The notes beneath the pieces are model-generated. The model was not told the origin of the DNA. It did not search any database and was given only the letters and a program-made list of their open reading frames with translations. A stretch of 64,000 nt of DNA from Nocardia tengchongensis (GTDB lineage Bacteria; Actinomycetota; Actinomycetes; Mycobacteriales; Mycobacteriaceae), in assembly GCF_018362975.1 (NCBI RefSeq), contig NZ_CP074371.1, positions 3,472,001 to 3,536,000 on the forward strand, read 5' to 3'. Every line of letters begins with the position of its first letter. Within the stretch, counting starts at the first letter, position 1. Shown in pieces: positions 1 to 64,000 of this stretch. The position numbers were made by a program, and so were the translations under genes.

Positions 1-665
1 GGATCGAGATCGCCGGCGGGAACCAGATACTCGACCTGCGCGATGCAGACACGTCCGGCCATGGCGGCCAGCGGGTTGAAGTTGCGGGCCGACTTCTCGA
101 ACACGAGATTTCCCTCGGTGTCGCCGATGCGGGCGTGCACCAGCGCGAAGTCGGCGGTGAGCGATTCTTCGAGCACATAGCGCCGCTCGCCCCAGGCGCC
201 GCCGAAGGTGCGCACCTCTTTGGCGGGCGAGGCGACCGCGACCGATCCGTCCGCGGCATACCGCCAGGGCAGCCCGCCATCGGCGACGGGGCTGCCGACT
301 CCCGCCGGTGTGAAGAACGCCGGAATGCCCGCGCCGCCGGCCCGCAGCTTTTCCGCGAGGGTGCCTTGGGGAGTCAGCTCGACCTCCAGTTCGCCGGCCA
401 GATACTGGCGGGCGAACTCGCTGTTCTCGCCCACGTAGGAGGCGGTGATGCGGCGGATACGCTTGTCCGCCAGCAGAATTCCGAGGCCGTGCGCATCGGT
501 TCCGCAGTTGTTGGAGATCACCTCGAGGTCGGTGATCGCGCGGGCGGCGAGTGCGTCGATGAGGGCGTCGGGGATGCCGCACAGCCCGAATCCGCCCACC
601 GCCAGCGAGGAACCCGAGGTGATGTCGGCGACGGCGGCCGCGGCCGAGGCGGCGACTTTCGTCAT
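1..665 (-). CDS. scoA: Succinyl-CoA:3-ketoacid CoA-transferase subunit A (3' end outside window)
   Basis: Minus-strand frame from ATG at 665 reads MTKVAASAAAAVADITSGSS and stays open to the window edge (about 221 residues). The N-terminal glycine motif VGGFGLCGIPDALI, the ISNNCGTD segment and GGAWGERRYVLEESLTADFA are typical of family I CoA-transferase A subunits (ScoA/AtoD type). The enzyme moves CoA from succinyl-CoA to acetoacetate; the active-site Glu is on the B subunit, presumably encoded beyond position 1. The start overlaps the stop of a small upstream ORF (ATGA), suggesting translational coupling. The BKACE gene of the same locus would produce acetoacetate, so this is its logical acceptor. 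Family assignment is confident; the natural substrate is inferred. Confidence 0.93.
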   Translation of the reverse strand, partial: MTKVAASAAAAVADITSGSSLAVGGFGLCGIPDALIDALAARAITDLEVISNNCGTDAHGLGILLADKRIRRITASYVGENSEFARQYLAGELEVELTPQGTLAEKLRAGGAGIPAFFTPAGVGSPVADGGLPWRYAADGSVAVASPAKEVRTFGGAWGERRYVLEESLTADFALVHARIGDTEGNLVFEKSARNFNPLAAMAGRVCIAQVEYLVPAGDLD

Positions 666-787
666 CGGGCTGCCTCCGCGCCGACCGCGACGGGACCGTC
701 GATCTCGGCGAGCAGCGCGTCGAGGGCGGCGACGTGGTCGCGCAGCCCGGGCGCGATCGCATGGGTGCGTGTGATGGTTTCAGTCAT
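662..787 (-). pseudogene. 41-aa in-frame deletion remnant of an RBBP9-like hydrolase
   Basis: A 41-codon ORF from ATG at 787 ends in TGA overlapping the scoA start. Its middle reads APGLRDHV followed directly by AALDALLAEIDGPV. These two blocks match VPGLRDHV (near residue 12) and AALDAVLADIDGPV (near residue 51) of the hydrolase at 6935-7528, where about 27 residues separate them. The remnant lacks the nucleophile motif AHSAG and everything after it. It is best explained as a second hydrolase copy reduced by an internal in-frame deletion and a C-terminal truncation that kept coupling to scoA. It could survive as a leader peptide for scoA, but it cannot be an enzyme. Confidence 0.75.
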
Positions 788-948
788 GAGGTGCGGCAAG
801 TCCTTTCGAAGGTTGATGCGATGAGCCGGAGTCGAGCGCGGCCGGCCTCCGCGGCCCTGCGGGATAAGCAGGTGCGACGGCGCTCGGGGCCTGGGCTATC
901 GAGAGCAAGAGGCGCCGTTGCGGCGACAGCGGTTTCGGGATCGCTGGG
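788..948. other. Intergenic, scoA operon to MFS gene
   Basis: About 160 bases between two minus-strand genes. I see no gene, no clear terminator and no recognisable promoter here. Confidence 0.4.
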
Positions 949-2295
949 TCAGGCCGACGCGGTGCTCTGTGCGGCGAGCTTGCGTAGCCCGGCCGGGTAA
1001 ACGCGTTTGCCGACGAGCAGTGCGACGATGGCGACGATGTAGGACAGCGGCGCGAGCTGGAGGGACTCGAGCAGTCCCAGTCGATCGGCGAGGATGCCGA
1101 TGATGAAGGGGCCCAACGCCAATCCGAGAAGATTGTTGGCCATGGTGAGTGTGCCCAGTGCCGACGAGCGGACGGATTCGTGGGTGAGGCTCGCGACCAT
1201 GGCGGCGATCGGGCCCGAGCAGCCCGCCGAGAAGAAGGCGCCGATTCCGAGCAGAATCAGTTGGGGAACACCGGTGCCCAGGCGGAATCCGATGCCGAGT
1301 GCGATGAGGGATATGGCGCAGAACACGACGCCGGTCATCCACTTGTGTGCCGGGTCGGCGCGGCTCACCCGGTCGGTGATCATGCCGCACACCACCATTC
1401 CGGTGGCGACCAACAGGACGAACATCGCCGCGACCCCGGCCGCCTTGTCGAGTGTCATGCCGTAGCACCGATTGAAGAAGCTGGGCGTCCACGACAGCAG
1501 GACGGCCGTGGTGAACATCTGGAATCCGCCGGCGAGGTAGGCGCACCATACCGCCGTGTTCGTGAACAGAGTCGACACACTGACCCGGATCACCGGGGCG
1601 GACGGGGCGACGGGTTCGTCGTGGATGGCGTAGCGCGCGAGCCGGGATTCGGTGACCACGGCGCGGAACAGTGCGGCGAGGATGAGTCCGAGCACGGCCA
1701 TCGCGGTGAACGACCACCGCCAGCCGAGATTCGCGGCGATCACACCGCCGAGCGCTACGCCGACCACGGAACCGAAGGATCCGCCGGCCATGAAGGCGCC
1801 GCTCAACGACGAGTGCAGACGTGGGGAGAACACGCTCAGTACGACCGCTATGCCCACACTGCCGTATGCGGCCTCGCCGATTCCCACGAAGAACCGGGCG
1901 GCGAGCATCTGCTCGTAGTTGGACGCGATCGCGCAACCCAAGGTCGCGATGCTCCACGCCACGGCCATGATGACCAGGCTTCGGACTCGGCCCCACCGGT
2001 CGGCGAGAACCGAGAGCGGGAAGGTCAGCAGGCCCACCATCAGGGCGACAACGCTTGTGAGGGAGGCGAGTTGAGAATCCGACAGCGCCCAATCGGCCTT
2101 CAGTATGGGGAACACGGCGCTGAGGACCTGCCGGGACATGTAGTCCGACAGCAGCAGTGCGAAGGCGAGCGCGGCCACCAGCCACGGGTAGATCCGGCGC
2201 CGGTGGGGATCGCCGATCGCGGTGTCGGCCTGTTCGGCGTGGGCGGGTTCGATACTTTCGACCGGCGGTGCGGTCTGCGTGGGGAACAGTCCCAT
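949..2295 (-). CDS. MFS transporter (organic acid/aromatic acid importer type)
   Basis: About 448 residues with twelve hydrophobic segments. The loop between TM2 and TM3 has the MFS signature LADRWGRVRS. TM1 starts near residue 38 (YPWLVAALAFALLLSDYMSR). I chose ATG at 2295 (MGLFPTQ) because AGGAG lies five bases upstream; an in-frame ATG at 2331 lacks a good ribosome site. The D-Y-x-x-R in TM1 resembles anion/H+ symporters that take up carboxylic acids. Its place between scoA and an AraC regulator, facing the dioxygenase/BKACE operon, suggests it imports the pathway substrate. The substrate is unknown. Confidence 0.85.
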   Translation of the reverse strand: MGLFPTQTAPPVESIEPAHAEQADTAIGDPHRRRIYPWLVAALAFALLLSDYMSRQVLSAVFPILKADWALSDSQLASLTSVVALMVGLLTFPLSVLADRWGRVRSLVIMAVAWSIATLGCAIASNYEQMLAARFFVGIGEAAYGSVGIAVVLSVFSPRLHSSLSGAFMAGGSFGSVVGVALGGVIAANLGWRWSFTAMAVLGLILAALFRAVVTESRLARYAIHDEPVAPSAPVIRVSVSTLFTNTAVWCAYLAGGFQMFTTAVLLSWTPSFFNRCYGMTLDKAAGVAAMFVLLVATGMVVCGMITDRVSRADPAHKWMTGVVFCAISLIALGIGFRLGTGVPQLILLGIGAFFSAGCSGPIAAMVASLTHESVRSSALGTLTMANNLLGLALGPFIIGILADRLGLLESLQLAPLSYIVAIVALLVGKRVYPAGLRKLAAQSTASA

Positions 2296-2454
2296 AGTGG
2301 CTCCTGAAGGCGGATGGGATGTCGCGTTCATTGCCGTTGACTGTTCGGCCTATTCCGGGTCTCGGCGAGAAATGTTGTCCCACTGGGGGTTCCGGTTGTA
2401 CCGCACGGCATGAACGTGGCGCACATCACGCTATACGCACTCCGCTCGGAATAA

Positions 2455-3528
2455 TTATCCCTTCGGGACGCGATTCTGCCCATTTCGGGACACGTCGGTG
2501 TCGAGCTCGAGCGCTGCGGCCGCAGTTGCGGCGGTCCGCTTCCGCCACTGCCGTGGGCTGACGCCGAACTGTCGGTTGAACCAGCGGGTGAAGCTGGCCG
2601 GTGTCGAGAACGCGAGCATCTCGGAGATCTCGATGAACGAGTACCGGCTTCCGCTGACCATGCGATTGGCGAGCTCGGCGCGGGTGGCATCGAGGACAGA
2701 GGTGAACGTTTGACCGGATTTTGTTAGGTGGCGGTGCAGCGTCCGCCGGTCGACACCGAGGCTGCGCGCCACCTGATCGATCGAGCAGCGGCCGGTCGGC
2801 AAAAGTAATTCGATGAGTTCGCGGACGCGTCCCTCGAGCGTCGGCTGCTCGGGCGCCGAGATCGTGTCGAGAAACTGCTTCGCGTACGAGCGCAACCCTG
2901 GATCGGACAGGCGATTCGGCTCGTCCAGGTCACGCGTGTAGGTGACGATCCCGCTGAAATCGTGGTCGAAGCTCAGGGCCGCGCCGAACATCCGGCGATG
3001 CGTGGCGTCGTCGGCGGGCCGGCGGTGCTCGAAGCACACCGACACCGGATTCCATCGGTCGCCCAGAAGGTTGCGCAGCAGTTGATGGACGACGGTGACG
3101 GCGAGTTCGATCGACTGACGGATGGGAATGGGTTCTCCGGGGTCGATGCTGATCTGGATCGCGGACAATCCGTCCCGCTCGGTCATGCGGATGTACAGGG
3201 CCTCGTTGTACATGTGCTGGTACCGGATCAGCATTCCGAGGGCACTTCTGGCGTCAGGTTCCTCGCGGATGCTGACGCTGAGCGGTCCGAGCGTGGACAG
3301 GCGACGGTGTTCGGCGAGCTTGAGTGCGAAGTCCTCGTGGCCCGATGCCGCAGCCGACAGTTCGAGGACGCGTGCGATCGCCGTTGCCGGCACCCATTGG
3401 TCCTGCAGAGCGATTCCAGCGGGATCCAGCCCCACGGACCGCAGGAGTTCGGCCGGGTTCATGTGCAGCATCCTGCCCAGTTCGATGTATCCGGTCAGCG
3501 CGGCGTATCGCGCGAGGGGCTTGGCCAT
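2455..3528 (-). CDS. AraC-family regulator with Arabinose_bd-type N-terminal domain
   Basis: 357 residues. Residues about 20-200 resemble the N-terminal effector domain of the OruR/ArgR subgroup of AraC regulators (for example LSTLGPLSVSIREEPDARSAL). The last 100 residues form the double helix-turn-helix, with VARSLGVDRRTLHRHL and the signature ISEMLAFSTPASFTRWFNRQFGVSPRQWRK. It is divergent from the oxidoreductase-dioxygenase-BKACE operon and lies between the transporter and that operon, so it probably senses the pathway substrate and controls both sides. Two copies of GTCCCG(A/T)A lie just upstream of its start (about 3542 and 3564) and might be direct-repeat half-sites. Confidence 0.88.
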   Translation of the reverse strand: MAKPLARYAALTGYIELGRMLHMNPAELLRSVGLDPAGIALQDQWVPATAIARVLELSAAASGHEDFALKLAEHRRLSTLGPLSVSIREEPDARSALGMLIRYQHMYNEALYIRMTERDGLSAIQISIDPGEPIPIRQSIELAVTVVHQLLRNLLGDRWNPVSVCFEHRRPADDATHRRMFGAALSFDHDFSGIVTYTRDLDEPNRLSDPGLRSYAKQFLDTISAPEQPTLEGRVRELIELLLPTGRCSIDQVARSLGVDRRTLHRHLTKSGQTFTSVLDATRAELANRMVSGSRYSFIEISEMLAFSTPASFTRWFNRQFGVSPRQWRKRTAATAAAALELDTDVSRNGQNRVPKG

Positions 3529-3751
3529 GTCGGTGATCCTGTCCCGAAATAGAAAGAAAAGCGTCCCGTAGGGAGAAGTATGGGCTGCGTCACGACGATA
3601 CAGTCATGTCAGGTGGGACACAGTGGAACGAGGGAACGATAGCCGCGACCTCAGTTGATTCCAGCCCTGTGCAGCCTCGGTTGGTCGCGACGATTTGCGC
3701 ATATGGATCGATTCGCCTGCCCCCGGCTGATTCATGATCAAGGAGAAAGTT
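3529..3751. promoter_or_regulatory. Divergent control region between AraC gene and catabolic operon
   Basis: 223 bases separating the two divergent transcription units. GTCCCGAAA near 3542 and GTCCCGTAG near 3564 are similar direct repeats about 22 bases apart, the spacing expected for an AraC dimer. AAGGAG at 3740-3745 serves the oxidoreductase start. No -35/-10 pair is certain. Confidence 0.4.
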
Positions 3752-4730
3752 ATGGCAAAGGCGATTCGCTTCTACGAGACCGGTGGCCCGGAAGTCCTGA
3801 AGTGGGAGTCCGTCGAGGTCGGTGAGCCCGGCCCGGGTGAGGTGCGGATCCGGCACGAGGCCGTCGGGCTGAATTTCGCCGACACCTACTTCCGGACGGG
3901 CCTGTACCCGGCCCCGCTGCCGGCGGGAATGGGTGTCGAGGCGGCCGGGGTCATCGAGGCGGTCGGCGCTGGGGTGGAGGGCTTCGCGGAGGGTGACCGG
4001 GTTACGTACACCGGCAGCCCGCTGGGTGCGTACAGCACCGAGCGTGTGATGCCCGCGGAACACCTCATCGCGCTTCCCGACGGCATCGAGTTCGAGACCG
4101 CCGCCGCGATGACTATGCGCGGACTCACCTCGGCCTACTTGCTGCGCCGGATCCATCCCTCACTGCGGGCGGGCGACACCGTGCTACTGCACGCCGCCGC
4201 CGGCGGTGTCGGCCTGATCTTCTGCCAGTGGGCAAAACTGTTGGGGGTCAACGTCATCGGCACGGTGTCGAGTGACAAGAAGGCCGAGGTCGCTCGTGCT
4301 CACGGTTGTGGCGAGGTCATCGTCTACACGCGGGAGAACGTCGCGGAGCGCGTCCGCGAGCTCACCGGCGGAGCCGGTGTGCCGGTCGTCTACGACAGCA
4401 TCGGTGCGTCGACCTTCCAGTCGTCGATCGACTCGTTGGCGCGCCGTGGCCTGCTGGTGGCGTTCGGGACGGCATCCGGGCCGATCCCGCCGATCAATGC
4501 CATGGAGCTCGCGGTCAAGGGCTCGCTGTTCGTGACCCGCCCGGCGCTCGCGGACTACATCGCGGATCCGGCCGAGAAGGCCACGCTGGCCGACGAGCTG
4601 TTCGGGCACGTCGCCGCCGGGCCGCATCAAGATCGAGATCAACCAGCACTACGCGCTCGGGGAGGCCCAGCAGGCCCACCGCGACCTGGAGTCCGGCCGC
4701 AGCATCGGCTCGTCGGTGTTCTCGTTCTGA
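3752..4730 (+). CDS. NADPH:quinone oxidoreductase (MDR family), frameshifted near its 3' end
   Basis: Zinc-free medium-chain reductase of the quinone oxidoreductase (QorA) type. ATG at 3752 (MAKAIRFYETGGPEVL) is preceded by AAGGAG; the ATG at 3734 has no such site. The nucleotide-binding motif AAAGGVGLIFCQWAK is intact. The reading frame breaks at GCCGCCGGG (about 4617-4621). With one G removed it continues RIKIEINQHYALGEAQQAHR and ends SSVFSF at TGA 4728-4730, the normal family C-terminus of about 325 residues. As written, translation runs in the wrong frame to 4735 and loses the last 35 native residues. Either a recent mutation or a sequencing error. Confidence 0.85.
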
Positions 4731-4825
4731 CCTGAATCCTCCATCCACGCAACATCATTCGGTGCGCCGTCGTGACACGTGACGACGCTGCGGCTCACCA
4801 CGTCCAGCTTTGTAAGGAGAGTGCC

Positions 4826-5722
4826 ATGACCAGTGTCGATCTTGCACACGACCGCCGGCAGACCGTCTCGCCCATGGATGCCCGTCCGCTGACTTGCAGC
4901 ATCGGCGCGGAACTCCACGGTGTCGATCTCGCCGAGGTGTCTCGTGACGACGACCTCTTCGCCGAACTGCGGTCGCTGCTGCTGGAACACAAGGTGCTGT
5001 TCTTCCGCGACCAGAACATGAGCCGCGCCGAACATGTCGCTCTGGCAGAGCGTTTCGGGCCGCTCGAGGACCATCCGGTCGTCGGCAGCGACCCTGAGCA
5101 CCCCGGTCTCGTCCAGATCTACAAGGACCTCGACAGCCCGCGCGAGGCATTCGAGAACGCCTACCACTGCGACGCGACGTGGCGCGTGAACCCTCCGATG
5201 GGGTCCGTGCTCCGCTGCGTCGAAGGTCCCGCCGTCGGCGGCGACACGATGTGGGTGAACATGGCTCTGGCGTACGAGCGGTTGCCCGAGCGCGTCAAGG
5301 AACAGATCGAGGGGCTGCGTGCGCGGCACAGCATCGAGTCGTCCTTCGGGGCGCGGCTGCCGATCGAGCAACGCCTCGCGCTCCAGGAGCGCTACCCGGA
5401 TGCCGAGCACCCGGTCGTGCGTACGCATCCCGAGACGGGCGAGAAGGTCCTGTTCGTCAACAGTTTCACGACGCACCTGACCAACTTTCACACCGACGAG
5501 AACGTCCGGTGCGGCATCGACTACGCCCCGGGCGCCGGTGAGCTGCTGCGATACCTGCAGAGCCAGGCCACAATCCCGGAATACCAGGTGCGCTGGCGGT
5601 GGACGAAGAACAGCGTCGCGATCTGGGACAACCGGTCGACCCAGCACTACGCGGTCCAGGACTACTGGCCCGCGGTCCGAAAGATGGAGCGCGCCGGGAT
5701 CATCGGCGACCGCCCCTACTGA
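4826..5722 (+). CDS. TauD/TfdA-family Fe(II)/2-oxoglutarate dioxygenase
   Basis: 298 residues from ATG 4826, preceded by AAGGAGA. The metal-binding HxD is in YHCDATW (about residue 114) and the distal His in NRSTQHYAVQDYW (about residue 275), followed by R-K-M-E-R-A, the 2-oxoglutarate-binding arginine region. Length and motifs match TauD/TfdA enzymes that hydroxylate a carbon next to a heteroatom and release sulfite, an alcohol or an aldehyde. It is the second gene of the catabolic operon, 95 bases after the oxidoreductase and 48 before BKACE. It could carry out the first oxidative step on a taurine-like, phenoxy-acid-like or quaternary-amine substrate; which one is not visible. Confidence 0.9.
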   Translation: MTSVDLAHDRRQTVSPMDARPLTCSIGAELHGVDLAEVSRDDDLFAELRSLLLEHKVLFFRDQNMSRAEHVALAERFGPLEDHPVVGSDPEHPGLVQIYKDLDSPREAFENAYHCDATWRVNPPMGSVLRCVEGPAVGGDTMWVNMALAYERLPERVKEQIEGLRARHSIESSFGARLPIEQRLALQERYPDAEHPVVRTHPETGEKVLFVNSFTTHLTNFHTDENVRCGIDYAPGAGELLRYLQSQATIPEYQVRWRWTKNSVAIWDNRSTQHYAVQDYWPAVRKMERAGIIGDRPY

Positions 5723-5770
5723 GATCCGCTCCCCGATTCCCTCATCTCTATCCAGAAACGGAGCCACACA

Positions 5771-6826
5771 ATGCATTTCCATGACGACGCGTTCTTCCCC
5801 GAGAACCAGGACAAGCTGGTCATCACCGTCGCGCCGTACGGCCCGGAGTGGGCGGTGGAGGACTTCCCCGAGGACCTGCCCCTGACGATGGACGAACACG
5901 TCCAGCAGGCCGTCGACTGTTACGAGGCTGGCGCGTCCGTGCTGCACATTCATGTCCGGGAGGAAGACGGCAAGGGCTCCAAGCGGCTCTCGAAGTTCAA
6001 CGAGCTCCTCGGCCGCCTCCGTGAGGCGGTGCCGGACATGATCCTTCAGGTCGGCGGGTCGATCTCGTTCGCGCCGGAAGGTGAAGGCGCGGACGCGAAG
6101 TGGCTCTCCGATGATGTCCGTCATATGCTCGCCGAGCTGGATCCGAAGCCGGACCAGGTCACGATCGCCATCAACACCAGCCAGATGAACATCATGGAGC
6201 TGATGACGCCCGGCGACATCAAGGGCACCTCCCTCGAGAACGCCGAGCTCGCCGCGACCTACCGCGAGATGACCGTCCCGGCCGGCCCCGAATGGGTCGC
6301 CGAGCACCTGCGCCGGCTGCAGGCCGCCGGCATCCAGCCGCACTTCCAGCTCTCGTCGATCCCGCAGCTCGAGACGGTGGAGCGGTTGATCCGCAGCGGC
6401 GTCTACACCGGTCCGCTGAACCTGACGTGGGTGGGTATCGGTGGCGGCTTCGACGGCCCGAACCCGTACAACATCATGAACTTCGTCCAACGCGTCCCGG
6501 ACGGCGCCTGCCTGACGTTGGAGACGTTGATGCGCAGCGTGCTCCCCGTCAACACGATGGCGATCGCGATGGGTCTGCACACCCGCTGCGGCAACGAGGA
6601 CAACCTGTGGGCCCCGAACGGCGAGGTCAAGATCAGCTCGGCCGAGCAGGTTCGCCAGTTGGTGCGCGTCGCCGAGGAGCTCGGCCGCGAGGTGGCCACC
6701 GGCAAGGAGGCGCGCGACATCTACAAGATCGGCACCACCTACTCCAGCGTCGACGAGACCCTCGCCGAGCTCGGCTACGCCCCGAACCGTCGTCCCGGCC
6801 AGGTCGGCTTCACCCAGCACGCCTGA
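5771..6826 (+). CDS. Beta-keto acid cleavage enzyme (BKACE, DUF849 family)
   Basis: 351 residues. The family is named after 3-keto-5-aminohexanoate cleavage enzyme (Kce). The beta-strand metal site HIHVRE (about residue 59), the QVGGSIS strand and the later LTWVGIGGG and MGLHTRCGNEDN segments fit the BKACE TIM barrel that binds Zn2+. These enzymes condense a beta-keto acid with acetyl-CoA to give acetoacetate and a new acyl-CoA. The neighbouring scoA, which activates acetoacetate, supports this chemistry here. The substrate side chain cannot be read from sequence alone. Related dehydrocarnitine-cleaving enzymes occur next to similar transporters and regulators, but I cannot show that this is one. 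Confidence 0.9.
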   Translation: MHFHDDAFFPENQDKLVITVAPYGPEWAVEDFPEDLPLTMDEHVQQAVDCYEAGASVLHIHVREEDGKGSKRLSKFNELLGRLREAVPDMILQVGGSISFAPEGEGADAKWLSDDVRHMLAELDPKPDQVTIAINTSQMNIMELMTPGDIKGTSLENAELAATYREMTVPAGPEWVAEHLRRLQAAGIQPHFQLSSIPQLETVERLIRSGVYTGPLNLTWVGIGGGFDGPNPYNIMNFVQRVPDGACLTLETLMRSVLPVNTMAIAMGLHTRCGNEDNLWAPNGEVKISSAEQVRQLVRVAEELGREVATGKEARDIYKIGTTYSSVDETLAELGYAPNRRPGQVGFTQHA

Positions 6827-6934
6827 TCCTCTGTCACCCCGCTGCGAGGCCATCTCACGAGGGAGCGGGAACACCGACACCCCCCGGGCGTTCCCGCTCC
6901 GTCCGCCTGTCTCGAGATTCTTGGAGGAAATGCC

Positions 6935-7528
6935 TTGAGTAGCACCGCTTCCCCGACCGTCGTGATCGTTCCCGGACTGCGGGACCACGTCGAGGACCAC
7001 TGGCAGACCCTGATGGCCGCCGGCCTGGACAAGGTCCGCATCGTCCCCCCGCTCGAGCACGACAAGCTCAGCCTCGACGCCCGGATGGCCGCGCTCGACG
7101 CCGTCCTCGCCGATATCGACGGGCCCGTGGTCCTGGTCGCGCACAGCGCCGGTGTCCTGATCGCCGTGCACTGGGCCGCCCGTCACGACCGCCCGATCGC
7201 GGGCGCGATCCTGGCCACCCCGGCGGACCTCTCGACCCCGCTGCCCGCCGGTTACCCGGCGCTGGAGGACCTCGAGGCGAACGGTTGGAACCCGATCCCG
7301 CGCGGCCCGCTGCCGTTCCCGAGCATCGTCGCCGCCAGCACCAACGACCCGCTGGCCGACTTCACGGTCGTCGTCGAGCTCGCCCGCGCCTGGGGCAGTC
7401 GCCTGGTCGATGTCGGTGAGGTCGGACACCTCAACCCCGCCGCTGGCTACGGCGAATGGCCCCGCGCCACCGAGCTTCTCGACGAACTCCTCATCACGAT
7501 CGGTGCCGCGACCGCGTCGAACCACTGA
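6935..7528 (+). CDS. RBBP9/YdeN-like alpha/beta serine hydrolase
   Basis: 197 residues. The start is TTG at 6935 with GGAGG upstream; the ATG four bases earlier is followed at once by a stop. The nucleophile elbow is VAHSAGV (about residue 73), the acid is in ASTNDPLADF (about residue 133) and the histidine in VGEVGHLNPAAGYGEWP (about residue 163). This triad and the short length fit the RBBP9/YdeN group of small serine hydrolases. It is the last gene of the catabolic operon. A shrunken copy precedes scoA at 662-787, so the hydrolase was once tied to both arms of the locus. Likely hydrolyses an ester or thioester intermediate; substrate unknown. Confidence 0.88.
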   Translation: MSSTASPTVVIVPGLRDHVEDHWQTLMAAGLDKVRIVPPLEHDKLSLDARMAALDAVLADIDGPVVLVAHSAGVLIAVHWAARHDRPIAGAILATPADLSTPLPAGYPALEDLEANGWNPIPRGPLPFPSIVAASTNDPLADFTVVVELARAWGSRLVDVGEVGHLNPAAGYGEWPRATELLDELLITIGAATASNH

Positions 7529-7632
7529 CCCTCACGACCGCCGGCCCGATCGCCAGGCCGGGCAGGTCGTCCATCTCGTGCTCGAACGGCACCTGCTGAT
7601 GGACCCGTGGCTCGGCTGATTCGCGGCAGGGT

Positions 7633-7674
7633 TTACACACCAGCGGTCCGCGGTTCGATCCCGCGTGCGCCCAC
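7633..7674 (+). other. 3' fragment of a tRNA-Val(UAC) gene; probable attachment-site remnant
   Basis: The sequence runs from the anticodon loop (TTTACAC, anticodon TAC) through ACCAG, a five-base T stem CGCGG/CCGCG around loop TTCGATC, and the acceptor strand TGCGCCC plus A. The bases before 7633 do not form the matching 5' half, so this is not a functional tRNA. Duplicated tRNA 3' ends are the usual scar of tyrosine-recombinase elements. Given plus orientation, an element integrated here would lie to the left, with the intact tRNA beyond the window. The boundary also coincides with the start of the degraded region to the right. No integrase is seen nearby. Confidence 0.7.
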
Positions 7675-7841
7675 TCTTGAAATCTCAGGTCAGGGGCTAG
7701 ATTTCGTGTAGCAGCTTCGATCTTTGTGGTGGCCCGTGTTGGCATTCGTGTATCAGCGGCTATTAGCCGATCGTTGCCCGGGCTGTTCGACCCAGATTCG
7801 TTCAGAGCCGATGCTGCCGGCTTCAAGATCCCGATCAAGCT

Positions 7842-8144
7842 GTGTACCTGCGCTGTGGTGCCGCGTTCGGCAACGGGCAAGGTCAGACCATCGTGGTGTG
7901 GCACTGCTCGGAGTGCGGTCACTGGGAACCGTACGAACCCCACCCCATGGACCCGGACGCGACGGTGCCGAATTGCTTGTGCGGCGCGGCAATGTTCGAT
8001 GTTCCAGTGTCGCAATGGGATCCGGATCGATTCCGGCTGGCATGGTGCGCGACCTGCGGTCTCTATGAGACCTGGGGCACCGAGTCACTCCGCCGTCGAG
8101 GCAATGACGCCCATGACGACCAGCAACAGGAGACACGGTCATGA
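7842..8144 (+). CDS. Cysteine-rich zinc-ribbon-like small protein
   Basis: 100 residues from a GTG start (reads MYLRCGAAFGNG). Contains CSECG, CLCG and CATCG pairs, the spacing expected of one or two structural zinc sites. No catalytic motif. The stop overlaps the start of the next small ORF (ATGA). I do not recognise a family. Codon positions look coding and the cysteine spacing argues against chance. Confidence 0.5.
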   Translation: MYLRCGAAFGNGQGQTIVVWHCSECGHWEPYEPHPMDPDATVPNCLCGAAMFDVPVSQWDPDRFRLAWCATCGLYETWGTESLRRRGNDAHDDQQQETRS

Positions 8145-8299
8145 CCGCGGTCTCGTGCTACCGGTGGTGCGGATGCCGGGACTGTTTCGACATCGTCGTC
8201 GGAACAGCCAACACCACGACGCTGTGTGATCACTGCTCAGCAGCGGGGTGTGAGATCGACAACGGCGAGTGCCAGCGAGAAGACGCCTACACAGGTTGA
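8141..8299 (+). CDS. 52-aa cysteine-rich microprotein
   Basis: ATG at 8141 overlaps the stop of the preceding gene, so it is probably coupled. It reads MTAVSCYRWCGCRDCFDIVV and continues with CDHCSAAGC and a final Cys near residue 44, giving eight cysteines in 52 residues. This pattern suggests a small metal-binding knuckle. Function unknown. Confidence 0.5.
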   Translation: MTAVSCYRWCGCRDCFDIVVGTANTTTLCDHCSAAGCEIDNGECQREDAYTG

Positions 8300-8310
8300 G
8301 GTGTCCGATC

Positions 8311-8502
8311 ATGGCCAAAGCCAGGAAACCGATGAGCCGGCGAATGGAGCTACGGCTCGGGCGGGAGATCCAGGAACAGTACGACCGGGGTGCCAGCTGG
8401 ACCGCGATCACCGTGGACTTCGACCTACCGAAGTACAAGGTGCAGCGGCTGGCAGAACCTACCGGGAAGACTGCGATCGGAGAGCCCACCGGAACCAGCT
8501 GA
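8311..8502 (+). CDS. Small helix-turn-helix protein
   Basis: 63 residues from ATG 8311 (MAKARKPMSRRMELRLGREI). The central part, EQYDRGASWTAITVDFDLPK, reads as a helix-turn-helix of the resolvase/Sigma-4 style, and the protein is strongly basic at its N terminus. It follows the two cysteine-rich genes and is ended by a strong terminator, so the three form one small operon. Likely DNA-binding; role unknown. Confidence 0.55.
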   Translation: MAKARKPMSRRMELRLGREIQEQYDRGASWTAITVDFDLPKYKVQRLAEPTGKTAIGEPTGTS

Positions 8503-8545
8503 CCTTGTTCAGCTGGCCCTCCAGCCACAACTGAATACTGACAAA

Positions 8546-8593
8546 GCGGAGTCCGTGCCTGTCACAACCAGGCACGGGCTCCGCCCCTTTTCT
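8546..8593 (+). terminator. Rho-independent terminator of the 7.8-8.5 kb microprotein operon
   Basis: Sixteen-base arms 8546-8561 and 8569-8584 pair with one G-T wobble around a seven-base loop, followed by CCCTTTTCT. Confidence 0.85.
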
Positions 8594-8929
8594 ACCAGGA
8601 GACCCATCGGTATCGATACCTGAACCCTTACGGCAAGCCGAGTCGGCCGACTGGTCGTGCTCTCAGGTTGTGGCCGGTCCGATCAGCGCGGTATGCGGCT
8701 AGTTAGAGACTGGTGTGGGGATCGGATCCCGGCCAGGATTTGATCCAGGTGCCCGGTGGGAGGCTCCCAATATTCGGCTGCCCACTGTCTGTATTGGTGT
8801 GGCTCTCTAATGGCTTGCCTCCCAGCGGGTGCCGTGCAGGGAGTGGCTGAAGAGGGGTCTGCCCCACGCTCGAACTAGCGGTGCCCTCCCGCACGGACGC
8901 CACTGAGTCGACCTCGGGAGGAACCAGCG
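8594..8929. other. No gene seen
   Basis: About 335 bases between the terminator and the IS110 remnant. I see no open frame with coding character and no RNA structure. The end near 8820-8929 is probably the left flank of the former insertion sequence. Confidence 0.4.
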
Positions 8930-9235
8930 ATGACCGTCATCATCGGAATGGATCCACACAAACGCTCGGCCACCATCGAAGTCATCGACCCGCCCGGCCG
9001 CGTTCTGGCCACCGGTCGATACGGCATCGATCCACCAGGTATGCGGAACTACGGACCGCTACACAGTCATTCGGGTTTGGGCGGTCGAGGGCTGCAACGG
9101 CATCGGCCGGCACCTGGCACACTGTCTCGTCCACGACGGGGAAATCGTCATCGACGTGCCCGCGAAACTCTCGGCACAAGTGCGGGTCTTCGCCTCGGGA
9201 AACGGTCGCAAAACCGATCCGGTCATGCGCCCAAC
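8930..9235 (+). pseudogene. IS110-family transposase, N-terminal remnant
   Basis: ATG 8930 begins TVIIGMDPHKRSATIEVID, the start of DEDD transposases of the IS110 group with the first catalytic Asp in GMDPHK. After about 45 codons the frame breaks. In another frame the match continues as VWAVEGCNGIGRHLAHCLVH and VIDVPAKLSAQVRVFASGNG, then KTDPV, and stops. The second half of the transposase is missing. Dead element. Confidence 0.8.
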
Positions 9236-9411
9236 GATAAGGACGTCCCCCGACACCGCCCCGCCAGAAACCAGCCGGACGTGTCACTGGCCCAGCCTTC
9301 TGTCACATCGGACCGGGGCTTCTCGCCCAACGCTGAGGCGCGCGCATTTTCGCGTTGCCGGTCTAGGGTGCGTCCCTGCGCCGCGCGGGTGACCAGCCGA
9401 GAATGGAAGCT

Positions 9412-9597
9412 ATGGACGAAGAGGAGCGTGTGCGGATCCTCGCGAAGGTCACCGACCAGCTCGACGAGCTGGTGGCGTTCGTGAAGACCGAGCTGGCCCT
9501 CAACGACGAACCGCGCGCCCAGGACTTCCTGACCGAGGCGCTGCCCGAGCTGGAGTGGATGTTGGATTACGGCAGGGACGTGCTCACGAAAATGTGA
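9412..9597 (+). CDS. Acidic small protein of unknown function
   Basis: 61 residues from ATG 9412, with a GGAAG-like site just upstream. Sequence begins MDEEERVRILAKVTDQLDEL and is rich in Glu/Asp/Leu with a helical pattern and no cysteine or membrane segment. I do not recognise it. The amphipathic repeats suggest a helical bundle or a protein-protein adaptor. Confidence 0.6.
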   Translation: MDEEERVRILAKVTDQLDELVAFVKTELALNDEPRAQDFLTEALPELEWMLDYGRDVLTKM

Positions 9598-9615
9598 GGG
9601 TGCAGTCCCGTGCGC

Positions 9616-9957
9616 TCAGCAGGTCGTCTGGAACGGGAAGCACGGCGATGGCGGGACGGCCGGCGGTGCAGGTACGGCAGTCGAGGTGACCTCGGTCGTA
9701 TCTGCCGGATTGGCGGTGGTTCCCACGTGGGTGAGGGTCAGCACGACCAGCAACAGGGCCACGCCGCCGGCGATTACCGCGAATGCCCACAGCATCGGGA
9801 TGGGTGAGGCACTGCGGTAGCCGTGGACGTACAAGGATGTGTAGCGGCCCGGCCTGGTTGCGCGGCGGTAGTGGTACCCCCCGCGTCTTGTTCCCCGCGG
9901 AGAATGCCGCCGCACCCCGTACCCCATGAGCGGCAGTATGACCCTGGGGGCCGACAC
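9616..9957 (-). CDS. Single-pass membrane protein with basic N-terminal tail
   Basis: 113 residues. A basic, Arg/Tyr-rich cytoplasmic part (residues 1-50) is followed by one membrane helix (PMLWAFAVIAGGVALLLVVL, about 54-73) and a short Pro/Thr-rich outer tail with two cysteines. An internal ATG at 9927 is an equal start candidate. No family recognised. Confidence 0.55.
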   Translation of the reverse strand: MSAPRVILPLMGYGVRRHSPRGTRRGGYHYRRATRPGRYTSLYVHGYRSASPIPMLWAFAVIAGGVALLLVVLTLTHVGTTANPADTTEVTSTAVPAPPAVPPSPCFPFQTTC

Positions 9958-9995
9958 GATCGGGGCCGTTCAGCGAGAGATGGCCCGGAAGGCGA

Positions 9996-10130
9996 TCAGC
10001 GCGTGAGCTCGGCCCACCGTTCGTGTGCGGACCGGCGAGTCATGCCGGCAGCCCTGCCGATCTCCTCCCGGGACGCGCCCCGCTCGCGAGCCTCCAGCAC
10101 CGCAGAGCTCCTGAGCGGCGACACGTAGTG
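9996..10130 (-). pseudogene. C-terminal fragment of a helix-turn-helix protein
   Basis: The frame ends in SREEIGRAAGMTRRSAHERW plus AELTR. This resembles the tail of actinobacterial proteins with a (G)ASWEEIGxALGVSRQAAHERF helix-turn-helix. Upstream codons in the same frame lose protein character and run into the leader RNA at 10.18 kb, so only about 45 codons remain. Confidence 0.45.
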
Positions 10131-10175
10131 AAGTAACCGCCTGCGGCGGCTAGCTGAAATCTGCTGTTTCGGGTG

Positions 10176-10528
10176 TAGACATTGTTCAGGGTTAGGTATA
10201 CAGTCGCTGTCGTACGCAAGGAAGATCAAGTTCCCGGGCAGATCGAAGGCTCGGGGCAGGAAGTTCCGTCCGTCCTCTCCGGCGGAGAAGAGAATCCGGT
10301 GAAACTGGCCGGACCGTCGGAGAGGACGGACCAGCACGCCCTGCGGGTATGTCGGCGATCCAGGAGGTGGTCACTGAGTAGTCATTTATCGGTTCCGTGT
10401 CCTGGCGTTCGCCGTGGACGGCCCGCAGGGCGGGCGACCCGTTTCGAGAGTGAATTCCCTCTTCCGTAAATCCCAGGCCCCGGCGCTTACGCGCCGGGGC
10501 CTGCCGTCGTTGAACCCCGAGAGGTGTT
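10176..10528 (+). ncRNA. Structured leader RNA, copy A, upstream of MerR gene
   Basis: Begins with a TAGACA box (10176-10181) and a TATACA box (10197-10202). A 14-bp perfect outer stem (10268-10281 with 10318-10331) encloses an internal loop AGAAGAGAA and an inner TCCGG/CCGGA stem. A short conserved block, AGGTGGTCACTGAGTAGTC, lies near 10359. A 12-bp GC hairpin (10475-10486 with 10491-10502) comes just before the ribosome site of the MerR gene. The same layout recurs at 11.0 and 19.3 kb with different stem bases that still pair. Likely a transcribed leader or small RNA that can end at the GC hairpin. I know of no matching described RNA class. Confidence 0.65.
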
Positions 10529-10894
10529 GTGCAGCAACCTGATACCAATCCCGTCGCCGGTGCCGAGGGAGTCGGCAACCTCGACGACGAGGACTTCCCC
10601 GCCTACAGCATGGGTCGTGCCGCAGAGATCCTCGGCGTAACCCAGGCGTTCCTGCGCACCCTCGACGGGGTGCGACTGCTGACTCCGCAACGCTCAGCGG
10701 GCGGCCATCGCCGCTACTCGCGCTATCAGCTGCGCATCGCCGCGCGCGTGCGCGAGCTGATCGACGCCGGCAATTCCCTGGAAGGGGCATGCCGGATCGT
10801 GATCCTCGAAGATCAGCTCGCCGAAGCCCACGCCCTCAACGCCACCCTGCAACACGCCCTCGACGAGCACGAATCACCGGACTCCGAACACTGA
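10529..10894 (+). CDS. MerR-family regulator, copy A
   Basis: 121 residues from GTG 10529 with GAGAGGT upstream. The helix-turn-helix and wing are YSMGRAAEILGVTQAFLRTL and GGHRRYSRYQLRIAARVREL, followed by a short coiled-coil tail. It has no metal-binding cysteines, so it is not a classic metal sensor. It is nearly identical to the gene at 18885-19250, apart from the first 20 residues and the tail. Preceded by the structured leader with a terminator-like hairpin, so attenuation is plausible. The target is probably its own promoter region or the nearby stress cassette. Confidence 0.85.
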   Translation: MQQPDTNPVAGAEGVGNLDDEDFPAYSMGRAAEILGVTQAFLRTLDGVRLLTPQRSAGGHRRYSRYQLRIAARVRELIDAGNSLEGACRIVILEDQLAEAHALNATLQHALDEHESPDSEH

Positions 10895-11024
10895 ACGGCC
10901 CGCCCGCACCATCGCCCGCGGCCCCCAACGCCCGGGAGTGCCGCGTCGCGGGGGTGGAGCCGAGGCGGTTGAAGGCGTCGCGGGGCAGTCCTCGAACATC
11001 CGAGAAATTATGTCGCGGCTACTG

Positions 11025-11247
11025 TAGACATTCGTCGCAGCTGTGTGTAATTTAGCTGTCGTTCAGGAGAGATATCGAGGACTGGGCAGGTGAACTGCCT
11101 GGTATGCGTTACATCCCGTCTCCCTCCGGCGCAGACGAGAATCCGGCCGGACCCCCGCGGCCGGACCGCCGCCGGAGGGAGATAGGAGCAGCACGACGAA
11201 GACCTCGGCAGGCAGTACCCGGCGCACCTGCGCCGGGGCCTGACGTC
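11025..11247 (+). ncRNA. Structured leader RNA, copy C (no MerR gene attached)
   Basis: TAGACA at 11025-11030 and TAATTT at 11048-11053, 17 bases apart, form a good promoter. A dyad GGCAG-N5-CTGCC lies at 11085-11099. The outer stem (11119-11131 with 11170-11182) is 13 bp and perfect but differs in sequence from copies A and B. The internal loop GACGAGAA and a TCCGGCCG/CGGCCGGA inner stem are in the same places. A GC hairpin follows at about 11217-11240. No MerR gene follows; downstream lies the VOC pseudogene on the other strand. Confidence 0.65.
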
Positions 11248-11397
11248 TTTGGTGCGGTTCCACGTACTTCCGATGTAATTCGAGACCGCCGGGGTTGTCC
11301 GGGAAGTCGGAGACGCCGATCGACTCGAGGGTTGGCACGATCGGTCATACAACTTGGTGCGCGATTGCCTGGGGCAACGCGTTCGGGCGGAGTGGCA

Positions 11398-12060
11398 CTA
11401 TCGGGCGTGCTGGGTAGGGCCGAACAGAGCGCCGGTGGGATCGCGCAAGACCACGTCTCCGTTGGATTCCTGGCGAACTTCGGTCGCACCGAGCTGTCGG
11501 GCCTGCTTGGCGTCGGCATCGGGTCTGTTGCTGGCGAAACTGACCAGCCAGAGTGATCGCTGCGCCGTTGGTTTCCCCGGCGGCGGGCTGGTGGCGGCGA
11601 TGGAGTTGTCCGGCAACCGGAACTCGGTGTGCTCAGGGTTGGAGTTCCAGTGCAGGGCTGGTCGGTAGAAGACGGCGGCCTGCTCGGAGTGGTCGGTGAG
11701 CAGGCTGATGCCGGCGAAGGTGCCCGGTTCGTGGTTCAGCTGCATGCCGGTGTGGGTGCCGGGCTGCCAGAGTGACAGTGGTGCGCCGATGGGGTCGAGA
11801 GCGACGGCGTAGTGGCCGAGTGTCCCGACTTCGGTGGGTGCCCGATGATCTGGGCGCCCAGGTTCCTGAAGTGGGTGGCGGTGGCTTGGATGTCCGACAC
11901 GGTGATGTCGATCGTCCAGTAGGGTGCGCCGGCGTCCTCGGCCGGCCCCAGGGCGGCGACGAGTTGTCCGCGCAGCGTGCAGAGCCTGTAGCCGTTGGGA
12001 TCCGGTGGGGCGACGGTCCAACCGAACAGCGCGGTTGTAGAAGGCCGTCGAACAGTCGTG
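11398..12060 (-). pseudogene. VOC (glyoxalase-like) protein, frameshifted and N-terminally truncated
   Basis: Two-domain VOC protein of the type with DPNGYRLCTLRGQLVAALGP, WTIDITVSDIQATATHF, then GAPLSLWQPGTHTGMQLNHE and the end GDVVLRDPTGALFGPTQHAR. The frame shifts near 11850, at GGGCACCCACCG, between GAQIIG and PTEVGTLGHYAVAL. The first 20 or so residues of the first domain are missing. Upstream it is fused directly to the MFS remnant. Non-functional. Confidence 0.75.
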
Positions 12061-12818
12061 TCGTTGCCGGGGCTCCGGCCCGGCACGGTGCTCTGATTGG
12101 CGACCTGCGCCGCGAAGAGCCCCGCATCGAACAGGCCCAGGAACCCCAGCGTGACAACGGTATTCGACAGGCTCGTCGCAAGGATCACGGTCGCGGCGGC
12201 CGCGAGCCCGAGCCCGGCCAGGATCACCCGGCGCGCCCCGACCCGATCGGTCCAGGCCCCAGCGACCCGCGTCGCCACGATGCCGAGCAATCCGGCGCAG
12301 GCGTAAAGCCCGATGCGCTCGGCGGAATACGAGAACGGCGGTTCCGACAGGGCCACCGCAAGTCCGGCCCACACCGCACAGAAGGCGAAGAACCACAACG
12401 CACCTCGCCCGGCAGCCAGCCGCAATACCGGGAACCGCGCGTACAGCCCCGGCAGTCCGCGCAGCAGCCCCAGGTAGCTGCTGCCGGCGTCCCCGGTTTC
12501 GGCGGGCAGCACCGCGCGCGCCGCGACCGCCACCACCGCGCAGGCCGCCGCCAGCAGAAGCAGCATGCCGCGCCACCCGATGGCATCGGCCAGCCACCCG
12601 CCCACGATGCGCCCCAACAGAATTCCCGCCGAGATCCCCGCCGTGACCATGCCCAGCACGGTCGCCCGCCGCGACGGTTCCGCGAATCGCCCTGCCACCG
12701 AACTCAATTGGGCCCCGGCCGAGGAGCCGGCCCCGATCACGCCGATGGCGAGGCCCAGCAGCCACGGTGACCCCACCGCCGCCGCCCCGATTACAAGTAG
12801 TAATCGTCGAAAATCCAA
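12061..12818 (-). pseudogene. MFS transporter remnant, truncated at both ends
   Basis: In-frame hydrophobic protein with MFS features: LGMVTAGISAGILLGRIVGG, WLADAIGWRG, and later TRVAGAWTDRVGARRVILAG, the repeat of the DRxGRR loop. It starts within the third membrane helix (RRLLLVIGAAAVGSPWLLG) and stops after about helix 11 (LFAAQVANQSTV), where it joins the VOC pseudogene. Both ends are cut. The right end abuts the Tn3-type transposase remnant, so transposition probably removed the 5' part. Confidence 0.75.
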
Positions 12819-12936
12819 CGAAGTTCGGAATGTGCCCTGGTAGAGGGTGATTCGCCGGTTCCGGGTGCAGGGTTGGGTGGTTGGTGCTCGGCTTGGCTGC
12901 CGATGAGGTTGGTCGGTGTGCCGGAGGGCGTGGTTC

Positions 12937-13385
12937 GTGGCAACGCGGGTATTCGCGGACGAGGAGCTGCAGCGGCTTCGGGGGTTCCCGGAGATCAGCC
13001 GGGAGGAGCTGTTCCGGTACTACACCCTCAGCCCAGCAGATTTGGCCTTCGTCGCGTCGCGGGGTCGTGGGGCGAGTGTGCGCTTGGGCCTGGCGGTGAT
13101 CCTGTGCAGTCTGCCTTGGCTCGGATTCGTCCCGGACAAGGTCACCACTGCGCCGCCGGTGGCGGTGGCGCGATTGGCCGAGCAGTTGAATGTCGATGCG
13201 GCGCAGATTCGTTCGTATAGCCGCCGGACGCAGACGCGCAGTGAACATGTGCGGCTGGTGGCTCAATACCTGGGCTGGCGCGCGGCCGGGGCAATCGAGC
13301 TTAAGGAGCTGGATGAGTTCCTATTGGCGCGAGCCTTGGAGCACGATTCGCCGACGCTGTTGTTCCGGCTGGCGTGTGAGTATCT
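12937..13385 (+). pseudogene. Tn3-family transposase (TnpA), N-terminal remnant
   Basis: From GTG 12937 it reads MATRVFADEELQRLRGFPEI and continues TLSPADLAFVASRGRGASVR, QLNVDAAQIRSYSRRTQTRS and YLGWRAAG. This is the N-terminal (DUF4158) domain of Tn3 transposases. The match ends near residue 150 and the frame runs straight into an unrelated reductase fragment. The catalytic DDE domain is absent. Confidence 0.85.
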
Positions 13386-13593
13386 GATAGTGCATTCCCT
13401 GCAGCCCGAGCAGGGCGAGACCGTCGTCGTCTCCGGAGTGGCCGGAGGAGTCGGCTCGCTCGCCGTTCAGCTCGCGCGCCGTGCCGACGCCACGGTCATC
13501 GGCCTGGCGAGCTACAGCAACCACGAATGGCTGCAAAGCCAGGGCGTACTTGCTGTGCCAGCGTTGCCGAGAACCTATGGCCTGGCTGCGTAA
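13386..13593 (+). pseudogene. Internal fragment of a zinc-type alcohol dehydrogenase/quinone reductase
   Basis: Continues in frame from the Tn3 fragment as [20 protein letters not shown] then [20 protein letters not shown]. This is the Rossmann beta-alpha-beta of medium-chain reductases. About 60 codons remain, then a stop at 13593. An in-frame chimera created by a deletion. Confidence 0.75.
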
Positions 13594-13802
13594 GGACCCG
13601 ATCGAGATGTGTGCGAGCAACTATGGCAGGTGGATGCCCAATTGGCGGGCGACCCCACGCAGTGCGTTGTCGACCGGATTCGGCGGCCGTGGACTGGGAC
13701 CGGGATTCGGGTGCGGAGGCGCTGTCGGTGCGGGGTGTCGGGACGTGCTGGCAGAGTGTGCGGCGAAGTGCAACCGGCCAATTCGAGGGAGATCTGTGCG
13801 GC

Positions 13803-14174
13803 GTGGGAAGACGGGTTCTGGTGACCGGCTCGCGGTCGTGGGAGGATCGGCGCGTCATCCGGGACGCGTTGGCAGAGGTGTGGGATCCGGATGCCGTTCT
13901 CGTCTCGGGGGCTTGTCCGACCGGTGCTGATGCGCTGTGCGAGGCGTGCTGGACTCATTGGGGTGGGCAGGTGGAACGGATTCCGGCGGATTGGAAGCAG
14001 TTCGGTCGCCGCGCGGGCTTCCAGCGGAACGCAGAGATGGTGAAGTTGGGCGCCGATGTATGCCTGGCCTTCATTCACGACGGTTCAGCCGGTGCCACTC
14101 ATACCGCCGAATTGGCGCGACGAGCCGGCATCCCGACGCGCATCTTCCGGTCCGGGATCATGCCCGACCGCTGA
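13803..14174 (+). CDS. YspA/cpYpsA-type SLOG-family protein (DUF2493)
   Basis: 123 residues from GTG 13803. Starts [20 protein letters not shown] and has the SLOG motif [17 protein letters not shown], then [24 protein letters not shown] proteins bind nucleotides or their derivatives and are common on phages and mobile elements, often linked to NAD/ADP-ribose signalling. It is complete and apparently intact inside a region of dead genes, which suggests recent arrival or selection. No partner nuclease or effector is seen beside it. Confidence 0.82.
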
Positions 14175-14224
14175 CGGTGGCGGTGGGTCGTGAGCCGCGA
14201 CAGCTATGTCACCTGCGTGGCCAA

Positions 14225-15062
14225 TTACCAATAGCTCATGCCGTGACCGGCGTCCACGGCGCTGAGTTTTTCCAGCGCCGCCCGTCGCACGCGAGGACTC
14301 CTGCCGTCGTAGGACATTCGATCCAGCTGTTCGAGCGAACGGCTGGTGCCTATGGCGGCGAAAACGTCCAGACAGGCCACCGCACGCGCGGAGCCGTAGG
14401 TGCCGGACCATGTCAGGATCAGCTGTCCCAGCGCCAGCGCGACTCGATCGTCGCCGAGCAGACCGAGAGCGTGCACCACCCACTGGGAATTCGCTGGGTA
14501 ACCAGCCCGCTGCCACGCGGTGCACAGCCCCCATACGAACTCCGACAGCGACGCCCGGGTGGCGAGCCGGGCAACCTCGTCGACACCGGCGTGCACTGAT
14601 CCCGGTTCGGACATGGCCAGCATCGTGCAGAAGATCGCCACGGCCGATTCCGGGAGGGCCGCATCGGCCTCGCTCACCACGATCGATGGCAGTTCACCCG
14701 GCGAAAGCCATTGTGGCAGTGCGGGAATCAGGTGACGTGGTCTGATCTCAGGAGCGCCGCCGCGATAGCCGCGCCCGCGGGGACGGCGCACTGTTGTCGA
14801 GATAGCCGACCGCCTCGACAACCAGCTCGGGCCGCTGGGTTGCGTTCGTGGTCACGATATGTTCGATCTGAGGCCCTATTTCAGCCACCCAGTCCGCGAA
14901 TTGCGTTGCACCACTTGCAATATCGACCGCGCGCTGCGGCGTCAGGCCACGAAACGGCACCGCCTTCGCCCACCACGCGGCAGGAACCCGCCACGCGCCG
15001 ACTCGGGAAACTATCTGCGGTATGCCGGTCTTACCGTGACTTTTCGGCCGTGCGGACCCCAC
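14225..15062 (-). pseudogene. DUF4132-like HEAT-repeat protein, C-terminal part, frameshifted
   Basis: The downstream part (from about 14780) reads LPQWLSPGELPSIVVSEADA, WVVHALGLLGDDRVALALGQ and ACLDVFAAIGTSRSLEQLDR. This is the pattern of the C-terminal repeats in DUF4132/WGR-associated proteins. The upstream part (15062 to about 14770), ending ELVVEAVGYLDNSAPSP, is in another frame. A shift near 14770 joins them. The large N-terminal region of the family is absent, so this is a decayed fragment. Confidence 0.55.
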
Positions 15063-15124
15063 GGGCCCAGAACGGGCACCGATCTATCGGCATGGCTGCG
15101 GCCCCGCGCCCCAAGGGTGAGCTT

Positions 15125-15400
15125 CTATCTGACTGATGTGTGCGCCGGTGGCTTCGAACCGGTGCCCTGTGTTCTGCGGGCAGTGTTCGAGCGGGTGCTC
15201 GTGTGTGGGGAGTTGCGGGCGTGGGGATGGCGTGGGTCGGGCGAGCGGGGTGTCGCGGGTGGGGCGGTCATGGCCGGTCCCATGACCGTCTCCCACCAGG
15301 GGCGCAGACGGCTGGGTTCGGGCCAGTACACGACCGGGGTGTCGGAGTCGTAGGTGGCCGGGGCCCCGGCAGGGGCGGTGTCGGTAGTGGTGGTGGTCAT
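15125..15400 (-). CDS. Small Pro/Thr-rich protein of unknown function
   Basis: 91 residues from ATG 15400 (MTTTTTDTAPAGAPATYDSD). Residues 19-38 contain TPVVYWPEPSRLRPWWETVM; the tail is basic and low-complexity. It is the last member of a run of small minus-strand ORFs between 17.3 and 15.1 kb with a shared MT-rich N terminus. No family recognised. Confidence 0.4.
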   Translation of the reverse strand: MTTTTTDTAPAGAPATYDSDTPVVYWPEPSRLRPWWETVMGPAMTAPPATPRSPDPRHPHARNSPHTSTRSNTARRTQGTGSKPPAHTSVR

Positions 15401-15451
15401 GAGGCTTTCCGCCAAGGGGGTTGTCGATCGGGTTGGTTGGTTCTGAGTCGG

Positions 15452-15793
15452 TCAGGCGGCGCGGACCTGACAGCGGGCCCTTCGCCAGGTCGGTTGTGCC
15501 CGGCGCGGGCGGTGGTCGGTGGCGGGGTAGGGGATGACGCGGGTGGCTTCGGGTCCGCGGCCGGTGTCGGTGGCGGTGTAGATGACCGGCTGGCCACCGG
15601 TGACGGTTTTGTAGCCGGGGACCTCGATGACGTGGTAGTCAACGAACACCGCGGGTCCGCGGGCGGGGGTGAGGAAGCCGAAGCCTTTGGCGGTGTCGAA
15701 CCAGTCCACCCGTGCCGCGCGCCAGCGCGGCAGCTCGGTGTCTTGGGTATGGGCGGGGTCGGCCGGTGAGGTGATGGTTTTCGTGGTGGTCAT
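15452..15793 (-). CDS. Cold-shock-domain-like protein
   Basis: 113 residues from ATG 15793. After a 30-residue disordered head the sequence reads ARVDWFDTAKGFGFLTP then AVFVDYHVIEVPGYKTV. This matches a cold-shock OB fold: the RNP1-like KGFGF is present, while RNP2 (normally VFVH) is VFVD. It is longer than CspA and ends in a basic tail. Probably binds single-stranded nucleic acid. It shares the stress theme with the true cspA gene 2.7 kb away. Confidence 0.7.
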   Translation of the reverse strand: MTTTKTITSPADPAHTQDTELPRWRAARVDWFDTAKGFGFLTPARGPAVFVDYHVIEVPGYKTVTGGQPVIYTATDTGRGPEATRVIPYPATDHRPRRAQPTWRRARCQVRAA

Positions 15794-15863
15794 CGGGCAT
15801 CCTCCAGGGTGTGCTCGCCACAGTCGCTGACGGTGGTGGTGTCGGTGCGGTGGGGCGGGTGGG

Positions 15864-16052
15864 CTAGGGGGTGATCGTGTCGAGGAGTTCGTCGATCGCG
15901 GCCAGCGAGGAGCAGGGGTTGGTGGCGGTGTGGCCGGGGTGGGCGTCGGACCAGGCGAGGTAGGCATCCTGCTGTGGTGACCAGCGCACGTGGATGGCGC
16001 TCAGCTCGACCGGTTGGTGTGGTGTGCGGGGCATCTGTGGTTTCTGGGGCAT
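15864..16052 (-). CDS. Small protein of unknown function
   Basis: 62 residues from ATG 16052 (an internal ATG at 16034 is possible). Contains IHVRWSPQQDAYLAWSDAHP and the helix SSLAAIDELLDTI. The W-S-x-x-x-D-A-Y-L pattern looks like a real fold, but I do not recognise it. Lies in the same run as the cold-shock-like gene. Confidence 0.4.
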   Translation of the reverse strand: MPQKPQMPRTPHQPVELSAIHVRWSPQQDAYLAWSDAHPGHTATNPCSSLAAIDELLDTITP

Positions 16053-16161
16053 CGTTGGCTCGTCTGGCGTCGTTGGCTCGTCTGGCGTCGGGGTTCCGCG
16101 CGGGTGCAGCGGTCGTTGCTCTCGCCTGGCCGGGGTGGGGCGGGGTGCCGGGCCGGCTCCT

Positions 16162-16401
16162 TCAGGCGGGGCGTCGGCGGCGGTGTGCTCGCAAGGAGTC
16201 GGCCAGGGCCAGGGCGGCGACCGTGACGGTTGCCAGGTGCACCAGGATCGGTGTGCAGGCCAGCACGGTCAGCATCGAGTGGGCAGTATGCGAGGACATC
16301 GGTGACAACATCGGTAGTGGTGTGCACGGGGTCGAAGTCGGACACAGACAATGGCACCCGGCTCGGGACCGGGATCGGCCCCAAGCCGGTGAGCAGGTCA
16401 C
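16162..16401 (-). CDS. Small single-pass membrane protein
   Basis: 79 residues from ATG 16401, overlapping the stop of the preceding gene by four bases. A helix TVLACTPILVHLATVTVAAL (about residues 45-64) is followed by a basic tail. Function unknown. Coupling to the upstream acidic protein suggests they act together. Confidence 0.45.
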   Translation of the reverse strand: MTCSPAWGRSRSRAGCHCLCPTSTPCTPLPMLSPMSSHTAHSMLTVLACTPILVHLATVTVAALALADSLRAHRRRRPA

Positions 16402-16661
16402 AGCGTCGGCGGGTCGTCCCAGTCGTCGTCGAGGTAGTCGTCGTAGAGCCAGGCGTATTCGCGGGGACGCGCGACGATCGTGTTCTGGTCGATGCGGTCG
16501 GCGGTCGCGGCGGTGTCGAAGGCGGCACGCACCCGCTCGGCCAACGGGTGCAAGGCGGTGGTGTCCAGGCCGAGTTCGCGGTCGCGGTCGCGGACGAGGA
16601 CGGCCTGCTCGGCGCGGTCGCCGTCGGTGCCGGCTTCGAAGATGCTCGTGAACTCACCCAT
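16398..16661 (-). CDS. Acidic 87-aa protein of unknown function
   Basis: From ATG 16661, preceded by GGAGGAC, it reads MGEFTSIFEAGTDGDRAEQA and ends in a very acidic DDYLDDDWDD stretch. The same frame stays open upstream to 17264, but the ribosome site favours this start. Family not recognised. Confidence 0.55.
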   Translation of the reverse strand: MGEFTSIFEAGTDGDRAEQAVLVRDRDRELGLDTTALHPLAERVRAAFDTAATADRIDQNTIVARPREYAWLYDDYLDDDWDDPPTL

Positions 16662-16966
16662 AACGGGTCCTCCTTCCAGAACGAGAACGCAACGGACTGG
16701 GCAGCGGGAATTCGAGGGGCCGGGTGAGCCCGGAAGACGCTGGCTGACCGGGCCCACCCGTCGGCGGAAGGAATCTGACGGACTTGCTGTGAAAGGGTCA
16801 CGCGTGGGGGCGGGGACGATTTGCCTGCCTGCGATGCCCCACGAGGGGCCTTGCATGCGCCGCCGGAACAGGTTTCCGGCCGGTCGCAGGTGTGCCGGTG
16901 CAGGCTTCGGGGGTCGGCGTGCCTCGCCGCCCGCGCAGGAACGGTTGTGCTGTTGAGGAGCGGGCA

Positions 16967-17264
16967 TCACCTCCTGCCAACACTCACGATCACCGAATCG
17001 GGTCGATGTGGTTGCCCGGGCCGCGGGGGGACCACGCCCGGGCCGCCAAATCCGCCGCGGGGTGCGGCCGCGGCGGCGGTGCGACCGGGATGGCGGTGCG
17101 GGACCTGGCCCCGGTCGCGGGATGCGGGGCACCGCGGCGCACAGGATGTCCTCGACCTCTGCGAACAACTCCTCGAGGTCGGGATCGAGCGCCAGCAGCC
17201 GCGCATCCAGCCACGAAGTCTCCGTGGCGCTGATACCGGTCGGTGCGGTCATCGCAGTCATCAC
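16967..17264 (-). CDS. N-terminal ORF with conserved LDPDLEELFAEVEDILCA motif
   Basis: From ATG 17264 it reads MMTAMTAPTGISATETSWLD then LDPDLEELFAEVEDILCAAV. Similar short openings occur in small actinobacterial proteins found beside stress genes. After about 50 codons the sequence becomes Pro/Arg-rich and continues in frame without a stop into the gene starting at 16661. Either a missing stop has fused two genes, or the first is a decayed gene. Real extent uncertain. Confidence 0.35.
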
Positions 17265-17299
17265 CGGACCTCCTGTGCCGCCCTGCGGGGCCGGGGGCC

Positions 17300-17725
17300 T
17301 CAGGCGTTGATGGCCTGACGCTCGGCCGATTCGGTGCGGGTGATCTCGATCTTGCGGGGTTTGGCCTTCTCTGCGACGGGGATCGACAGACGCAGTACGC
17401 CGCCGTGGTAGTCGGCGCGGATCGCGTCGGTGTCGAGGTTCTCGCCCAGGAACAGCTGGCGGGAGAACACGCCGCGGGTGCGTTCCGCGGCGATCATCGA
17501 CCGGCCCGGATCCAGTTCCGGGCGCGAGGCTTTCACGGTGACCACATTGCGTTCGACATCCAGGTCGAGGGAATCGGGGTCGATACCGGGCAGGTCGAAC
17601 TCCACGAAGAACTCGTCGCCGTCGCGCCAGGCGTCCATCGGCATCACCACCGGCCGGGCCGGTGTGCCGAAGACCTGCTGCGTCAGGCGATCCAGGTCAC
17701 GGAAGGGATCGGTACGCATCAGCAT
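17300..17725 (-). CDS. Small heat-shock protein, Hsp20 family
   Basis: 141 residues from ATG 17725, with GGAGGTGG upstream. Alpha-crystallin domain spans about residues 35-135: [20 protein letters not shown], then the conserved [20 protein letters not shown] with the G-x-L motif. It is an ATP-independent holdase that keeps unfolded proteins soluble. Divergent from the HspR-like gene across an inverted repeat resembling the HAIR operator, so it is probably repressed by that protein and induced by heat. The C-terminal I-x-I is replaced by KIEIT. Confidence 0.92.
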
Positions 17726-17776
17726 GGTCGCCACCTCCAACTCACTCCATTCTCAATCGAAGAGGATTCAGATAAC

Positions 17777-17843
17777 CTCTGTCATCTGACAGAGATAATT
17801 TCTAGCACTCGGAGCAGTCGAGTGCAAGTACCTCAGAGAGGTA
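17777..17843. promoter_or_regulatory. HAIR-like operator and two further dyads between hsp20 and hspR-like gene
   Basis: Ten-base arms CTAGCACTCG and CGAGTGCAAG (17802-17828) pair at nine of ten positions around seven bases, the arm-N7-arm geometry of the HspR operator (CTTGAGT-N7-ACTCAAG). On either side are CTCTGTCA-TC-TGACAGAG (17777-17794) and TACCTC-AGA-GAGGTA (17829-17843). The three dyads fill the divergent promoter region. Confidence 0.75.
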
Positions 17844-17861
17844 ATCTTCGGGTAGGTGACC

Positions 17862-18230
17862 ATGAGCGAGAAGCGGGAAACAGTGTCGATGCCAGGACGT
17901 GAACAGCGTCATCTGCCGCCGGGCGGTCGGGCGGTGTATGCGATCTCGGTGGCCGCCGAGCTGGCCGGGGTCGGTGTGCAGACCCTGCGCCTCTACGAGC
18001 AGCACGGACTGATCAACCCGGTCCGCAGTGACGGTGGCACCCGCCGCTACAGCGGCGACGATCTTGCCCGCCTCGCGCGCATCACCGCCCTGGCCGGACA
18101 AGGGGTCAATCTGGCCGGAATCGCGCGCATCCTCGACCTCGAAGACGCCAACGCCGCGTTGCGCGAGAGCAACGACGCCCTCACCGCCGAGCGGGCCCGC
18201 GGCCCGCATCGGGGAATACCTCACCCGTAG
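17862..18230 (+). CDS. HspR-like MerR-family heat-shock repressor
   Basis: About 122 residues from ATG 17862 (MSEKRETVSMPG). Matches HspR across the DNA-binding part: VYAISVAAELAGVGVQTLRL, then YEQHGLINP, GGTRRYSGDDLARL and QGVNLAGIARILDLE. HspR normally works with DnaK as a heat-responsive repressor; this copy sits apart from dnaK and faces hsp20, so it looks like a dedicated repressor of that gene. The C-terminal tail differs from housekeeping HspR and ends in GPHRGIPHP, possibly after a frameshift. Confidence 0.85.
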   Translation: MSEKRETVSMPGREQRHLPPGGRAVYAISVAAELAGVGVQTLRLYEQHGLINPVRSDGGTRRYSGDDLARLARITALAGQGVNLAGIARILDLEDANAALRESNDALTAERARGPHRGIPHP

Positions 18231-18461
18231 TGTGGTTGCCGGTCGGGGCGACCACCACCGCAGCGGTGGTGCCCATGTGCGGGAACCCGTCCGTGGCAGC
18301 CAGTCTTGGCCGTGGCATTCAGCCGTGCTGAACCCACGGGCCGGGCCTCTCATCACTGCGCGATGCGAGGGATCGCCGACGGTCGTGGCATAGTGAGGGT
18401 TGAGAACGGGCTTCTTACCAAGAATTGCCCGGCTCACTACAGAGAAGAAGTTGTTTACAGC

Positions 18462-18665
18462 ATGGCTCAAGGCAGTGTGAAGTGGTTCAACGGTGAAAAG
18501 GGCTTCGGCTTCATCGCTCAAGACGGAGGCGGCCCGGACGTCTTCGTGCATTACTCGGCCGTGAGCGGCGCGGGTTACAAATCCCTCGATGAGGGTCAGC
18601 GTGTCGAGTTCTCGGTGGAGCAGGGCCAGAAGGGCCCCCAAGCCCAGGACGTCCGCGCGATCTGA
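18462..18665 (+). CDS. cspA: Cold-shock protein, CspA family
   Basis: 67 residues from ATG 18462 ([20 protein letters not shown]). Both RNA-binding motifs are intact: KGFGFI (RNP1) and VFVHYSA (RNP2). Length is the standard one. It binds single-stranded RNA or DNA and melts RNA structure. The roughly 230 bases between the hspR-like gene and this start may include a cold-responsive 5' leader. Ended by a strong terminator. Confidence 0.95.
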
Positions 18666-18685
18666 TTCAGCGTGACTTCGTGAAG

Positions 18686-18718
18686 AGCTTCGCACCGAGA
18701 TCGGTGCGAAGCTTTTTT
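18686..18718 (+). terminator. Rho-independent terminator of cspA
   Basis: Thirteen-base perfect arms 18686-18698 and 18701-18713 followed by TTTTTT. Confidence 0.95.
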
Positions 18719-18884
18719 CGTTGGGCCCGCTACAGGGTGCCACGCCCGCGGCGATCTCCACGACAGCCGCCGCCCGAGCTGGACACCACGCCCGCGTGGC
18801 CGGGACACCGCCATCCTCGCCGATGTAGGTCGCCGCGACGCCCTGAGCGGACACCACGCGGTGGCTGTGGTCGTGGGGTGTGGA

Positions 18885-19250
18885 TCAGTGCCCCGAGTCC
18901 CGTGCTTGGTGCTCGTCGAGGGCGTGTTGCAGGGTGACGTTGAGGACGTGGGCTTCGGCGAGCTGATCTTCGAGGATCACGATCCGGCACGCCCCTTCCA
19001 GGGAATTGCCGGCGTCGATCAGCTCGCGCACGCGCGCGGCGATGCGCAGCTGATAGCGCGAGTAGCGGCGGTGGCCGCCCGCTGAGCGTTGCGGGGTCAG
19101 CAGGCGCGCGGCGTCGAGGGTGCGCAGGAACGCCTGGGTGACGCCGAGGATCTCCGCCGCGCGCCCCATGCTGTAGGCGGGGAAGTCCTCGTCATCGAGT
19201 CTGTCCGGCCCGCCCGCACTGCCGTAGGGATTCGTATCCGGTTGCTGCAC
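18885..19250 (-). CDS. MerR-family regulator, copy B
   Basis: 121 residues from GTG 19250. From residue 21 on it matches copy A (10529-10894) almost exactly, including YSMGRAAEILGVTQAFLRTL and the coiled tail; differences are at GV to AA in the wing-preceding turn, two residues in the tail and the last five. It points the opposite way to copy A and carries the same leader RNA in front. The pair therefore forms a large inverted repeat around about 8 kb. Target unknown. Confidence 0.85.
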   Translation of the reverse strand: MQQPDTNPYGSAGGPDRLDDEDFPAYSMGRAAEILGVTQAFLRTLDAARLLTPQRSAGGHRRYSRYQLRIAARVRELIDAGNSLEGACRIVILEDQLAEAHVLNVTLQHALDEHQARDSGH

Positions 19251-19640
19251 AACACCTCTCAAAGCTTATTGAAACGACGGGAGGCCCCGGCGCGGGTGCG
19301 CCGGGGCCTGGGATCTACGTATACGAAAGGGTCGAACTGTTCACCGGCCCCCAAAGGCCGATGGCATACACCGCACCCGAGACGGCTCGGGTCGGGAAAC
19401 AGGCTTGCGACTACTCAGCGGCCACCACCTCCATACGTACCGGTCCTGTCTGCGAAAGGTCACGCCCTGCGGTTCCCCGCCCCCTCCCGCGGCGGTCCAG
19501 CAGCCAGACGGCCAGCCGGATCCTCGCCTGCCGGGCAGGGGGCGGGGGTACTGCACACCAGGCAGTTCACCTGCCCAGTCACTTGATCTCTCACCTGAAC
19601 GACAACGAAATTACACACCCACTTACGGAATGTCTAGAGT
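19251..19640 (-). ncRNA. Structured leader RNA, copy B, upstream of MerR copy B
   Basis: On the minus strand: TAGACA (19631-19636) and TAATTT (19608-19613) with 17 bases between; the dyad GGCAG-N5-CTGCC at 19561-19575; an 11-bp GC outer stem (19537-19547 with 19475-19485) around GGCGAGGATCCGG; the GAGGTGGTGGCCGCTGAGTAG block; and a 12-bp GC hairpin (19282-19293 with 19298-19309) before the MerR ribosome site. The order of elements equals copy A, and the stems differ in sequence while keeping pairing. Confidence 0.65.
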
Positions 19641-20013
19641 CGACACTACAGATTTTTCGCTGATATCTGATCTACCAAGGATCACCCCCGATCAGATGCC
19701 CGGGTTCCCCGGTGGCCGCCCGCGCAGATACCAACGGACCTGGTATTTCAGAGCAGAGCACGGCGTCCGTGCTGAACTCGTCAGCCACAGATCAGCTCCG
19801 GCGGGTCGCAGCCAAGGGGCGATGAACAGCGCCCGCCGGGGATCGCAGCCACCCACACCACAACGAGCACACCGGCGTTTCTGCGCGGGTCAGGTGGTGA
19901 CGTGAGGTCTTCATGATCAGGGTAGGGACTCCGGGTTTATCCCGATGTGCTTGAAAGTCACTGGGAGACAAGATGTAACCGGGTCGGACCAAACCAGGAT
20001 GGGAGATTCACAC
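19641..20013. other. No gene seen
   Basis: About 370 bases with no coding-like frame. GGGAGA at 20001-20006 is the ribosome site of the following secreted protein. Confidence 0.4.
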
Positions 20014-20457
20014 ATGGCTCGAGGGATGCCGGTCGGTCTGGGCGCGGTGGCGCTGATCACCGCTGCGGTCGGCGCGCTGGCCCCCGCGGCGTTCGCCGCG
20101 GACCTGGCCGAGGGAGTGTTCTGTAGCGACCACATCTGCCGCAACGACACCGACGATATCTATCGCGTGCAGATCCGGGTGAAGTGCTCGAGTCCCGGGT
20201 CTGCGTATGAGATGTCGGTGTGGGTGAACAGCCACTCGACCGAAGAGATGCAGGTCGCGTGCAACGGTCGCTGGGAGCAGGGCCCGATGCGACTGGGGGC
20301 CCCGTCGAGGAACCCTGACGGCACCTGGAGCACGCCGCCGATGGAACGCGAGCCGGGCCGGTACGTGCCCAGCTCGGTCACCGGCATCGACTACCTCAGC
20401 GCCACGGTCGACAACAGCAGCAGACGCCGCCCAGCTCCGGTGCCCAGCGGTTCCTGA
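20014..20457 (+). CDS. Secreted protein of unknown function
   Basis: 147 residues from ATG 20014, with GGGAGA seven bases upstream. A Sec signal peptide (MARGMPVGLGAVALITAAVG, cut near APAAFAADL) leads a mature domain with four cysteines (CSDHIC, KCSS, VACNG) suggesting two disulfides, and segments RNDTDDIYRVQIRVKC and SAYEMSVWVNSHS of beta character. No catalytic motif. Exported; function unknown. Confidence 0.7.
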   Translation: MARGMPVGLGAVALITAAVGALAPAAFAADLAEGVFCSDHICRNDTDDIYRVQIRVKCSSPGSAYEMSVWVNSHSTEEMQVACNGRWEQGPMRLGAPSRNPDGTWSTPPMEREPGRYVPSSVTGIDYLSATVDNSSRRRPAPVPSGS

Positions 20458-21171
20458 TATCTGTACCGGCCTCGCCGGCCGGACGCCGCAAGCCGTAGTA
20501 CGGCAGCCAACACGTGGGCGTCCGCTCGGAAAACGACGGTGGCTGACACGAAGTCGGGGTCATCGCCTGTATGTATGCCCGCTCAGCCGATGCTGCACGT
20601 GGAGCCGCAGCCGCGCCAGGGAGCTGGGGCAGGCGCGCCCGGCGGGGCCGGTTCGACGGTGACCGTCATGGTCTTCGCTCTCCAGCCGAATTTGAACTGC
20701 AGGGTGTGCGTGCCAGCAGTTATTGGTGTTGCGGATGGTCGGGGATTCGTCGTTGTCGGATCGTGCCCTGCCGCACGGCGGTGTTTCGGGCTACTGATCA
20801 GACATCTGAGACGAACGGTATCGGGGCACCGCGCAAACGCATGCCATCCGAGCGCGTTTTCCCGTGCTGAAGGGTGGTGGATCCTCTAGCCTGGCGCCGG
20901 CATTCCGATCACAAGACCGTTGTAGACCTCCACGCCGGTCTACCGGCAATCGCTGGTGGTTCTGGCGCTCGGGCTGCTTGGGGTTCACCCCGCCCTGGTG
21001 GCCCTCCCCGGGTTCCGGCCTGCAATCGGAACCGCGCTGTAGCTGGCAGTCCCCCGTCGGCGTGCGACACCCAACTCGGGCAACACCCCTGTCCGCCCGC
21101 CGACGGTGCCCAGCACCCCGTGTGACCCGCCCGGCCTCGATATGCCGGGCACTTCGGCGAGAGGACCGACA
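20458..21171. other. No gene seen
   Basis: About 710 bases. Several frames stay open by composition, but none shows protein-like residue patterns or a ribosome site. Probably decayed sequence. Confidence 0.4.
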
Positions 21172-21304
21172 ATGGCGGCCGAGACACGTAGCGATAGCGC
21201 GGCGGCGCTGCTGGCGCAGATCCTGGACCGTTACGGCAGCCTGGAGGCATTTCTGGCCCAGCTGCATCAAGAACTCGACGAGCCCACCCAGGAGATACCG
21301 CGCC
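21172..21304 (+). pseudogene. N-terminal piece of a small helical protein, interrupted
   Basis: ATG 21172 begins MAAETRSDSAAALLAQILDR then SLEAFLAQLHQELDEP. After about 43 codons it runs into the TnpB fragment. The helical start looks genuine, but its original end is lost. Low certainty. Confidence 0.35.
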
Positions 21305-21743
21305 TGGTCTGCACAAGCTCACCACCCGGTTGGTGCGTGAGCACGGCACCGTAGTTGTCGAAGATCTGAACGTGGCAGGGATGCTCGCCAATCGCCGGCT
21401 GGCCCGGAGAATTGCCGATGCCGGATTCGGTGAACTACGACGACAGTTGACCTAGAAGACGTGTTGGGCAGCTGGAGCTCTGCGTGTGGCGGATCGTTGG
21501 TACCCGAGCTCCAAGACTTGTTCGTCCTGTGGCGTTGTGAAAACCAAACTGCGCCTCGGTGAACGAACGTTCATCTGTGATCACTGCGGATTCGTACTCG
21601 ACCGGGATCTCAACGCGGCTCGAAATCTCGCAGATTTGGTGACGTCCTCGGCGAGTTGCGTCGGGACGAGAAACTTGCCCGCTGGAAACCCACTGAAGTC
21701 CTGTGTAACGCAGGCATCGGGTATCGCCACGGACCGATGCTGA
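21305..21743 (+). pseudogene. TnpB (IS200/IS605 OrfB), C-terminal remnant
   Basis: Frames carry the end of TnpB: LHKLTTRLVREHGTVVVEDL then NVAGMLANRRLARRIADAGF and ELRRQL, a break, then RVADRWYPSSKTCSSCGVVK, CDHCGFVLDRDLNAARNLAD. Thus the RuvC Glu region (VVEDL), the four-cysteine zinc finger and the final RuvC Asp (DRDLNAA) are recognisable. A stop and frame change at about 21450 and the absence of the first half make it inactive. TnpB proteins are transposon RNA-guided nucleases, so a guide-RNA remnant could lie at the 3' end. Confidence 0.82.
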
Positions 21744-21748
21744 GTGTC

Positions 21749-21901
21749 CATGTCGGCCATCGGGATGCGCTCACCCATCGACTACGAGCAGTCGCTCGAT
21801 GCAGCCCCCGAAGCGTCACGGTGGTTGGACAAGCTCGGTGTCGAACGCCGCACCCCGGCCGCGGTCCTGGCTGCCGAACTCCACAGCGACCGGACCGGAT
21901 G
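21749..21901 (+). pseudogene. Tail of an IS3-family transposase (OrfB)
   Basis: Reads MSAIGMRSPIDYEQSLDAAP then EASRWLDKLGVERRT and a stop at about 21901. The GMRSPIDYE ending is characteristic of IS3-group integrase-type transposases. Only the extreme C terminus is left, and it overlaps the 3' side of the protease gene on the other strand. Confidence 0.5.
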
Positions 21902-21979
21902 AACCCGGTTTCGGCCCTCGAGTCCGGGAAAGGGCCAGGCAGGCGGATCCGGTGTTGAGTAGCTATGGTCGTCGGAGGT

Positions 21980-23280
21980 TCAGCCGGCGGCGTGTCCGCA
22001 GCGAGGGCAGAATTTCTCCCTGGGTGGTGTTCGAATCCGCAATTGGAGCAGTAGTGCGTCTCGGTATCCGGGTCGTCAGTCCTCGACGGCGCGTGGTCCT
22101 CAGCGGGAATCGGTTCGGCCGACCCGACGGTGACCGGCGCCGGATTCGACATTGGCTGTGCATGAGTTGTCTCCGGTCCGCCAACCGGGTCGTCTCGGAG
22201 ACCGGCAGCAGAAACCGAACCCGTGGCGGCAGCCTCGCCGGCCGGTGCAGGAGCCGTCATAGCGGTCCTCCGGCGCCGGAACAACAGGGCCGCAGTCGCG
22301 CCGGCAATGACGAAAGCGGCCACTACCACTCCAGCGATCACGGGAAGGACCGGGAAGCTGCTCTTCGACGCGGATTGAGCGAGCGGTACGTCGTGTGAAT
22401 CCAGGAAGGTCCGCAGATCCTTGGTTTCGGTGATGAAGTTCGTGCCGGCCATCTCCGCGCCGGTACTGGGATTCAGGACGCCGAAGCTGTTGATTCCCAC
22501 GACCTGACCATCACTGTTGACGGTCGGGCCGCCCGACATGCCGCCGGACATGTCGGTACTCACCTCGAGGACCGATACTCCCTGAGGCGAAACCTGCTGG
22601 CTCGACACCGTGCCGGACTTGAACGACGCGTGGGGGATCCGGCTGGGATCGGCGAAGTTCAACACGCTACCGGGGAAACCGATCGAGGTCAGCTGGCTGC
22701 CGACCTGCGGAGTCACGTCGGCGATCGACAGTGCCGGTGTGTCCTTCGACAAGCCCGACGCCTTCAGCAAGGCCAGATCCCCTTGCTCGAACGACCGGAA
22801 GTCGACGATCTGAACGGTGGTGGCGGTGGTGAGCACGGCGTCGTTCACCGCTGACGGCTGAATCGCCTTCACCGTGCGGTCCACCGGCGCCCCTTGCGTG
22901 GTCCCCTCCACCTTCCAATTCATGATGGCGGTTTCCAACAGGTCGGATCTGCCCTTGGATGTGAGAAAATGCTGCAACAGGGCTCTCTTGCCCTCCGCCG
23001 GATCGACACAGTGACCGGCCGTCATCATCTGGCCGGACTTGCCGACGAACCAGCCGGTGCAAGTCGAATCCGCCGTCACTTCCTTCGTGAATCCCGCGCC
23101 ATCCTGATCGTATTTGGGCGGCACGAATATATATCCGTCCCAGCTCGTTTCGAGCAGGACGATCGACCTCTCCAGATCGGGTCCGCTGGGCGCATCCGCC
23201 GCGCTCGCTGCACAGCCGATCACCAACGTGCCGGACAGTAGAATCACGCCCAGTGGTTTGAGCGATTTATCGACGAACAT
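21980..23280 (-). CDS. Exported trypsin-like serine protease with membrane anchor and zinc ribbon, frameshifted at 3' end
   Basis: From ATG 23280 (GGAGGG upstream). Signal or lipoprotein-like leader MFVDKSLKPLGVILLSGTLV ends at IGCAAS. S1 protease domain: His in MMTAGHCVDP, Asp in EQGDLALLK, Ser in TDMSGGMSGGP. A membrane helix (VLPVIAGVVVAAFVIAGATA, about residue 315) precedes a Pro-rich linker and YCSNCGFEHH. The frame then slips at CACCCAGGGAG (about 22017); one added base restores KFCPRCGHAAG and a stop at 21980-21982, completing a four-cysteine zinc ribbon. As written, translation runs on to 21610. Probably cleaves envelope proteins; the zinc-ribbon tail would face the cytoplasm only if topology is reversed, which is odd. 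Confidence 0.82.
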
Positions 23281-23802
23281 GATCCGGATCCCTCCAATTG
23301 TGAGGTGGTCACTGCGGTCGGCCGAGGGTGGGGCCTTGCATAGTCACCGCCACGTTTACCCGACGTCATGGTGGTTATTTTCTACAGACTCGCTGGTCCT
23401 GTTCCGTAAGACGTTGGTCGTCGTATACCCATTATGGCGATCGGCGTCTAGTCGCATATGTGTATCGGGGTCCCCGAACGGTCTTTGGGAGGCTACAAGA
23501 TTATGAAGAAGGACCAGCCATTTCCCCGGATTGCTGCGGAATAGCGACATTTTGGATGCATTTTGAGTGATTTTTGATGAACTCCAGGAGGCCATATTTA
23601 TCCAGAATCAAACGGTTGAGGCGTAGATAGTGTGTGGACCTTGGAAGTAACCGCGGACATGGCCGGGCAGCTTCTGGACAGGCCGGAAGAACGACCGCGT
23701 CGCCAGTTCCATCTGGTCGTGGCCGAGGATGGTCTTGTCGGCCAGGGTGCGTTTGAGGTCGGCGTTGACCAGTTCGTCGGGGTTGAGGTGCGCCCGCGAC
23801 GG
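23281..23802. other. No gene seen; AT-richer than surroundings
   Basis: About 520 bases upstream of the protease and before the IS5 remnant. The part 23360-23620 is visibly lower in GC than the rest of the window, which suggests imported or promoter-rich DNA. No open frame is convincing. Confidence 0.4.
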
Positions 23803-24138
23803 TGACGCGAGCGTCGGCCCGGATGGTGAGCTATGAGCCGGCGGATCACGCGATCGGCCGGTCCCGGGGCGGGCTGACCACGAAAGCGCATCTGGCCACC
23901 GACGGCAACGGTCGTGGTCTCGCGGTGCTGCTGAGCGCGGGCCAAGCCGGTGATTCGCCGATGATGCCCGCAGTGCTCGACGCGATCGCGTCGCAACGTC
24001 GTGGAACGCGCATTCAACAAGGTCAAGCATGGGCGTGGTGCCGCTACCCGCTACGACAAACTCGCCTTGACCTACCGCGCCGAGTTCGTCATGGCCGTGG
24101 CCGTCGAATGGCTGAAGCAATTGGGAGACATGACCTAG
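23803..24138 (+). pseudogene. IS5-family transposase remnant with internal deletion
   Basis: Reads EPADHAIGRSRGGLTTKAHL then ATDGNGRGLAVLLSAGQAGD, typical of IS5/IS427 DDE transposases. At about 23996 the sequence jumps to the C-terminal block VVERAFNKVKHGRGAATRYD, KLALTYRAEFVMAVAVEWLK, ending at a stop near 24138. The middle DDE segment is missing and the frames differ. Confidence 0.8.
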
Positions 24139-24277
24139 GACCTTCGCCCAGCTGGGAGATATACAGCAGGAAGTTGGGGTCTCCGACCTCGTGGAGGTAA
24201 AGCTCGAGGAAGGCGCTGCGAAACTGCTCGTCATCGCGAGAGCGGAAGCGCTGCCTCACATCCCGATAGTCCTCCAC
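24139..24277 (-). pseudogene. 5' fragment of a hypothetical gene cut by the IS5 remnant
   Basis: ATG 24277 reads MEDYRDVRQRFRSRDDEQFR then SAFLELYLHEVGDPNFLLYI. It looks like a true protein N terminus (or internal start), but protein character ends at the IS boundary. Family not recognised. Confidence 0.45.
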
Positions 24278-24337
24278 GTCGGCGATGCGTCAGAACGGAT
24301 CCCTGTTCACGAATGACGCTGTGTCAGAGTGGCAACT

Positions 24338-24676
24338 ATGAATGGGAGCATCCGCGGGGTATCGGGTCTGCTGCGTCGGCTGCAGGATGACGGGCAGGAT
24401 CTTGCGGCCGTCCATGCCACGGCTGAAGGCTTCTTGGACCAGCATTATGACGTGCCGTACGAACTGTGCCTGGTCCTAGCGGCATTGGTCGAGTGCTCGG
24501 CGGATCTGCTGACTGCCGAGGACATTCGGGATGCGATCACGAGTGATCCTCGGTGGGGCGATGCGGCGGACCGGAGTCGACTCGTGGCACAGCTTCGCGA
24601 ACTCGCCTCGGATGTGTACTCATCCACTCGGGAGGACGCACTCGCGATCCTGAGTGCCCTCGGAACACGGGGTTGA
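24338..24676 (+). CDS. Hypothetical helical protein
   Basis: 112 residues from ATG 24338 (MNGSIRGVSGLLRRLQDDGQ). Contains AEGFLDQHYDVPYELCLVLA and LTAEDIRDAITSDPRWGDAA, an all-helical pattern with no membrane segment. Looks intact and marks the return to ordinary chromosome. I do not recognise the family; it might be an immunity-like or adaptor protein. Confidence 0.6.
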   Translation: MNGSIRGVSGLLRRLQDDGQDLAAVHATAEGFLDQHYDVPYELCLVLAALVECSADLLTAEDIRDAITSDPRWGDAADRSRLVAQLRELASDVYSSTREDALAILSALGTRG

Positions 24677-24750
24677 TCCCTGACTGCGGACTCTTCGTCG
24701 TAACGTCGGCATCTGAGCCGGAATTCGACACGGGGACGACTGCGGCGAAT

Positions 24751-25410
24751 CTAGTGCCGCCGGAACGGTCCGTCGAGGGCGGCCCATTGCAGGAGCATGA
24801 TTGTTTTGGCGTCGGCGATTTCGCCGGTGCGGATCATGGCGAGGGCTTGGGTGAAAGGGATTTCCACGGTGCTGATGTCTTCGCCTTCCGCGGCGACTCC
24901 GTGGCCGGCCGCGGGTGGCACGGCTCGGTCGTAGGGGGCGGCGAAGAAGTGGAGGCGCTCGGTGACGGAGCCGGGGCTCATGTAGACCTGGAAGACCGGT
25001 TGGACGGTGCCGATGTGGTGGCCGGTTTCTTCCTGGACTTCGCGGCGGATCGCCGCTTCGGGTGTGTCGCCGTCGAGGAGTCCGGCCGCGGTCTCGAGCA
25101 GCATGCCGTCCGGATGCCCGTTGACGTAGGCGGGCAGGCGGAATTGGCATGTGAGCAGGACGGTTCCGTGGGTGGTGTCGTAGAGCAGGATGGTGGCGCC
25201 ATTGCCCCGGTCGTAGGTTTCGCGTTGTTCTCGGGTCCACTGGCCGTCGCTGTGCTGGTAGTCGAAGGTGGTGTTGCGCAGGATGTACCAGTTGCAGGAC
25301 AGCACTTCGACATCGTGTATCCGGACCCGCGGGTTTCCGGTCAGGTCGCGGCCGTGCCGGTCCAAGCCGGTGCGCCCGCGAGGATCCGGGGTGTCGACGC
25401 CGGCCGTCAT
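24751..25410 (-). CDS. Nudix hydrolase, GDP-mannose pyrophosphatase (NudK/YffH) type
   Basis: 219 residues from ATG 25410, which overlaps the stop of the upstream gene. Nudix box AAGLLDGDTPEAAIRREVQE plus ETGH carries the REVQEETG metal-binding core. Preceding YDRGNGATILLYDTTHGTVL and LTCQFRLPAYVNG match the NudK subgroup that hydrolyses nucleoside-diphosphate sugars. Cytosolic, Mg2+-dependent. Last gene of a three-gene operon probably under the MarR protein; true substrate unproven. Confidence 0.88.
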   Translation of the reverse strand: MTAGVDTPDPRGRTGLDRHGRDLTGNPRVRIHDVEVLSCNWYILRNTTFDYQHSDGQWTREQRETYDRGNGATILLYDTTHGTVLLTCQFRLPAYVNGHPDGMLLETAAGLLDGDTPEAAIRREVQEETGHHIGTVQPVFQVYMSPGSVTERLHFFAAPYDRAVPPAAGHGVAAEGEDISTVEIPFTQALAMIRTGEIADAKTIMLLQWAALDGPFRRH

Positions 25411-26291
25411 CGGAGGGCCTCGGTCGTGTTGTGCCCGAACGCGTTCAGGTTCTCGGCCAGGAAGGACTCCAGTGTGCGCGGGGGTCTGCCGAGGATGGTG
25501 GAGACGGTGTCGGTCGGGTGCTCCGGTTGGTTGATGGCCATCCGCTGAATCTCGGTGATGTGGTCGGCCAGCCAGTCGGGCATGCCGGATTGCCGGACGA
25601 GTTGGTCGCGGAAGTCGGCGGGCGGCAGATCGACGTAGCGGATCGGAACGTCGAGCATTCTGCTCATCATGGCGGCGAGCCGAGGGTAGCTGTAGGTCTG
25701 CGATCCGGTGAGAGTGTAGGTGCCGCCCGCGATCTCGGATCGCAGGAGGGCGGCGGCCGCGACGTCGGCGATATCGCGGCAGTCGATGTAGTTGCAGGCA
25801 GCCTCGCCCATGGTTCCGATTATCAGGCCGCGCGCCGCGACCTGGGGAGCGAGCTGGAGCAGTTTCTGCATGAACGCGTAGGGGCGCAGAATGGTGTGCG
25901 TCATGTCGGTTCCACGCAGCACTTCCTCGATCGCGTAGTGCCATCGTGCGATTCGCACCGGCGAGTCCGGGCCCGCTGTCGGCGCGGACAGTTTGACAAC
26001 GTGTTCGATACCGCGGTCGGCGGCGATCCTGATCGCGCGAGTTTCGAGTTCGACCTGGTCCTTTCGGTTGACCATGGTCAGGAACAGTTGACTCGCACCG
26101 TCGAAGGCTGCGTGCAGCGTTTCCGGGTCCGTCGCGTCGGCGTTTCGGACTTCGACCGTGGCCTGCTCACTCACTCCGGCGCGCAGCCGATCCGGATCTC
26201 GGGTCAGCGCCCGGACCGGCACGTCGGCGGCAGCCAGCCGATTCACCAAGGCACATCCGGTCGCGCCGGTGGCTCCCATGACGACGATCAT
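25407..26291 (-). CDS. NmrA-like NAD(P)-binding oxidoreductase (atypical SDR)
   Basis: 294 residues from ATG 26291. N-terminal Rossmann motif MIVVMGATGATGCALVNRLA, then RALTRDPDRLRAG. Middle ILRPYAFMQKLL and GTYTLTGSQTYSYPRLAAMM are typical of NmrA/azoreductase-like SDRs with PF05368-style folds. Lacks a classical YxxxK. It may reduce quinones or sense the NADPH/NADP+ ratio. Overlaps both neighbours by four bases (ATGA), so the operon is tightly coupled. Confidence 0.87.
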   Translation of the reverse strand: MIVVMGATGATGCALVNRLAAADVPVRALTRDPDRLRAGVSEQATVEVRNADATDPETLHAAFDGASQLFLTMVNRKDQVELETRAIRIAADRGIEHVVKLSAPTAGPDSPVRIARWHYAIEEVLRGTDMTHTILRPYAFMQKLLQLAPQVAARGLIIGTMGEAACNYIDCRDIADVAAAALLRSEIAGGTYTLTGSQTYSYPRLAAMMSRMLDVPIRYVDLPPADFRDQLVRQSGMPDWLADHITEIQRMAINQPEHPTDTVSTILGRPPRTLESFLAENLNAFGHNTTEALR

Positions 26292-26701
26292 CGTTCTTCC
26301 TTCCGGAGGGTCGAGCACCAGCGCGACGTGATGATCACGGCCGCAATCGAGGCCGCGATCGGGACGTCGACGCGTATGCGGTCGGGCAACGCGGGTACGG
26401 CGGCGAGTAGTTGGGTGAGCGATACGGCGACCACAGCGGTGCCGGCGCCGAACGCCGCCGCGAGCAGTACGGGCGACGAAGATCGCAGTCTTTCGTAGCG
26501 GAATCCCCTGTGTTGCAGCCATATTCCGATGATCAACGCGACTGCCGCTGAGGTTCCCGCGATCGATGTAGCCGCGGCGAGCATCAGATCGGGACGGCCG
26601 GTCGCGAGTCCACCGACGCCGGCGCAGATAGCCGGTGCCAGATAAGCGAACAGGACCTCTCGCCACAGGATGAATCGGGTGGTCGGCGATGCAATTGCCA
26701 T
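26288..26701 (-). CDS. Four-helix integral membrane protein
   Basis: 137 residues from ATG 26701. Four hydrophobic segments: LFAYLAPAICAGVGGLA, SIAGTSAAVALIIGIWL, VLLAAAFGAGTAVVAVSLTQ and VPIAASIAAVIITSRW. No known motif. First gene of the operon with the NmrA-like and nudix genes. A perfect operator dyad sits five bases before its start, so it is probably regulated tightly and translated from a very short leader. Confidence 0.7.
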   Translation of the reverse strand: MAIASPTTRFILWREVLFAYLAPAICAGVGGLATGRPDLMLAAATSIAGTSAAVALIIGIWLQHRGFRYERLRSSSPVLLAAAFGAGTAVVAVSLTQLLAAVPALPDRIRVDVPIAASIAAVIITSRWCSTLRKEER

Positions 26702-26705
26702 ATAC

Positions 26706-26717
26706 TTAGGTGCCTAA
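26706..26717. promoter_or_regulatory. MarR-type operator, site 1
   Basis: Perfect palindrome TTAGGTGCCTAA five bases upstream of the membrane-protein start. The same half-sites recur in front of the MarR gene. Confidence 0.75.
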
Positions 26718-26759
26718 CTATATGCTCGCGGTAAGACGCTGACAGCGGCCATCGTTGGT

Positions 26760-27281
26760 TCAGTCGGTGAGTGCGTCGATGCCTTCGCTGACGCGTTCGA
26801 GCAGTTCGAGGAATACGGTGCGCTCCTCGGGGGTGAGTCCGCCGACCATGGCCTGTAGGCGCCCGAAATGCTCGGGCGCCACATCGCGTAGCTGCTGTGC
26901 GCCGCGGGCGGTCAGGACCGCGACCGTCGCGCGCCCATCCTCGGCCGAGGCCCGTCGGCACACCAGGCCCTGCTGCTCCAGTCCGTCTATCAAGCCGGTC
27001 ACTGTTGCCCTGGTGACGCCGAGGACGGCCGCGAGATGCGATGGGGAGAGCTCGCCGTCGCTGTCCTCGAGTGCGGCCAGGAGCCGATACCGCCCGGTGG
27101 ATAGTCCGAATCGAGCGAAATGAGCCTCGGCCGCCTGGCCCAGTCGCGCGCCGGCCGCCAGCAGGCGCACAGCGACGAGCACTGCCTGGGGGTCGATGTC
27201 CGCTTCCAGTCCGTAGCGCCGGATCTGCTTGCTTGCCTGCGTAAGGCTGGGGGAATCGGATAGTCGCCGCCCGGTCTCCAT
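26760..27281 (-). CDS. MarR-family transcriptional regulator
   Basis: 173 residues from ATG 27281. Winged helix: LSTGRYRLLAALEDSDGELS, PSHLAAVLGVTRATVTGLID and the wing RRASAEDGRATVAVLTARG. It is a dimeric regulator that usually leaves DNA on binding a phenolic ligand or on oxidation; no redox cysteine cluster is obvious (one Cys at VCRR). Sites at 26706 and 27290 suggest it represses itself and the downstream membrane protein-NmrA-nudix operon. Confidence 0.9.
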   Translation of the reverse strand: METGRRLSDSPSLTQASKQIRRYGLEADIDPQAVLVAVRLLAAGARLGQAAEAHFARFGLSTGRYRLLAALEDSDGELSPSHLAAVLGVTRATVTGLIDGLEQQGLVCRRASAEDGRATVAVLTARGAQQLRDVAPEHFGRLQAMVGGLTPEERTVFLELLERVSEGIDALTD

Positions 27282-27289
27282 GTATTTAA

Positions 27290-27301
27290 TATGGCACCTA
27301 A
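27290..27301. promoter_or_regulatory. MarR-type operator, site 2
   Basis: TATGGCACCTAA, i.e. TTAGGTGCCATA on the other strand, matches site 1 at eleven of twelve bases. It lies nine bases upstream of the MarR start. Confidence 0.7.
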
Positions 27302-27408
27302 CTACCTCGCGGTCAACGAGACTGCGATGAGGATCTCGTGGTCTTGTGTATGAGGTGGTGGCTGGTGGAGCGGGCGTGGCGGGGCGGGTAGTACGTAGGG
27401 TGGCGGGT

Positions 27409-29451
27409 ATGTCGAGGAATCCGTTCTTTGAGCGCAGTGTGCTGCCGTATGAGCTTCCGGTGTTCGCGGAGATCGCGGATGGGGACTATCTGCCCGCGTT
27501 CGAGCGGGGGATGGCGGAGCAACTGGCGGAGGTTGCGGGGATCACGGCGGGGGAGGGGGAGGCGACGTTCGCGAATACTGTTGAGGCGCTGGAGCTGTCG
27601 GGGCAGCTGTTGGGGCGGGTTTCGCGGGTGTTCTTCAATGTGGCTTCGTCGGATTCGACGGAACGGACCGAGGCGATCGAGGCGGAGGTGTCGCCTCGGC
27701 TGGCGGCGCATGAGGATTCGATTCTGCTGGACGGGGAGCTTTTTCGGCGGGTCGAGGGGTTGTATGAGCGGCGAGGGGAGCTCGGGCTGGATGCGGAGCA
27801 GATGCGGCTGCTCGAGCGGTATCGGCTGCGGTTCGTGCGGGCGGGGGCGCGGCTGGATGCGGGGCAGCAGGCCCGGTTGCGAGAATTGAATGCCGAACTT
27901 GCCTCGGCGGCAACGCTGTTCAAGAAGAATAATTTGGCGAACACCAATGCTGCGGCGCTGATTTTGGATCAGGAAGAGCAGGTGGCGGGGCTCGCGGACG
28001 CTGCGGTGGTGGCGGCGGCTGAGAACGCGGCGGCGCTCGGGCATGCCGGGGCGTGGGCCTTGAGTTTGCAGAATGTCTCCAACCAGCCGGTGCTGGCCGA
28101 GTTGACCGATCGCGCGGTGCGGGAGCGCATGATGGCGGCGTCGCTGGGTCGCGGGTTCGCCGAGGACGGGGCCAATGCCGAACTGGCGGTTCGGATGGCG
28201 GCGTTGCGGGCCGAGCGGGCGGCGCTGCTGGGGTATTCGGACCATGCGGCGTACGTGGTCGAGGATCAGACCGCGAAGACGGTGAACGCGGTGGAAGAGA
28301 TGCTGGCACAGCTGGTTCCGCCGGCGGTGGCCAATGCCGAGCGGGAGGCGGGCGAGCTCGCCGCGGCCATGCGTGCCGTCGGCGACCAGGGCGAACTGCG
28401 CTCCTGGGATTGGCAGTTCTGGTCGGAAAGGGTTCGTGCGGAACAGTTCTCGGTCGACACCGAGGCGCTGCGCCCCTACTTCGAGCTCGAACGCGTGCTG
28501 TGGGACGGCGTCTTCTTCGCTGCCGGTGAGGTTTACGGCGTCACCTTCCAGGAACGCACGGATCTGCGCGGCTATCACCCCGAAGTCCGGGTCTTCGAGG
28601 TGTTCGACGCCGACGGCTCCGGCCTGGGATTGTTCCTCGGCGACTTCTTCGCCCGCCCGTCCAAGCGCGGCGGCGCGTGGATGAACAGCCTGGTCGGCCA
28701 GTCGACGCTGCTCGGCACGCGGCCGGTGGTGGTCAACAACCTCAATATCGTGAAGCCGCCGGAAGGTGAACCGGCCCTGCTCACCTGGGACAACGTGCGC
28801 ACCCTGTTCCACGAGTTCGGCCACGCGCTGCACGGGCTGTTCTCGAATGTGCGGTACCCGTTCTTCTCCGGCACGGCGGTCCCCCGCGATTTCGTCGAGT
28901 TCCCGTCCCAGGTGAACGAGATGTGGATGGCCCGCCCGGAGGTACTGGCCAACTACGCCAAGCACGTCGACACCGGTGAGTCGATGCCCGCCGAGCTGGT
29001 CGACCGCATGCTCGAGGCCGGACAGTTCGGCGAAGGCTTCCGGACGGTCGAGTACTTGGCCGCCACGCTGTTGGACTGGGCCTGGCATCGCCTGCCCGCC
29101 GGTGCCGCGGCAGGCGTCGATGCCGAAGCCTTCGAGGCCGAAGCCCTGAGCAAGGGGGGCGTCGCCCTGGCCGCGATCCCACCGCGCTACCGAACCGCGT
29201 ACTTCTCGCACATCTTCGCGGGCGGTTATGCGGCCGGCTACTACTCCTACATCTGGAGTGAGGTGCTGGACGCGGACACCGTCACCTGGTTCGAGGACGA
29301 TTCCGCACCCATACGCGACAAGGGCGAGTCCTTCCGCCGCGAGCTGCTCTCCCGCGGCGGCTCGGTCGACCCCCTCGCAGCCTTCGAATCCTTCCGAGGC
29401 CGCCCGCCGATCATCGAACCCCTGCTGACCCGGCGCGGCCTGACCGCCTGA
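27409..29451 (+). CDS. M3-family zinc metallopeptidase (peptidyl-dipeptidase Dcp/oligopeptidase A)
   Basis: 680 residues from ATG 27409 (MSRNPFFERSVLPYELPVFA). The zinc motif HEFGHALHG (HExxH) is near residue 468, followed by the third ligand region FVEFPSQVNEMW. The C-terminal YFSHIFAGGYAAGYYSYIWS is the substrate-binding loop of M3 peptidases. The length matches Dcp. Cytosolic; degrades short peptides by removing dipeptides. Stands alone; the last base is 82 before the convergent esterase gene. Confidence 0.95.
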   Translation: MSRNPFFERSVLPYELPVFAEIADGDYLPAFERGMAEQLAEVAGITAGEGEATFANTVEALELSGQLLGRVSRVFFNVASSDSTERTEAIEAEVSPRLAAHEDSILLDGELFRRVEGLYERRGELGLDAEQMRLLERYRLRFVRAGARLDAGQQARLRELNAELASAATLFKKNNLANTNAAALILDQEEQVAGLADAAVVAAAENAAALGHAGAWALSLQNVSNQPVLAELTDRAVRERMMAASLGRGFAEDGANAELAVRMAALRAERAALLGYSDHAAYVVEDQTAKTVNAVEEMLAQLVPPAVANAEREAGELAAAMRAVGDQGELRSWDWQFWSERVRAEQFSVDTEALRPYFELERVLWDGVFFAAGEVYGVTFQERTDLRGYHPEVRVFEVFDADGSGLGLFLGDFFARPSKRGGAWMNSLVGQSTLLGTRPVVVNNLNIVKPPEGEPALLTWDNVRTLFHEFGHALHGLFSNVRYPFFSGTAVPRDFVEFPSQVNEMWMARPEVLANYAKHVDTGESMPAELVDRMLEAGQFGEGFRTVEYLAATLLDWAWHRLPAGAAAGVDAEAFEAEALSKGGVALAAIPPRYRTAYFSHIFAGGYAAGYYSYIWSEVLDADTVTWFEDDSAPIRDKGESFRRELLSRGGSVDPLAAFESFRGRPPIIEPLLTRRGLTA

Positions 29452-29533
29452 TCACATCGGGTGGGTTCGCAAATAGTTCTGCCACAACACGATCCAGTGC
29501 AGCTGCGGCCTCAACTGCGGAACTCGTCACCGG

Positions 29534-30136
29534 CTACCGGTACCAAACACCGGAATCCCAATTGCCGTAGTCCCAGACGTTGAAGTCGTAGCGCTCGTGG
29601 GCTCCCGCGGTGACGTAGCCCCACCAGCCGGCGGAGATGTCGCAGATCGGGTCGTCGTGGTTGCAGACAGTGAGTACCGGGACGGTGCCGAACCAATCGT
29701 CGACACCGGCCAGTGGGTAGCCGACCAGCCGATTGCCCGGAATGGAGGACACCCCGCCGCTGCCGGGGCCGGGGGCGCGTTTGGGGTCCGACAGGAGGAT
29801 GGCGTTGGTGTTGGCGACGTACTGGTTGGCGGTGATCCAGGCGTGCAGAATGGCCGCGCCTTCGCTGTGCCCGATCAGCCGGATGTGGTCGAACGGGCAT
29901 TCGCTGCGGTGCAGCCAGAAGAGCCGGTCGATTTCGTCCAATGCCGATATCGGATCGAGGGGGTTGTATCCGACGGGCTGATCGACAGCGGGCGAGAATA
30001 TCGACGGCGTGTTATCGCCCGATCCGCCTATTCCGATCGACCAGGTGCCCGAACAGGCATCGGCTCGGGCTGTTGGGTGCGTCGAGCAGAGGATGGCCAA
30101 CAGGAAGGCGGCGAAGAGCGTCGTTGCCCTGCGCAT
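29534..30136 (-). CDS. Secreted cutinase-like/PE-PPE-type esterase
   Basis: 200 residues from ATG 30136. Signal peptide MRRATTLFAAFLLAILCSTH with cleavage after ARA. The nucleophile motif is IRLIGHSEGAAI, and later CNHDDPICDISAG and TAGAHERYDF could give Asp and His of the triad. Cysteine pairs suggest disulfides. Resembles small extracellular alpha/beta hydrolases of mycolic-acid bacteria that act on esters or lipids. Exact substrate unknown. Confidence 0.75.
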   Translation of the reverse strand: MRRATTLFAAFLLAILCSTHPTARADACSGTWSIGIGGSGDNTPSIFSPAVDQPVGYNPLDPISALDEIDRLFWLHRSECPFDHIRLIGHSEGAAILHAWITANQYVANTNAILLSDPKRAPGPGSGGVSSIPGNRLVGYPLAGVDDWFGTVPVLTVCNHDDPICDISAGWWGYVTAGAHERYDFNVWDYGNWDSGVWYR

Positions 30137-30242
30137 GATCGTACTTTCTACCTATGCCGCCGGGTGACCAGCACGGCGGGTCCGCTTTCAGCGTACGCGT
30201 TTTCGGAAAGGAGCCTCCGCGTCCGATCGATACGCTAGGAGG

Positions 30243-30458
30243 ATGAAACCGAGCCTGTTCCTGCTGGTCCTGTACGTCGAGGGCATCGAAGCGCGCAGCG
30301 CGTAGGGAGCTACTCGGGTGCGGCTCGGATTGACGGTGCCCGATATCGATGCGGCGATCGAGGCTGTGCGGCAATTGAATTCGGATATTCGAGCGCACGA
30401 TGATTCGTCGGCGATTGTCGTCGACCCGGACGGCAATTCGATCGAGCTGCGTGACTGA
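30243..30458 (+). pseudogene. VOC-family protein remnant with internal deletion and stop
   Basis: ATG 30243 reads MKPSLFLLVLYVEGIEARSA then TAG at 30303. Continuing in the same frame gives LGLTVPDIDAAIEAVRQLNS and SSAIVVDPDGNSIELRD. The normal VOC protein of this kind has about 120 residues; here the two ends of the domain are joined with most of the middle gone. Confidence 0.65.
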
Positions 30459-30492
30459 CTGTGCCCCGGTCACCGCTCGGGGCGAGATCGCC

Positions 30493-31266
30493 TCAGTAGT
30501 CGAGCGCGTGCTCCGGTTGGCAGACATCCATCGGGGACGGGAGGTACCGGACGATCGCGTCCAGTAGTGGCGCGATGTCGTTGCTGCGGGAGGCTGCGCC
30601 GCACAGGATGGGGACGATGTCGCCGATGCGGGTGAGGGCTCGGATGCGGTGGTGCAGGGTGTCGAGGGGGATGTCGCGCAGGGACGGGGTCGGGTCGCCG
30701 GAGGGCTGCGGCATCAGGGTTTTCACGAGGAGGTCGAAGCCGCGTTCGGCGGATTGCCAGTGGGGGCCGTAGATTTCGGCGGCCAGTGGTTCCAGGGCCC
30801 ACATGGGGAGGAGGTCGATGACGCCTTCGAAGGTGGGGCCGGTGCCGAGGGGGAGTTGGAGGGTGAGGGGGGTCGCGCCGCGGATGTCGGCGATGATGCG
30901 CAGGCAGCGGGGGAAGTTGGCGGCGGGGTGGTCGAGGCCTTCGATGAGGCAGAGGCGGGCGACCTGGTGGTCGTCGGCTATTTGGAGGATGGTTTCCAGG
31001 CGCGGGGAGTTGGCTCCGGCGGCGTCGACGACCGTGATGACGCTGTCTGCGACCCGGATGGCGCGTTGCAGTGTCGGGATGGGGGCGTGGCTGGACAGTT
31101 CGGCGACGCGGATCGTGTGATCGGCGCGGTCGGTGGACCAGTGCAGCTGGGGGCCGGGGTGGCCGGAGCCGTGGTGCAGGCGGTGCAGCAGTCGGGTGGT
31201 GTCGGCGGGGTCGCCGATCAGGGTGACGTTGCGGATCGACTGCGGGTCAATAGCTTTGGTGGCCAT
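30493..31266 (-). CDS. Standalone EF-G-like GTPase domain with degenerate nucleotide motifs
   Basis: 257 residues. The whole chain aligns by eye with the G domain of elongation factor G: IRNVTLIGDPADTTRLLHRL at the start, AIRVADSVITVVDAAGANSP, ANFPRCLRII, LTLQLPLGTGPTFEGVIDLL and the end IAPLLDAIVRYLPSPMDV. EF-G domains II-V are absent. The P-loop GHxxHGKT has become GDPADTT, the DTPGH switch II is replaced, and NKxD is EGLD. It therefore probably cannot hydrolyse GTP. It may be a decoy or ribosome/tRNA-factor-binding relic. Intact reading frame suggests selection. Confidence 0.7.
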   Translation of the reverse strand: MATKAIDPQSIRNVTLIGDPADTTRLLHRLHHGSGHPGPQLHWSTDRADHTIRVAELSSHAPIPTLQRAIRVADSVITVVDAAGANSPRLETILQIADDHQVARLCLIEGLDHPAANFPRCLRIIADIRGATPLTLQLPLGTGPTFEGVIDLLPMWALEPLAAEIYGPHWQSAERGFDLLVKTLMPQPSGDPTPSLRDIPLDTLHHRIRALTRIGDIVPILCGAASRSNDIAPLLDAIVRYLPSPMDVCQPEHALDY

Positions 31267-31370
31267 CGCGGTGGGTTACTCCTCAATCCGGGTTCACCGT
31301 ACCTCCGGGGGTGGATGGCTCGTGGGGAATTCGGCCCCAAAGTAGAACGTGTTCCTATACCGTCGGGTTT

Positions 31371-31817
31371 GTGCAGAAAGAACAACGCCCCGCCGTGGCC
31401 GACTGGTTCACTGCGGATGACGGTGTGGCGCGGCTCAAGGGCAGCCGGTGCAAGGAGTGCGGCACACCGTATTTCCCGAAGAACACCCTCGCCTGCCGTA
31501 ACCCCCGATGTGCCGGCCCGAAGGACGGCTCCGAGCTGGAGGACTACCTGTTCTCCACCCGCGGCCGGATCTGGTCCTACGCGGACGCGCGGTACAAGCC
31601 GCCCGCCCCCTACGTTTCGGGCGACCCGTTCGAGCCGTACGTGATCGCGGCGGTGGAGCTCGAGGTCGAGAAGATGGTGATCCTCGGGCAGGTCGTGCGC
31701 GGGTTCACTGTCGACGACCTGGCCGTGGGCATGCCGGTCGAGCTGGCCGTGGGCACGCTGTACGAGGACGACGAGGCGGAGCACACGGTGTGGAAGTGGA
31801 GGCCGGTCAATGACTGA
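31371..31817 (+). CDS. DUF35 OB-fold protein with rubredoxin-like zinc ribbon (acyl-CoA-binding partner)
   Basis: 148 residues from GTG 31371. N-terminal zinc ribbon CKECGTPYFPKNTLACRNPR plus C; then an OB fold with FSTRGRIWSYADARYKPPAP and YVIAAVELEVEKMVILGQVV. DUF35 proteins pair with thiolase-like lipid-transfer proteins and shape the acyl-CoA channel. The gene overlaps the thiolase gene by eight bases, the arrangement known for Rv1628c/Rv1627c in M. tuberculosis. Cytosolic; probably a required subunit. Confidence 0.9.
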   Translation: MQKEQRPAVADWFTADDGVARLKGSRCKECGTPYFPKNTLACRNPRCAGPKDGSELEDYLFSTRGRIWSYADARYKPPAPYVSGDPFEPYVIAAVELEVEKMVILGQVVRGFTVDDLAVGMPVELAVGTLYEDDEAEHTVWKWRPVND

Positions 31818-33009
31818 CACGAATCGCGATATCGCCGTCCTCGGCGCGGGCATGCACCCGTGGGGCAAGTGGGGACGCAACTTCGTCGAGTACGGACTGG
31901 TCGCCGCGCGCGCCGCGCTCGCCGACGCCGGCGTGAGCCACGAGGACGTCGGCTACATCGCCGGCGCCGACACCATCCGCAACGGCTACCCGGGCTTCGT
32001 CGCGGGCGCGACCTTCGCGCAGGCGCTGGGCTGGTCGGGCGCCCGGATCTCGAGCAGCTACGCCGCGTGCGCCTCCGGCGCGCAGGCCATCGCCAACGCG
32101 CGCGCCCAGATCCTGGCCGGTCTGACCGATGTGGCCCTGGTGATCGGTGCGGACACCACCCCGAAGGGCTTCTTCCAGCCGGTCGGCGGCGAACGCCGCG
32201 ACGATCCGGACTGGCTGCGCTTCCATCTGCTCGGCGCGACCAACCCGATCTACTTCGCGCTGTACGCCCGCCGCCGCATGGCGTTGCACGGCGCCACCCT
32301 CGACGACTTCGCCGCGGTCAAGGTGAAGAACGCCAAGCACGGCCTGAACAACCCGAACGCGCGCTACCGCAAGGAAGTCTCGGTCGAGGAGATCGCCGCC
32401 TCGGCCATCGTCTCGGATCCGCTGCGACTGCTCGACATCTGCGCGACCAGCGACGGCGGCGCGGCCCTGGTGCTGACGTCGATGGACTACGCCCGCAAGC
32501 ACGGCATCGCCGACCCGGTCCGGATCAGTGCGCTCTCGACGGTCACCCCGACCTTCCCGAAGACCGTGCTCGATCTCCCGGATTTCGCGACCGATTCCGC
32601 GGTCGCCGTCGAGCCGCAGCCGCACACCTTCCGGTCCTCCCTGGCGCTGGCCGCCTACGAGGAAGCCGGCATCGGCCCGGAGGACCTGTCGCTCGCGGAG
32701 GTCTACGACCTGTCCACGGCTCTGGAGCTGGACTGGTACGAGGACATCGGCCTCTGTGAGGTCGGTGGCGCGGAAGCGCTGCTGCGCAGCGGCGCAACCA
32801 CTTTGGGCGGCCGCGTCCCGGTGAACCCCAGTGGCGGCCTGGCCTGTTTCGGCGAGGCGATCCCCGCCCAGGCCATCGCTCAGATCTGCGAGCTCACCTG
32901 GCAGCTGCGCGGTCAGGCCGACGGCCGTCAGGTCGAGAACGCTCGCGCCGGTATCGCGGTGAATCAGGGCCTGTTCGGCCATGGTTCGGCGACCATCGTG
33001 ACGCGCTGA
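31810..33009 (+). CDS. Thiolase-superfamily acyltransferase/aldolase (nonspecific lipid-transfer protein type)
   Basis: 399 residues. Active-site cysteine region SSYAACASGAQAIANARAQI (about residue 90), C-terminal NPSGGLACFGEAIPAQAIAQ and NQGLFGHGSATIV. It lacks the usual thiolase GHPxGxSG and keeps a H at GLFGHGS, as in Ltp/SCP-x-type enzymes. Acts with the DUF35 partner on acyl-CoA thioesters, for example in beta-oxidation or a retro-aldol step of steroid or branched-chain side chains. Substrate not determined by sequence. Confidence 0.88.
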   Translation: MTDTNRDIAVLGAGMHPWGKWGRNFVEYGLVAARAALADAGVSHEDVGYIAGADTIRNGYPGFVAGATFAQALGWSGARISSSYAACASGAQAIANARAQILAGLTDVALVIGADTTPKGFFQPVGGERRDDPDWLRFHLLGATNPIYFALYARRRMALHGATLDDFAAVKVKNAKHGLNNPNARYRKEVSVEEIAASAIVSDPLRLLDICATSDGGAALVLTSMDYARKHGIADPVRISALSTVTPTFPKTVLDLPDFATDSAVAVEPQPHTFRSSLALAAYEEAGIGPEDLSLAEVYDLSTALELDWYEDIGLCEVGGAEALLRSGATTLGGRVPVNPSGGLACFGEAIPAQAIAQICELTWQLRGQADGRQVENARAGIAVNQGLFGHGSATIVTR

Positions 33010-33034
33010 ATCTGATCGACCGAGTCGGATCCAA

Positions 33035-33072
33035 CCGAGAACCCGGGCTTGTGCCCGGGTTCTCGGCGTTTT
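33035..33072 (+). terminator. Rho-independent terminator after thiolase gene
   Basis: Fourteen-base perfect arms 33035-33048 and 33053-33066 followed by CGTTTT. Confidence 0.92.
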
Positions 33073-33385
33073 GCGCTCGAGTTGCCCGCGGCAATGTCCG
33101 TCGGATATCAACAGGGCGGTAGGAAAAGACAATTCGGACATGGACAATTGTCCAGTACGTTTGCTTCTACCGGGAAATATTCTGTGCAGAATCAAATTCC
33201 CGGACCGACTGTCTGCTGTTATTCGGATCTTCTGTGGCGATTCCGATCGAATCAACATCCACCATTCACCGCGCAACCTCCGCTATTCGCCGGGATTTCG
33301 GAGATCGGCCCGTCGGCCGCAACACGGGGGCGTTAGCAATAACGCCGCGGCGCATGAGGTTTGTGCCGCGTGATGAGGAGGATCC
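33073..33385. other. Intergenic, no gene seen
   Basis: About 310 bases, AT-richer than the flanks. Probably holds the promoter of the phosphodiesterase gene; GAGGAG at 33375-33380 is its ribosome site. Confidence 0.45.
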
Positions 33386-35094
33386 GTGTCCCGCAAGAGC
33401 ATTCGGCTTGCCGCAGTGGCCGGCGCAGTCGCGCTGGCCTGTACCGCTACCGGCATCGCTGTCGCCGGCCTGGTGATAATGGTCAGGGCCAGAACGAGAA
33501 CGGTCAGGGCCATAACGGTCAGGACAAGGACAAAGACAAGGGCAGGGATCGGGACGGCAAGCACGTCCTGCTGATCTCGGTCGACGGCATGCACCAGGCG
33601 GACCTGGCCTGGTACGTCAAGCAGCACCCGAATTCGGCGCTGGCGAACCTGGCCGGCAACGGCGAGCAGTACGCGAACGCGCAGACCACGAACCCGTCGG
33701 ATTCGTTCCCGGGCATGGTTGCTCAGCTCACCGGCGCGACGGCCGGCCAGTCGGGCGTCTACTACGACGACACCTTCAACCACGACCTGCTGCCCGCCGG
33801 CACCACCGACTGCGCGCACACCCCCAAGGGCGCGGAGGTCGCGATGACCGAGGCCATGGACCGCAACCAGAGCGCCCTCGACGCCGGTCAGGGCCTGGCG
33901 GGCCTGCCCGACAGCATTCTGGGCATGACCGGAAACCCGGCCACGCTGCTGAACCCGGCCGCCATGCCGGTCGACCCGGCCACCTGCAAGCCCGTGTACC
34001 CGAACCAGTATCTGCAGGTCAACTCGGTCTTCGACGTGCTGCACGCGGCCGGTAAGGTGACCGCCTGGTCGGACAAGCACCCGGCGTACTCGATCCTCGA
34101 GGGCAAGTCCGGCAACGCCATCGACGACCTGTTCACCCCGGAGATCAACTCCGATTCCCCGGTCGCGGGCAAGGACTGGACCAAGGACAACAAGGCCACC
34201 CAGCAGTACGACGGCTACAAGGTGCAGGCCGTGATCAACGAGATCGACGGCTACGACCACGGCCGTACCAAGAAGGTCGGTGAGCCGGCCATCTTCGGCG
34301 TGAACTTCCAGGCCGTCTCCACCGCGCAGAAGCTGCCGACCTCCAACGGCATGACCGGCGGCTACCAGGCCGACGGCGTGACCCCCGGACCGCTGCTGTC
34401 GGGCGCGCTGGATTACGTCGACGGCCAGCTCGGGCGCCTGCTCGGCGAGTTGAAGCCCACCGGCGCGGACAAGGACACCACGGTCATCGTCTCCGCCAAG
34501 CACGGTCAGTCGCCGACCAAGCCGGGCGATTTGACCCGTATCGACGACGCTCCGATCCTGACGGCCCTCAATGCCGCGTGGAAGGCCAAGCACCCTGAGG
34601 TCACCCACGATCTGGTCGCGTTCAGCGTGGACGACGACGCCATGCTGCTGTGGCTGAGCGACCGTTCGCAGGCCGCCGCCGATTTCGCCAAGCAGTTCCT
34701 GCTGGCGAACAACGGCACCGGTAACGACATCGGCGGAAACCCGAAGGCCTACACCAAGTCCGGTCTGACCGAGGTGCACGCCGGCGCCGCCGCCGCCGCG
34801 TACCTGGGCGCCCCGGCCGACGATCCGCGCCACCCCGACCTGGTCGGCGTCGCGCAGGTCGGCACCGTGTACACCGGCGGCAAGAGCAAGATCGCCGAGC
34901 ACGGTGGCGCGAACCCCGCGGACCGTAATGTGCCGCTGGTGGTCTTCGGTCCGGGCGCGAAGAAGGCGGTCGTGCACGAGGCCGTGCTGACCACCCAGAT
35001 CGCGCCGACCATCCTGAAGCTGACGGGTGAGAACCCGCAGAAGCTGGATGCCGCGAAGGGCAATGGCGTGAACGTGCTGCCGAACCTGGGCTGA
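33386..35094 (+). CDS. Exported type I phosphodiesterase/nucleotide pyrophosphatase-like protein, frameshifted near N terminus
   Basis: GTG 33386 (GAGGAG upstream) opens a signal peptide, MSRKSIRLAAVAGAVALACT ending ATGIAVAG. About 30 codons in, at GGCCTGGTGATAATGG (33467-33482), the frame breaks: one missing base separates it from the main frame, which continues GDNGQGQNENGQGHNGQDKD, KHVLLISVDGMHQADL. The mature part (about 540 residues) is an alkaline-phosphatase-superfamily hydrolase: metal ligands in SVDGM, candidate nucleophile in TNPSDSFPGM, VIVSAKHGQS and KIAEHGG late. Probably acts on phosphodiesters outside the cell. The break would stop secretion if real; a sequencing error is likely. 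Confidence 0.82.
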
Positions 35095-35110
35095 TGTCCC
35101 ATTGAGGCCG

Positions 35111-35143
35111 AAACGGCCCGCCGGTTCTCCGGCGGGCCGTTTT
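35111..35143 (+). terminator. Rho-independent terminator of phosphodiesterase gene
   Basis: Fourteen-base arms 35111-35124 and 35129-35142 with a TTCT loop and TTT tail. Confidence 0.92.
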
Positions 35144-35418
35144 CCGTGTGCCCGGCCCGAATTGGACGGCAGGGCAAAGACTCCGCTTCCGGGTTGCGGG
35201 GTTCGAAGCATGTGCTTCGCGGATTGGATGGTGGCCGCGTGGTTCTCGGCGATTTATTCGCTAATCGGGCGGGTTCACGGCCGGTGTGCGGGACCGGCGG
35301 TGGCATCGAAACCAAACGGTCCAAAACGGTCGTGTGAATTAGCGATATTTCATATGCTCTGGCCCGCGGAGTGGACCGACCGCGCCCGCTCCGACAACCT
35401 GGATAAGAGGGACAGTTT
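35144..35418. other. Intergenic, no gene seen
   Basis: Roughly 275 bases. A tandem AAACGGTCC/AAAACGGTC repeat lies near 35315-35335; otherwise nothing stands out. Confidence 0.4.
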
Positions 35419-35679
35419 ATGAAACGAACGATTCTTGTGGGTATCGCGTCCTGCGCTCTGCTCGGGGCCGGCATCGGAACCGCTGCGGCGGACGGGATCC
35501 CGCTCACCACCCCCGTGGATCTGCCCGTCAGCTCCGGTTCGGCCTCGGAACTGGGCAACGCGATCGGCACGGGGTCGGTGGATCTCACCGCTCTGGGCGC
35601 GGGGCTCGGCAGCGCGTTCGGCGGCGGGTACGCCAACGGCGTCCTCAGCACCCTCTCGGCCGGAATTTCCTCGCACTAG
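35419..35679 (+). CDS. Small secreted Gly/Ser/Leu-rich protein
   Basis: 86 residues from ATG 35419, with GAGGGACAG upstream. Signal peptide MKRTILVGIASCALLGAGIG, cleavage after TAAA. The mature 60 residues have no cysteine and read SGSASELGNAIGTGSVDLTA then GLGSAFGGGYANG. Resembles small exported proteins of unknown role common in Nocardia and relatives. Confidence 0.7.
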   Translation: MKRTILVGIASCALLGAGIGTAAADGIPLTTPVDLPVSSGSASELGNAIGTGSVDLTALGAGLGSAFGGGYANGVLSTLSAGISSH

Positions 35680-35691
35680 CGGCGGAACCCA

Positions 35692-35736
35692 CGACGGCGG
35701 TCGCCGGGCGGACCCCCCGCCCGGAGACCGCCGTCG
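35692..35736. terminator. Hairpin, probable terminator
   Basis: CGACGGCGGTC pairs with GACCGCCGTCG, enclosing a second GCCGGGCGG/CCGCCCGG-like stem. It lacks a clear T-run, so function is likely but not certain. Confidence 0.6.
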
Positions 35737-35858
35737 CGTGTCGTTCGTTGCCCTCGAGAACGCGACGTGGATCTCACATGCGGGTAGCCGAGGATTGTGC
35801 GACTTCGGGGCTGGATAGCATCGAGGGCACGTGCAGATCGAGGAAACCCCGAGGACTT

Positions 35859-37325
35859 GTGTTGACTACCGACCATCTTGACCGCTGGAACGCTCACGAG
35901 GCTGCGGCGGAGGCGATGATTCCGATCATCGGCAGCTTGTATCGGGACAAGGGGGTGACGATTCTGCTGCACAGCCGGTCGCTGGTGAACAAGTCGGTGA
36001 TCAGCATCCTGCGGACCCACCGGTTCGCGCGGCAGATCGAGGGCGAGGAACTGTCGATCGACGAGACGCTGCCCTTCCTGGAGGCGCTGCGCTCGCTCGA
36101 CCTGGGCCCCAGCAAGATCGACCTGGGCCGCCTGGTGATGGCCTACCGCGCCGACGAGCGCGGCCTTTCGGTTCCCGAGTTCACCGCCGACGTGCTCGCC
36201 GACGTGATCGCCGGCAACAAGGCCGCGGCGCAGGGCCCGCGCGATGTGGTGCTGTACGGCTTCGGCCGCATCGGCCGGCTGGTGTCGCGACTGCTCATCG
36301 AGAAGGTCGGCTCCGGCAACGGACTCGTGCTACGTGCCGTCGTGGTCCGCAAGGGCGGCGAGGACGACCTGGTCAAGCGGGCGTCGCTGCTGCGCCGCGA
36401 CTCGGTGCACGGCCAGTTCAACGGCACCATCAAGGTCGACGCCGAGAACAGCACGATCATCGCCAACGGCAATGCCATCAAGTTCATCTACAGCAACGAC
36501 CCGACCTCGATCGACTACACCGAGTACGGGATCGACAACGCGATTCTGATCGACAACACCGGTAAGTGGCGTGACCGCGCGGGCCTCGAGCAGCACCTGC
36601 GTCCGGGCATCTCGAAGGTCGTGCTGACCGCGCCCGGCAAGGGCGACGTCCCGAACATCGTGCACGGCGTCAACCACCGCGAACTGGACCTGTCGCAGAC
36701 GATCTACTCCTGCGCGTCCTGCACCACCAACGCGATCGTCCCGCCGCTGAAGGCGATGGAGGACGAGTTCGGCATCGTGCGTGGCCATGTGGAGACGGTG
36801 CACTCGTTCACCAATGACCAGAACCTGCTGGACAACTACCACAGTGCCGACCGCCGTGGCCGTTCCGCGCCGTTCAACCTGGTGCTGACCGAGACCGGCG
36901 CGCAGTCCGCGGTCAAGAAGGCCATGCCGGACTTCCAGGCCAAGATCACCGGCAGCTCGATTCGCGTTCCCACCCCGGATGTTTCGGTCGCGATCCTGAA
37001 CCTGCAGCTGAAGCGCCCGACCAGCAAGGACGAGGTGCTCGAGTACCTGCGCGAGATGTCGCTGTCGGGTCCGTTGAGCCGCAACCTCGATTTCACCGCG
37101 GCCACCGACGTGGTCTCGAGTGACTTCATCGGTTCGCGGGCCGCGTCGATCGTGGACGCCAACGCGACCATCGTCGACGGCGACACCGCGATCCTCTACC
37201 TCTGGTACGACAACGAGTTCGGTTACTCGTGCCAGGTCGTGCGGACCGTGCAGTACATCTCGGGTATCGAGTACCCGACCTACCCGCGCCTGGGTGCGGA
37301 GAGCCCCGCGGTCGCGGCGGTCTAG
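35859..37325 (+). CDS. gap: Glyceraldehyde-3-phosphate dehydrogenase, long form
   Basis: About 488 residues if GTG 35859 (or TTG 35862, with GAGGA before it) is the start; the upstream frame is open but lacks protein character. NAD-binding motif VVLYGFGRIGRLVSRLL lies near residue 129, after an N-terminal helical domain of about 125 residues not found in ordinary GAPDH. Catalytic cysteine in YSCASCTTNAIVPPLKAMED and YLWYDNEFGYSCQVV near the end. Members of this long class occur beside the classical gap in actinobacteria and may be specialised. Cytosolic. Confidence 0.9.
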   Translation: MLTTDHLDRWNAHEAAAEAMIPIIGSLYRDKGVTILLHSRSLVNKSVISILRTHRFARQIEGEELSIDETLPFLEALRSLDLGPSKIDLGRLVMAYRADERGLSVPEFTADVLADVIAGNKAAAQGPRDVVLYGFGRIGRLVSRLLIEKVGSGNGLVLRAVVVRKGGEDDLVKRASLLRRDSVHGQFNGTIKVDAENSTIIANGNAIKFIYSNDPTSIDYTEYGIDNAILIDNTGKWRDRAGLEQHLRPGISKVVLTAPGKGDVPNIVHGVNHRELDLSQTIYSCASCTTNAIVPPLKAMEDEFGIVRGHVETVHSFTNDQNLLDNYHSADRRGRSAPFNLVLTETGAQSAVKKAMPDFQAKITGSSIRVPTPDVSVAILNLQLKRPTSKDEVLEYLREMSLSGPLSRNLDFTAATDVVSSDFIGSRAASIVDANATIVDGDTAILYLWYDNEFGYSCQVVRTVQYISGIEYPTYPRLGAESPAVAAV

Positions 37326-37338
37326 TCTCCCCGATGTG

Positions 37339-37379
37339 AACGAAGGGCCCCGGCAGTGTGACTGCCGGGGCCCTTCGTT
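37339..37379. terminator. Bidirectional terminator between gap and membrane-protein gene
   Basis: Eighteen-base arms 37339-37356 and 37362-37379, AACGAAGGGCCCCGGCAG and its complement, loop TGTGA. Confidence 0.92.
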
Positions 37380-37388
37380 GTGAGCGGT

Positions 37389-38129
37389 CTAGCTCGCGGG
37401 TGTGACCGGCTGCCAGCACACCACGCGGGCGGGCTGCGGGGTGACGGTCGCGCCGGCGGGCATGGCGCACTGGTTGGTGTCGGTGGTGCCGTCGAAGCGG
37501 CCGCCGATCTGGACGGTGATGGCCGTGCCGTTCTTGGCCGCGCAGTCGATCGGGGCGATCTGGTTGACGTCGGGCTGCATGCTGTAGCAGCTGCCGACCT
37601 TCACGTTGGGCGCGAAGCACAGCGAGTTGTTGCCGTTGGTGAGCACGAAGTAGCCGGCGTCGCGCAGCTTGCCGTCGGGGCAGGTGGCGCCGTTCTTCAC
37701 CGACGCGGCCAGCTCGTAGACGGCGGCGTTGTCCTCGCAGGCGGTCGGCTTGATCTTGCCGATCTGGGCGCCGCGGTAGTCGGTGGCGGTCACGCAATTG
37801 CCCACGGCCAGTTCGGGATCCTTGGTGGTGATCGTCCCGGACTTGGTGAGGCCGGCGACCAGTCCGAGCGCCAGGACCAGCACGCCGGCGACGGCGACGA
37901 TGGTGCCCGTGTGCTTGGGCAGCCCGGAGGTGGGAGCCTCGGTGGGGATCTTGTCCGAGTCCGCGCTCGCGGCGGGGGCCGTCTTCGACCGATTGCGCAG
38001 GACGAGCCCCACGATCAGCAGCACGACGCCGGCCGCCGGGATCAGGAGACTGCCGGCGGAGAAGCCGGAGGAGTCGGCCGAGTCTCCGGCCGCAAGGATC
38101 GCGGTCGACCCGATTTGCCCAATGAACAC
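37389..38129 (-). CDS. Two-helix membrane protein with cysteine-rich outer domain
   Basis: 246 residues from ATG 38129. Helix 1 SLLIPAAGVVLLIVGLVLRN and helix 2 TGTIVAVAGVLVLALGLVAG are joined by a short Pro/Ser loop. The exterior domain has seven cysteines (NCVTA, TACED, TCPDG, SLCFAP, SCYSM, DCAAK, QCAMP, VVCWQP) spaced like a septum-formation/LppU-like fold. No catalytic residues. Envelope protein; role unknown. Confidence 0.7.
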   Translation of the reverse strand: MFIGQIGSTAILAAGDSADSSGFSAGSLLIPAAGVVLLIVGLVLRNRSKTAPAASADSDKIPTEAPTSGLPKHTGTIVAVAGVLVLALGLVAGLTKSGTITTKDPELAVGNCVTATDYRGAQIGKIKPTACEDNAAVYELAASVKNGATCPDGKLRDAGYFVLTNGNNSLCFAPNVKVGSCYSMQPDVNQIAPIDCAAKNGTAITVQIGGRFDGTTDTNQCAMPAGATVTPQPARVVCWQPVTPAS

Positions 38130-38309
38130 TGTGTTTCAATCCTTCCGGTCCGGTGACGGACTCGGCAGGAAAGTACCTCGAGTGGGGTACCGGCCGGGCT
38201 GTTTTTAAACGAAGTTGTTTCCGATTTTTTCGGAGTGCGCTCACTCCGGAGTCGATCTGCCCGTCGCGCCGGTGCGGGACCGCCCGGTGGCGGCCCCGCG
38301 TCCACGTCG

Positions 38310-38795
38310 TCAGTGGCAGTCGTGCTTGAACGGCAGCCGCTCCGACCAGCGCTGCGAGTTCGGGTCGTAGGCCTGGATGTAGGAGTCGTCGCCCCCGGTG
38401 CAGGCCTCGTGGAAGCCGGACTTCGGATCCCACATAGTGGTCTGGTAGCCGAACGAGGCACCCGCGGTGGTCACGCACACGACGTCCCCGGTGTAGGCCT
38501 CACGCCAAACGAAGCCGTTCACACAGGTATTGGGCCCGTACGCGCCGCCACCCGCGCGCCGCGACGCCGCGGCGGCATTGTCGGCGCGGGCCTGATCCCG
38601 GGTGCCGGGGCTGACACAGACGTGGTCGGCGGCGTTGGCCTCACGCCACACATAGCCTTCCTGGCAGGTGTCGGGCCCGTAGTCGCCGCCCGCATTGGCG
38701 ACGGTCAGGCTGCCGAACAGTCCGAAACTGGCGGTACCGACGACGGTCGCTGCGAGCACGGCGCGGGCGGCGATACGGGCGTGGGTGGCGACCAT
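38310..38795 (-). CDS. Secreted protein with two YGPxTC-x-G-VWREA repeats
   Basis: 161 residues from ATG 38795 (GAAGGA upstream). Signal peptide about residues 1-35, ending TVANA. Two tandem units: GGDYGPDTCQEGYVWREANA with HVCV, and GGAYGPNTCVNGFVWREAYT with VVCV. Each holds two cysteines and W-R-E-A, then a C-terminal domain with CTGGDDSYIQ. The repeat is common in secreted actinobacterial proteins of unknown function and may be a carbohydrate- or surface-binding module. Confidence 0.75.
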   Translation of the reverse strand: MVATHARIAARAVLAATVVGTASFGLFGSLTVANAGGDYGPDTCQEGYVWREANAADHVCVSPGTRDQARADNAAAASRRAGGGAYGPNTCVNGFVWREAYTGDVVCVTTAGASFGYQTTMWDPKSGFHEACTGGDDSYIQAYDPNSQRWSERLPFKHDCH

Positions 38796-38874
38796 CGGTG
38801 CGAATTCCTTCGAATCAGGGGGATCGGGTGCACCGAGCATGAGGTTCGCCACTAACGAACAACCAACGAGAACC

Positions 38875-39471
38875 TCACTGCCGGGAACGGCCGGTCGCGA
38901 ACAACAGCAGCGTGGCGATCGGAGCCTCGATCGGATCGCCGGTGCCCGCACTCCACTCGGTATCGGTCGCGGTGAGCCGATGACCGGCGAGGGTCCGGCG
39001 AATCCCGAAGGTGCCCGCCGCGCAGATCCGGTCGAGGGCGACCCGGACCGCGCCGACCGGCATCTCCCGTGTAATGCCCAGCGGGATGGCGATGTCCTGG
39101 CCGTGCACGAGCAGGTCCATGAGACGGTCGGCGGGTGTGGTGCCCAGCGTGGTCTTGCGTAGCGGCACCGTGGCCCGCAAGTGAGCGAGGAGTTCCGCGG
39201 TGGTCGTCGACTTCGCGTGTCGGATGGCGGTGTCGCGGATCATGCCGTGCAGATTGCCTCTGGCGCGGACCAGGCCGACCAGGATCGCTGCGGTGCTCGG
39301 CTGTGCGGAAAGCACGACATGGGCGACGACATCGCGGTTTCGCCAGTTCTCGCACAGGGATTCCTGATTCCACTGCGTCTCCGACAGGGCGCTCACCATG
39401 TCGTGCAGGCTGTTTCGTTCGGCGGCCACCGCGTGCCAGATCTGTTCGGTGGTCAGGGTGCTGGTTGTCAT
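38875..39471 (-). CDS. Maleylpyruvate isomerase-family/DinB-fold protein (mycothiol-dependent type)
   Basis: 198 residues from ATG 39471. IWHAVAAERNSLHDMVSALS, SLCENWRNRDVVAHVVLSAQ with the metal-ligand His of this fold, and the late DLLVHGQDIAIPLG (second His/Asp). The family (TIGR03083-like) binds divalent metal and often uses mycothiol. Divergent from a MerR-type regulator across a 23-base dyad, so it is probably that regulator's target. Likely detoxification. Confidence 0.87.
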   Translation of the reverse strand: MTTSTLTTEQIWHAVAAERNSLHDMVSALSETQWNQESLCENWRNRDVVAHVVLSAQPSTAAILVGLVRARGNLHGMIRDTAIRHAKSTTTAELLAHLRATVPLRKTTLGTTPADRLMDLLVHGQDIAIPLGITREMPVGAVRVALDRICAAGTFGIRRTLAGHRLTATDTEWSAGTGDPIEAPIATLLLFATGRSRQ

Positions 39472-39484
39472 TCCAGTACCGTAG

Positions 39485-39507
39485 GAACTCCACCGGGGTG
39501 GAGGTTC
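39485..39507. promoter_or_regulatory. MerR-type operator between the divergent pair
   Basis: Near-perfect dyad GAACTCCACC-GG-GGTGGAGGTTC centred on 39495, between the two divergent starts. It fits the long symmetric spacer bound by MerR regulators. Confidence 0.72.
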
Positions 39508-39515
39508 AAGCGAAC

Positions 39516-40436
39516 GTGACCCACGACACACGGCTGATCGGCATCGGGGAGTTGGCGCGGTTGTCCGGCGTGCCGGTCCGGACCATCCGGTTCTATTGCG
39601 ACGAAGGGGTATTGGCCGCGCGGCGTAGCACGGGCGGGCATCGGATGTTCGAGGCCGGGACCGCGCTCGAACGGTTGTTGCTGGTACGCCGGTTACGGGC
39701 GGTCGGGATGGGGCTCGCGGCGATCGTGCGGGTGGCGAATGGACTGTGCAGCGTCGGGGACGCGGTACTCGCCGAACGGCGGGCCGTGGACGAGGAGCTG
39801 GCCGCGTTGAAATGGCGGCAGGCGGCGTTGATCGCCGTCGAGCAGGCCCCGCCCGGGGAGCGGGCGGCGCGGCTGGAACTGGTTGCGGTGGTGCCGGATC
39901 GGGGTCGCGCGAAGGATGCGGTGATCGGATTCTGGCGGCAGGTGCTCGATCCGCTGCCGAGCGATGCGTTCGACGCGTTCGTCGCGATGAATGTGCCAGG
40001 GCTGAGCGGCGATCCGAGCCCCGAGGATCTGGTGGCGTTCGCCGGATTGGCTGCCGCGGTCGGGGATCCGGGCCTGTATCAGGCGGTTTCGCGGCAGTTG
40101 TGGCGGTCGGATCGCGGTCGGATCGTGCACCGGCGGGCGCTGCTGGAGGGGGTCGCCGAGGCGTGTGAGGCAGCGGGGGTGCTGATACTGGCGAACCGGT
40201 CGCCGGGGCCGGGGCCCGAACTCGACCGGTTCGTCGATGCGCACGCGGGCGCGCGTGGTTTGCGCGACTGCGCCGGGTTCCGGCGTCTACTGCTCTCCGG
40301 TGGGATCGATTCCGACGAGCGGGTTCAGCGCTACTGGAGGCTGACCGGCGAGGTGATGGGCGCGCTGACGACGGGCGCCGCGCAGCAGTGGCTGCACGGC
40401 GCGCTCGCACGATCGGTGAGTGGCGGGCACGGGTAG
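39516..40436 (+). CDS. MerR-family regulator with long C-terminal effector domain
   Basis: 306 residues from GTG 39516 (an in-frame GTG at 39498 lies inside the operator). DNA-binding part LIGIGELARLSGVPVRTIRF, YCDEGVLAARRSTGGHRMF. The remaining 230 residues form a helical domain unlike metal-sensing MerRs, with VIGFWRQVLDPLPSDAFDAF. Such extended forms usually bind small drugs or lipids. Probably controls itself and the divergent DinB-fold gene. Confidence 0.82.
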   Translation: MTHDTRLIGIGELARLSGVPVRTIRFYCDEGVLAARRSTGGHRMFEAGTALERLLLVRRLRAVGMGLAAIVRVANGLCSVGDAVLAERRAVDEELAALKWRQAALIAVEQAPPGERAARLELVAVVPDRGRAKDAVIGFWRQVLDPLPSDAFDAFVAMNVPGLSGDPSPEDLVAFAGLAAAVGDPGLYQAVSRQLWRSDRGRIVHRRALLEGVAEACEAAGVLILANRSPGPGPELDRFVDAHAGARGLRDCAGFRRLLLSGGIDSDERVQRYWRLTGEVMGALTTGAAQQWLHGALARSVSGGHG

Positions 40437-40461
40437 ATCTGCCCGCCGGAACCGCTGTGTA

Positions 40462-41382
40462 TCAGGGAGTTTCGCCCGCCGTGTCCGCGAGCCAGTTCCG
40501 CAGCCAGACGGTGGCGGTGGTCCCGTTGCTGTCGACGACGTAGCGCGGATAGGACTGGTGCACGCCCGAGGCCAGGAAGTCCTGCACCTGCTTCATCCAC
40601 TGCTTGCTCGCCGGATTGTCGCCGGGGGCGGACAGAATGGCGGTGCCGCCCTGGACCAGGGCCTCGTTGAGGATCGACTGGAAGGTCAGCGCGTAGCTGG
40701 GGATCTGCACCGGATCCTGCGCGGTGAGCTGGGTGAGCAGCCCGGCCGAGCGGCCCGCCAGGTCGTCCATCGGGACCGAGCAGTAGAGGTCGCCGGCCGC
40801 GCAGAAGGTGCGGACCCTGGGGCTGAGCCAGCCGAAGCCGCCCGCGCGCGCTCCGCCCGCGCCGGTGCCGGCGACGTGCGGACCGACCAGGGCGTCGGTG
40901 GGGGAGCGGCGCGGGTCGGAGACCAGGCCGACGGCGGCCACGCGGTCGGGCGGGATCACGCCGAGCCCGGTGCCGATCTCGGAGGCCAGATCGCCCGCGG
41001 CGTCGGCGCCCTGGCTGTAGCCGATCAGGGCGAAACGTGTTGCGCCGCAGCGGGCGGCCATGCCGGAGATCAGACCCCGGGCCGCGGTGACCGCCTCGTG
41101 CTTGGAGCGTCCGTAGACCTCGCCGTCCCAGGGGAAGGCGGTGGCCGGGTAGCTCACGTAGTCGGTGCGCACGTTGCCGGGCAGGCCGCGGGTGACCTGC
41201 GCGAGCATGCCCTGTTTCGGGTCGTCGACGGAGGTTTCCCAGGTGCCGGGTACGGCGATGATATTGAGGTTCGGGCAGTCCGCGGGCGTTGCCTGTGCGC
41301 CGGGTAGGCCGGTGGCCGTGAGGATTCCGGCCGCGGCCGCGACCGCCGCGAGCGCGCTGCTCGCCGTTCGGAAGATTCGCAT
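40462..41382 (-). CDS. Cutinase-family secreted esterase (CULP-like)
   Basis: 306 residues from ATG 41382. Signal peptide MRIFRTASSALAAVAAAAGI, cut after AQA. Nucleophile in RFALIGYSQGADAAGDLASE, Asp in CAAGDLYCSVPMDDL, His in ASGVHQSYPRYVV: the full cutinase triad. Disulfide cysteines present (DCPN, ARCGA, TFCAAGDLYC). Acts outside the cell on lipid or polymer esters. A second esterase gene lies at 29.5 kb. Confidence 0.9.
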   Translation of the reverse strand: MRIFRTASSALAAVAAAAGILTATGLPGAQATPADCPNLNIIAVPGTWETSVDDPKQGMLAQVTRGLPGNVRTDYVSYPATAFPWDGEVYGRSKHEAVTAARGLISGMAARCGATRFALIGYSQGADAAGDLASEIGTGLGVIPPDRVAAVGLVSDPRRSPTDALVGPHVAGTGAGGARAGGFGWLSPRVRTFCAAGDLYCSVPMDDLAGRSAGLLTQLTAQDPVQIPSYALTFQSILNEALVQGGTAILSAPGDNPASKQWMKQVQDFLASGVHQSYPRYVVDSNGTTATVWLRNWLADTAGETP

Positions 41383-41796
41383 TGTTCGAAAGGACAAGGT
41401 CCAACCCCTTGTTCGGATCGTTCGGACGACTTCACCACCGCAGGGCCGTGCCGGGGGCCGGCACGTCGTGCAGAACATACCAAAGGGAGGGGCTCGTTTT
41501 GATACGGATTGTGCTTGAAACGCCGAGAATCGGACGTATCGGATATTCGGCCCTGTTCTCGTCCTCGAGTGATAGGCGCGATGCAAAGTTGTGAATTCCA
41601 TTGCGCCGCGCGGACTCCGATCATGACAATTCGCGGCGCGATAGCCGATTCGGCATTGCTATCAATCGACGCGCCGTCCCGCCAACGGGACTCGGGCCCG
41701 ATTATGTGCGAGTATCCCTACTCGGGAGTAGTACTGGCGGTGATCGCGGATACAGAACCGACGATTCGCTGCCGGGTCAGAAGGGAACCGGCGGAT
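41383..41796. other. Divergent promoter region, no gene seen
   Basis: About 410 bases between the cutinase gene (minus) and the helix-turn-helix gene (plus). AT content rises around 41500-41640. No clear operator or RNA structure. Confidence 0.4.
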
Positions 41797-42579
41797 ATGA
41801 GTATCCGGGTGACGAATATCGGGGAACATCACGACCTCGCGCTGCCCACATTCGGTGATGTGTTGCGGCGGCTGCGCGAGGAACGAAGACTATCCCGGGA
41901 ACGGCTCGCGTTCTCGGCCGGCGTCAGCGCCAGTTATGTGACGCAGTTGGAGAAGGGCGGGAAAGGCAAACCCACCCAGGCGGTCGTCGATGCCCTCATG
42001 CGGTGCATGAACCAGCGGAATCCGTTGTCGGACACCGAGCGCAGATATCTCTACGATTTGGCCGGTCTGACGGGCAGCGGATATCCGACGGTCGACGAGC
42101 TGAAGAAGTCGATCAGCGCCGATGTGCTGCGCATGCTCGTCATGTATCGGCCGCGGATGGCGGCCCTCTATGACACCCGCGGCAATGTGCTGGCCGGGAA
42201 CATCGAATGGGCGCAGGCGTTTCCGGGGTTGTCCGAGAGTGGGAATCTGTATCGGTGGATGTTCGCCGATCCCGTCGCCCAGCAGGTGATGCCGGATTGG
42301 GAAATCGATGTCCGGCAGTCGGTTTCGTGGTTGCGCGGAGTCGTGGGATCGCTCGCGGATCCCACGGTGTTCGGCGCGCTGATGCGTGAACTCGGCGAAT
42401 TCGAGGAATTCCGGCGGCTCTGGGCGACCGGCGAAGTCGGATACGCGCCGCCCGTGCGCACCATGCGGCTGCGGGATCGGGACACGGGCGAGCTGAAGAC
42501 GTACCGGATTCAGATGGGCATGCTGGATTCGGCCAACTACCCGGGCCACATCGTGGCGACGGTCGGGCTGCCTAGCTGA
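41797..42579 (+). CDS. XRE-type regulator with MmyB-like ligand domain
   Basis: 260 residues from ATG 41797 (AAGGGA upstream). N-terminal helix-turn-helix FGDVLRRLREERRLSRERLA then FSAGVSASYVTQLEKG. The rest is the MmyB-like PAS-type domain: MYRPRMAALYDTRGNVLAGN, YRWMFADPVAQQVMPDWE and PVRTMRLRDRDTGELKTYRI. This family binds fatty acids or related lipids. A paralogue is at 46897-47700. The adjacent cutinase is a plausible target. Confidence 0.88.
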   Translation: MSIRVTNIGEHHDLALPTFGDVLRRLREERRLSRERLAFSAGVSASYVTQLEKGGKGKPTQAVVDALMRCMNQRNPLSDTERRYLYDLAGLTGSGYPTVDELKKSISADVLRMLVMYRPRMAALYDTRGNVLAGNIEWAQAFPGLSESGNLYRWMFADPVAQQVMPDWEIDVRQSVSWLRGVVGSLADPTVFGALMRELGEFEEFRRLWATGEVGYAPPVRTMRLRDRDTGELKTYRIQMGMLDSANYPGHIVATVGLPS

Positions 42580-43057
42580 CCGGACTCAAGATGACGACCG
42601 GGATCTCGCGTTCGGTCCAGGCCTGATAGGTGTCGAAGTCGGCGTAGGCCTCGACCAGTCGCGGCCACAGTCGGGCCCGCTGCTGCGCGTCGGCGGTGAC
42701 GGCGTGCACCGGGAACCGGTCTCGGCCGATCTGGATGTGGGTGTCGGGGCCCGCGCACAGATTGCGGTACCACTGCGGGTGTTTGGGCAGACCGCCCTGC
42801 GACGCCACCACGATGGTGTCGGCTCCGTCGCTGATGTAGAGCAGCGGGACGGTGTAGACCGTCCCGCTCTTGCGGCCGCGGTGTTCGAGCAGCAGGGTCG
42901 GCACCGGTTTGCGGAAGCCCGCGCCGATGCGCCACTTGCCGCCGATCCGGCCGCCGGTGCGCCGGTAGACCCAGACCTGGGCGCGGCCGGTGTATTTGAA
43001 GATTTTGGGCAGGACCGGGGAGTCGAGTTGCGGGGGCCGTGGCGGGATTGTGGTCAT
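42572..43057 (-). CDS. Deazaflavin (F420)-dependent nitroreductase-family protein (Ddn type)
   Basis: 161 residues from ATG 43057. Contains RKPVPTLLLEHRGRKSGTVY, TVPLLYISDGADTIVVASQG and GLPKHPQWYRNLCAGPDTHI, the core of the F420H2-dependent Ddn/FDOR-B split barrel. Uses F420H2 to reduce quinones or foreign substrates. Convergently overlaps the XRE-type gene by eight bases. Divergent from a TetR gene, its probable repressor. Confidence 0.93.
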   Translation of the reverse strand: MTTIPPRPPQLDSPVLPKIFKYTGRAQVWVYRRTGGRIGGKWRIGAGFRKPVPTLLLEHRGRKSGTVYTVPLLYISDGADTIVVASQGGLPKHPQWYRNLCAGPDTHIQIGRDRFPVHAVTADAQQRARLWPRLVEAYADFDTYQAWTEREIPVVILSPVS

Positions 43058-43078
43058 GGGGTTCCTTTCAGATGGCTC

Positions 43079-43108
43079 GACCATACAGTCATGACCAGGT
43101 GTATGGTC
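43079..43108. promoter_or_regulatory. TetR-type operator in the divergent region
   Basis: Nine-base perfect arms GACCATACA (43079-43087) and TGTATGGTC (43100-43108). It lies downstream of the ATG at 43072 and just upstream of GTG 43114, which argues for the GTG as the true TetR start. Confidence 0.8.
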
Positions 43109-43113
43109 AAGGT

Positions 43114-43704
43114 GTGCGCACGCATGGATGGTCCGGATCCGCTCCCGCCGATGACGCGGAAGCCGTCGAACGCATCGTGGCCGCCGCCCGGCGCGCCATC
43201 GATCGCTCCGGCGACGAGTTCAGCATCGCCGAGGTGGCCCGCGACCTCGGCGTCACCCGACAGACGGTGTACCGCTATTTCCCCAGCGCCGAAATACTTC
43301 TGACGGCGACGGCCATCGCGCAGACGGAGCATTTCCTGGATGTGCTGGCCGAGCGGCTCGGCGATATCGAGGATCCCGCGACCGCGGTGGTGGAGGGCAT
43401 CGCGTACACGCTGGAACAACTGCCGGAGGAGAAATACGTCGGCCTGTTGTTGCGACCGGGGCGAGCCAGCGCCTTCTCGGCGGGCGTAACCTCCGACACG
43501 GCAAAGTCTTTCGGCCGTTCACTGCTGGAGCGCTTCTCGGTGGATTGGGCTGCGGCCGGGATCTCCGATTCCGCCCTGGACGAACTCGTCGAGCACATGC
43601 TGCGCATTGTGCAGTCGTTTGTCATCGATCCGGGCCGGCCGCCGCGGCGGGGCGCGGAACTGCGTGACTATCTCTCGACGTGGGTCGCGCCCGCACTGGC
43701 ATAG
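43114..43704 (+). CDS. TetR-family transcriptional regulator
   Basis: 196 residues from GTG 43114. DNA-binding domain: AVERIVAAARRAIDRSGDEF, SIAEVARDLGVTRQTVYRYF. The C-terminal ligand domain carries LLLRPGRASAFSAGVTSDTA and ELVEHMLRIVQSFVIDPG. Likely represses itself and the divergent F420-dependent gene. Ends at a strong terminator. Confidence 0.9.
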   Translation: MRTHGWSGSAPADDAEAVERIVAAARRAIDRSGDEFSIAEVARDLGVTRQTVYRYFPSAEILLTATAIAQTEHFLDVLAERLGDIEDPATAVVEGIAYTLEQLPEEKYVGLLLRPGRASAFSAGVTSDTAKSFGRSLLERFSVDWAAAGISDSALDELVEHMLRIVQSFVIDPGRPPRRGAELRDYLSTWVAPALA

Positions 43705-43706
43705 GG

Positions 43707-43737
43707 AAACCCCGGGGCCTAGCCTGCCCCGGGGTTT
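43707..43737. terminator. Bidirectional terminator between TetR gene and Y-RNA-like genes
   Basis: Twelve-base arms AAACCCCGGGGC and GCCCCGGGGTTT around a seven-base loop. Serves the TetR gene and could also end the minus-strand RNAs. Confidence 0.85.
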
Positions 43738-43758
43738 CGGTGGCCGCCCAATTGCGGC

Positions 43759-43897
43759 ACGCCGACACTTTTAAGAACGGGTTCAGTCTCAAGTTAACGT
43801 GACGCTCTGCGATTGAGCTACAGCCCATCGGTGGCTGGGCCGGCAGGAGTTGAACCTGCAACCTTCACGCTGACAATCCGTTCCTTCGATTCGGCGT
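43759..43897 (-). ncRNA. tRNA-mimicking RNA 2, permuted (YrlA-type Y RNA candidate)
   Basis: On the minus strand the tRNA 3' half comes first: T stem GCAGG/CCTGC with loop TTCAACT (43843-43859), acceptor strand CGGCCCA (43836-43842), an eight-base loop, then acceptor strand TGGGCTG (43821-43827), TA, and D arm GCTC-AATCGCA-GAGC. Acceptor strands pair fully (one G-T). In place of the anticodon arm, the RNA ends pair in nested order: CGTGA/TCACG, TCAG/CTGA, GAACGG/CCGTTC, ACGCCGA/TCGGCGT. The D loop lacks the usual GG. A normal tRNA cannot form in this order. Confidence 0.75.
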
Positions 43898-43899
43898 TC

Positions 43900-44068
43900 G
43901 GCGGCGAATACTGAAACTGGAGCGATAGTGTGAGTTTGAAGGCGCGGTGCCTCTGCCGGTTGGGCTATCCCGCCAGGTATGGCGGGAGGAGGATTCGAAC
44001 CTCCACTGGGCCGCTGTGTGCCTGTCACAGTTGAACTTCTGTTTCAGCTTGCGCTCTTGCGCACCGCC
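43900..44068 (-). ncRNA. tRNA-mimicking RNA 1, permuted (YrlA-type Y RNA candidate)
   Basis: Starts 23 bases after the stop of the 243-aa protein gene. T stem GGAGG/CCTCC with loop TTCGAAT (43988-44004), acceptor TCCCGCC (43981-43987), connecting loop ATACCT, acceptor GGCGGGA (43968-43974; seven perfect pairs), TA, D arm GCC/GGC with GG in the loop. The ends form a long broken stem: CCGC/GCGG, GCCT/AGGC, TCACA/TGTGA, GTTTCAG/CTGAAAC, CCGCC/GGCGG, all nested. A small GCGC-AAGA-GCGC hairpin bulges from the 5' strand. This layout is that of bacterial YrlA Y RNAs, whose head mimics tRNA. Confidence 0.8.
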
Positions 44069-44091
44069 GACTGTAGCCGCTGACGCGGGCG

Positions 44092-44823
44092 TCAGCCAAA
44101 CAAATATCCGAAGACGTTCTCGCCCAGCTTGCGCTGGGTGACTTCGGCGTTGTTGGCCTCCTCACGCGCGAATTTCACTGCCTGCTGGAGCTTTTCGACG
44201 CGCTCGGTGAGCTCGTTGACGCGCTTGGCGGGCAGTGCGCCGGAGAACCGGATGGTCCGCCAGTACCCGACCACCACGTCCTCGTGATACACCTCGACCT
44301 GAGCCGGATGCTTGTCCGTCGCTTCGGCTTTCACGTGGTTGCGCGGAATCTTCTTGGTGCGCACCGTCTGTACCGGCTCGGTGGCGTAGCAGTCCGCGGC
44401 CGCGTCGTATTCCCACGACTCGGCGGCATCCAACACCGGCAGTTTGCGCACGAAGGTGTGCAGGTCGGTGAGCTGCTTCTCCAGGAACAGCAGGTAGGTG
44501 ATGGGCGCGTTCTCCACCAGGGTGCGGCCGTCGACCACCACGTCGGCGCTGGCGGCGCAGTTCGCCCAGTCCTTGGTGGCGACCACGTCGAACAGTTTGG
44601 TCAGGATTTCCGCCGTGGAGTGCAGGACTTCCTCGGATCTCACCTGGACGCGCGTCGACTCGGGCGGCAGCTGCTCGCCCTCCTCGTCCTTGGGACGGTA
44701 GGTGCGCGAAATACCGCTCAGCAGCGGGTTTTTGGCCAGTTTGTGATGGGCCTCGGTGAGCTCGGAGAAGGTACGGGACTTGATCCCTTTCTCGACGGCG
44801 ACAATCTGATTCAAACGTGTCAT
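44092..44823 (-). CDS. Conserved protein linked to the Y-RNA-like genes; function unknown
   Basis: 243 residues from ATG 44823 (MTRLNQIVAVEKGIKSRTFS). Highly structured, intracellular, no membrane segment: LTEAHHKLAKNPLLSGISRT, YRPKDEEGEQLPPESTRVQV, TKDWANCAASADVVVDGRTL, TYLLFLEKQLTDLHTFVRKL and a basic block VRTKKIPRNHVKAEATDKHP, then a coiled-coil tail and GYLFG end. I believe close relatives are widespread in actinobacteria and annotated as unknown (possibly DUF7873). It is not a TROVE/Ro protein. The basic conserved middle and immediate linkage to two tRNA-like RNAs suggest an RNA-binding partner; this is inference. Confidence 0.75.
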   Translation of the reverse strand: MTRLNQIVAVEKGIKSRTFSELTEAHHKLAKNPLLSGISRTYRPKDEEGEQLPPESTRVQVRSEEVLHSTAEILTKLFDVVATKDWANCAASADVVVDGRTLVENAPITYLLFLEKQLTDLHTFVRKLPVLDAAESWEYDAAADCYATEPVQTVRTKKIPRNHVKAEATDKHPAQVEVYHEDVVVGYWRTIRFSGALPAKRVNELTERVEKLQQAVKFAREEANNAEVTQRKLGENVFGYLFG

Positions 44824-45227
44824 TGCGGCACTGTATCGGGGGAGCGGTGTTGGCGGCCAGGTGTTTTCGGCGCTCGCGTCGATCGGGGCGTTCGGCTTTC
44901 GCGAGTCCGGTGCGTGTTGCCGGTCTGCTGTGGTCTCGCCCTCGATTGGGCGGTCCTGATCCTGCGCGTTACTGCCCGATCCGGTCCGGTCGTGGAGCCC
45001 GGCCGCTCTGGTGGCGTCGCGGTGGCGCGTGAACGGCGGGGCGGCAGGATCCGACCGCTGTGGTGACGGGCGGGCCGCGCGGCTCGGCCGGGCCGCACGC
45101 CGCGCAGCCGCGGTCAGCTCGGAATCGGGCGTGCGGTAGAAAAGGTATGGCGTCGTGGACGCATCCGCTGATGCCGCCGCCGAGGGACTTCGTGCGGTCA
45201 TCGACATCTGAACGGAGAGGCTGTTTC
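44824..45227. other. Divergent promoter region, no gene seen
   Basis: About 400 bases. A frame continues upstream of the 243-aa protein but shows only Arg/Pro/Ser-rich composition. GGAGAGG at 45214-45220 is the ribosome site of the following dehydrogenase. Confidence 0.5.
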
Positions 45228-46670
45228 ATGGCGACCTCGGAAGCACGCGCCCAGATCGGCGTGACCGGCCTGGCGGTCATGGGTAGCAACATCGCCCGCA
45301 ACTTCGCACGCCACGGCTACACCGTGGCCCTGCACAACCGCAGCATCGGCAAGACCGACGCCCTGCTCGCCGAGCACGGCGGCGACGGCGACTTCGTGCG
45401 CACCGAGACCGTCGAGGAGTTCGTGGCCGCGCTGGAGAAGCCGCGCCGCGTGTTGATCATGGTGAAGGCCGGCGACGCGACCGACGCCGTCATCGAGGAG
45501 CTGGCCGCGGCCATGGAGCCCGGCGACATCATCATCGACGGCGGTAACGCCCTCTATACCGACACCATTCGCCGTGAGGCGGCGATGAAGGCGCGCGGCC
45601 TGAACTTCGTCGGCGCCGGCATCTCCGGTGGCGAGGAGGGCGCCCTGAACGGCCCCGCCATCATGCCGGGCGGCCCGAAGGAGTCCTACGAGTCGCTGGG
45701 CCCGCTGCTGGAATCGATTGCCGCCCAGGTCGACGGCGTCCCCTGCTGCACCCACATCGGCCCCGACGGTTCCGGCCACTTCGTGAAGATGGTGCACAAC
45801 GGCATCGAGTACGCCGACATGCAGCTCATCGGCGAGGCCTACAACCTGTTCCGGGACGCGCTGGGCTTCGACGCCAAGCAGATCGCCGACGTCTTCACCC
45901 AGTGGAACTCCGGCGACCTGGAGAGCTACCTGGTCGAGATCACCGCCGAGGTGCTCAACCAGGTCGACGCCAAGACCGGCCAGCCCCTGGTCGACGTGAT
46001 CGTCGACGCCGCCGAGCAGAAGGGCACCGGCCGCTGGACCGTCAAGTCGGCCCTCGACCTCGGCATCCCCGTGACCGGCATCGCCGAGGCCGTCTTCGCC
46101 CGCGCTCTGTCCGGTTCCCGCACCCAGCGCGCCGCCGCCAAGGGCCTCGCCTCCGGCGTCCTGGGCGAGAAGCCCACCGACGTCGCCGAATTCACCGAGG
46201 CGATCCGCCAGGCCCTCTACGCCTCCAAGATCGTCGCCTACGCCCAGGGCTTCGACCAGATCGCCGCCGGCTCCGCCGAATACAACTGGGACCTGCACCC
46301 CGGCGACCTGGCCACCATCTGGCGCGGCGGCTGCATCATCCGCGCCCGCTTCCTCAACCGCATCAAGGAAGCCTACGAAGCTGACCCGTCGCTCCCGAGC
46401 CTGATCCTGGCCCCGTACTTCCGCGAGGCCATCGAAACGGCCATCGACAGCTGGCGCCGCGTGGTTGTCGTCGCCACCCAGCTCGGCATCCCGGTCCCGG
46501 CCTTCGCGTCGTCGCTGTCCTACTACGACGGCCTCCGCGCCGAGCGCCTCCCGGCCGCCCTCACCCAGGGCCAGCGCGACTTCTTCGGCGCCCACACCTA
46601 CGAGCGCATCGACGCCGAAGGCAAGTACCACACGCTGTGGAGCGGCGACCGCAGCGAAGTCCAGGCGTAA
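45228..46670 (+). CDS. gnd: 6-phosphogluconate dehydrogenase, decarboxylating
   Basis: 480 residues from ATG 45228 (GGAGAGG upstream). NADP-binding GVTGLAVMGSNIARNFARHG, substrate motif IMPGGPKESYESLGPLLESI, catalytic Lys/Asn in GSGHFVKMVHNGIEYADMQL, and C-terminal AALTQGQRDFFGAHTYERID. Full-length long-form enzyme of the oxidative pentose phosphate pathway giving ribulose-5-phosphate, CO2 and NADPH. Stands alone and ends at a hairpin. Confidence 0.97.
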   Translation: MATSEARAQIGVTGLAVMGSNIARNFARHGYTVALHNRSIGKTDALLAEHGGDGDFVRTETVEEFVAALEKPRRVLIMVKAGDATDAVIEELAAAMEPGDIIIDGGNALYTDTIRREAAMKARGLNFVGAGISGGEEGALNGPAIMPGGPKESYESLGPLLESIAAQVDGVPCCTHIGPDGSGHFVKMVHNGIEYADMQLIGEAYNLFRDALGFDAKQIADVFTQWNSGDLESYLVEITAEVLNQVDAKTGQPLVDVIVDAAEQKGTGRWTVKSALDLGIPVTGIAEAVFARALSGSRTQRAAAKGLASGVLGEKPTDVAEFTEAIRQALYASKIVAYAQGFDQIAAGSAEYNWDLHPGDLATIWRGGCIIRARFLNRIKEAYEADPSLPSLILAPYFREAIETAIDSWRRVVVVATQLGIPVPAFASSLSYYDGLRAERLPAALTQGQRDFFGAHTYERIDAEGKYHTLWSGDRSEVQA

Positions 46671-46694
46671 CTTACTGCCGGACGGCAATTCCCC

Positions 46695-46739
46695 CGAGAG
46701 GGCGGAGGCCCGCGTACCCCGCGGAACTCCGCCCTCTCG
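46695..46739 (+). terminator. Terminator of gnd
   Basis: Arms CGAGAGGGCGGAG (46695-46707) and CTCCGCCCTCTCG (46727-46739) pair perfectly, followed by CTATTTCC. Confidence 0.8.
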
Positions 46740-46896
46740 CTATTTCCGGATTGCGCTCAACGGCACAGTGATTCAGGGCTGTTTGTTCCCCGAAGGCGAT
46801 ATCTGTTCAATGCCTTGGCATTTCGAGGGTGCAAGGGCCACGGCGGTTATGAGTTGCGCGGCAATGAATTTGGGTAACCGCGCTGGTGGTTGTGCG

Positions 46897-47700
46897 TCAG
46901 AGGGGCAGGCAGAGGAGGAGGACTATTCGTTCGGGGTAGGTTTCGCTTTGGATGGGGCCCGCTTGGACGTTGTATTCGCGGGTTTGGCCGGAGTTGGGGT
47001 TGCGGAGGCGGAGGTTTCGGACGGGTGGGGTGAATTCGACGGTGTTGTCGGTCCAGTAGTGGCGGAAGTGGGGGTAGCGGGCCAGGTCGGCGACCAAGGC
47101 GTTGAGGGCGGGGTCGTCGGGTGTGCGGCCGAGGGTCATGCGGAGCCAGAGGACGTAGAGGCGGGCCTCGGTTTGCCAGTCGGCTTCCACGAGTTTCGCG
47201 ACCGGGTTGCCGAACAGCCAGTGGAAGACGTTGCGTTCCTCGCGCAGGCCGGGGAGGGCGGCGTACCAAGCGTCGTTGGCGTCCAGGACGTTGCCGCAGA
47301 CGTCGAGGTAGGCGGCGAGGGTGGGGTGGAACAGGTGCAGGGCGTCGCGCTCGTCGGGGGTGAGGGAGGCGAGGAGTTCCTCGGGGGTCGGGCTGTCCTC
47401 GGAGCGGAGACCGGCCAGGTCGAACAGGTGTCTGCGGTCGGTGGCGGTCAACGGGATCATGGTGTCGAGGCAGCGCAGCAGGGCTTCGACCACGGATCTG
47501 GTGGGATTGCCGCGTTCGCCCTTCTCCAAGAGCGTGACGTAGCTGGCGCTGACGCCGGCCGAGTATGCCAAATGTTCGCGGGAGAAGCCGCGTTCGTCGC
47601 GCAGCCGGCGCAGGGCCTGGCCGAAGGTCGGAACAGCGATTTCATCCGCAACTGTGCGGCTTTCGCCGTCTCCGGTCACCGGGACCTGCCTTCCCAACAT
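46897..47700 (-). CDS. XRE-type regulator with MmyB-like ligand domain (paralogue)
   Basis: 267 residues from ATG 47700. Helix-turn-helix VPTFGQALRRLRDERGFSRE, HLAYSAGVSASYVTLLEKGE; ligand domain FHPTLAAYLDVCGNVLDAND, FHWLFGNPVAKLVEADWQTE and PVRNLRLRNPNSGQTREYNV. It shares domain order and many residues with the gene at 41797-42579. The first 20 residues before VPTFGQ may be a spurious extension. Target unknown. Confidence 0.87.
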   Translation of the reverse strand: MLGRQVPVTGDGESRTVADEIAVPTFGQALRRLRDERGFSREHLAYSAGVSASYVTLLEKGERGNPTRSVVEALLRCLDTMIPLTATDRRHLFDLAGLRSEDSPTPEELLASLTPDERDALHLFHPTLAAYLDVCGNVLDANDAWYAALPGLREERNVFHWLFGNPVAKLVEADWQTEARLYVLWLRMTLGRTPDDPALNALVADLARYPHFRHYWTDNTVEFTPPVRNLRLRNPNSGQTREYNVQAGPIQSETYPERIVLLLCLPL

Positions 47701-47910
47701 GCGCTTGTCGCTGAATCCCGCTCGTAGTCACCGACGAGCAACCTATGACGGATGGTGCCATATTTGCCCGGCACGCGGCGATGATGCGTTAGATCCTCTT
47801 TGTGTTGCTTCCAGTCCTTGTGGCGGGCAGTGCCGTCGTGTTACTCGCGCGGAAAACCCGCCTACCACAGCGCCGTTGGATCGGGAACTGGGAATGTGCT
47901 GGGTATCGCC

Positions 47911-48015
47911 ATGGAGTCGGCGCAGAATCGGCTTCCGGATCTCGTCGGGAGCCGGTGGGCCGCACTACTTTTCGAGGCGTTGTGGAAATTCGCTCTCGAA
48001 AGGTTCGGAAAATGA
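47911..48015 (+). CDS. 34-aa amphipathic micro-ORF
   Basis: ATG 47911 reads MESAQNRLPDLVGSRWAALL then FEALWKFALERFGK and stops at 48015. The stop overlaps the next start (AAAATGATG). Helical and amphipathic. Resembles paired small envelope peptides of corynebacteria-like bacteria, but this is a guess. Confidence 0.4.
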   Translation: MESAQNRLPDLVGSRWAALLFEALWKFALERFGK

Positions 48016-48110
48016 TGGCTCTGATTCTCGCCGCAGTCGGTCTGATGACGGGAAGCGCGGTCGCCGCCGGCGTCGCGGGTCTTGCGGGCTCACTGGCCGG
48101 GAACGTCTGA
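48012..48110 (+). CDS. 32-aa hydrophobic micro-ORF
   Basis: ATG 48012 reads MMALILAAVGLMTGSAVAAG then VAGLAGSLAGNV, one complete membrane helix and nothing else. Coupled to the preceding micro-ORF. An open frame continues upstream to 47802, but its middle lacks protein character. Confidence 0.4.
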   Translation: MMALILAAVGLMTGSAVAAGVAGLAGSLAGNV

Positions 48111-48114
48111 CCGG

Positions 48115-48831
48115 TTATTGCTGCGGGTCCGCGGCGATCGCGTCGCGGACCGAACTCTCCTGCGGGCCACGGAAAGTCGGCTCGGGCCGGAACAGGATCG
48201 AATAGACGGCCTTGGTGTCGGCCAATTGCTCGCGCAGCCAGTTCTCGCGGTAGACGGTGTTGTGGGGCATCGTGTCGTCGCCGACCGCGACGGTGTCGAT
48301 GCCCGCCGCCCGGCACAGGGCGATGGTGCGGGGGAGCGAGAAATCCTGGGTGACCGCGATGGCGGAGCGGACGCCGAAGATATCGTGGGCGCGCACACAG
48401 GACTCGTAGGTGCTGAAGCCCGCGTAATCCAGAGCGATCTTGGCCGCGGGGACGCCGTGCCCGACCAGGTAGTCGCGCATTCGGGTGGGCTCGTCGTAAG
48501 AGGCGCGGCTGTTGTCGCCGGTGAGCAGCAGCGCCTTCACCTTCCCGGCCTCGAGCAGCTGCCGGCCCAGATCCAGGCGGGCCTTCAGATAGTCCGACGG
48601 CCTCCCGTCCGGCTTCACCTCAGCGCCCAGCACGATCGCGACATCGGCGGACGGCGCACTCGCGACGCTGTACTCGTACTTCCGGTGCGCCATTCGGATC
48701 CACAGATCCGACCCGACCAGCACGGCGAGACCCACCACCGCGAGCACCACGCAGATCTTCACCACGCGCCGCCTCGGGAACCACGCGGCGACCCGGGTGC
48801 GGGTGGAACGGACAGCGGCGCGCAACTTCAT
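48115..48831 (-). CDS. SanA/YdcF-like (DUF218) membrane-anchored protein
   Basis: 238 residues from ATG 48831. One N-terminal helix VVKICVVLAVVGLAVLVGSD, then ADVAIVLGAEVKPDGRPSDY, ALLLTGDNSRASYDEPTRMR and STYESCVRAHDIFGVRSAIA, VTQDFSLPRTIALC. This is the DUF218 fold of SanA-type proteins linked to envelope integrity and vancomycin resistance at high temperature. Function in actinobacteria is not established. Confidence 0.87.
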   Translation of the reverse strand: MKLRAAVRSTRTRVAAWFPRRRVVKICVVLAVVGLAVLVGSDLWIRMAHRKYEYSVASAPSADVAIVLGAEVKPDGRPSDYLKARLDLGRQLLEAGKVKALLLTGDNSRASYDEPTRMRDYLVGHGVPAAKIALDYAGFSTYESCVRAHDIFGVRSAIAVTQDFSLPRTIALCRAAGIDTVAVGDDTMPHNTVYRENWLREQLADTKAVYSILFRPEPTFRGPQESSVRDAIAADPQQ

Positions 48832-48895
48832 GCCTGCCAGTCTGCCGCAAGCCGGAAAATTGTCCGAGCCGGTTTCGGCCGTGCCGGATCCCCGC

Positions 48896-49525
48896 TCAGA
48901 CCGTCCGCACGCCGATCATCGGCAGCACTGTGCGCCGCGCGAACTCCCGCGCGGCCGCCTCGTCGGTGAGCGGAATCAGCCCGTCGGGCGTCAGCACCAG
49001 CGACTGCCCCAGCCGCGCGAACACCTCCGCCACCAGATCCGCGTCGAACTCGGGCAGGTCGCCGGAAGCCTGTAGCGCGCGCAGCTTCTCGGCCAGATAG
49101 GTGCGTCCGACCGCGAGGACCGGCCCGGCCTCGGTGGTCAGGCGCGGCAGGATGGTGTCCGGTTCGGTGCGCAGCAGCCGGCGCAGCAGCTTGTTGTTGG
49201 CCAGCTGGATGATGAACGCCGCGAACACCTCGACCAGCTGCGCGTCCCCGGACTTGCCTACGGCCGCGGCCTGCACTCGCTCGTCGATGGCGGCGATGAA
49301 CAGCTGCGCCTCGCGCACTCCGACCGCGGCGACCAGATCGTTCTTGGATTCGAACCGCCGGTAGAGGGTGGCCGGGCTGATGCCGGCGCGGCGGGCGATC
49401 TCCCCCATGCTGGTTCGCTTGATCCCGAAGTCCAGGAACGCCGACAGCGCGCTTTCCAATAGCTGTTCGCCTTCGGCCCGCGGCTTCTCGAGAATGCGTT
49501 GCAGGATGGTGGGAACGGACGGCAT
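48896..49525 (-). CDS. TetR-family transcriptional regulator
   Basis: 209 residues from ATG 49525 with GGAG eight bases upstream; an earlier in-frame ATG at 49618 lacks a site. LLESALSAFLDFGIKRTSMG, EIARRAGISPATLYRRFESK. The ligand domain includes QLANNKLLRRLLRTEPDTIL. Target unknown; no divergent partner gene is close. Confidence 0.87.
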   Translation of the reverse strand: MPSVPTILQRILEKPRAEGEQLLESALSAFLDFGIKRTSMGEIARRAGISPATLYRRFESKNDLVAAVGVREAQLFIAAIDERVQAAAVGKSGDAQLVEVFAAFIIQLANNKLLRRLLRTEPDTILPRLTTEAGPVLAVGRTYLAEKLRALQASGDLPEFDADLVAEVFARLGQSLVLTPDGLIPLTDEAAAREFARRTVLPMIGVRTV

Positions 49526-49670
49526 CGAGTCTCCAAGTCGATCGGGTGGACGACCCCGCGACAACGCGGTGAACGGCCGAGGCGCGGTAGCGCACAGGCC
49601 GATCCGAAAGTATCGCATTGCCTCGGGGCGCCGACTCGTGCCCCGTCCGATCAGTGAACGCCCGGTCCGA

Positions 49671-49844
49671 TCAGCGGACGTCGAGGGCAGCCATTTCGCT
49701 CTCTATCGCATTGGCCGCGAAATCGATTCCGCTGGAACGCAGTTCGTGGACGCGGCGCTGGAGCGCTTCGAATCCCCCTGGCTGCGCGGCGATGTCGGCC
49801 ACGCTGATGCGCTGTCGGTGCATACCGTCGTGCTTGTACGACAC
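49671..49844 (-). CDS. 57-aa small protein
   Basis: From GTG 49844, with GGAGG upstream, it reads MSYKHDGMHRQRISVADIAA then QPGGFEALQRRVHELRSSGI and ends IESEMAALDVR. The good ribosome site and amphipathic helix pattern support a real gene. Unknown function; possibly a transcriptional co-factor or antitoxin-like protein. Confidence 0.55.
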   Translation of the reverse strand: MSYKHDGMHRQRISVADIAAQPGGFEALQRRVHELRSSGIDFAANAIESEMAALDVR

Positions 49845-49985
49845 CGTGGAAACCTCCTGCTAGCCCCGAGCGCGACCCCGGCTGGCGGCGGCACAGCCCG
49901 GGCCGCCGGGAACGCATCGCCCGATGCTAGCAGCGGACTGACTGGTCACTTGTTCAGTGTGGGGATTCTCACACGCCCCCTTCAG

Positions 49986-50500
49986 TCACACCTCTTGACC
50001 CTGCCGATGCAACGCCGAGTTATGCAGGTAGGCGGCCGCATTCAGGCGAATGTGATCACGCTCGGCCTCGCTCAACTCGCGGCGCACCTTGCCCGGCACC
50101 CCCGCCACCAACGAACCCGGCGGAATCTGCGCACCCTCCGGGACGAGAGCGTTGGCCGCGATCAGACTGCCCTCGCCGATCACCGCGCCGTTCAGCACCG
50201 TCGCGCCCATGCCGATCAGCACGTCGTCGCCGACCGTGCAGCCGTGCAGAATCGCGTTGTGCCCGACCGAGACACCTGTACCCACGGTGCACGGGAATCC
50301 GGGATCGGCATGCAGCACACAGCCGTCCTGGATATTGCTGCGCGCACCCACGGTGATCTGATCCATGTCCCCGCGCAGCACCGCCGAATACCAGACGCTC
50401 ACTTCGCCTTCCAGCCGCACCCGCCGGCCACGGTGGCATTGGGCGCGATCCACGCGGTCTCGTCGATCTCCGGCGCATGCTCACCCAGCTGAATCCTCAT
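49986..50500 (-). CDS. Gamma-carbonic-anhydrase-like hexapeptide protein, frameshifted
   Basis: From ATG 50500 it reads MRIQLGEHAPEIDETAWIAP then NATVAG; after GGCGGGTGCGG (about 50418-50428) the frame is off by one. The next frame continues VRLEGEVSVWYSAVLRGDMD, SNIQDGCVLHAD, TGVSVGHNAILHGCTVGDDV with the metal-ligand histidines and LVAGVPGKVRRELSEAE. One added base restores a normal protein of about 171 residues. Left-handed beta-helix trimer; may bind Zn/Fe and act on CO2 or an acyl group. Confidence 0.85.
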
Positions 50501-50509
50501 GGGCCGAAT

Positions 50510-51490
50510 TTAGCGGCGGAACAGGGCGCGATGGGCCGCGGGGGTCGTGCCCAGCAGCCGGTGGAAGTGGTGGCGCAGATTGACCCCGGTGCCCAGCCCG
50601 GAATCGGCGGCGATGCGATCCATGGTGTCGTCGGTCGATTCCAGCAGCAGGCGCGCGTGATCCACGCGCTGCTGCAGCAGCCACTGCTGCGGGCTGGCGC
50701 CGGTGCGGTCGCGGAACCGGCGGGTGAAGGTGCGCCGCGACATCAGCGCCGTGCGGGCCCAGCCGTCCAGGTCCACCGGCTCGTCGAGATGCGTTCTGGC
50801 CCAGACCATGGCGTGCTCGATCGCATCGTGATCCGTCGACTCCGGCACCGCCACCGGGATGTACTGCGCCTGCGAGCCACTGCGGTGCGGGGCCAGCACC
50901 AGCACCCGGGCCAGCGCGGCGGCCACCCGGCTGCCGTGGTCGGCGCGCACCAGATGCAGGCAGCAGTCCAGGGCGGCGGCGGTGCCCGCGGAGGTGATCA
51001 GGTCGCCGTCATCGGACCACAATCGGTCGGCGCGCACCCGCACCGCCGGAAAGGCGCGGGCCAGCTCCGCGGCCGCAGACCAATGCGTGGTGATCTCGCG
51101 GCCGTCGGCCAGACCGCTCGCCGCCACCGCCCACGAGCCCAGGCACAGGCCGACGATTCGCGCGCCGCGTGCGTGCGCCCGGTGTAGCGCGTCCCGAATG
51201 GTCTCGGGCAGTGGGCGATCGAGCTCCCAGCTGGGGATCACCACGGTATCGGCGGTCTCGGTCGCCTCCAGGCCGTGACCGACCACGATGTCGAAACCCG
51301 CGGTGGTGGCGATGGTTCCGGGCTGCTCGGCGCACACCACCACCCGGTAGGGGCTGCCGTCCGGGCCGCCCGCGCCGATCCGGCCGAACACCAGCGTCGG
51401 GACGGACAGGTGGAACGGGCTGACCCCGTCGTAGATCAGCACGGCGACGGTATGCCGGGCGTCGGACGCGGTGAGCGGGGCGATACTCAT
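50510..51490 (-). CDS. GlxA/FtrA-type AraC regulator with DJ-1/PfpI domain
   Basis: 326 residues from ATG 51490. DJ-1-like domain: HTVAVLIYDGVSPFHLSVPT, the elbow IVGLCLGSWAVAASGLADGR. C-terminal AraC domain: TALMSRRTFTRRFRDRTGAS, PQQWLLQQRVDHARLLLEST and GLGTGVNLRHHFHRLLGTTP. The elbow Cys (GLCLGS) is kept. Divergent from the metallo-hydrolase gene; probably its regulator. Ligand unknown. Confidence 0.9.
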   Translation of the reverse strand: MSIAPLTASDARHTVAVLIYDGVSPFHLSVPTLVFGRIGAGGPDGSPYRVVVCAEQPGTIATTAGFDIVVGHGLEATETADTVVIPSWELDRPLPETIRDALHRAHARGARIVGLCLGSWAVAASGLADGREITTHWSAAAELARAFPAVRVRADRLWSDDGDLITSAGTAAALDCCLHLVRADHGSRVAAALARVLVLAPHRSGSQAQYIPVAVPESTDHDAIEHAMVWARTHLDEPVDLDGWARTALMSRRTFTRRFRDRTGASPQQWLLQQRVDHARLLLESTDDTMDRIAADSGLGTGVNLRHHFHRLLGTTPAAHRALFRR

Positions 51491-51561
51491 GGCCCGATTT
51501 TATCGATAAGGGGCCTGCGGGCCACTGTCGGCGCGGATCGTTCGCAACGAAACTCGATGGC

Positions 51562-52341
51562 ATGACGAACACGATCAACACCGCCACCACCGTCGAACTG
51601 CTCCACATCGGCGGCCCCACAGTGCGATTCGCCTACGGCGACCTGGTCTGGCTGACCGACCCCACCTTCGACGGCCCGAGTGAGCACCAGGGCCGGGTCA
51701 CCCTCGTCAAACTGACCGGTCCCGCCGTGCCCGCCGCCGAGATCGGGCCGGTGGACGTCGTGCTGCTCTCGCACGACCAGCACGCCGACAACCTCGACGT
51801 ATCCGGGCGGGAATTCCTGGCGAACGTGGAGACAGTGCTGTCCACTCCGGACGCGGCCGGACGCATCGAAGGCGTTCGCGGGCTGGCGAACTGGGAGTCG
51901 GTGCAGATCGGCGCGGTGACCGTGACCGGGGTGCCCGCGCTGCACGGGCCCGAGGGGTGCGAGCCGATCACGGGCGTGGTCACCGGATTCGTGCTGCAGG
52001 CCGACGGACTGCCGACGGTGTACGTCTCGGGCGACAACGCCTCGGTCGAGTACGTGGAGCGGATCGCCGAACGCTTCGGCCGCATCGATCTCGCCATCCT
52101 GAATGTCGGCGGCGCGAATGTCGGCGCGTTCGGCGACCACGATCTGACCCTCAACGGCCGCACCGCCGCCCAGGCGTCGATCGCGCTCGGCGACGCGCTG
52201 ATCGTCCCCGTGCACGCGGAGGGCTGGGCGCACTTCTCCGAGCACCTCGACTACCTGGCGCACCGGTTCGCGCTCGCGGACCGCGGCCACCTGCTGCGCA
52301 TTCCGACGCCCGGCGAGGTGCTCACGCTCGCGGCAGCGTGA
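51562..52341 (+). CDS. Metallo-beta-lactamase-fold hydrolase (UlaG-like)
   Basis: 259 residues from ATG 51562. Metal ligands: VVLLSHDQHADNLDVSGREF (HxxxxHxDN, UlaG-like), HGPEG, VSGDNAS and VPVHAEGWAHFSEHLDYL. The fold and HDQHADN motif match the UlaG/RomA-like group acting on lactones or phospho-esters. Divergent from the GlxA-type regulator. Confidence 0.85.
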   Translation: MTNTINTATTVELLHIGGPTVRFAYGDLVWLTDPTFDGPSEHQGRVTLVKLTGPAVPAAEIGPVDVVLLSHDQHADNLDVSGREFLANVETVLSTPDAAGRIEGVRGLANWESVQIGAVTVTGVPALHGPEGCEPITGVVTGFVLQADGLPTVYVSGDNASVEYVERIAERFGRIDLAILNVGGANVGAFGDHDLTLNGRTAAQASIALGDALIVPVHAEGWAHFSEHLDYLAHRFALADRGHLLRIPTPGEVLTLAAA

Positions 52342-52447
52342 GCGGCCGGCCGGCGCCGCGATACGCGATTGCCTGCCGATTGCCCGGATCCGAAATCGGG
52401 CCGTGGCGCTCATGGCGGCGCGGCCCCGGCCGGGGAACGATGACGGT

Positions 52448-53557
52448 ATGAGAATCGGGGTTCCACGCGAGGTCAAGGAACAGGAATACCGCGTCGCCCT
52501 CACCCCGGCCGGCGCCGGGGAACTGGTGCGGCACGGACACGAGGTGCTGATCGAGGCCGGAGCGGGCATCGGTTCCGGATTCCCCGACGCCGCCTACCTC
52601 GAGGCGGGAGCCCGCACCGCGCCACACGCCGACGACGTGTGGGGCGCCGCCGAACTGGTGCTGAAGGTGAAAGAGCCCATCGCCGAGGAGTATCCGCGCA
52701 TGCGGGAGGGGCAGGTGCTGTTCACCTTCCTGCACCTGGCCGCCTCGCGGGAATGCACCGACGCCATCCTGCGCTCCGGCATCACCGCCATCGCCTACGA
52801 GACCGTGCGCGCCGCCGACGGCAGCCTGCCGCTGCTCGCCCCCATGAGTGAAGTGGCGGGCAAGCTCGGCAGCATGGTCGGGGCGTATCACCTGATGTCG
52901 CCGCAGGGCGGGTCCGGTGTGCTACTCGGCGGGGTGCCGGGCGTGCGGCCGGCGGACGCGGTGGTGCTGGGCGGGGGAGTGGCGGGCAGCAACGCGGCCA
53001 ACGTCGCGGTCGGGATGGGGGCGCGAGTCACGGTGCTGGACACCAATATCGCGCGGTTACGCGAACTCGATGCCCGGTTCGGCGGACGCGTCATCACCAT
53101 CGGATCCAATGCGGCCGAGGTCGAGAAGGCCGTGCTCGCAGCGGATCTGGTGATCGGGTCTGTACTGGTGCCGGGTGCGCGCGCCCCGAAACTGGTGCCC
53201 GACAGTCTGGTTGCCCGGATGCGGCCGGGCGCGGTGCTCGTCGACATCGCCATCGATCAAGGCGGGTGCTTCGAGAGCTCACATCCCACCACCCACGCGA
53301 AACCGACATTCCAGGTGGCGGACACGCTGTTCTACTGCGTGGCCAACATGCCGGGCGCGGTGCCTCACACGTCCACCGTGGCGCTCACCAATGTGACGCT
53401 GCCGTATGCCCGCGCCATCGCGGAGCTGGGCTGGTCCGGTGCGTGCGCCGCGGATCCCGGCCTGGCTCAGGGTTTGACGGCCGACGCCGGGCGGCTCTAC
53501 ACGCCGGAGGTCGCCGCGGCGCACGGGCTGCGGCCCGCGGTCCGCGTCGGCTCCTGA
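52448..53557 (+). CDS. ald: Alanine dehydrogenase
   Basis: 369 residues from ATG 52448 (MRIGVPREVKEQEYRVALTP). NAD-binding AVVLGGGVAGSNAANVAVGM, catalytic Lys in AELVLKVKEP, His in VLFTFLHLAASRECTD, and IDQGGCFESSHPTTHAKPTF. Reversibly converts alanine to pyruvate and ammonia. Full length. Ends at a bidirectional terminator facing sigJ. Confidence 0.96.
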   Translation: MRIGVPREVKEQEYRVALTPAGAGELVRHGHEVLIEAGAGIGSGFPDAAYLEAGARTAPHADDVWGAAELVLKVKEPIAEEYPRMREGQVLFTFLHLAASRECTDAILRSGITAIAYETVRAADGSLPLLAPMSEVAGKLGSMVGAYHLMSPQGGSGVLLGGVPGVRPADAVVLGGGVAGSNAANVAVGMGARVTVLDTNIARLRELDARFGGRVITIGSNAAEVEKAVLAADLVIGSVLVPGARAPKLVPDSLVARMRPGAVLVDIAIDQGGCFESSHPTTHAKPTFQVADTLFYCVANMPGAVPHTSTVALTNVTLPYARAIAELGWSGACAADPGLAQGLTADAGRLYTPEVAAAHGLRPAVRVGS

Positions 53558-53562
53558 CCCGG

Positions 53563-53604
53563 CGGCGGGCCCGCGACCGGGTGAATCCGGTTGCGGGCCC
53601 GCCG
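53563..53604. terminator. Bidirectional terminator between ald and sigJ
   Basis: Eighteen-base arms 53563-53580 and 53587-53604 (two mismatches) around GTGAAT, followed by TTTCC on the plus side. Confidence 0.88.
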
Positions 53605-53614
53605 TTTCCGTCGG

Positions 53615-54571
53615 TCAGTTGTCGGTCGAGCCGAGCGCCCAGTCCGGGCCCGCGCCGTCGGCCGGGATGTCGTGCAGCTTGTCCGGGTTGCGCACCACAT
53701 CGATCTTGGTGATCCGGCCCTCGTCGATGGTGAACGAGAAGACGCCGGTGTTCTTGCCGTCGAACACCACCAGCCCGGGACGGCCGTTGACCAGCACCGG
53801 GCGACCCCACGCGCCACCGACCTCGGACGCGAACTTCAGGAACCCGAGCAGTGTCTTGGCCACCTTGTCGGCGCCGTGCATCGGGTGCAGGAACGCCTGG
53901 ACCTTGCCGCCGCCGTCGGAGGTGAAGGTGACGTTGGAATCCAGCACGCCCAGCAGTGCGCTCAGATCGCCGGACCGCCAGGCCACCGCGAACGCCGACA
54001 CCACCTTCTCGTGCTCGTCGGCGCTGGCCGGGAAGCGGGGCGTGCCCTCCTCCACGTGTTTGCGTGCGCGCGAAGCCAACTGGCGCACCGCCGCCGGGGT
54101 CCGGCCCACCACTTCCGCGACCTCGGGACCGGTCATGCCGAAGACGTCCTGCAGCACGAACGCGGTCCGTTCGGCGGGCGAGAGCGATTCCAGCACCACC
54201 AGCAGGGCCGTGGTGACCCGCTCGTCCTGCGAGATGCGGTCGGCCGGGTCGTCCCAAGTGGTGATCTCCGGCTCCGGAAGCCATTCGCCCACATACTGTT
54301 CGCGCCGGGCGCGCGCCGACCCGAGATAGTCCAGGGCCAGGCGGCCGGTGACCGTGGTCAGCCAGGCGCGCAGATTCTCGATATCCGCACCCTCCGGACT
54401 GGTCTCGTAGTACCGGACCAGCCGCAGCCACGCCTCCTGCACCACATCGTCGGCGTCGCTGAGACTGCCGAGCGTGCTGTACGCGACCCGCCGCAAATAC
54501 CCGCGATGCTCCTCGAACCGCCGCGCCAGCTCGGCCTGATCGGGCCCGTTCCGCCGTCCGTCACCACTCAT
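53615..54571 (-). CDS. sigJ: ECF41-type RNA polymerase sigma factor (SigJ-like) with SnoaL-like C-terminal domain
   Basis: 318 residues from ATG 54571. Region 2: EEHRGYLRRVAYSTLGSLSD, DADDVVQEAWLRLVRYYETS; region 4: LESLSPAERTAFVLQDVFGM, PEVAEVVGRTPAAVRQLASR. The C-terminal part, VVSAFAVAWRSGDLSALLGV to RPGLVVFDGK, is the SnoaL-like domain of group ECF41 that controls activity in place of an anti-sigma factor. An ECF41-like promoter lies upstream. Usual ECF41 partners (carboxymuconolactone decarboxylase or oxidoreductase genes) are not adjacent. Confidence 0.92.
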   Translation of the reverse strand: MSGDGRRNGPDQAELARRFEEHRGYLRRVAYSTLGSLSDADDVVQEAWLRLVRYYETSPEGADIENLRAWLTTVTGRLALDYLGSARARREQYVGEWLPEPEITTWDDPADRISQDERVTTALLVVLESLSPAERTAFVLQDVFGMTGPEVAEVVGRTPAAVRQLASRARKHVEEGTPRFPASADEHEKVVSAFAVAWRSGDLSALLGVLDSNVTFTSDGGGKVQAFLHPMHGADKVAKTLLGFLKFASEVGGAWGRPVLVNGRPGLVVFDGKNTGVFSFTIDEGRITKIDVVRNPDKLHDIPADGAGPDWALGSTDN

Positions 54572-54626
54572 CGCACACCCTCGCCTTCGCTCACGCCCGC
54601 CCGCCGGGCGAACCGTCTACAGCACC

Positions 54627-54653
54627 GACGAAACAGTTCGGCGGACTGTGACA
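54627..54653 (-). promoter_or_regulatory. Probable ECF41 promoter of sigJ
   Basis: On the minus strand TGTCACA (54647-54653), 16 bases, then CGTC (54627-54630), about 55 bases upstream of the start. TGTCACA/CGTC is the motif described for ECF41 sigma factors, so SigJ probably drives its own gene. Confidence 0.75.
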
Positions 54654-54924
54654 TTCACCTGACGAACATAGCCAACCCGACCGGCCGGTTCAGGAACTCT
54701 GAACCCGGCCACGCCCGATTCCGTCGGAGGCCGAAGGGGAGGACGGCCATAGCCACGGTGCTGCCACAAGGAAGGCGACACTGGCGGCGCGACCCGCGTT
54801 GCACCAGAGGTTGCACCGCGTCCCCGAAGGGGCCACCCTGTCCGGCACCTGTCCGAGCAGTTGTGGGCAGGTTGCACCGCGCACCTATGTCGCGAAGCAT
54901 GTGCCGCGCCCCCGCGCCTGCCAG
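54654..54924. other. Intergenic with two GGTTGCACCGCG repeats
   Basis: About 270 bases without a gene. GGTTGCACCGCG occurs at 54809-54820 and 54870-54881, 61 bases apart, with a partial copy near 54797. Meaning unknown; could be regulator half-sites. Confidence 0.5.
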
Positions 54925-55902
54925 TCAGCGCCGCAGGTAGGCGGCGGCCGCAGCCGCCAGGGCGGTGGCAACCTGCACCGCCTCCGAGAGTCGCACCGCG
55001 CGGCGGAGGTCGGGGACGCGGGGGACCGGTCCATCGCCCAGGGTGGGTCGCATCTCGATGCCGTGCTGGTATTCGGTGCGGCCGCCCAGGGTCACGCCCA
55101 GCGCGCCCGCCATGGAGGCTTCGGCCACACCGGCATTCGGGCTCGGATGCTTGCCGGCATCACGCCGCCAAGCTCGCCATGCATCGGCCGGGCGGCCGCC
55201 GATCACCGGCGCGAGGGTGGTGGTGAGCAGGCCGCTGAGGCGGGCGGGCGCGAGATTGGCGACATCGTCGGTGCGTGCGGCTGCCCAGCCGAACCGCTCG
55301 TAGCGCTCGTTGCGGTAGCCGACCATCGCGTCGAGGGTATTGATCGCCCGATACGCCAGCAGGCCCGGAACTCCTACCACCGCGCCCCAGAACAGCGGCG
55401 CCACAGTCGCATCCGACGTGTTCTCGGCAATCGATTCCAGCGCGGCCCGCGCCAGCCCGTCCGCGTCGAGCGCCTCGGGATCGCGGCCGCACAGCGACGG
55501 CAGCAACGCCCGCGCGCCCTCGATATCGCCGGACTCGAGCCGGTCCGCCATCTCCCGCCCGGTCTTCGCCAGGGTGGTCCCGCCGAGCACGGTCCAGGTC
55601 GCGGCGGCGGTCACGACAACTTCTCCGAGCGCCCCCGCCACGGTGACATCGCCCCGCCGCCGCCCGTTCCGCCCGGCCCGGCCGGACACCGCCCGCCGCA
55701 GCCCGATACCAAGCCCGGTGACAGCTCCGACCAGCACAACTTCGTGCACCACCCCGGCCGCCCGACTGTCGCGATAGGTGACCCGCTCGACCCGCATTGC
55801 CGCCGAACCGAACCCGGCCACCGGATGCCCGCGCCGAGGATCGCCCAGCACCCGATCGAGTCCGAACCCGAGCAGCAGCCCGGCCGCAGAAGCAGTCCCC
55901 AT
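54925..55902 (-). CDS. cobD: Adenosylcobinamide-phosphate synthase (CobD/CbiB)
   Basis: About 325 residues; starts at ATG 55902 (MGTASAAGLLLGFGLDRVLG) or six bases earlier. Hydrophobic segments plus DPRRGHPVAGFGSAAMRVER, ALESIAENTSDATVAPLFWG and AGVAEASMAGALGVTLGGRT are typical. Membrane enzyme that attaches aminopropanol (or its phosphate) to adenosylcobyric acid. Its partner CobC is encoded 1.6 kb away on the other strand. Confidence 0.94.
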   Translation of the reverse strand: MGTASAAGLLLGFGLDRVLGDPRRGHPVAGFGSAAMRVERVTYRDSRAAGVVHEVVLVGAVTGLGIGLRRAVSGRAGRNGRRRGDVTVAGALGEVVVTAAATWTVLGGTTLAKTGREMADRLESGDIEGARALLPSLCGRDPEALDADGLARAALESIAENTSDATVAPLFWGAVVGVPGLLAYRAINTLDAMVGYRNERYERFGWAAARTDDVANLAPARLSGLLTTTLAPVIGGRPADAWRAWRRDAGKHPSPNAGVAEASMAGALGVTLGGRTEYQHGIEMRPTLGDGPVPRVPDLRRAVRLSEAVQVATALAAAAAAYLRR

Positions 55903-55955
55903 ACGCACCCGGCGAGGTTAGCGGAGGCTCGCACCCCGACCGGCTGCGGCCGCAG

Positions 55956-56915
55956 TCAGCGCCGGGTGCCGCCGTAGCGGTCGGCCAGACGGGCCTCGTT
56001 GGTGGCGGGTTTCGGCTTCGGTGCCGGGTCGTTCGGCTTCGCAGCCTTCGTCGGAGCGGGCGTTTCCGCCGAGAGGTTCTCGGTCGTCGCGGTGTTCGTC
56101 GCCTGGGCGGCGGTGGCCGGTTGGGCGGCCGCTTCGGACTTCTCGCGGCGGCGGGCACGGATCTCGGACCACACGAAGTAGCCGAGGCCCAGGGGCGCCA
56201 TGACGCCGAAGGCCAGCCATTGCAGGCCGTAGGAGAGGTACGGGCCCGCGTCGAGTTGGGGGAGGGTGTCGGGGGTGAAGGTGCCCGGCTGGCCCGCATC
56301 GAGCTGGAGGTAGCCGCCGAGGCCGTCGGTGGGGATCGGGGTCAGGGGGAGACCCAGGACCGCGGCTTCCTGCTGGGTGTCGGTCGAATAGACCTGGCGG
56401 TAGCCGTCTTCGGTGGTCGGGGGCTTCTTCTCGATGATGCCCTCGGAGGCGCGGACGCGGGCTTCGAGGTGTTGCGGACCGGTGGGCGGTGCGGCGATCA
56501 CCGGGGGACGGGTGCCGCCCTGGGCCGCCGCGATCTGGCCGCGGTCGACCAGCAGGGTGCGGCCGTCGTCGAGGCGGAAGGCGGCCAGGACGGTGTAGGC
56601 GGGCTGGCCGTCGAGGTGACGCAGCCGGACCAGCACCATCGAATCCTGGACGTAGCTGCCGGTGGCGGTGGCACGCCGCCATTCGGTGTTCTTGCCGTCG
56701 CCGCCCAGCATGGTCGTGACATCCACCGGATCGGCGTGCACCGAACTGGCGATCCGGTCATTGCGTTCGGAGGTGCGGGTGTTCTTGCCCAGCTGCCAGG
56801 GGGCGAGCACGGTGAAACACAGGTAGGCGAATCCGGCCACCACGACCGCGAGGATCAGCCAGCTGGGACGCAGCAGGAAGGTGAGGCGGCGCAGCAGCGC
56901 GGTTATCGAACTCAT
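55956..56915 (-). CDS. SURF1-family cytochrome oxidase assembly protein
   Basis: 319 residues from ATG 56915, overlapping the ptpA stop by four bases. Two membrane helices: LILAVVVAGFAYLCFTVLAP near the start and YGLQWLAFGVMAPLGLGYFV near residue 240, with NTEWRRATATGSYVQDSMVL and LDDGRTLLVDRGQIAA between. SURF1 helps insert heme into cytochrome c oxidase. The C-terminal 60 residues are Ala/Pro/Lys-rich and probably disordered. Confidence 0.92.
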   Translation of the reverse strand: MSSITALLRRLTFLLRPSWLILAVVVAGFAYLCFTVLAPWQLGKNTRTSERNDRIASSVHADPVDVTTMLGGDGKNTEWRRATATGSYVQDSMVLVRLRHLDGQPAYTVLAAFRLDDGRTLLVDRGQIAAAQGGTRPPVIAAPPTGPQHLEARVRASEGIIEKKPPTTEDGYRQVYSTDTQQEAAVLGLPLTPIPTDGLGGYLQLDAGQPGTFTPDTLPQLDAGPYLSYGLQWLAFGVMAPLGLGYFVWSEIRARRREKSEAAAQPATAAQATNTATTENLSAETPAPTKAAKPNDPAPKPKPATNEARLADRYGGTRR

Positions 56916-57418
56916 GCGTCCCCCCGGGTATCCCCGGCGGTCTCGCCGAGCTGTTCGCGCACCCAGTCCAGCATGCCCGGCACGGCCGCCTCGATCTGCT
57001 CGCGAACCAACGCGAAATCGGACTGATCGCCGTAGTAGGGGTCGGGCACCGAGCGGCCGTCCGCGTGCGGGTCGAAGCTGCGCAGCAGTCGCCGCCGATC
57101 CGACGGCACCCCCAGCCGGGCCAGGTCCCGTTCGTGCCCGGCATCCAGGGCCACCACCAGGTCGGCGTCGCGATGATCGGCCCCGATCACGGCCGCGCAG
57201 TGCCCGGTCGGATACCCGTACGCGATCAACTCCCGGTTGGTCCGGTGATCGGCCTCGTCACCGACATGCCAGCTCCCGGTCCCGGCGCTGCTCACCCGCA
57301 CCCGATCCGCCAGCCCGGCGCGCTCCAGATGCGCCGCGAAGATCTTCTCGGCCATCGGGGAACGGCAGATGTTGCCGGTGCAGATAAACGTCACATGCAG
57401 GTCGCCCACGACAGCCAT
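56912..57418 (-). CDS. ptpA: Low-molecular-weight protein-tyrosine phosphatase
   Basis: 168 residues from ATG 57418. P-loop VTFICTGNICRSPMAEKIFA (C-x5-R-S) and the acid loop VPDPYYGDQSDFALV with catalytic Asp. Complete. In M. tuberculosis the orthologue PtpA is secreted and blocks phagosome maturation. Same neighbour order as there (cobC / ptpA / SURF1 / cobD), though the kinase gene ptkA is absent between. Confidence 0.95.
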   Translation of the reverse strand: MAVVGDLHVTFICTGNICRSPMAEKIFAAHLERAGLADRVRVSSAGTGSWHVGDEADHRTNRELIAYGYPTGHCAAVIGADHRDADLVVALDAGHERDLARLGVPSDRRRLLRSFDPHADGRSVPDPYYGDQSDFALVREQIEAAVPGMLDWVREQLGETAGDTRGDA

Positions 57419-57462
57419 TCTGGCCGGTAGGCGCGGAAGGCGGCCACGTAGGGTGGACGGCT

Positions 57463-58512
57463 GTGCCGGACGACACCGACTTCCCCGATTTCGACCATGC
57501 CAGGCTGCGGCACCACGGAGACGTGGACGCGCGCCCGGGCATGGTGGATTTCGCGGTGAACGTCCAGGGCAGTGCGCCGCCGCGGTGGCTGCGGGAACGG
57601 CTGGCCGGACGGCTCGGCGAGCTGGGACGGTACCCGGGCGACGCGGACGAGCGGGCGGCCCGCGAGGCGGTCGCCGCGCGGCACGGACGATCCGTCGACG
57701 AGGTGCTGTTGCTGGCGGGAGTCGCCGAGGGATTCGCCATGCTGCCGCGACTGGGGTCGCGACTCGCCGCGGTGATCCACCCGTCGTTCACCGAACCGGA
57801 GCTGGCGCTGCGCGAAGCGGGGGTGCCGGTGGCGCGGGTACTGCTCGAAGCGCCGTACCGGCTCGACGGCGCGGTCGTGCCCGAGGACGCGGACCTGGTG
57901 GTGATCGGCAATCCGACCAACCCCACCTCGGTGCTGCATCCGGCCGACAGCATTCGGGCGCTGCGACGGCCGGGTCGCATCGTGGTCGTGGACGAGGCCT
58001 TCGCGGACGCGGTGCCGGGGGAGCTGGAATCGCTTGCCGGAGAACACTATCCGGATGTGCTGGTGTTCCGAAGTCTCACCAAGACCTGGGCGCTGGCGGG
58101 ACTGCGCTGCGGATACGTGCTCGGCGCGCCCGAGGTGCTGGCCCGCTTGAATCACGGCCGCCCGCACTGGCCGCTGGGCACCCTGCAGCTGGAAGCCATT
58201 GCGGCGGTGAGTGAACCGGCCGCCGTCGCCGAAGCGCAGCGCAAGGCCGAGGCCATCGCCGCCGACCGCACCGCCATGATCCCGCGGCTGCGGGAACTGG
58301 GTGTCGAGGTGCACGAGCCCGCGGCCGGGCCGTTCCTGCTGCTGCGGGTGCCGGACGCGGAATTGCTGCGAAAGCGGCTCGCGGACAAGGGGATCGCGGT
58401 GCGCCGCGGTGATACCTTCCCCGGGCTGGAAACGGGTTACCTGCGGGTGGCGGTGCGGCCGGCGGAGGCCGTGGACCGGCTCGTCGCGGCCATCCGGGAC
58501 GTGGGCCTGTGA
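57463..58512 (+). CDS. cobC: Threonine-phosphate decarboxylase (CobC), PLP aminotransferase fold
   Basis: 349 residues from GTG 57463. MVDFAVNVQGSAPPRWLRER; PLP-binding VVIGNPTNPTSVLH; IVVDEAFADAVPGE; Schiff-base lysine in FRSLTKTWALAGLRCGYVLG; and RLADKGIAVRRGDTFPG. Produces aminopropanol phosphate for the nucleotide loop of cobalamin; CobD uses it. First gene of a plus-strand run. Confidence 0.92.
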   Translation: MPDDTDFPDFDHARLRHHGDVDARPGMVDFAVNVQGSAPPRWLRERLAGRLGELGRYPGDADERAAREAVAARHGRSVDEVLLLAGVAEGFAMLPRLGSRLAAVIHPSFTEPELALREAGVPVARVLLEAPYRLDGAVVPEDADLVVIGNPTNPTSVLHPADSIRALRRPGRIVVVDEAFADAVPGELESLAGEHYPDVLVFRSLTKTWALAGLRCGYVLGAPEVLARLNHGRPHWPLGTLQLEAIAAVSEPAAVAEAQRKAEAIAADRTAMIPRLRELGVEVHEPAAGPFLLLRVPDAELLRKRLADKGIAVRRGDTFPGLETGYLRVAVRPAEAVDRLVAAIRDVGL

Positions 58513-58563
58513 ACGTGGTTGTGAACGAGGACGTGGGCCGGTGATCGACAAGGAGGTTCGGTT

Positions 58564-59692
58564 GTGGTGACGACGGTGCGATTGGCGGATCTCATCGCGG
58601 CATTGGATGCGGCGTACCCGCCCCGGCTCGCCGAATCCTGGGATTCGGTGGGTCTGGTGTGCGGTGATCCCGGCGACCAGGTGACGCGGGTGCTGTTCGC
58701 CGTCGACGCCACCGCCGCGGTCGTCGACGAAGCCCTCGAGTGGGGCGCGCAGGCGCTGGTGGTCCACCACCCGCTGCTGCTGCGCGGCGTCGACACCGTC
58801 GCCGCCGATACCCCCAAAGGCGCGCTGCTGCACCGGCTCATCCGCTCCGGCTGCGCGCTGTTCACCGCTCACACCAACGCCGACTCCGCCGATCCCGGTG
58901 TCTCGGACGCGCTCGCGCAGGCCATCGGACTCACGATCACCGGTCCGCTCGACCCGAAACCACTGACGGCACTGGACAAGTGGGTGGTGCAGGTGCCGAT
59001 CACGCACCGCGACGCCGTGCTGGACGCCCTGTTCGCCGCGGGCGCGGGCACCGTCGGGAACTACTCCGACGCCGCCTGGACGGTCTCGGGCACCGGCCAG
59101 TTCCGTCCCCTCGAAGGCTCCAACCCGGCCCTCGGCGTGGCCGGTGAACTGCACGAGGTGTCCGAGGACCGGCTCGAGCTGGTCGCCCCGCCGTCGCGCC
59201 GGGCCGCCGTGCTGGCCGCGTTGCGCGCCGCGCACCCCTACGAGGAACCCGCCTACCACGTCACCGACGCGCCGCCTGCCCCGGCCTGGGCATCGGCCGC
59301 GTCGGCGAACTCCCGGCCCGGAAACCTTGCGCGAGTTCACCGCTCGCGTCCGCGCCGCCCTGCCCGACACCACCTGGGGGGTGCGCGCCGCGGGCGACCC
59401 GGACCGCGTCATCCGCACCGTCGCGGTCTGCGGCGGCGCGGGAGATTCCTTCCTGGGCAAGGTCTCCCGCCTCGGCGTCGACGCCTACGTCACCTCCGAC
59501 CTGCGCCACCACCCCGCCGACGAGCACCTGCGCGCCGGCGGCCCCGCCCTCGTCGACGCCGCCCACTGGGCCACCGAGTACCCGTGGTGCGCCCAGGCCG
59601 AAAGTGTGGTGCGCCACGCCCTGCCCGCCCTCGAGACCCGCGTCTCGACGCTGCGCACCGACCCCTGGACCATCGGCGCCTCGGACTGCTGA
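58564..59692 (+). CDS. Nif3/DUF34 (YbgI) family metal-binding protein, with two frameshifts
   Basis: GTG 58564 starts [20 protein letters not shown]. Metal ligands in [20 protein letters not shown] and [17 protein letters not shown]. The first frame is good to [16 protein letters not shown] (about 59280). Then [11 protein letters not shown] appears in a second frame and [20 protein letters not shown] in a third, running to [10 protein letters not shown] and a stop at 59692. Two single-base losses about 40 bases apart (about 59285 and 59327) explain this. The intact family member has about 375 residues. Likely sequencing errors, since both sides are well conserved. Confidence 0.85.
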
Positions 59693-59861
59693 CGCGTGAC
59701 CGGCACGACCTCCCCGACCCCGCCCGGCCCGGTGAATTTCCGGCCCGGCCCGGTCGGCGGGAGCGTTTGTCCTGCTAGGAGCGGGCTTGGCGTTTCAGGC
59801 CCGGCCGGGGCGGTACGGTGGGAGTCTTGAAATCGTCCTTAGCGTCCAGGAGACCTTCGCG

Positions 59862-60599
59862 TTGAATGCCGAATCTTCGATCCAGGCCAAGCTGCTCGAC
59901 CTCGCCGCCGTCGACGCCGAGCTGACGCGGATCGAGCACCGCCGCAAGGTGCTGCCCGAGCAGCAGGCGGTGGACCGGCTGGCGGCCGAGCGCACCACAC
60001 GCAAGGACGAGGCGGTGAAGGCCGAGATCCTCATCGACGACCTGGACCGCGACATCCGCAAACTGGAAGGCGAGATCGAGGCCGTCCGCAAGCGCGAGGA
60101 ACGCGACCGCGGCATGCTCACCGCCGGTTCGGTCGGGGCCAAGCAGCTCTCCGAACTGCAGCACGAGCTGGGCAGCCTGGAACGCCGCCGCAAGGTGCTC
60201 GAGGACGACGAGATCGAGGTGATGGAGCGCCGCGAGGCCGCCGCCGCCGCGCACGCGCACGCCGGCGCCAACCTGGACCAGGCCGAAGCCGAACTGGTCG
60301 ACGCCGAGCGCCTGCGCGACAGCGCCCTCGCCGACCTGGCCGTCGCCCAGCAGCGCTGCGACTCCGACCGCATCGCCCTCACCAACTCCTTCCCCGCCGA
60401 CCTGCTCGCCGCCTACGACAAGCAGCGCACCACCTACGGCGTCGGCGCCGCCCTGCTCCAGGCCCGCCGCTGCGGCGCCTGCCGCATCGAACTCGACCGC
60501 GGCGAGATCTCCCGCATCACCCAGACCGCCCCCGACGTGGTCGTCCGCTGCCCCGAATGCGGCGCGATCCTGGTGCGCACCAAGCACTCCGGACTCTGA
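59862..60599 (+). CDS. Coiled-coil protein with C-terminal C4 zinc ribbon (CT398/Rv2229c-like)
   Basis: 245 residues from TTG 59862 (AGGAGA upstream). A long heptad-rich coiled coil (residues 20-170) includes QAVDRLAAERTTRKDEAVKA. It is followed by CGACRIELDRGEISRI and VVVRCPECGAILVRTKHSGL, the four-cysteine zinc ribbon. Conserved across actinobacteria next to the RNase H-phosphatase gene. Precise function unknown; family members are thought to bind nucleic acid or flagellar/secretion parts. Confidence 0.9.
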   Translation: MNAESSIQAKLLDLAAVDAELTRIEHRRKVLPEQQAVDRLAAERTTRKDEAVKAEILIDDLDRDIRKLEGEIEAVRKREERDRGMLTAGSVGAKQLSELQHELGSLERRRKVLEDDEIEVMERREAAAAAHAHAGANLDQAEAELVDAERLRDSALADLAVAQQRCDSDRIALTNSFPADLLAAYDKQRTTYGVGAALLQARRCGACRIELDRGEISRITQTAPDVVVRCPECGAILVRTKHSGL

Positions 60600-60771
60600 T
60601 CGACCGCCGCGCGGCAGGCCCCGGCCGCGGCCGCTCGGCTGCGACGCCGCGAGCACGGCGTCTCGGATGATGCGGGCGCATCGAAGCACAGCGCGCCGAC
60701 GGCCTCGGTGGTGGCACGGCGGTGCGGCGCGCGGGCGCAGTTTTCGACGGCACGGAAGGTGAACAGCGTTG

Positions 60772-62031
60772 GTGGACATGGTGATCGTGGAAGCGGACGG
60801 CGGCTCGCGCGGCAATCCCGGGCCGGCCGGGTACGGCGCGGTGGTGTGGGACGCCGACCGCGCGCGGGTGCTGGCCGAGCGAAAGGAATTCCTCGGGGTC
60901 GCCACCAACAATGTCGCCGAATATCGCGGGCTCATCGCGGGTTTGGAGGCTTCGGCCGAACTCGGGGCGCGGGAAGTGGCCGTGCGCATGGACTCCAAGC
61001 TGGTCGTCGAACAGATGTCGGGCCGCTGGAAGGTCAAGCACGAGGCCATGATTCCGCTCGCCGACCGGGCGCGGCAGCTGGTCGCCGGATTCGATCGGGT
61101 GAGCTTCACCTGGATTCCGCGCAAGGAGAACTCGCACGCCGACCGGCTGGCCAACGAGGCCATGGACGACGCGGACACCGTCGCCGAAGTCCGTTCGGCG
61201 CTGACCGAGTCCGGTCAGGCGCTCGGGCGCACGGCCGACCTCTCGTCCGGTTCAGCGAATTCCGCTGTCGGTGACCACGCTCCGGGTGGACAGCAGGCGC
61301 TGACCGCCGTGGTGGGGGACATCAGCGCCGCAGTGGCGGGTGGCGTGGTGGAAGTCCCCGAGGCCGTAGCGGCGACCACGCCGGTGACCGGTTACGCGCC
61401 CGGGTGGACCGGCGCCGTCGGGCGGCCGACGCGGCTGCTGCTATTGCGGCACGGGCAGACGGAATTGTCGGTGCAGCGGCGGTATTCGGGTCGCGGCAAC
61501 CCGCCGCTGACCGAGCTCGGGCGGGAGCAGGCGGCCAAGGCGGCGGCCATGCTCGCGCGCAAGGGCGGGATCGAAGCCATCGTGTGCTCGCCGCTGAGCC
61601 GGGCGCGCGAGACCGCGGCGGCGGCCGGGCAGGCGCTGGGACTGCCCGTGCGGGAACTGCCCGGGCTCACCGAAACCGATTTCGGTGCATGGGAAGGCAT
61701 GACCTTCCAGGAAGCCCGCGACCACGATCCGGAACTGCACGCGCGCTGGCTGGGCGATCCGTCGCTGCCCGCGCCCGGCGGTGAGAGTTTCGACCAGGTC
61801 CGGGAACGCGTCGAGGCGGTCCGCCGGGATCTGGTGGCCATGTATCCGGGCGCGAATGTGCTTGTGGTCAGCCACGTCACGCCGATCAAGACGCTGCTGC
61901 AGCTGGCGCTCGGCGTGGGTCCCTCGCTGCTGTACCGGCTGCACCTGGATCTGGCGTCGCTGTCGGTCTCCGAATTCTATTCCGACGGCGGCTCTTCGGT
62001 GCGGCTCGTCAACGACACGTCGTATCTCTGA
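60772..62031 (+). CDS. Bifunctional RNase HI / acid phosphatase (Rv2228c-like)
   Basis: About 419 residues; GTG 60772 preferred, GGAAGG upstream (TTG 60769 and ATG 60778 possible). RNase HI domain: MVIVEADGGSRGNPGPAGYG, catalytic Glu in NNVAEYRGLIAGLEA, Asp in AVRMDSKLVVEQMSGRWKVK, and ENSHADRLANEAMDD. After a linker, histidine phosphatase: LLLLRHGQTELSVQRRYSGR, and VVSHVTPIKTLLQ. In mycobacteria this protein removes RNA-DNA hybrids and its C-terminal domain acts as alpha-ribazole phosphatase (CobC-like), fitting the cobalamin neighbours. Confidence 0.95.
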   Translation: MDMVIVEADGGSRGNPGPAGYGAVVWDADRARVLAERKEFLGVATNNVAEYRGLIAGLEASAELGAREVAVRMDSKLVVEQMSGRWKVKHEAMIPLADRARQLVAGFDRVSFTWIPRKENSHADRLANEAMDDADTVAEVRSALTESGQALGRTADLSSGSANSAVGDHAPGGQQALTAVVGDISAAVAGGVVEVPEAVAATTPVTGYAPGWTGAVGRPTRLLLLRHGQTELSVQRRYSGRGNPPLTELGREQAAKAAAMLARKGGIEAIVCSPLSRARETAAAAGQALGLPVRELPGLTETDFGAWEGMTFQEARDHDPELHARWLGDPSLPAPGGESFDQVRERVEAVRRDLVAMYPGANVLVVSHVTPIKTLLQLALGVGPSLLYRLHLDLASLSVSEFYSDGGSSVRLVNDTSYL

Positions 62032-62036
62032 CCCGA

Positions 62037-62071
62037 GAACCCCCTGAAACCCCCTGAGGTTCAGGGGGTTC
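62037..62071. terminator. Bidirectional terminator
   Basis: Twelve-base perfect arms GAACCCCCTGAA and TTCAGGGGGTTC around an 11-base loop, between convergent genes. Confidence 0.88.
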
Positions 62072-62074
62072 GGT

Positions 62075-62962
62075 TCACGGCCGCAGCGTCGCCATCAGGA
62101 ACTCGGTCTGGTCGTAGACGGCTTTCTCGAACCAGTCGTCGAAGTAGATGTCGAAATGGCCGATCGGGTAGCGCTTCACCGTGGCGTGCTTGGTGCGCTC
62201 GGCCGCCTTCACCGTCGGCCCGGCCGGTGCCACCGAATCGTTGTCGCAGATCGCGTACAGCACAGGCGCTTTGATGTCCTTGACGTGCCGGGTCGGATTG
62301 TCGAATAACGTCGACAGCCCGACCCGCGCCGCCACCTTCGGCCGGTACTGCGCGCTCTCCTCGGCCAGCCGCCCGAAACCGGCGGGCACATCGGCGGCGC
62401 TCATCAACGCCGCCGAATGCTTCTTCCCCGCCAGCCGCGCGGTGATCGGACGCCGAATGATCGGTCCCACCACCTGATCCGCGATCGCCAGCGTGCCCGT
62501 CTTGAACAAGCTGAACGGGCCCTTCGCCAACGCCGAGGACCAGCCGCTGGTGAACGGGCACTGCGCGACGACCGCCGCGATGTAGTGATCGTCCGGCGCC
62601 ACCGCGAGCACATGCCCGCCACCGAAAGAACTGCCCCATAACGCGATTCGAGTCGCGTCGATGCCGCGAATGGTGCGCGCGAACGCGATCGCCGCATGCC
62701 AGTCCTCACGCTGCCGCGCGATATTGATCAGCTGCCGCGGCTCACCACCGCTGGCCCCGAAATGCCGATAATCGAAGGCCAGAGCCGCGATTCCGACCGA
62801 CGCGAACCGCCGGGCATAGCGATCCAACCCCATTTCCCGGTCCGCCCCCAGCCCGTGCCCCATGACCACCAGCGGGCGCGGACGCGGCGGTCCATCGGGG
62901 AGATACAGCCATCCTGCGCACTGTTCGACACCCGAAGGGAACCCCACCTCGACACGCTCCAT
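62075..62962 (-). CDS. Alpha/beta hydrolase (dienelactone-hydrolase-like fold)
   Basis: 295 residues from ATG 62962. RPRPLVVMGHGLGADREMGL (oxyanion loop), nucleophile in RIALWGSSFGGGHVLAVAPD, Asp in LYAICDNDSVAPAG, His in YPIGHFDIYFDDWFEKAVYD. Complete triad. Cytosolic; substrate unknown. Its start lies 30 bases before rnpB on the other strand, so promoters are back to back. Confidence 0.9.
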   Translation of the reverse strand: MERVEVGFPSGVEQCAGWLYLPDGPPRPRPLVVMGHGLGADREMGLDRYARRFASVGIAALAFDYRHFGASGGEPRQLINIARQREDWHAAIAFARTIRGIDATRIALWGSSFGGGHVLAVAPDDHYIAAVVAQCPFTSGWSSALAKGPFSLFKTGTLAIADQVVGPIIRRPITARLAGKKHSAALMSAADVPAGFGRLAEESAQYRPKVAARVGLSTLFDNPTRHVKDIKAPVLYAICDNDSVAPAGPTVKAAERTKHATVKRYPIGHFDIYFDDWFEKAVYDQTEFLMATLRP

Positions 62963-62991
62963 GACGCCCTACCGTACCCTGGTGGCCGCGG

Positions 62992-63420
<429 letters not shown>

Positions 63421-63682
63421 CGCCCTGAATCTTCTGCCCCTGCGCTTCGCTCCGGGGCGGGTTCGGGGCGCTGGAGGTCTCGTTCTTCCCTCCCTCCGCT
63501 CCTCCGCTACGCTCCTCCGCTCCACTCAGTCCAGAACGAGACGCGCCCCGAACCTCTGGGTGAACCCGGTGGTCTATGTTGCGGGGTTGTTATCTCGGCG
63601 GCGAGGCGCGTGGCGCGGTGCCATCATGGAAGGCACACCGTCGGATTTCCGATGGCGCGGAAATCGTTTCGCGGAGCGAACA
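63421..63682 (+). repeat. Large imperfect hairpin downstream of rnpB
   Basis: GGTTCGGGGCGC (63460-63471) and GTCTCGTTCT (63477-63486) pair with AGAACGAGAC (63533-63542) and GCGCCCCGAACC (63543-63554): 22 pairs interrupted by a five-base bulge. The loop holds repeats of CTCCGCT. It could end rnpB transcription or be a small mobile repeat. No gene in this stretch. Confidence 0.7.
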
Positions 63683-64000
63683 ATGGATGTTCTGTATCTG
63701 TTGATCGGGTGGCTCGCCGCCCTCGTCGTGATCGCCGGAATCGGCCTGGCAGCCGGGGTACGGGTGGTCACCCAATACGAGCGGGGGGTCGTATTCCGCC
63801 TGGGGCGGGTGCGAGCGGTCCGGGAGCCGGGGTTGCGGCTGCTGATCCCGGGCGTGGACAAGATGTCGAAGATCTCCCTGCAGGTGATCACCATGCCGGT
63901 GCCCGCGCAGGAAGGGATCACCCGCGACAATGTGACCGTCCGCGTGGACGCCGTCGTCTATTTCCGGGTCATCGACCCGATGCGCGCCCTCGTCGAGGTG
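63683..64000 (+). CDS. SPFH/stomatin-like membrane protein (slipin), 3' end outside window
   Basis: From ATG 63683: one N-terminal helix MDVLYLLIGWLAALVVIAGI, then RVVTQYERGVVFRLGRVRAV, EPGLRLLIPGVDKMSKISLQ and NVTVRVDAVVYFRVIDPMRA, the start of the SPFH domain. 106 codons visible. Scaffold protein of membrane microdomains, often paired with a NfeD-like protease partner. Confidence 0.92.
   Translation, partial: MDVLYLLIGWLAALVVIAGIGLAAGVRVVTQYERGVVFRLGRVRAVREPGLRLLIPGVDKMSKISLQVITMPVPAQEGITRDNVTVRVDAVVYFRVIDPMRALVEV

What the first reader, a model, noticed from the sequence alone, without database searches (positions are those of the whole stretch)
43759..44068. Two tandem tRNA-mimicking RNAs with permuted order: YrlA-type Y RNA candidates
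Each unit has a tRNA T arm and acceptor 3' strand first, a 6-8-base loop, then the acceptor 5' strand and D arm. In both, the seven-base acceptor strands pair, and four to five nested helices join the RNA ends where the anticodon arm would be. This matches the known YrlA subfamily of bacterial Y RNAs, which mimic tRNA. The pairs in the two units differ in sequence, so the structure is conserved rather than the bases. Ordinary tRNA gene finders would call nothing or call odd partial tRNAs here. A truly permuted tRNA that is spliced is the alternative reading.
Basis: partly seen in the sequence, partly recalled or inferred. Interest (0 to 1): 0.93.

Follow-up and report, generated by a model that had tools for sequence, protein, structure and literature searches.

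The report
RNA with two tRNA-mimicking arms
A bacterial gene of unknown function is followed by a structured RNA with two arms shaped like rearranged tRNAs, and the same gene-and-RNA pair recurs in many bacteria and in phages, which suggests an undescribed RNA-protein machine that imitates tRNA.

Summary
In detail: on the minus strand two units carry a tRNA T arm, 7-bp acceptor stem and D arm in permuted order; ARAGORN calls nothing. Rfam YrlA matches weakly (32.2 and 19.3 bits, threshold 69) and no Ro60 gene is near; the genome's only TROVE match is a fragment 2.6 Mb away beside its own YrlA-like RNA. The units are two arms of one conserved element of about 360 nt, just downstream of a DUF7873 gene on the same strand. 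The pair recurs in Actinomycetota, Chloroflexota, single metagenome contigs of four other phyla, and phages, some inside tRNA arrays. A covariance model of arm B finds it beside DUF7873 in 37 of 38 loci chosen by the protein alone. In 60 genomes a full-length match occurs in 22 of 23 with DUF7873 (the other has a partial one beside the gene) and 0 of 37 without (14 have weaker partial ones). Helices outside the tRNA-like tips, not used to pick rows, covary. Best reading: a new tRNA-mimicking RNP, Y-RNA-like in design with another protein. Transcription, binding and function are untested. Nothing I searched describes the RNA.

The parts
44092..44823 (-). DUF7873 (PF25283) protein gene, 243 aa, immediately upstream of the RNA on the same strand; proposed protein partner
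   Evidence: Pfam 394.4 bits, E 2.8e-118, residues 1-242; translation
43703..44062 (-). whole structured RNA element (ends approximate, no transcript data)
   Evidence: alignment A3 of 40 loci, RNAalifold, pair counts, fold of 43703-44075 z -5.33
43911..44047 (-). arm A: basal helices 44039-44047 with 43911-43919, and 44025-44031 with 43927-43933
   Evidence: 72.2% and 75.4% of cells paired, changes on both sides at 5 of 9 and 3 of 6 pairs; window coordinates
43949..44004 (-). tRNA-like tip A: T arm, acceptor 3' strand, 6-base loop, acceptor 5' strand, D arm
43920..44056 (-). possible pseudoknot: GAGCG 44052-44056 with CGCTC 43920-43924
   Evidence: 88.6% of cells paired, all 5 pairs have changes on both sides; crosses the basal helix of arm A
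43743..43905 (-). arm B: helices 43900-43905 with 43743-43748, 43891-43897 with 43759-43765, 43875-43883 with 43775-43783
   Evidence: 78.1%, 93.6% and 84.7% of cells paired, all 22 pairs with changes on both sides
43804..43859 (-). tRNA-like tip B: T arm, acceptor 3' strand, 8-base loop beginning GCCA, acceptor 5' strand, D arm
   Evidence: R1 model match 43743-43887 at 102.5 bits (the window was one of the 38 training rows)
43706..43738 (-). 3' hairpin, 13 bp, loop AGGCTAG; may also serve as terminator
   Evidence: best hairpin with GGNYA loop in 85 of 110 loci against 13 of 1100 shuffles; window hairpin

Best explanation
DUF7873 and the RNA behind it form one cassette that makes an RNA-protein particle. 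The RNA has two arms, each capped by a tRNA-shaped tip (T arm, acceptor stem, D arm) on a long basal stem, plus a third hairpin. Shown here: the RNA structure is conserved by covariation, it accompanies DUF7873 across phyla and phages, and its full-length form occurred only with DUF7873 in the 60 genomes tested. Inferred: DUF7873 binds the basal stems, which can outlive the loss of tip A, and the tips act as tRNA mimics that tether or lure tRNA-binding enzymes (a nuclease, a modification or repair enzyme, or an exoribonuclease, as YrlA does for Ro60). In phages the cassette can sit in tRNA arrays, which would fit protection of, or competition with, tRNAs during infection.
For: Pairing with DUF7873: R1 (arm B model) matches at 84 bits or more, downstream on the same strand, in 73 of 80 genome loci, and at 58 bits or more in 68 of 80 viral loci, one of them on the opposite strand; 16 and 19 of those loci had trained it, leaving 57 of 64 and 49 of 61 unseen. 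In loci picked by the protein HMM, 37 of 38 (38 of the 42 such loci were given). Whole genomes: full length in 22 of 23 with DUF7873, partial beside the gene in the other, full length in 0 of 37 without. Neighbours change while protein and RNA stay together: of loci L121-L135, gnd is beside in 6 of 15 and the TetR gene in 1 of 15, while R1 is in 14 of 15. Outer helices alone score 0.402 covariation against 0.194 in shuffles (0 of 500) and at most 0.154 when slid. U8 is kept in 114/115 tips A and 112/115 tips B. Eight loci lost the T arm and acceptor of A but kept the arm's strands. tRNA genes are annotated near DUF7873 in 7 of 10 phage regions read (not 43, 44, 51), and ARAGORN finds one in 32 of 80 viral loci, three or more in 28.
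Confidence: 0.68

Rival explanations
1. They are ordinary YrlA Y RNAs that bind Ro60 (Rsr), merely placed away from the Ro60 gene.
For: Same permuted tRNA-like tip; YrlA is the best Rfam match. The genome has a TROVE fragment and a YrlA-like RNA beside it, and 7 of 17 DUF7873 genomes do have a TROVE match.
Against: Scores far under the threshold. 10 of 17 DUF7873 genomes have no TROVE match, nor have 9 of the 10 DUF7873 phages tested, out of 73 phage records with DUF7873. TROVE-linked RNAs match R1 over part of it. The partner shows no profile relation to TROVE (probability 0.1%).
Confidence: 0.08
2. They are permuted tRNA genes whose products are cut and ligated into working tRNAs.
For: Permuted halves; the base after the acceptor 3' strand is followed by CCA in 44 of 111 tips A and 38 of 109 tips B, against 1.7 expected in each with equal base use.
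Against: Long conserved helices stand where an anticodon loop should be. Eight loci lost the T arm and acceptor of A but kept the arm. No tRNA is called in the window.
Confidence: 0.05
3. A protein-RNA toxin-antitoxin pair: DUF7873 attacks tRNA and the tRNA-like arms hold it in check as decoys.
For: Cassette of protein plus tRNA-like RNA, patchy (17 of 60 relatives) and with changing neighbours, present in phages.
Against: No nuclease family matched and none seen among the structural rows shown. DUF7873 occurs with no R1 match in the fetched flanks in some loci.
Confidence: 0.14
4. A cis-acting 3' control element: DUF7873 or tRNA enzymes bind the structure to set the level of the DUF7873 messenger.
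For: It follows the stop codon by about 30 nt on the same strand and ends in a terminator-like hairpin.
Against: Distance to the gene varies up to about 500 nt (L141); one viral copy lies on the opposite strand (L259); one genome keeps the RNA with the gene almost gone.
Confidence: 0.12

Closest known systems
YrlA (Rfam RF02553), Ro60/Rsr-linked bacterial Y RNA
   Same: Long basal stem from paired RNA ends and a tip with T, acceptor and D arms of tRNA (description of YrlA read in passages of PMC8394870; permuted order from the Rfam alignment)
   Different: Partner gene is DUF7873, not Ro60; two tips in one element spaced 139-199 nt apart, a possible pseudoknot and a third hairpin; below the Rfam threshold
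TROVE-linked YrlA-like RNAs of the same genus (for example L032:9330-9384)
   Same: Same kind of tRNA-like tip
   Different: Beside a TROVE gene; match R1 over the core or part of it
Permuted tRNA genes (recalled, not tested against)
   Same: 3' half of the tRNA before the 5' half
   Different: No anticodon arm seen here; ends held by long conserved helices
tmRNA (recalled)
   Same: A stable RNA that imitates tRNA and works with a small protein
   Different: ARAGORN, which finds tmRNA, reports none in the window

Membership tests
YrlA (RF02553) | Rfam gathering score of 69 bits | tested here: not met
   32.2 and 19.3 bits; note that the genus's TROVE-linked RNAs also stay below it, best 51 bits
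YrlA (RF02553) | tRNA-like domain of T arm, acceptor stem, D arm in permuted order | tested here: met
   both units, stems 5/5 and 7/7
YrlA (RF02553) | encoded near a Ro60/TROVE gene (criterion of Chen et al. 2014, recalled; the paper is not held) | tested here: not met
   only TROVE match in the genome is about 2.6 Mb away and covers a fragment; 10 of 17 DUF7873 genomes have no TROVE match
YrlA (RF02553) | binds Ro60 through the basal stem and PNPase through the tip | not testable with these tools
   needs experiments
permuted tRNA gene | 3' half before 5' half with matching acceptor strands | tested here: met
permuted tRNA gene | anticodon arm restored by joining the RNA ends | tested here: inconclusive
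   helices continue outward from the anticodon-stem position and no anticodon loop is apparent, but the helices at that position are the weakest (66.9% and 49.3% of cells) and no splice-site test was run
TROVE/Ro60 protein (for DUF7873) | sequence profile relation to TROVE | tested here: not met
   hhalign probability 0.1% against seven TROVE proteins of the genus; Pfam gives DUF7873, and else only a sub-threshold SYCE1 match
TROVE/Ro60 protein (for DUF7873) | ring of helical repeats (recalled) | tested here: inconclusive
   model has four long helices and beta strands; no TROVE chain among the 50 rows shown; Foldseek against PDB could not be run
DUF7873 (PF25283) | Pfam score over cut-off along the whole protein | tested here: met
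   394.4 bits, cut-off 27, residues 1-242

The most novel reading that the evidence does not exclude
A widespread, undescribed class of ribonucleoprotein: DUF7873 with a two-armed RNA in which each arm ends in a circularly permuted tRNA body, carried by bacteria of at least six phyla and by phages of actinobacteria, cyanobacteria and proteobacteria, and used to engage tRNA-binding enzymes during stress or infection.
Probability: 0.6. Interest if true: 0.92.

Novelty: new variant of a known kind. Interest (0 to 1): 0.86.

Why it matters
The protein search gave 6858 DUF7873 relatives among the 8000 candidates it scored, so the family is large, yet no Rfam family reached its threshold on the RNA and no paper in the library names the protein. 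If true, permuted tRNA mimicry is not tied to Ro60 but exists with an unrelated protein, an uncharacterised protein family gains a lead to its function, and some false tRNA calls in genomes are explained. Its place in phage tRNA arrays makes a role in tRNA conflict testable with laboratory phages.

Tried and rejected
YrlA membership: tested by Rfam score, TROVE proximity and model R1, and rejected as family membership. Other YrlA-model hits in relatives: several of the fetched ones between about 20 and 35 bits are ordinary tandem tRNAs by ARAGORN; the own-genome hit at 7.50 Mb is tRNA-Gly with tRNA-Pro. The other weak Rfam matches, selenocysteine tRNA among them, are under threshold. DUF7873 function: PADLOC none; NCBIfam and PHROGs only weak matches; solved structures by sequence one match at E 0.21, taken as chance; BFVD nothing convincing; PDB by VIA-align a protein of unknown function first. 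Foldseek against PDB was never run because the machine stayed busy. A regular-expression search for lost tips gave 0 because the pattern was too strict and was replaced, whose printed loci were sorted by eye. Papers: listings only; passages in PMC7790460, PMC12282133, PMC8394870, PMC7824862; none describes this RNA. Three papers on bacterial Y RNAs and the one are not held. Whether the two units are one transcript was not settled.

Rows dropped: both tips were detected in 115 of 176 regions. From 113 of these, a quality and redundancy filter kept 57; alignment A3 used 40 of the 57. Of the 17 left out most have long acceptor loops and one runs off its contig. A4 used 38 of those 40.

Full report
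Observation. The minus strand at 43759-44068 holds two units in which tRNA parts stand in permuted order: T arm, acceptor 3' strand, a short loop, acceptor 5' strand, D arm. Both T stems pair 5 of 5 and both acceptors 7 of 7, with loops of 6 and 8 bases. ARAGORN calls no tRNA in the window. Rfam's best match is YrlA, at 32.2 bits for unit B and 19.3 for unit A, with a threshold of 69. The stretch 43703-44075 folds with z -5.33.

What lies beside it. The gene just upstream on the same strand (44823-44092) is DUF7873, PF25283, 394.4 bits. Its stop codon lies about 30 nt before the aligned RNA element. Further upstream stands 6-phosphogluconate dehydrogenase on the other strand, and downstream of the RNA a TetR regulator on the other strand. 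No TROVE/Ro60 gene is near: the only TROVE match of the genome is at 6.09 Mb, about 2.6 Mb away, and covers profile positions 308-351 only. There a 214-residue VWA-like reading frame, HNH-like and zinc-finger-like frames and a separate YrlA-like RNA (40.2 bits) lie together.

The pair is conserved. Searching by DUF7873 showed the permuted units downstream in Nocardia and Streptomyces-like genomes, in IMG/VR contigs and in annotated phages. Two units were found in Arthrobacter phage Racecar, Gordonia phage Phendrix, Rhodococcus phage NiceHouse, Pseudanabaena phage Pam2 and Klebsiella phage KpLz-2_45; one in Gordonia phage Ziko, Vibrio phage D472 and Rhizobium phages RHph_Y65 and RHph_Y1_11; the unit in Microcoleus phage My-WqHQDG is weak and lies about 2 kb away. 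Named genome loci include many Actinomycetota, several Chloroflexota, and one contig each labelled as a Deinococcales, an Acidobacteria, a Polyangiaceae and an uncultured Armatimonadetes bacterium; all four of these match R1 at 88.5 bits or more. The last four phyla rest on single metagenome-derived contigs. The protein search counted 6858 relatives among 8000 scored candidates, and listed 120.

Controls. In the 700 nt downstream of DUF7873, at least one permuted unit was found in 69 of 80 genome loci (two in 56) and 70 of 80 viral loci (two in 39). The same DNA read on the other strand gave 1 of 80 and 0 of 80, the 700 nt upstream 0 of 80 and 4 of 80, and a stretch further downstream 0 of 80 and 3 of 80.

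Covariance model. R1 was built on arm B from 38 rows. It matches 73 of 80 genome loci at 84 bits or more, each downstream on the same strand; the misses are L134, L143 (40.6 bits only), L146-L149 and L152. It matches 68 of 80 viral loci at 58 bits or more, one of them (L259) on the opposite strand. Sixteen genome and nineteen viral loci were training rows, so among unseen loci the counts are 57 of 64 and 49 of 61. Of 42 loci found by the DUF7873 HMM I gave 38 to R1, leaving out the window's own copy, L286, L288 and L319: 37 match, 36 over the full model at 61.6 bits or more and one (L293) over positions 4-113 at 54.1 bits; the miss, L318, holds only fragments of DUF7873. Some of these 38 may be close relatives of training rows.

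Co-occurrence in whole genomes. Of 40 relatives searched with R1, 11 have a DUF7873 match (that of G009 is only 31 residues). Ten of these have a full-length R1 match and one, G021, a partial one (positions 4-113, 54.1 bits) beside DUF7873. The other 29 have none full length, but 14 have partial matches of 29.3 to 56.7 bits; the highest is in a TROVE-bearing genome at its YrlA-like RNA. Of 20 more genomes that I picked, 12 with DUF7873 each have a full-length match beside the gene and 8 without have none at E 1e-4. Together a full-length match in 22 of 23 and 0 of 37. TROVE does not follow this: of 60 relatives 14 have TROVE, 17 have DUF7873, 7 have both. Of ten DUF7873 phages tested one, Rhizobium phage RHph_Y65, has TROVE too.

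Structure. Alignment A3 holds 40 loci. RNAalifold predicts 51 pairs, 44 with a compensatory change. My 81-pair structure is paired in 86.3% of cells, against 37.5 to 44.5% when slid. Because rows were chosen by their T, acceptor and D pairing, those helices are biased. The eight helices outside the tips alone are paired in 78.0% of cells and give a covariation score of 0.402, against 0.194 in shuffles (0 of 500 reach it) and at most 0.154 when slid; 43 of 50 pairs have changes on both sides. Weak points: helix 11, at the anticodon-stem position of B, is paired in 49.3% of cells, and two pairs of arm A's basal helices (columns 37-199 and 52-185) are unpaired in 31 and 30 of 40 rows. A possible pseudoknot (GAGCG with CGCTC) has changes on both sides at all 5 pairs. 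This structure was partly read from the same alignment, so slid controls favour it. A 3' hairpin with a GGNYA loop is the best hairpin in 85 of 110 loci (31 of 49 viral) against 13 of 1100 shuffles. The spacing between tips is 139-199 nt in 115 pairs, within the 110-220 nt that the script allowed.

Modularity. Eight Streptomyces loci (L163, L173, L176, L177, L188, L192, L196, L200) show no T arm and acceptor on arm A (L173 keeps a piece like a D arm), yet keep the flanking strands of its basal stem; I sorted them by eye from the loci printed. In loci L121-L135 the window's neighbour gnd is present in 6 of 15 and TetR in 1 of 15, within flanks of 4 kb. One genome (G009) keeps both units with only a 31-residue match to DUF7873.

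tRNA likeness. U8 is kept in 114 of 115 tips A and 112 of 115 tips B, and GG in the D loop in 114 and 95; the scan favoured GG and required the T-loop letters, so those say little. CCA follows the first base after the acceptor in 44 of 111 tips A and 38 of 109 tips B, against 1.7 expected in each. That hints at tRNA descent or at a tRNA enzyme acting there, but the window's own tip A lacks it.

Interpretation. What it works like: YrlA, described as a large stem plus a tRNA-like domain that tethers Rsr and PNPase (passages of PMC8394870), with competitive inhibition of an anticodon nuclease offered as a possibility for YrlA (passages of PMC7790460). A subset of jumbo phages carry TROVE proteins, said to work in cells with a tRNA-like partner (passages of PMC7824862), and a Listeria phage has been suggested to have an Rsr protein with Y RNAs (passages of PMC12282133). 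What it is: not a YrlA member on the tested criteria, and the partner shows no relation to Ro60. I therefore take it as a new variant of tRNA-mimicking RNP. Which enzyme the tips engage is open.

Novelty check. No Rfam 15 family reaches its threshold on the window element, and in ten related loci only YrlA, below threshold, matches it. The term DUF7873 occurs in no paper of the library, and the searches, seen as listings, showed no description of such an RNA. Most subscription papers are not held, so an earlier description cannot be excluded.

Noticed in passing
L032:7774-9384 (own genome, about 6.09 Mb, minus strand): A TROVE-like gene reduced to a 214-residue VWA-like frame, with HNH-like and zinc-finger-like frames between it and a YrlA-like RNA; relatives have TROVE frames of 344-803 residues, 12 of 14 fetched loci with a permuted unit near.
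   Followed up: partly
L001:2501-2573, L062:4981-5057, L063:5980-6054, L089:2268-2357, L090:2264-2350: ARAGORN calls tRNA-Trp, Arg, Leu or Phe on permuted RNAs of the TROVE-linked or DUF7873-linked kind, so genome annotations may carry false tRNAs.
   Followed up: no
L146-L149, L152: Herpetosiphon and one Chloroflexi MAG have DUF7873 but no R1 match at E 1e-4 in the fetched flanks.
   Followed up: partly
L300 / L080 (genome G009): DUF7873 is reduced to a 31-residue C-terminal match while both RNA units remain.
   Followed up: partly
Rhizobium phage RHph_Y65 (MN988525.1, 133444-134184 and about 139762-140505): A phage with both DUF7873 and a TROVE protein about 6 kb apart; tRNA genes lie around DUF7873.
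   Followed up: no
window 62993-63422 (+): RNase P RNA, bacterial class A, 263.7 bits.
   Followed up: no
P0009: A DUF7873 protein carries the source name ornithine carbamoyltransferase, probably a misannotation.
   Followed up: no
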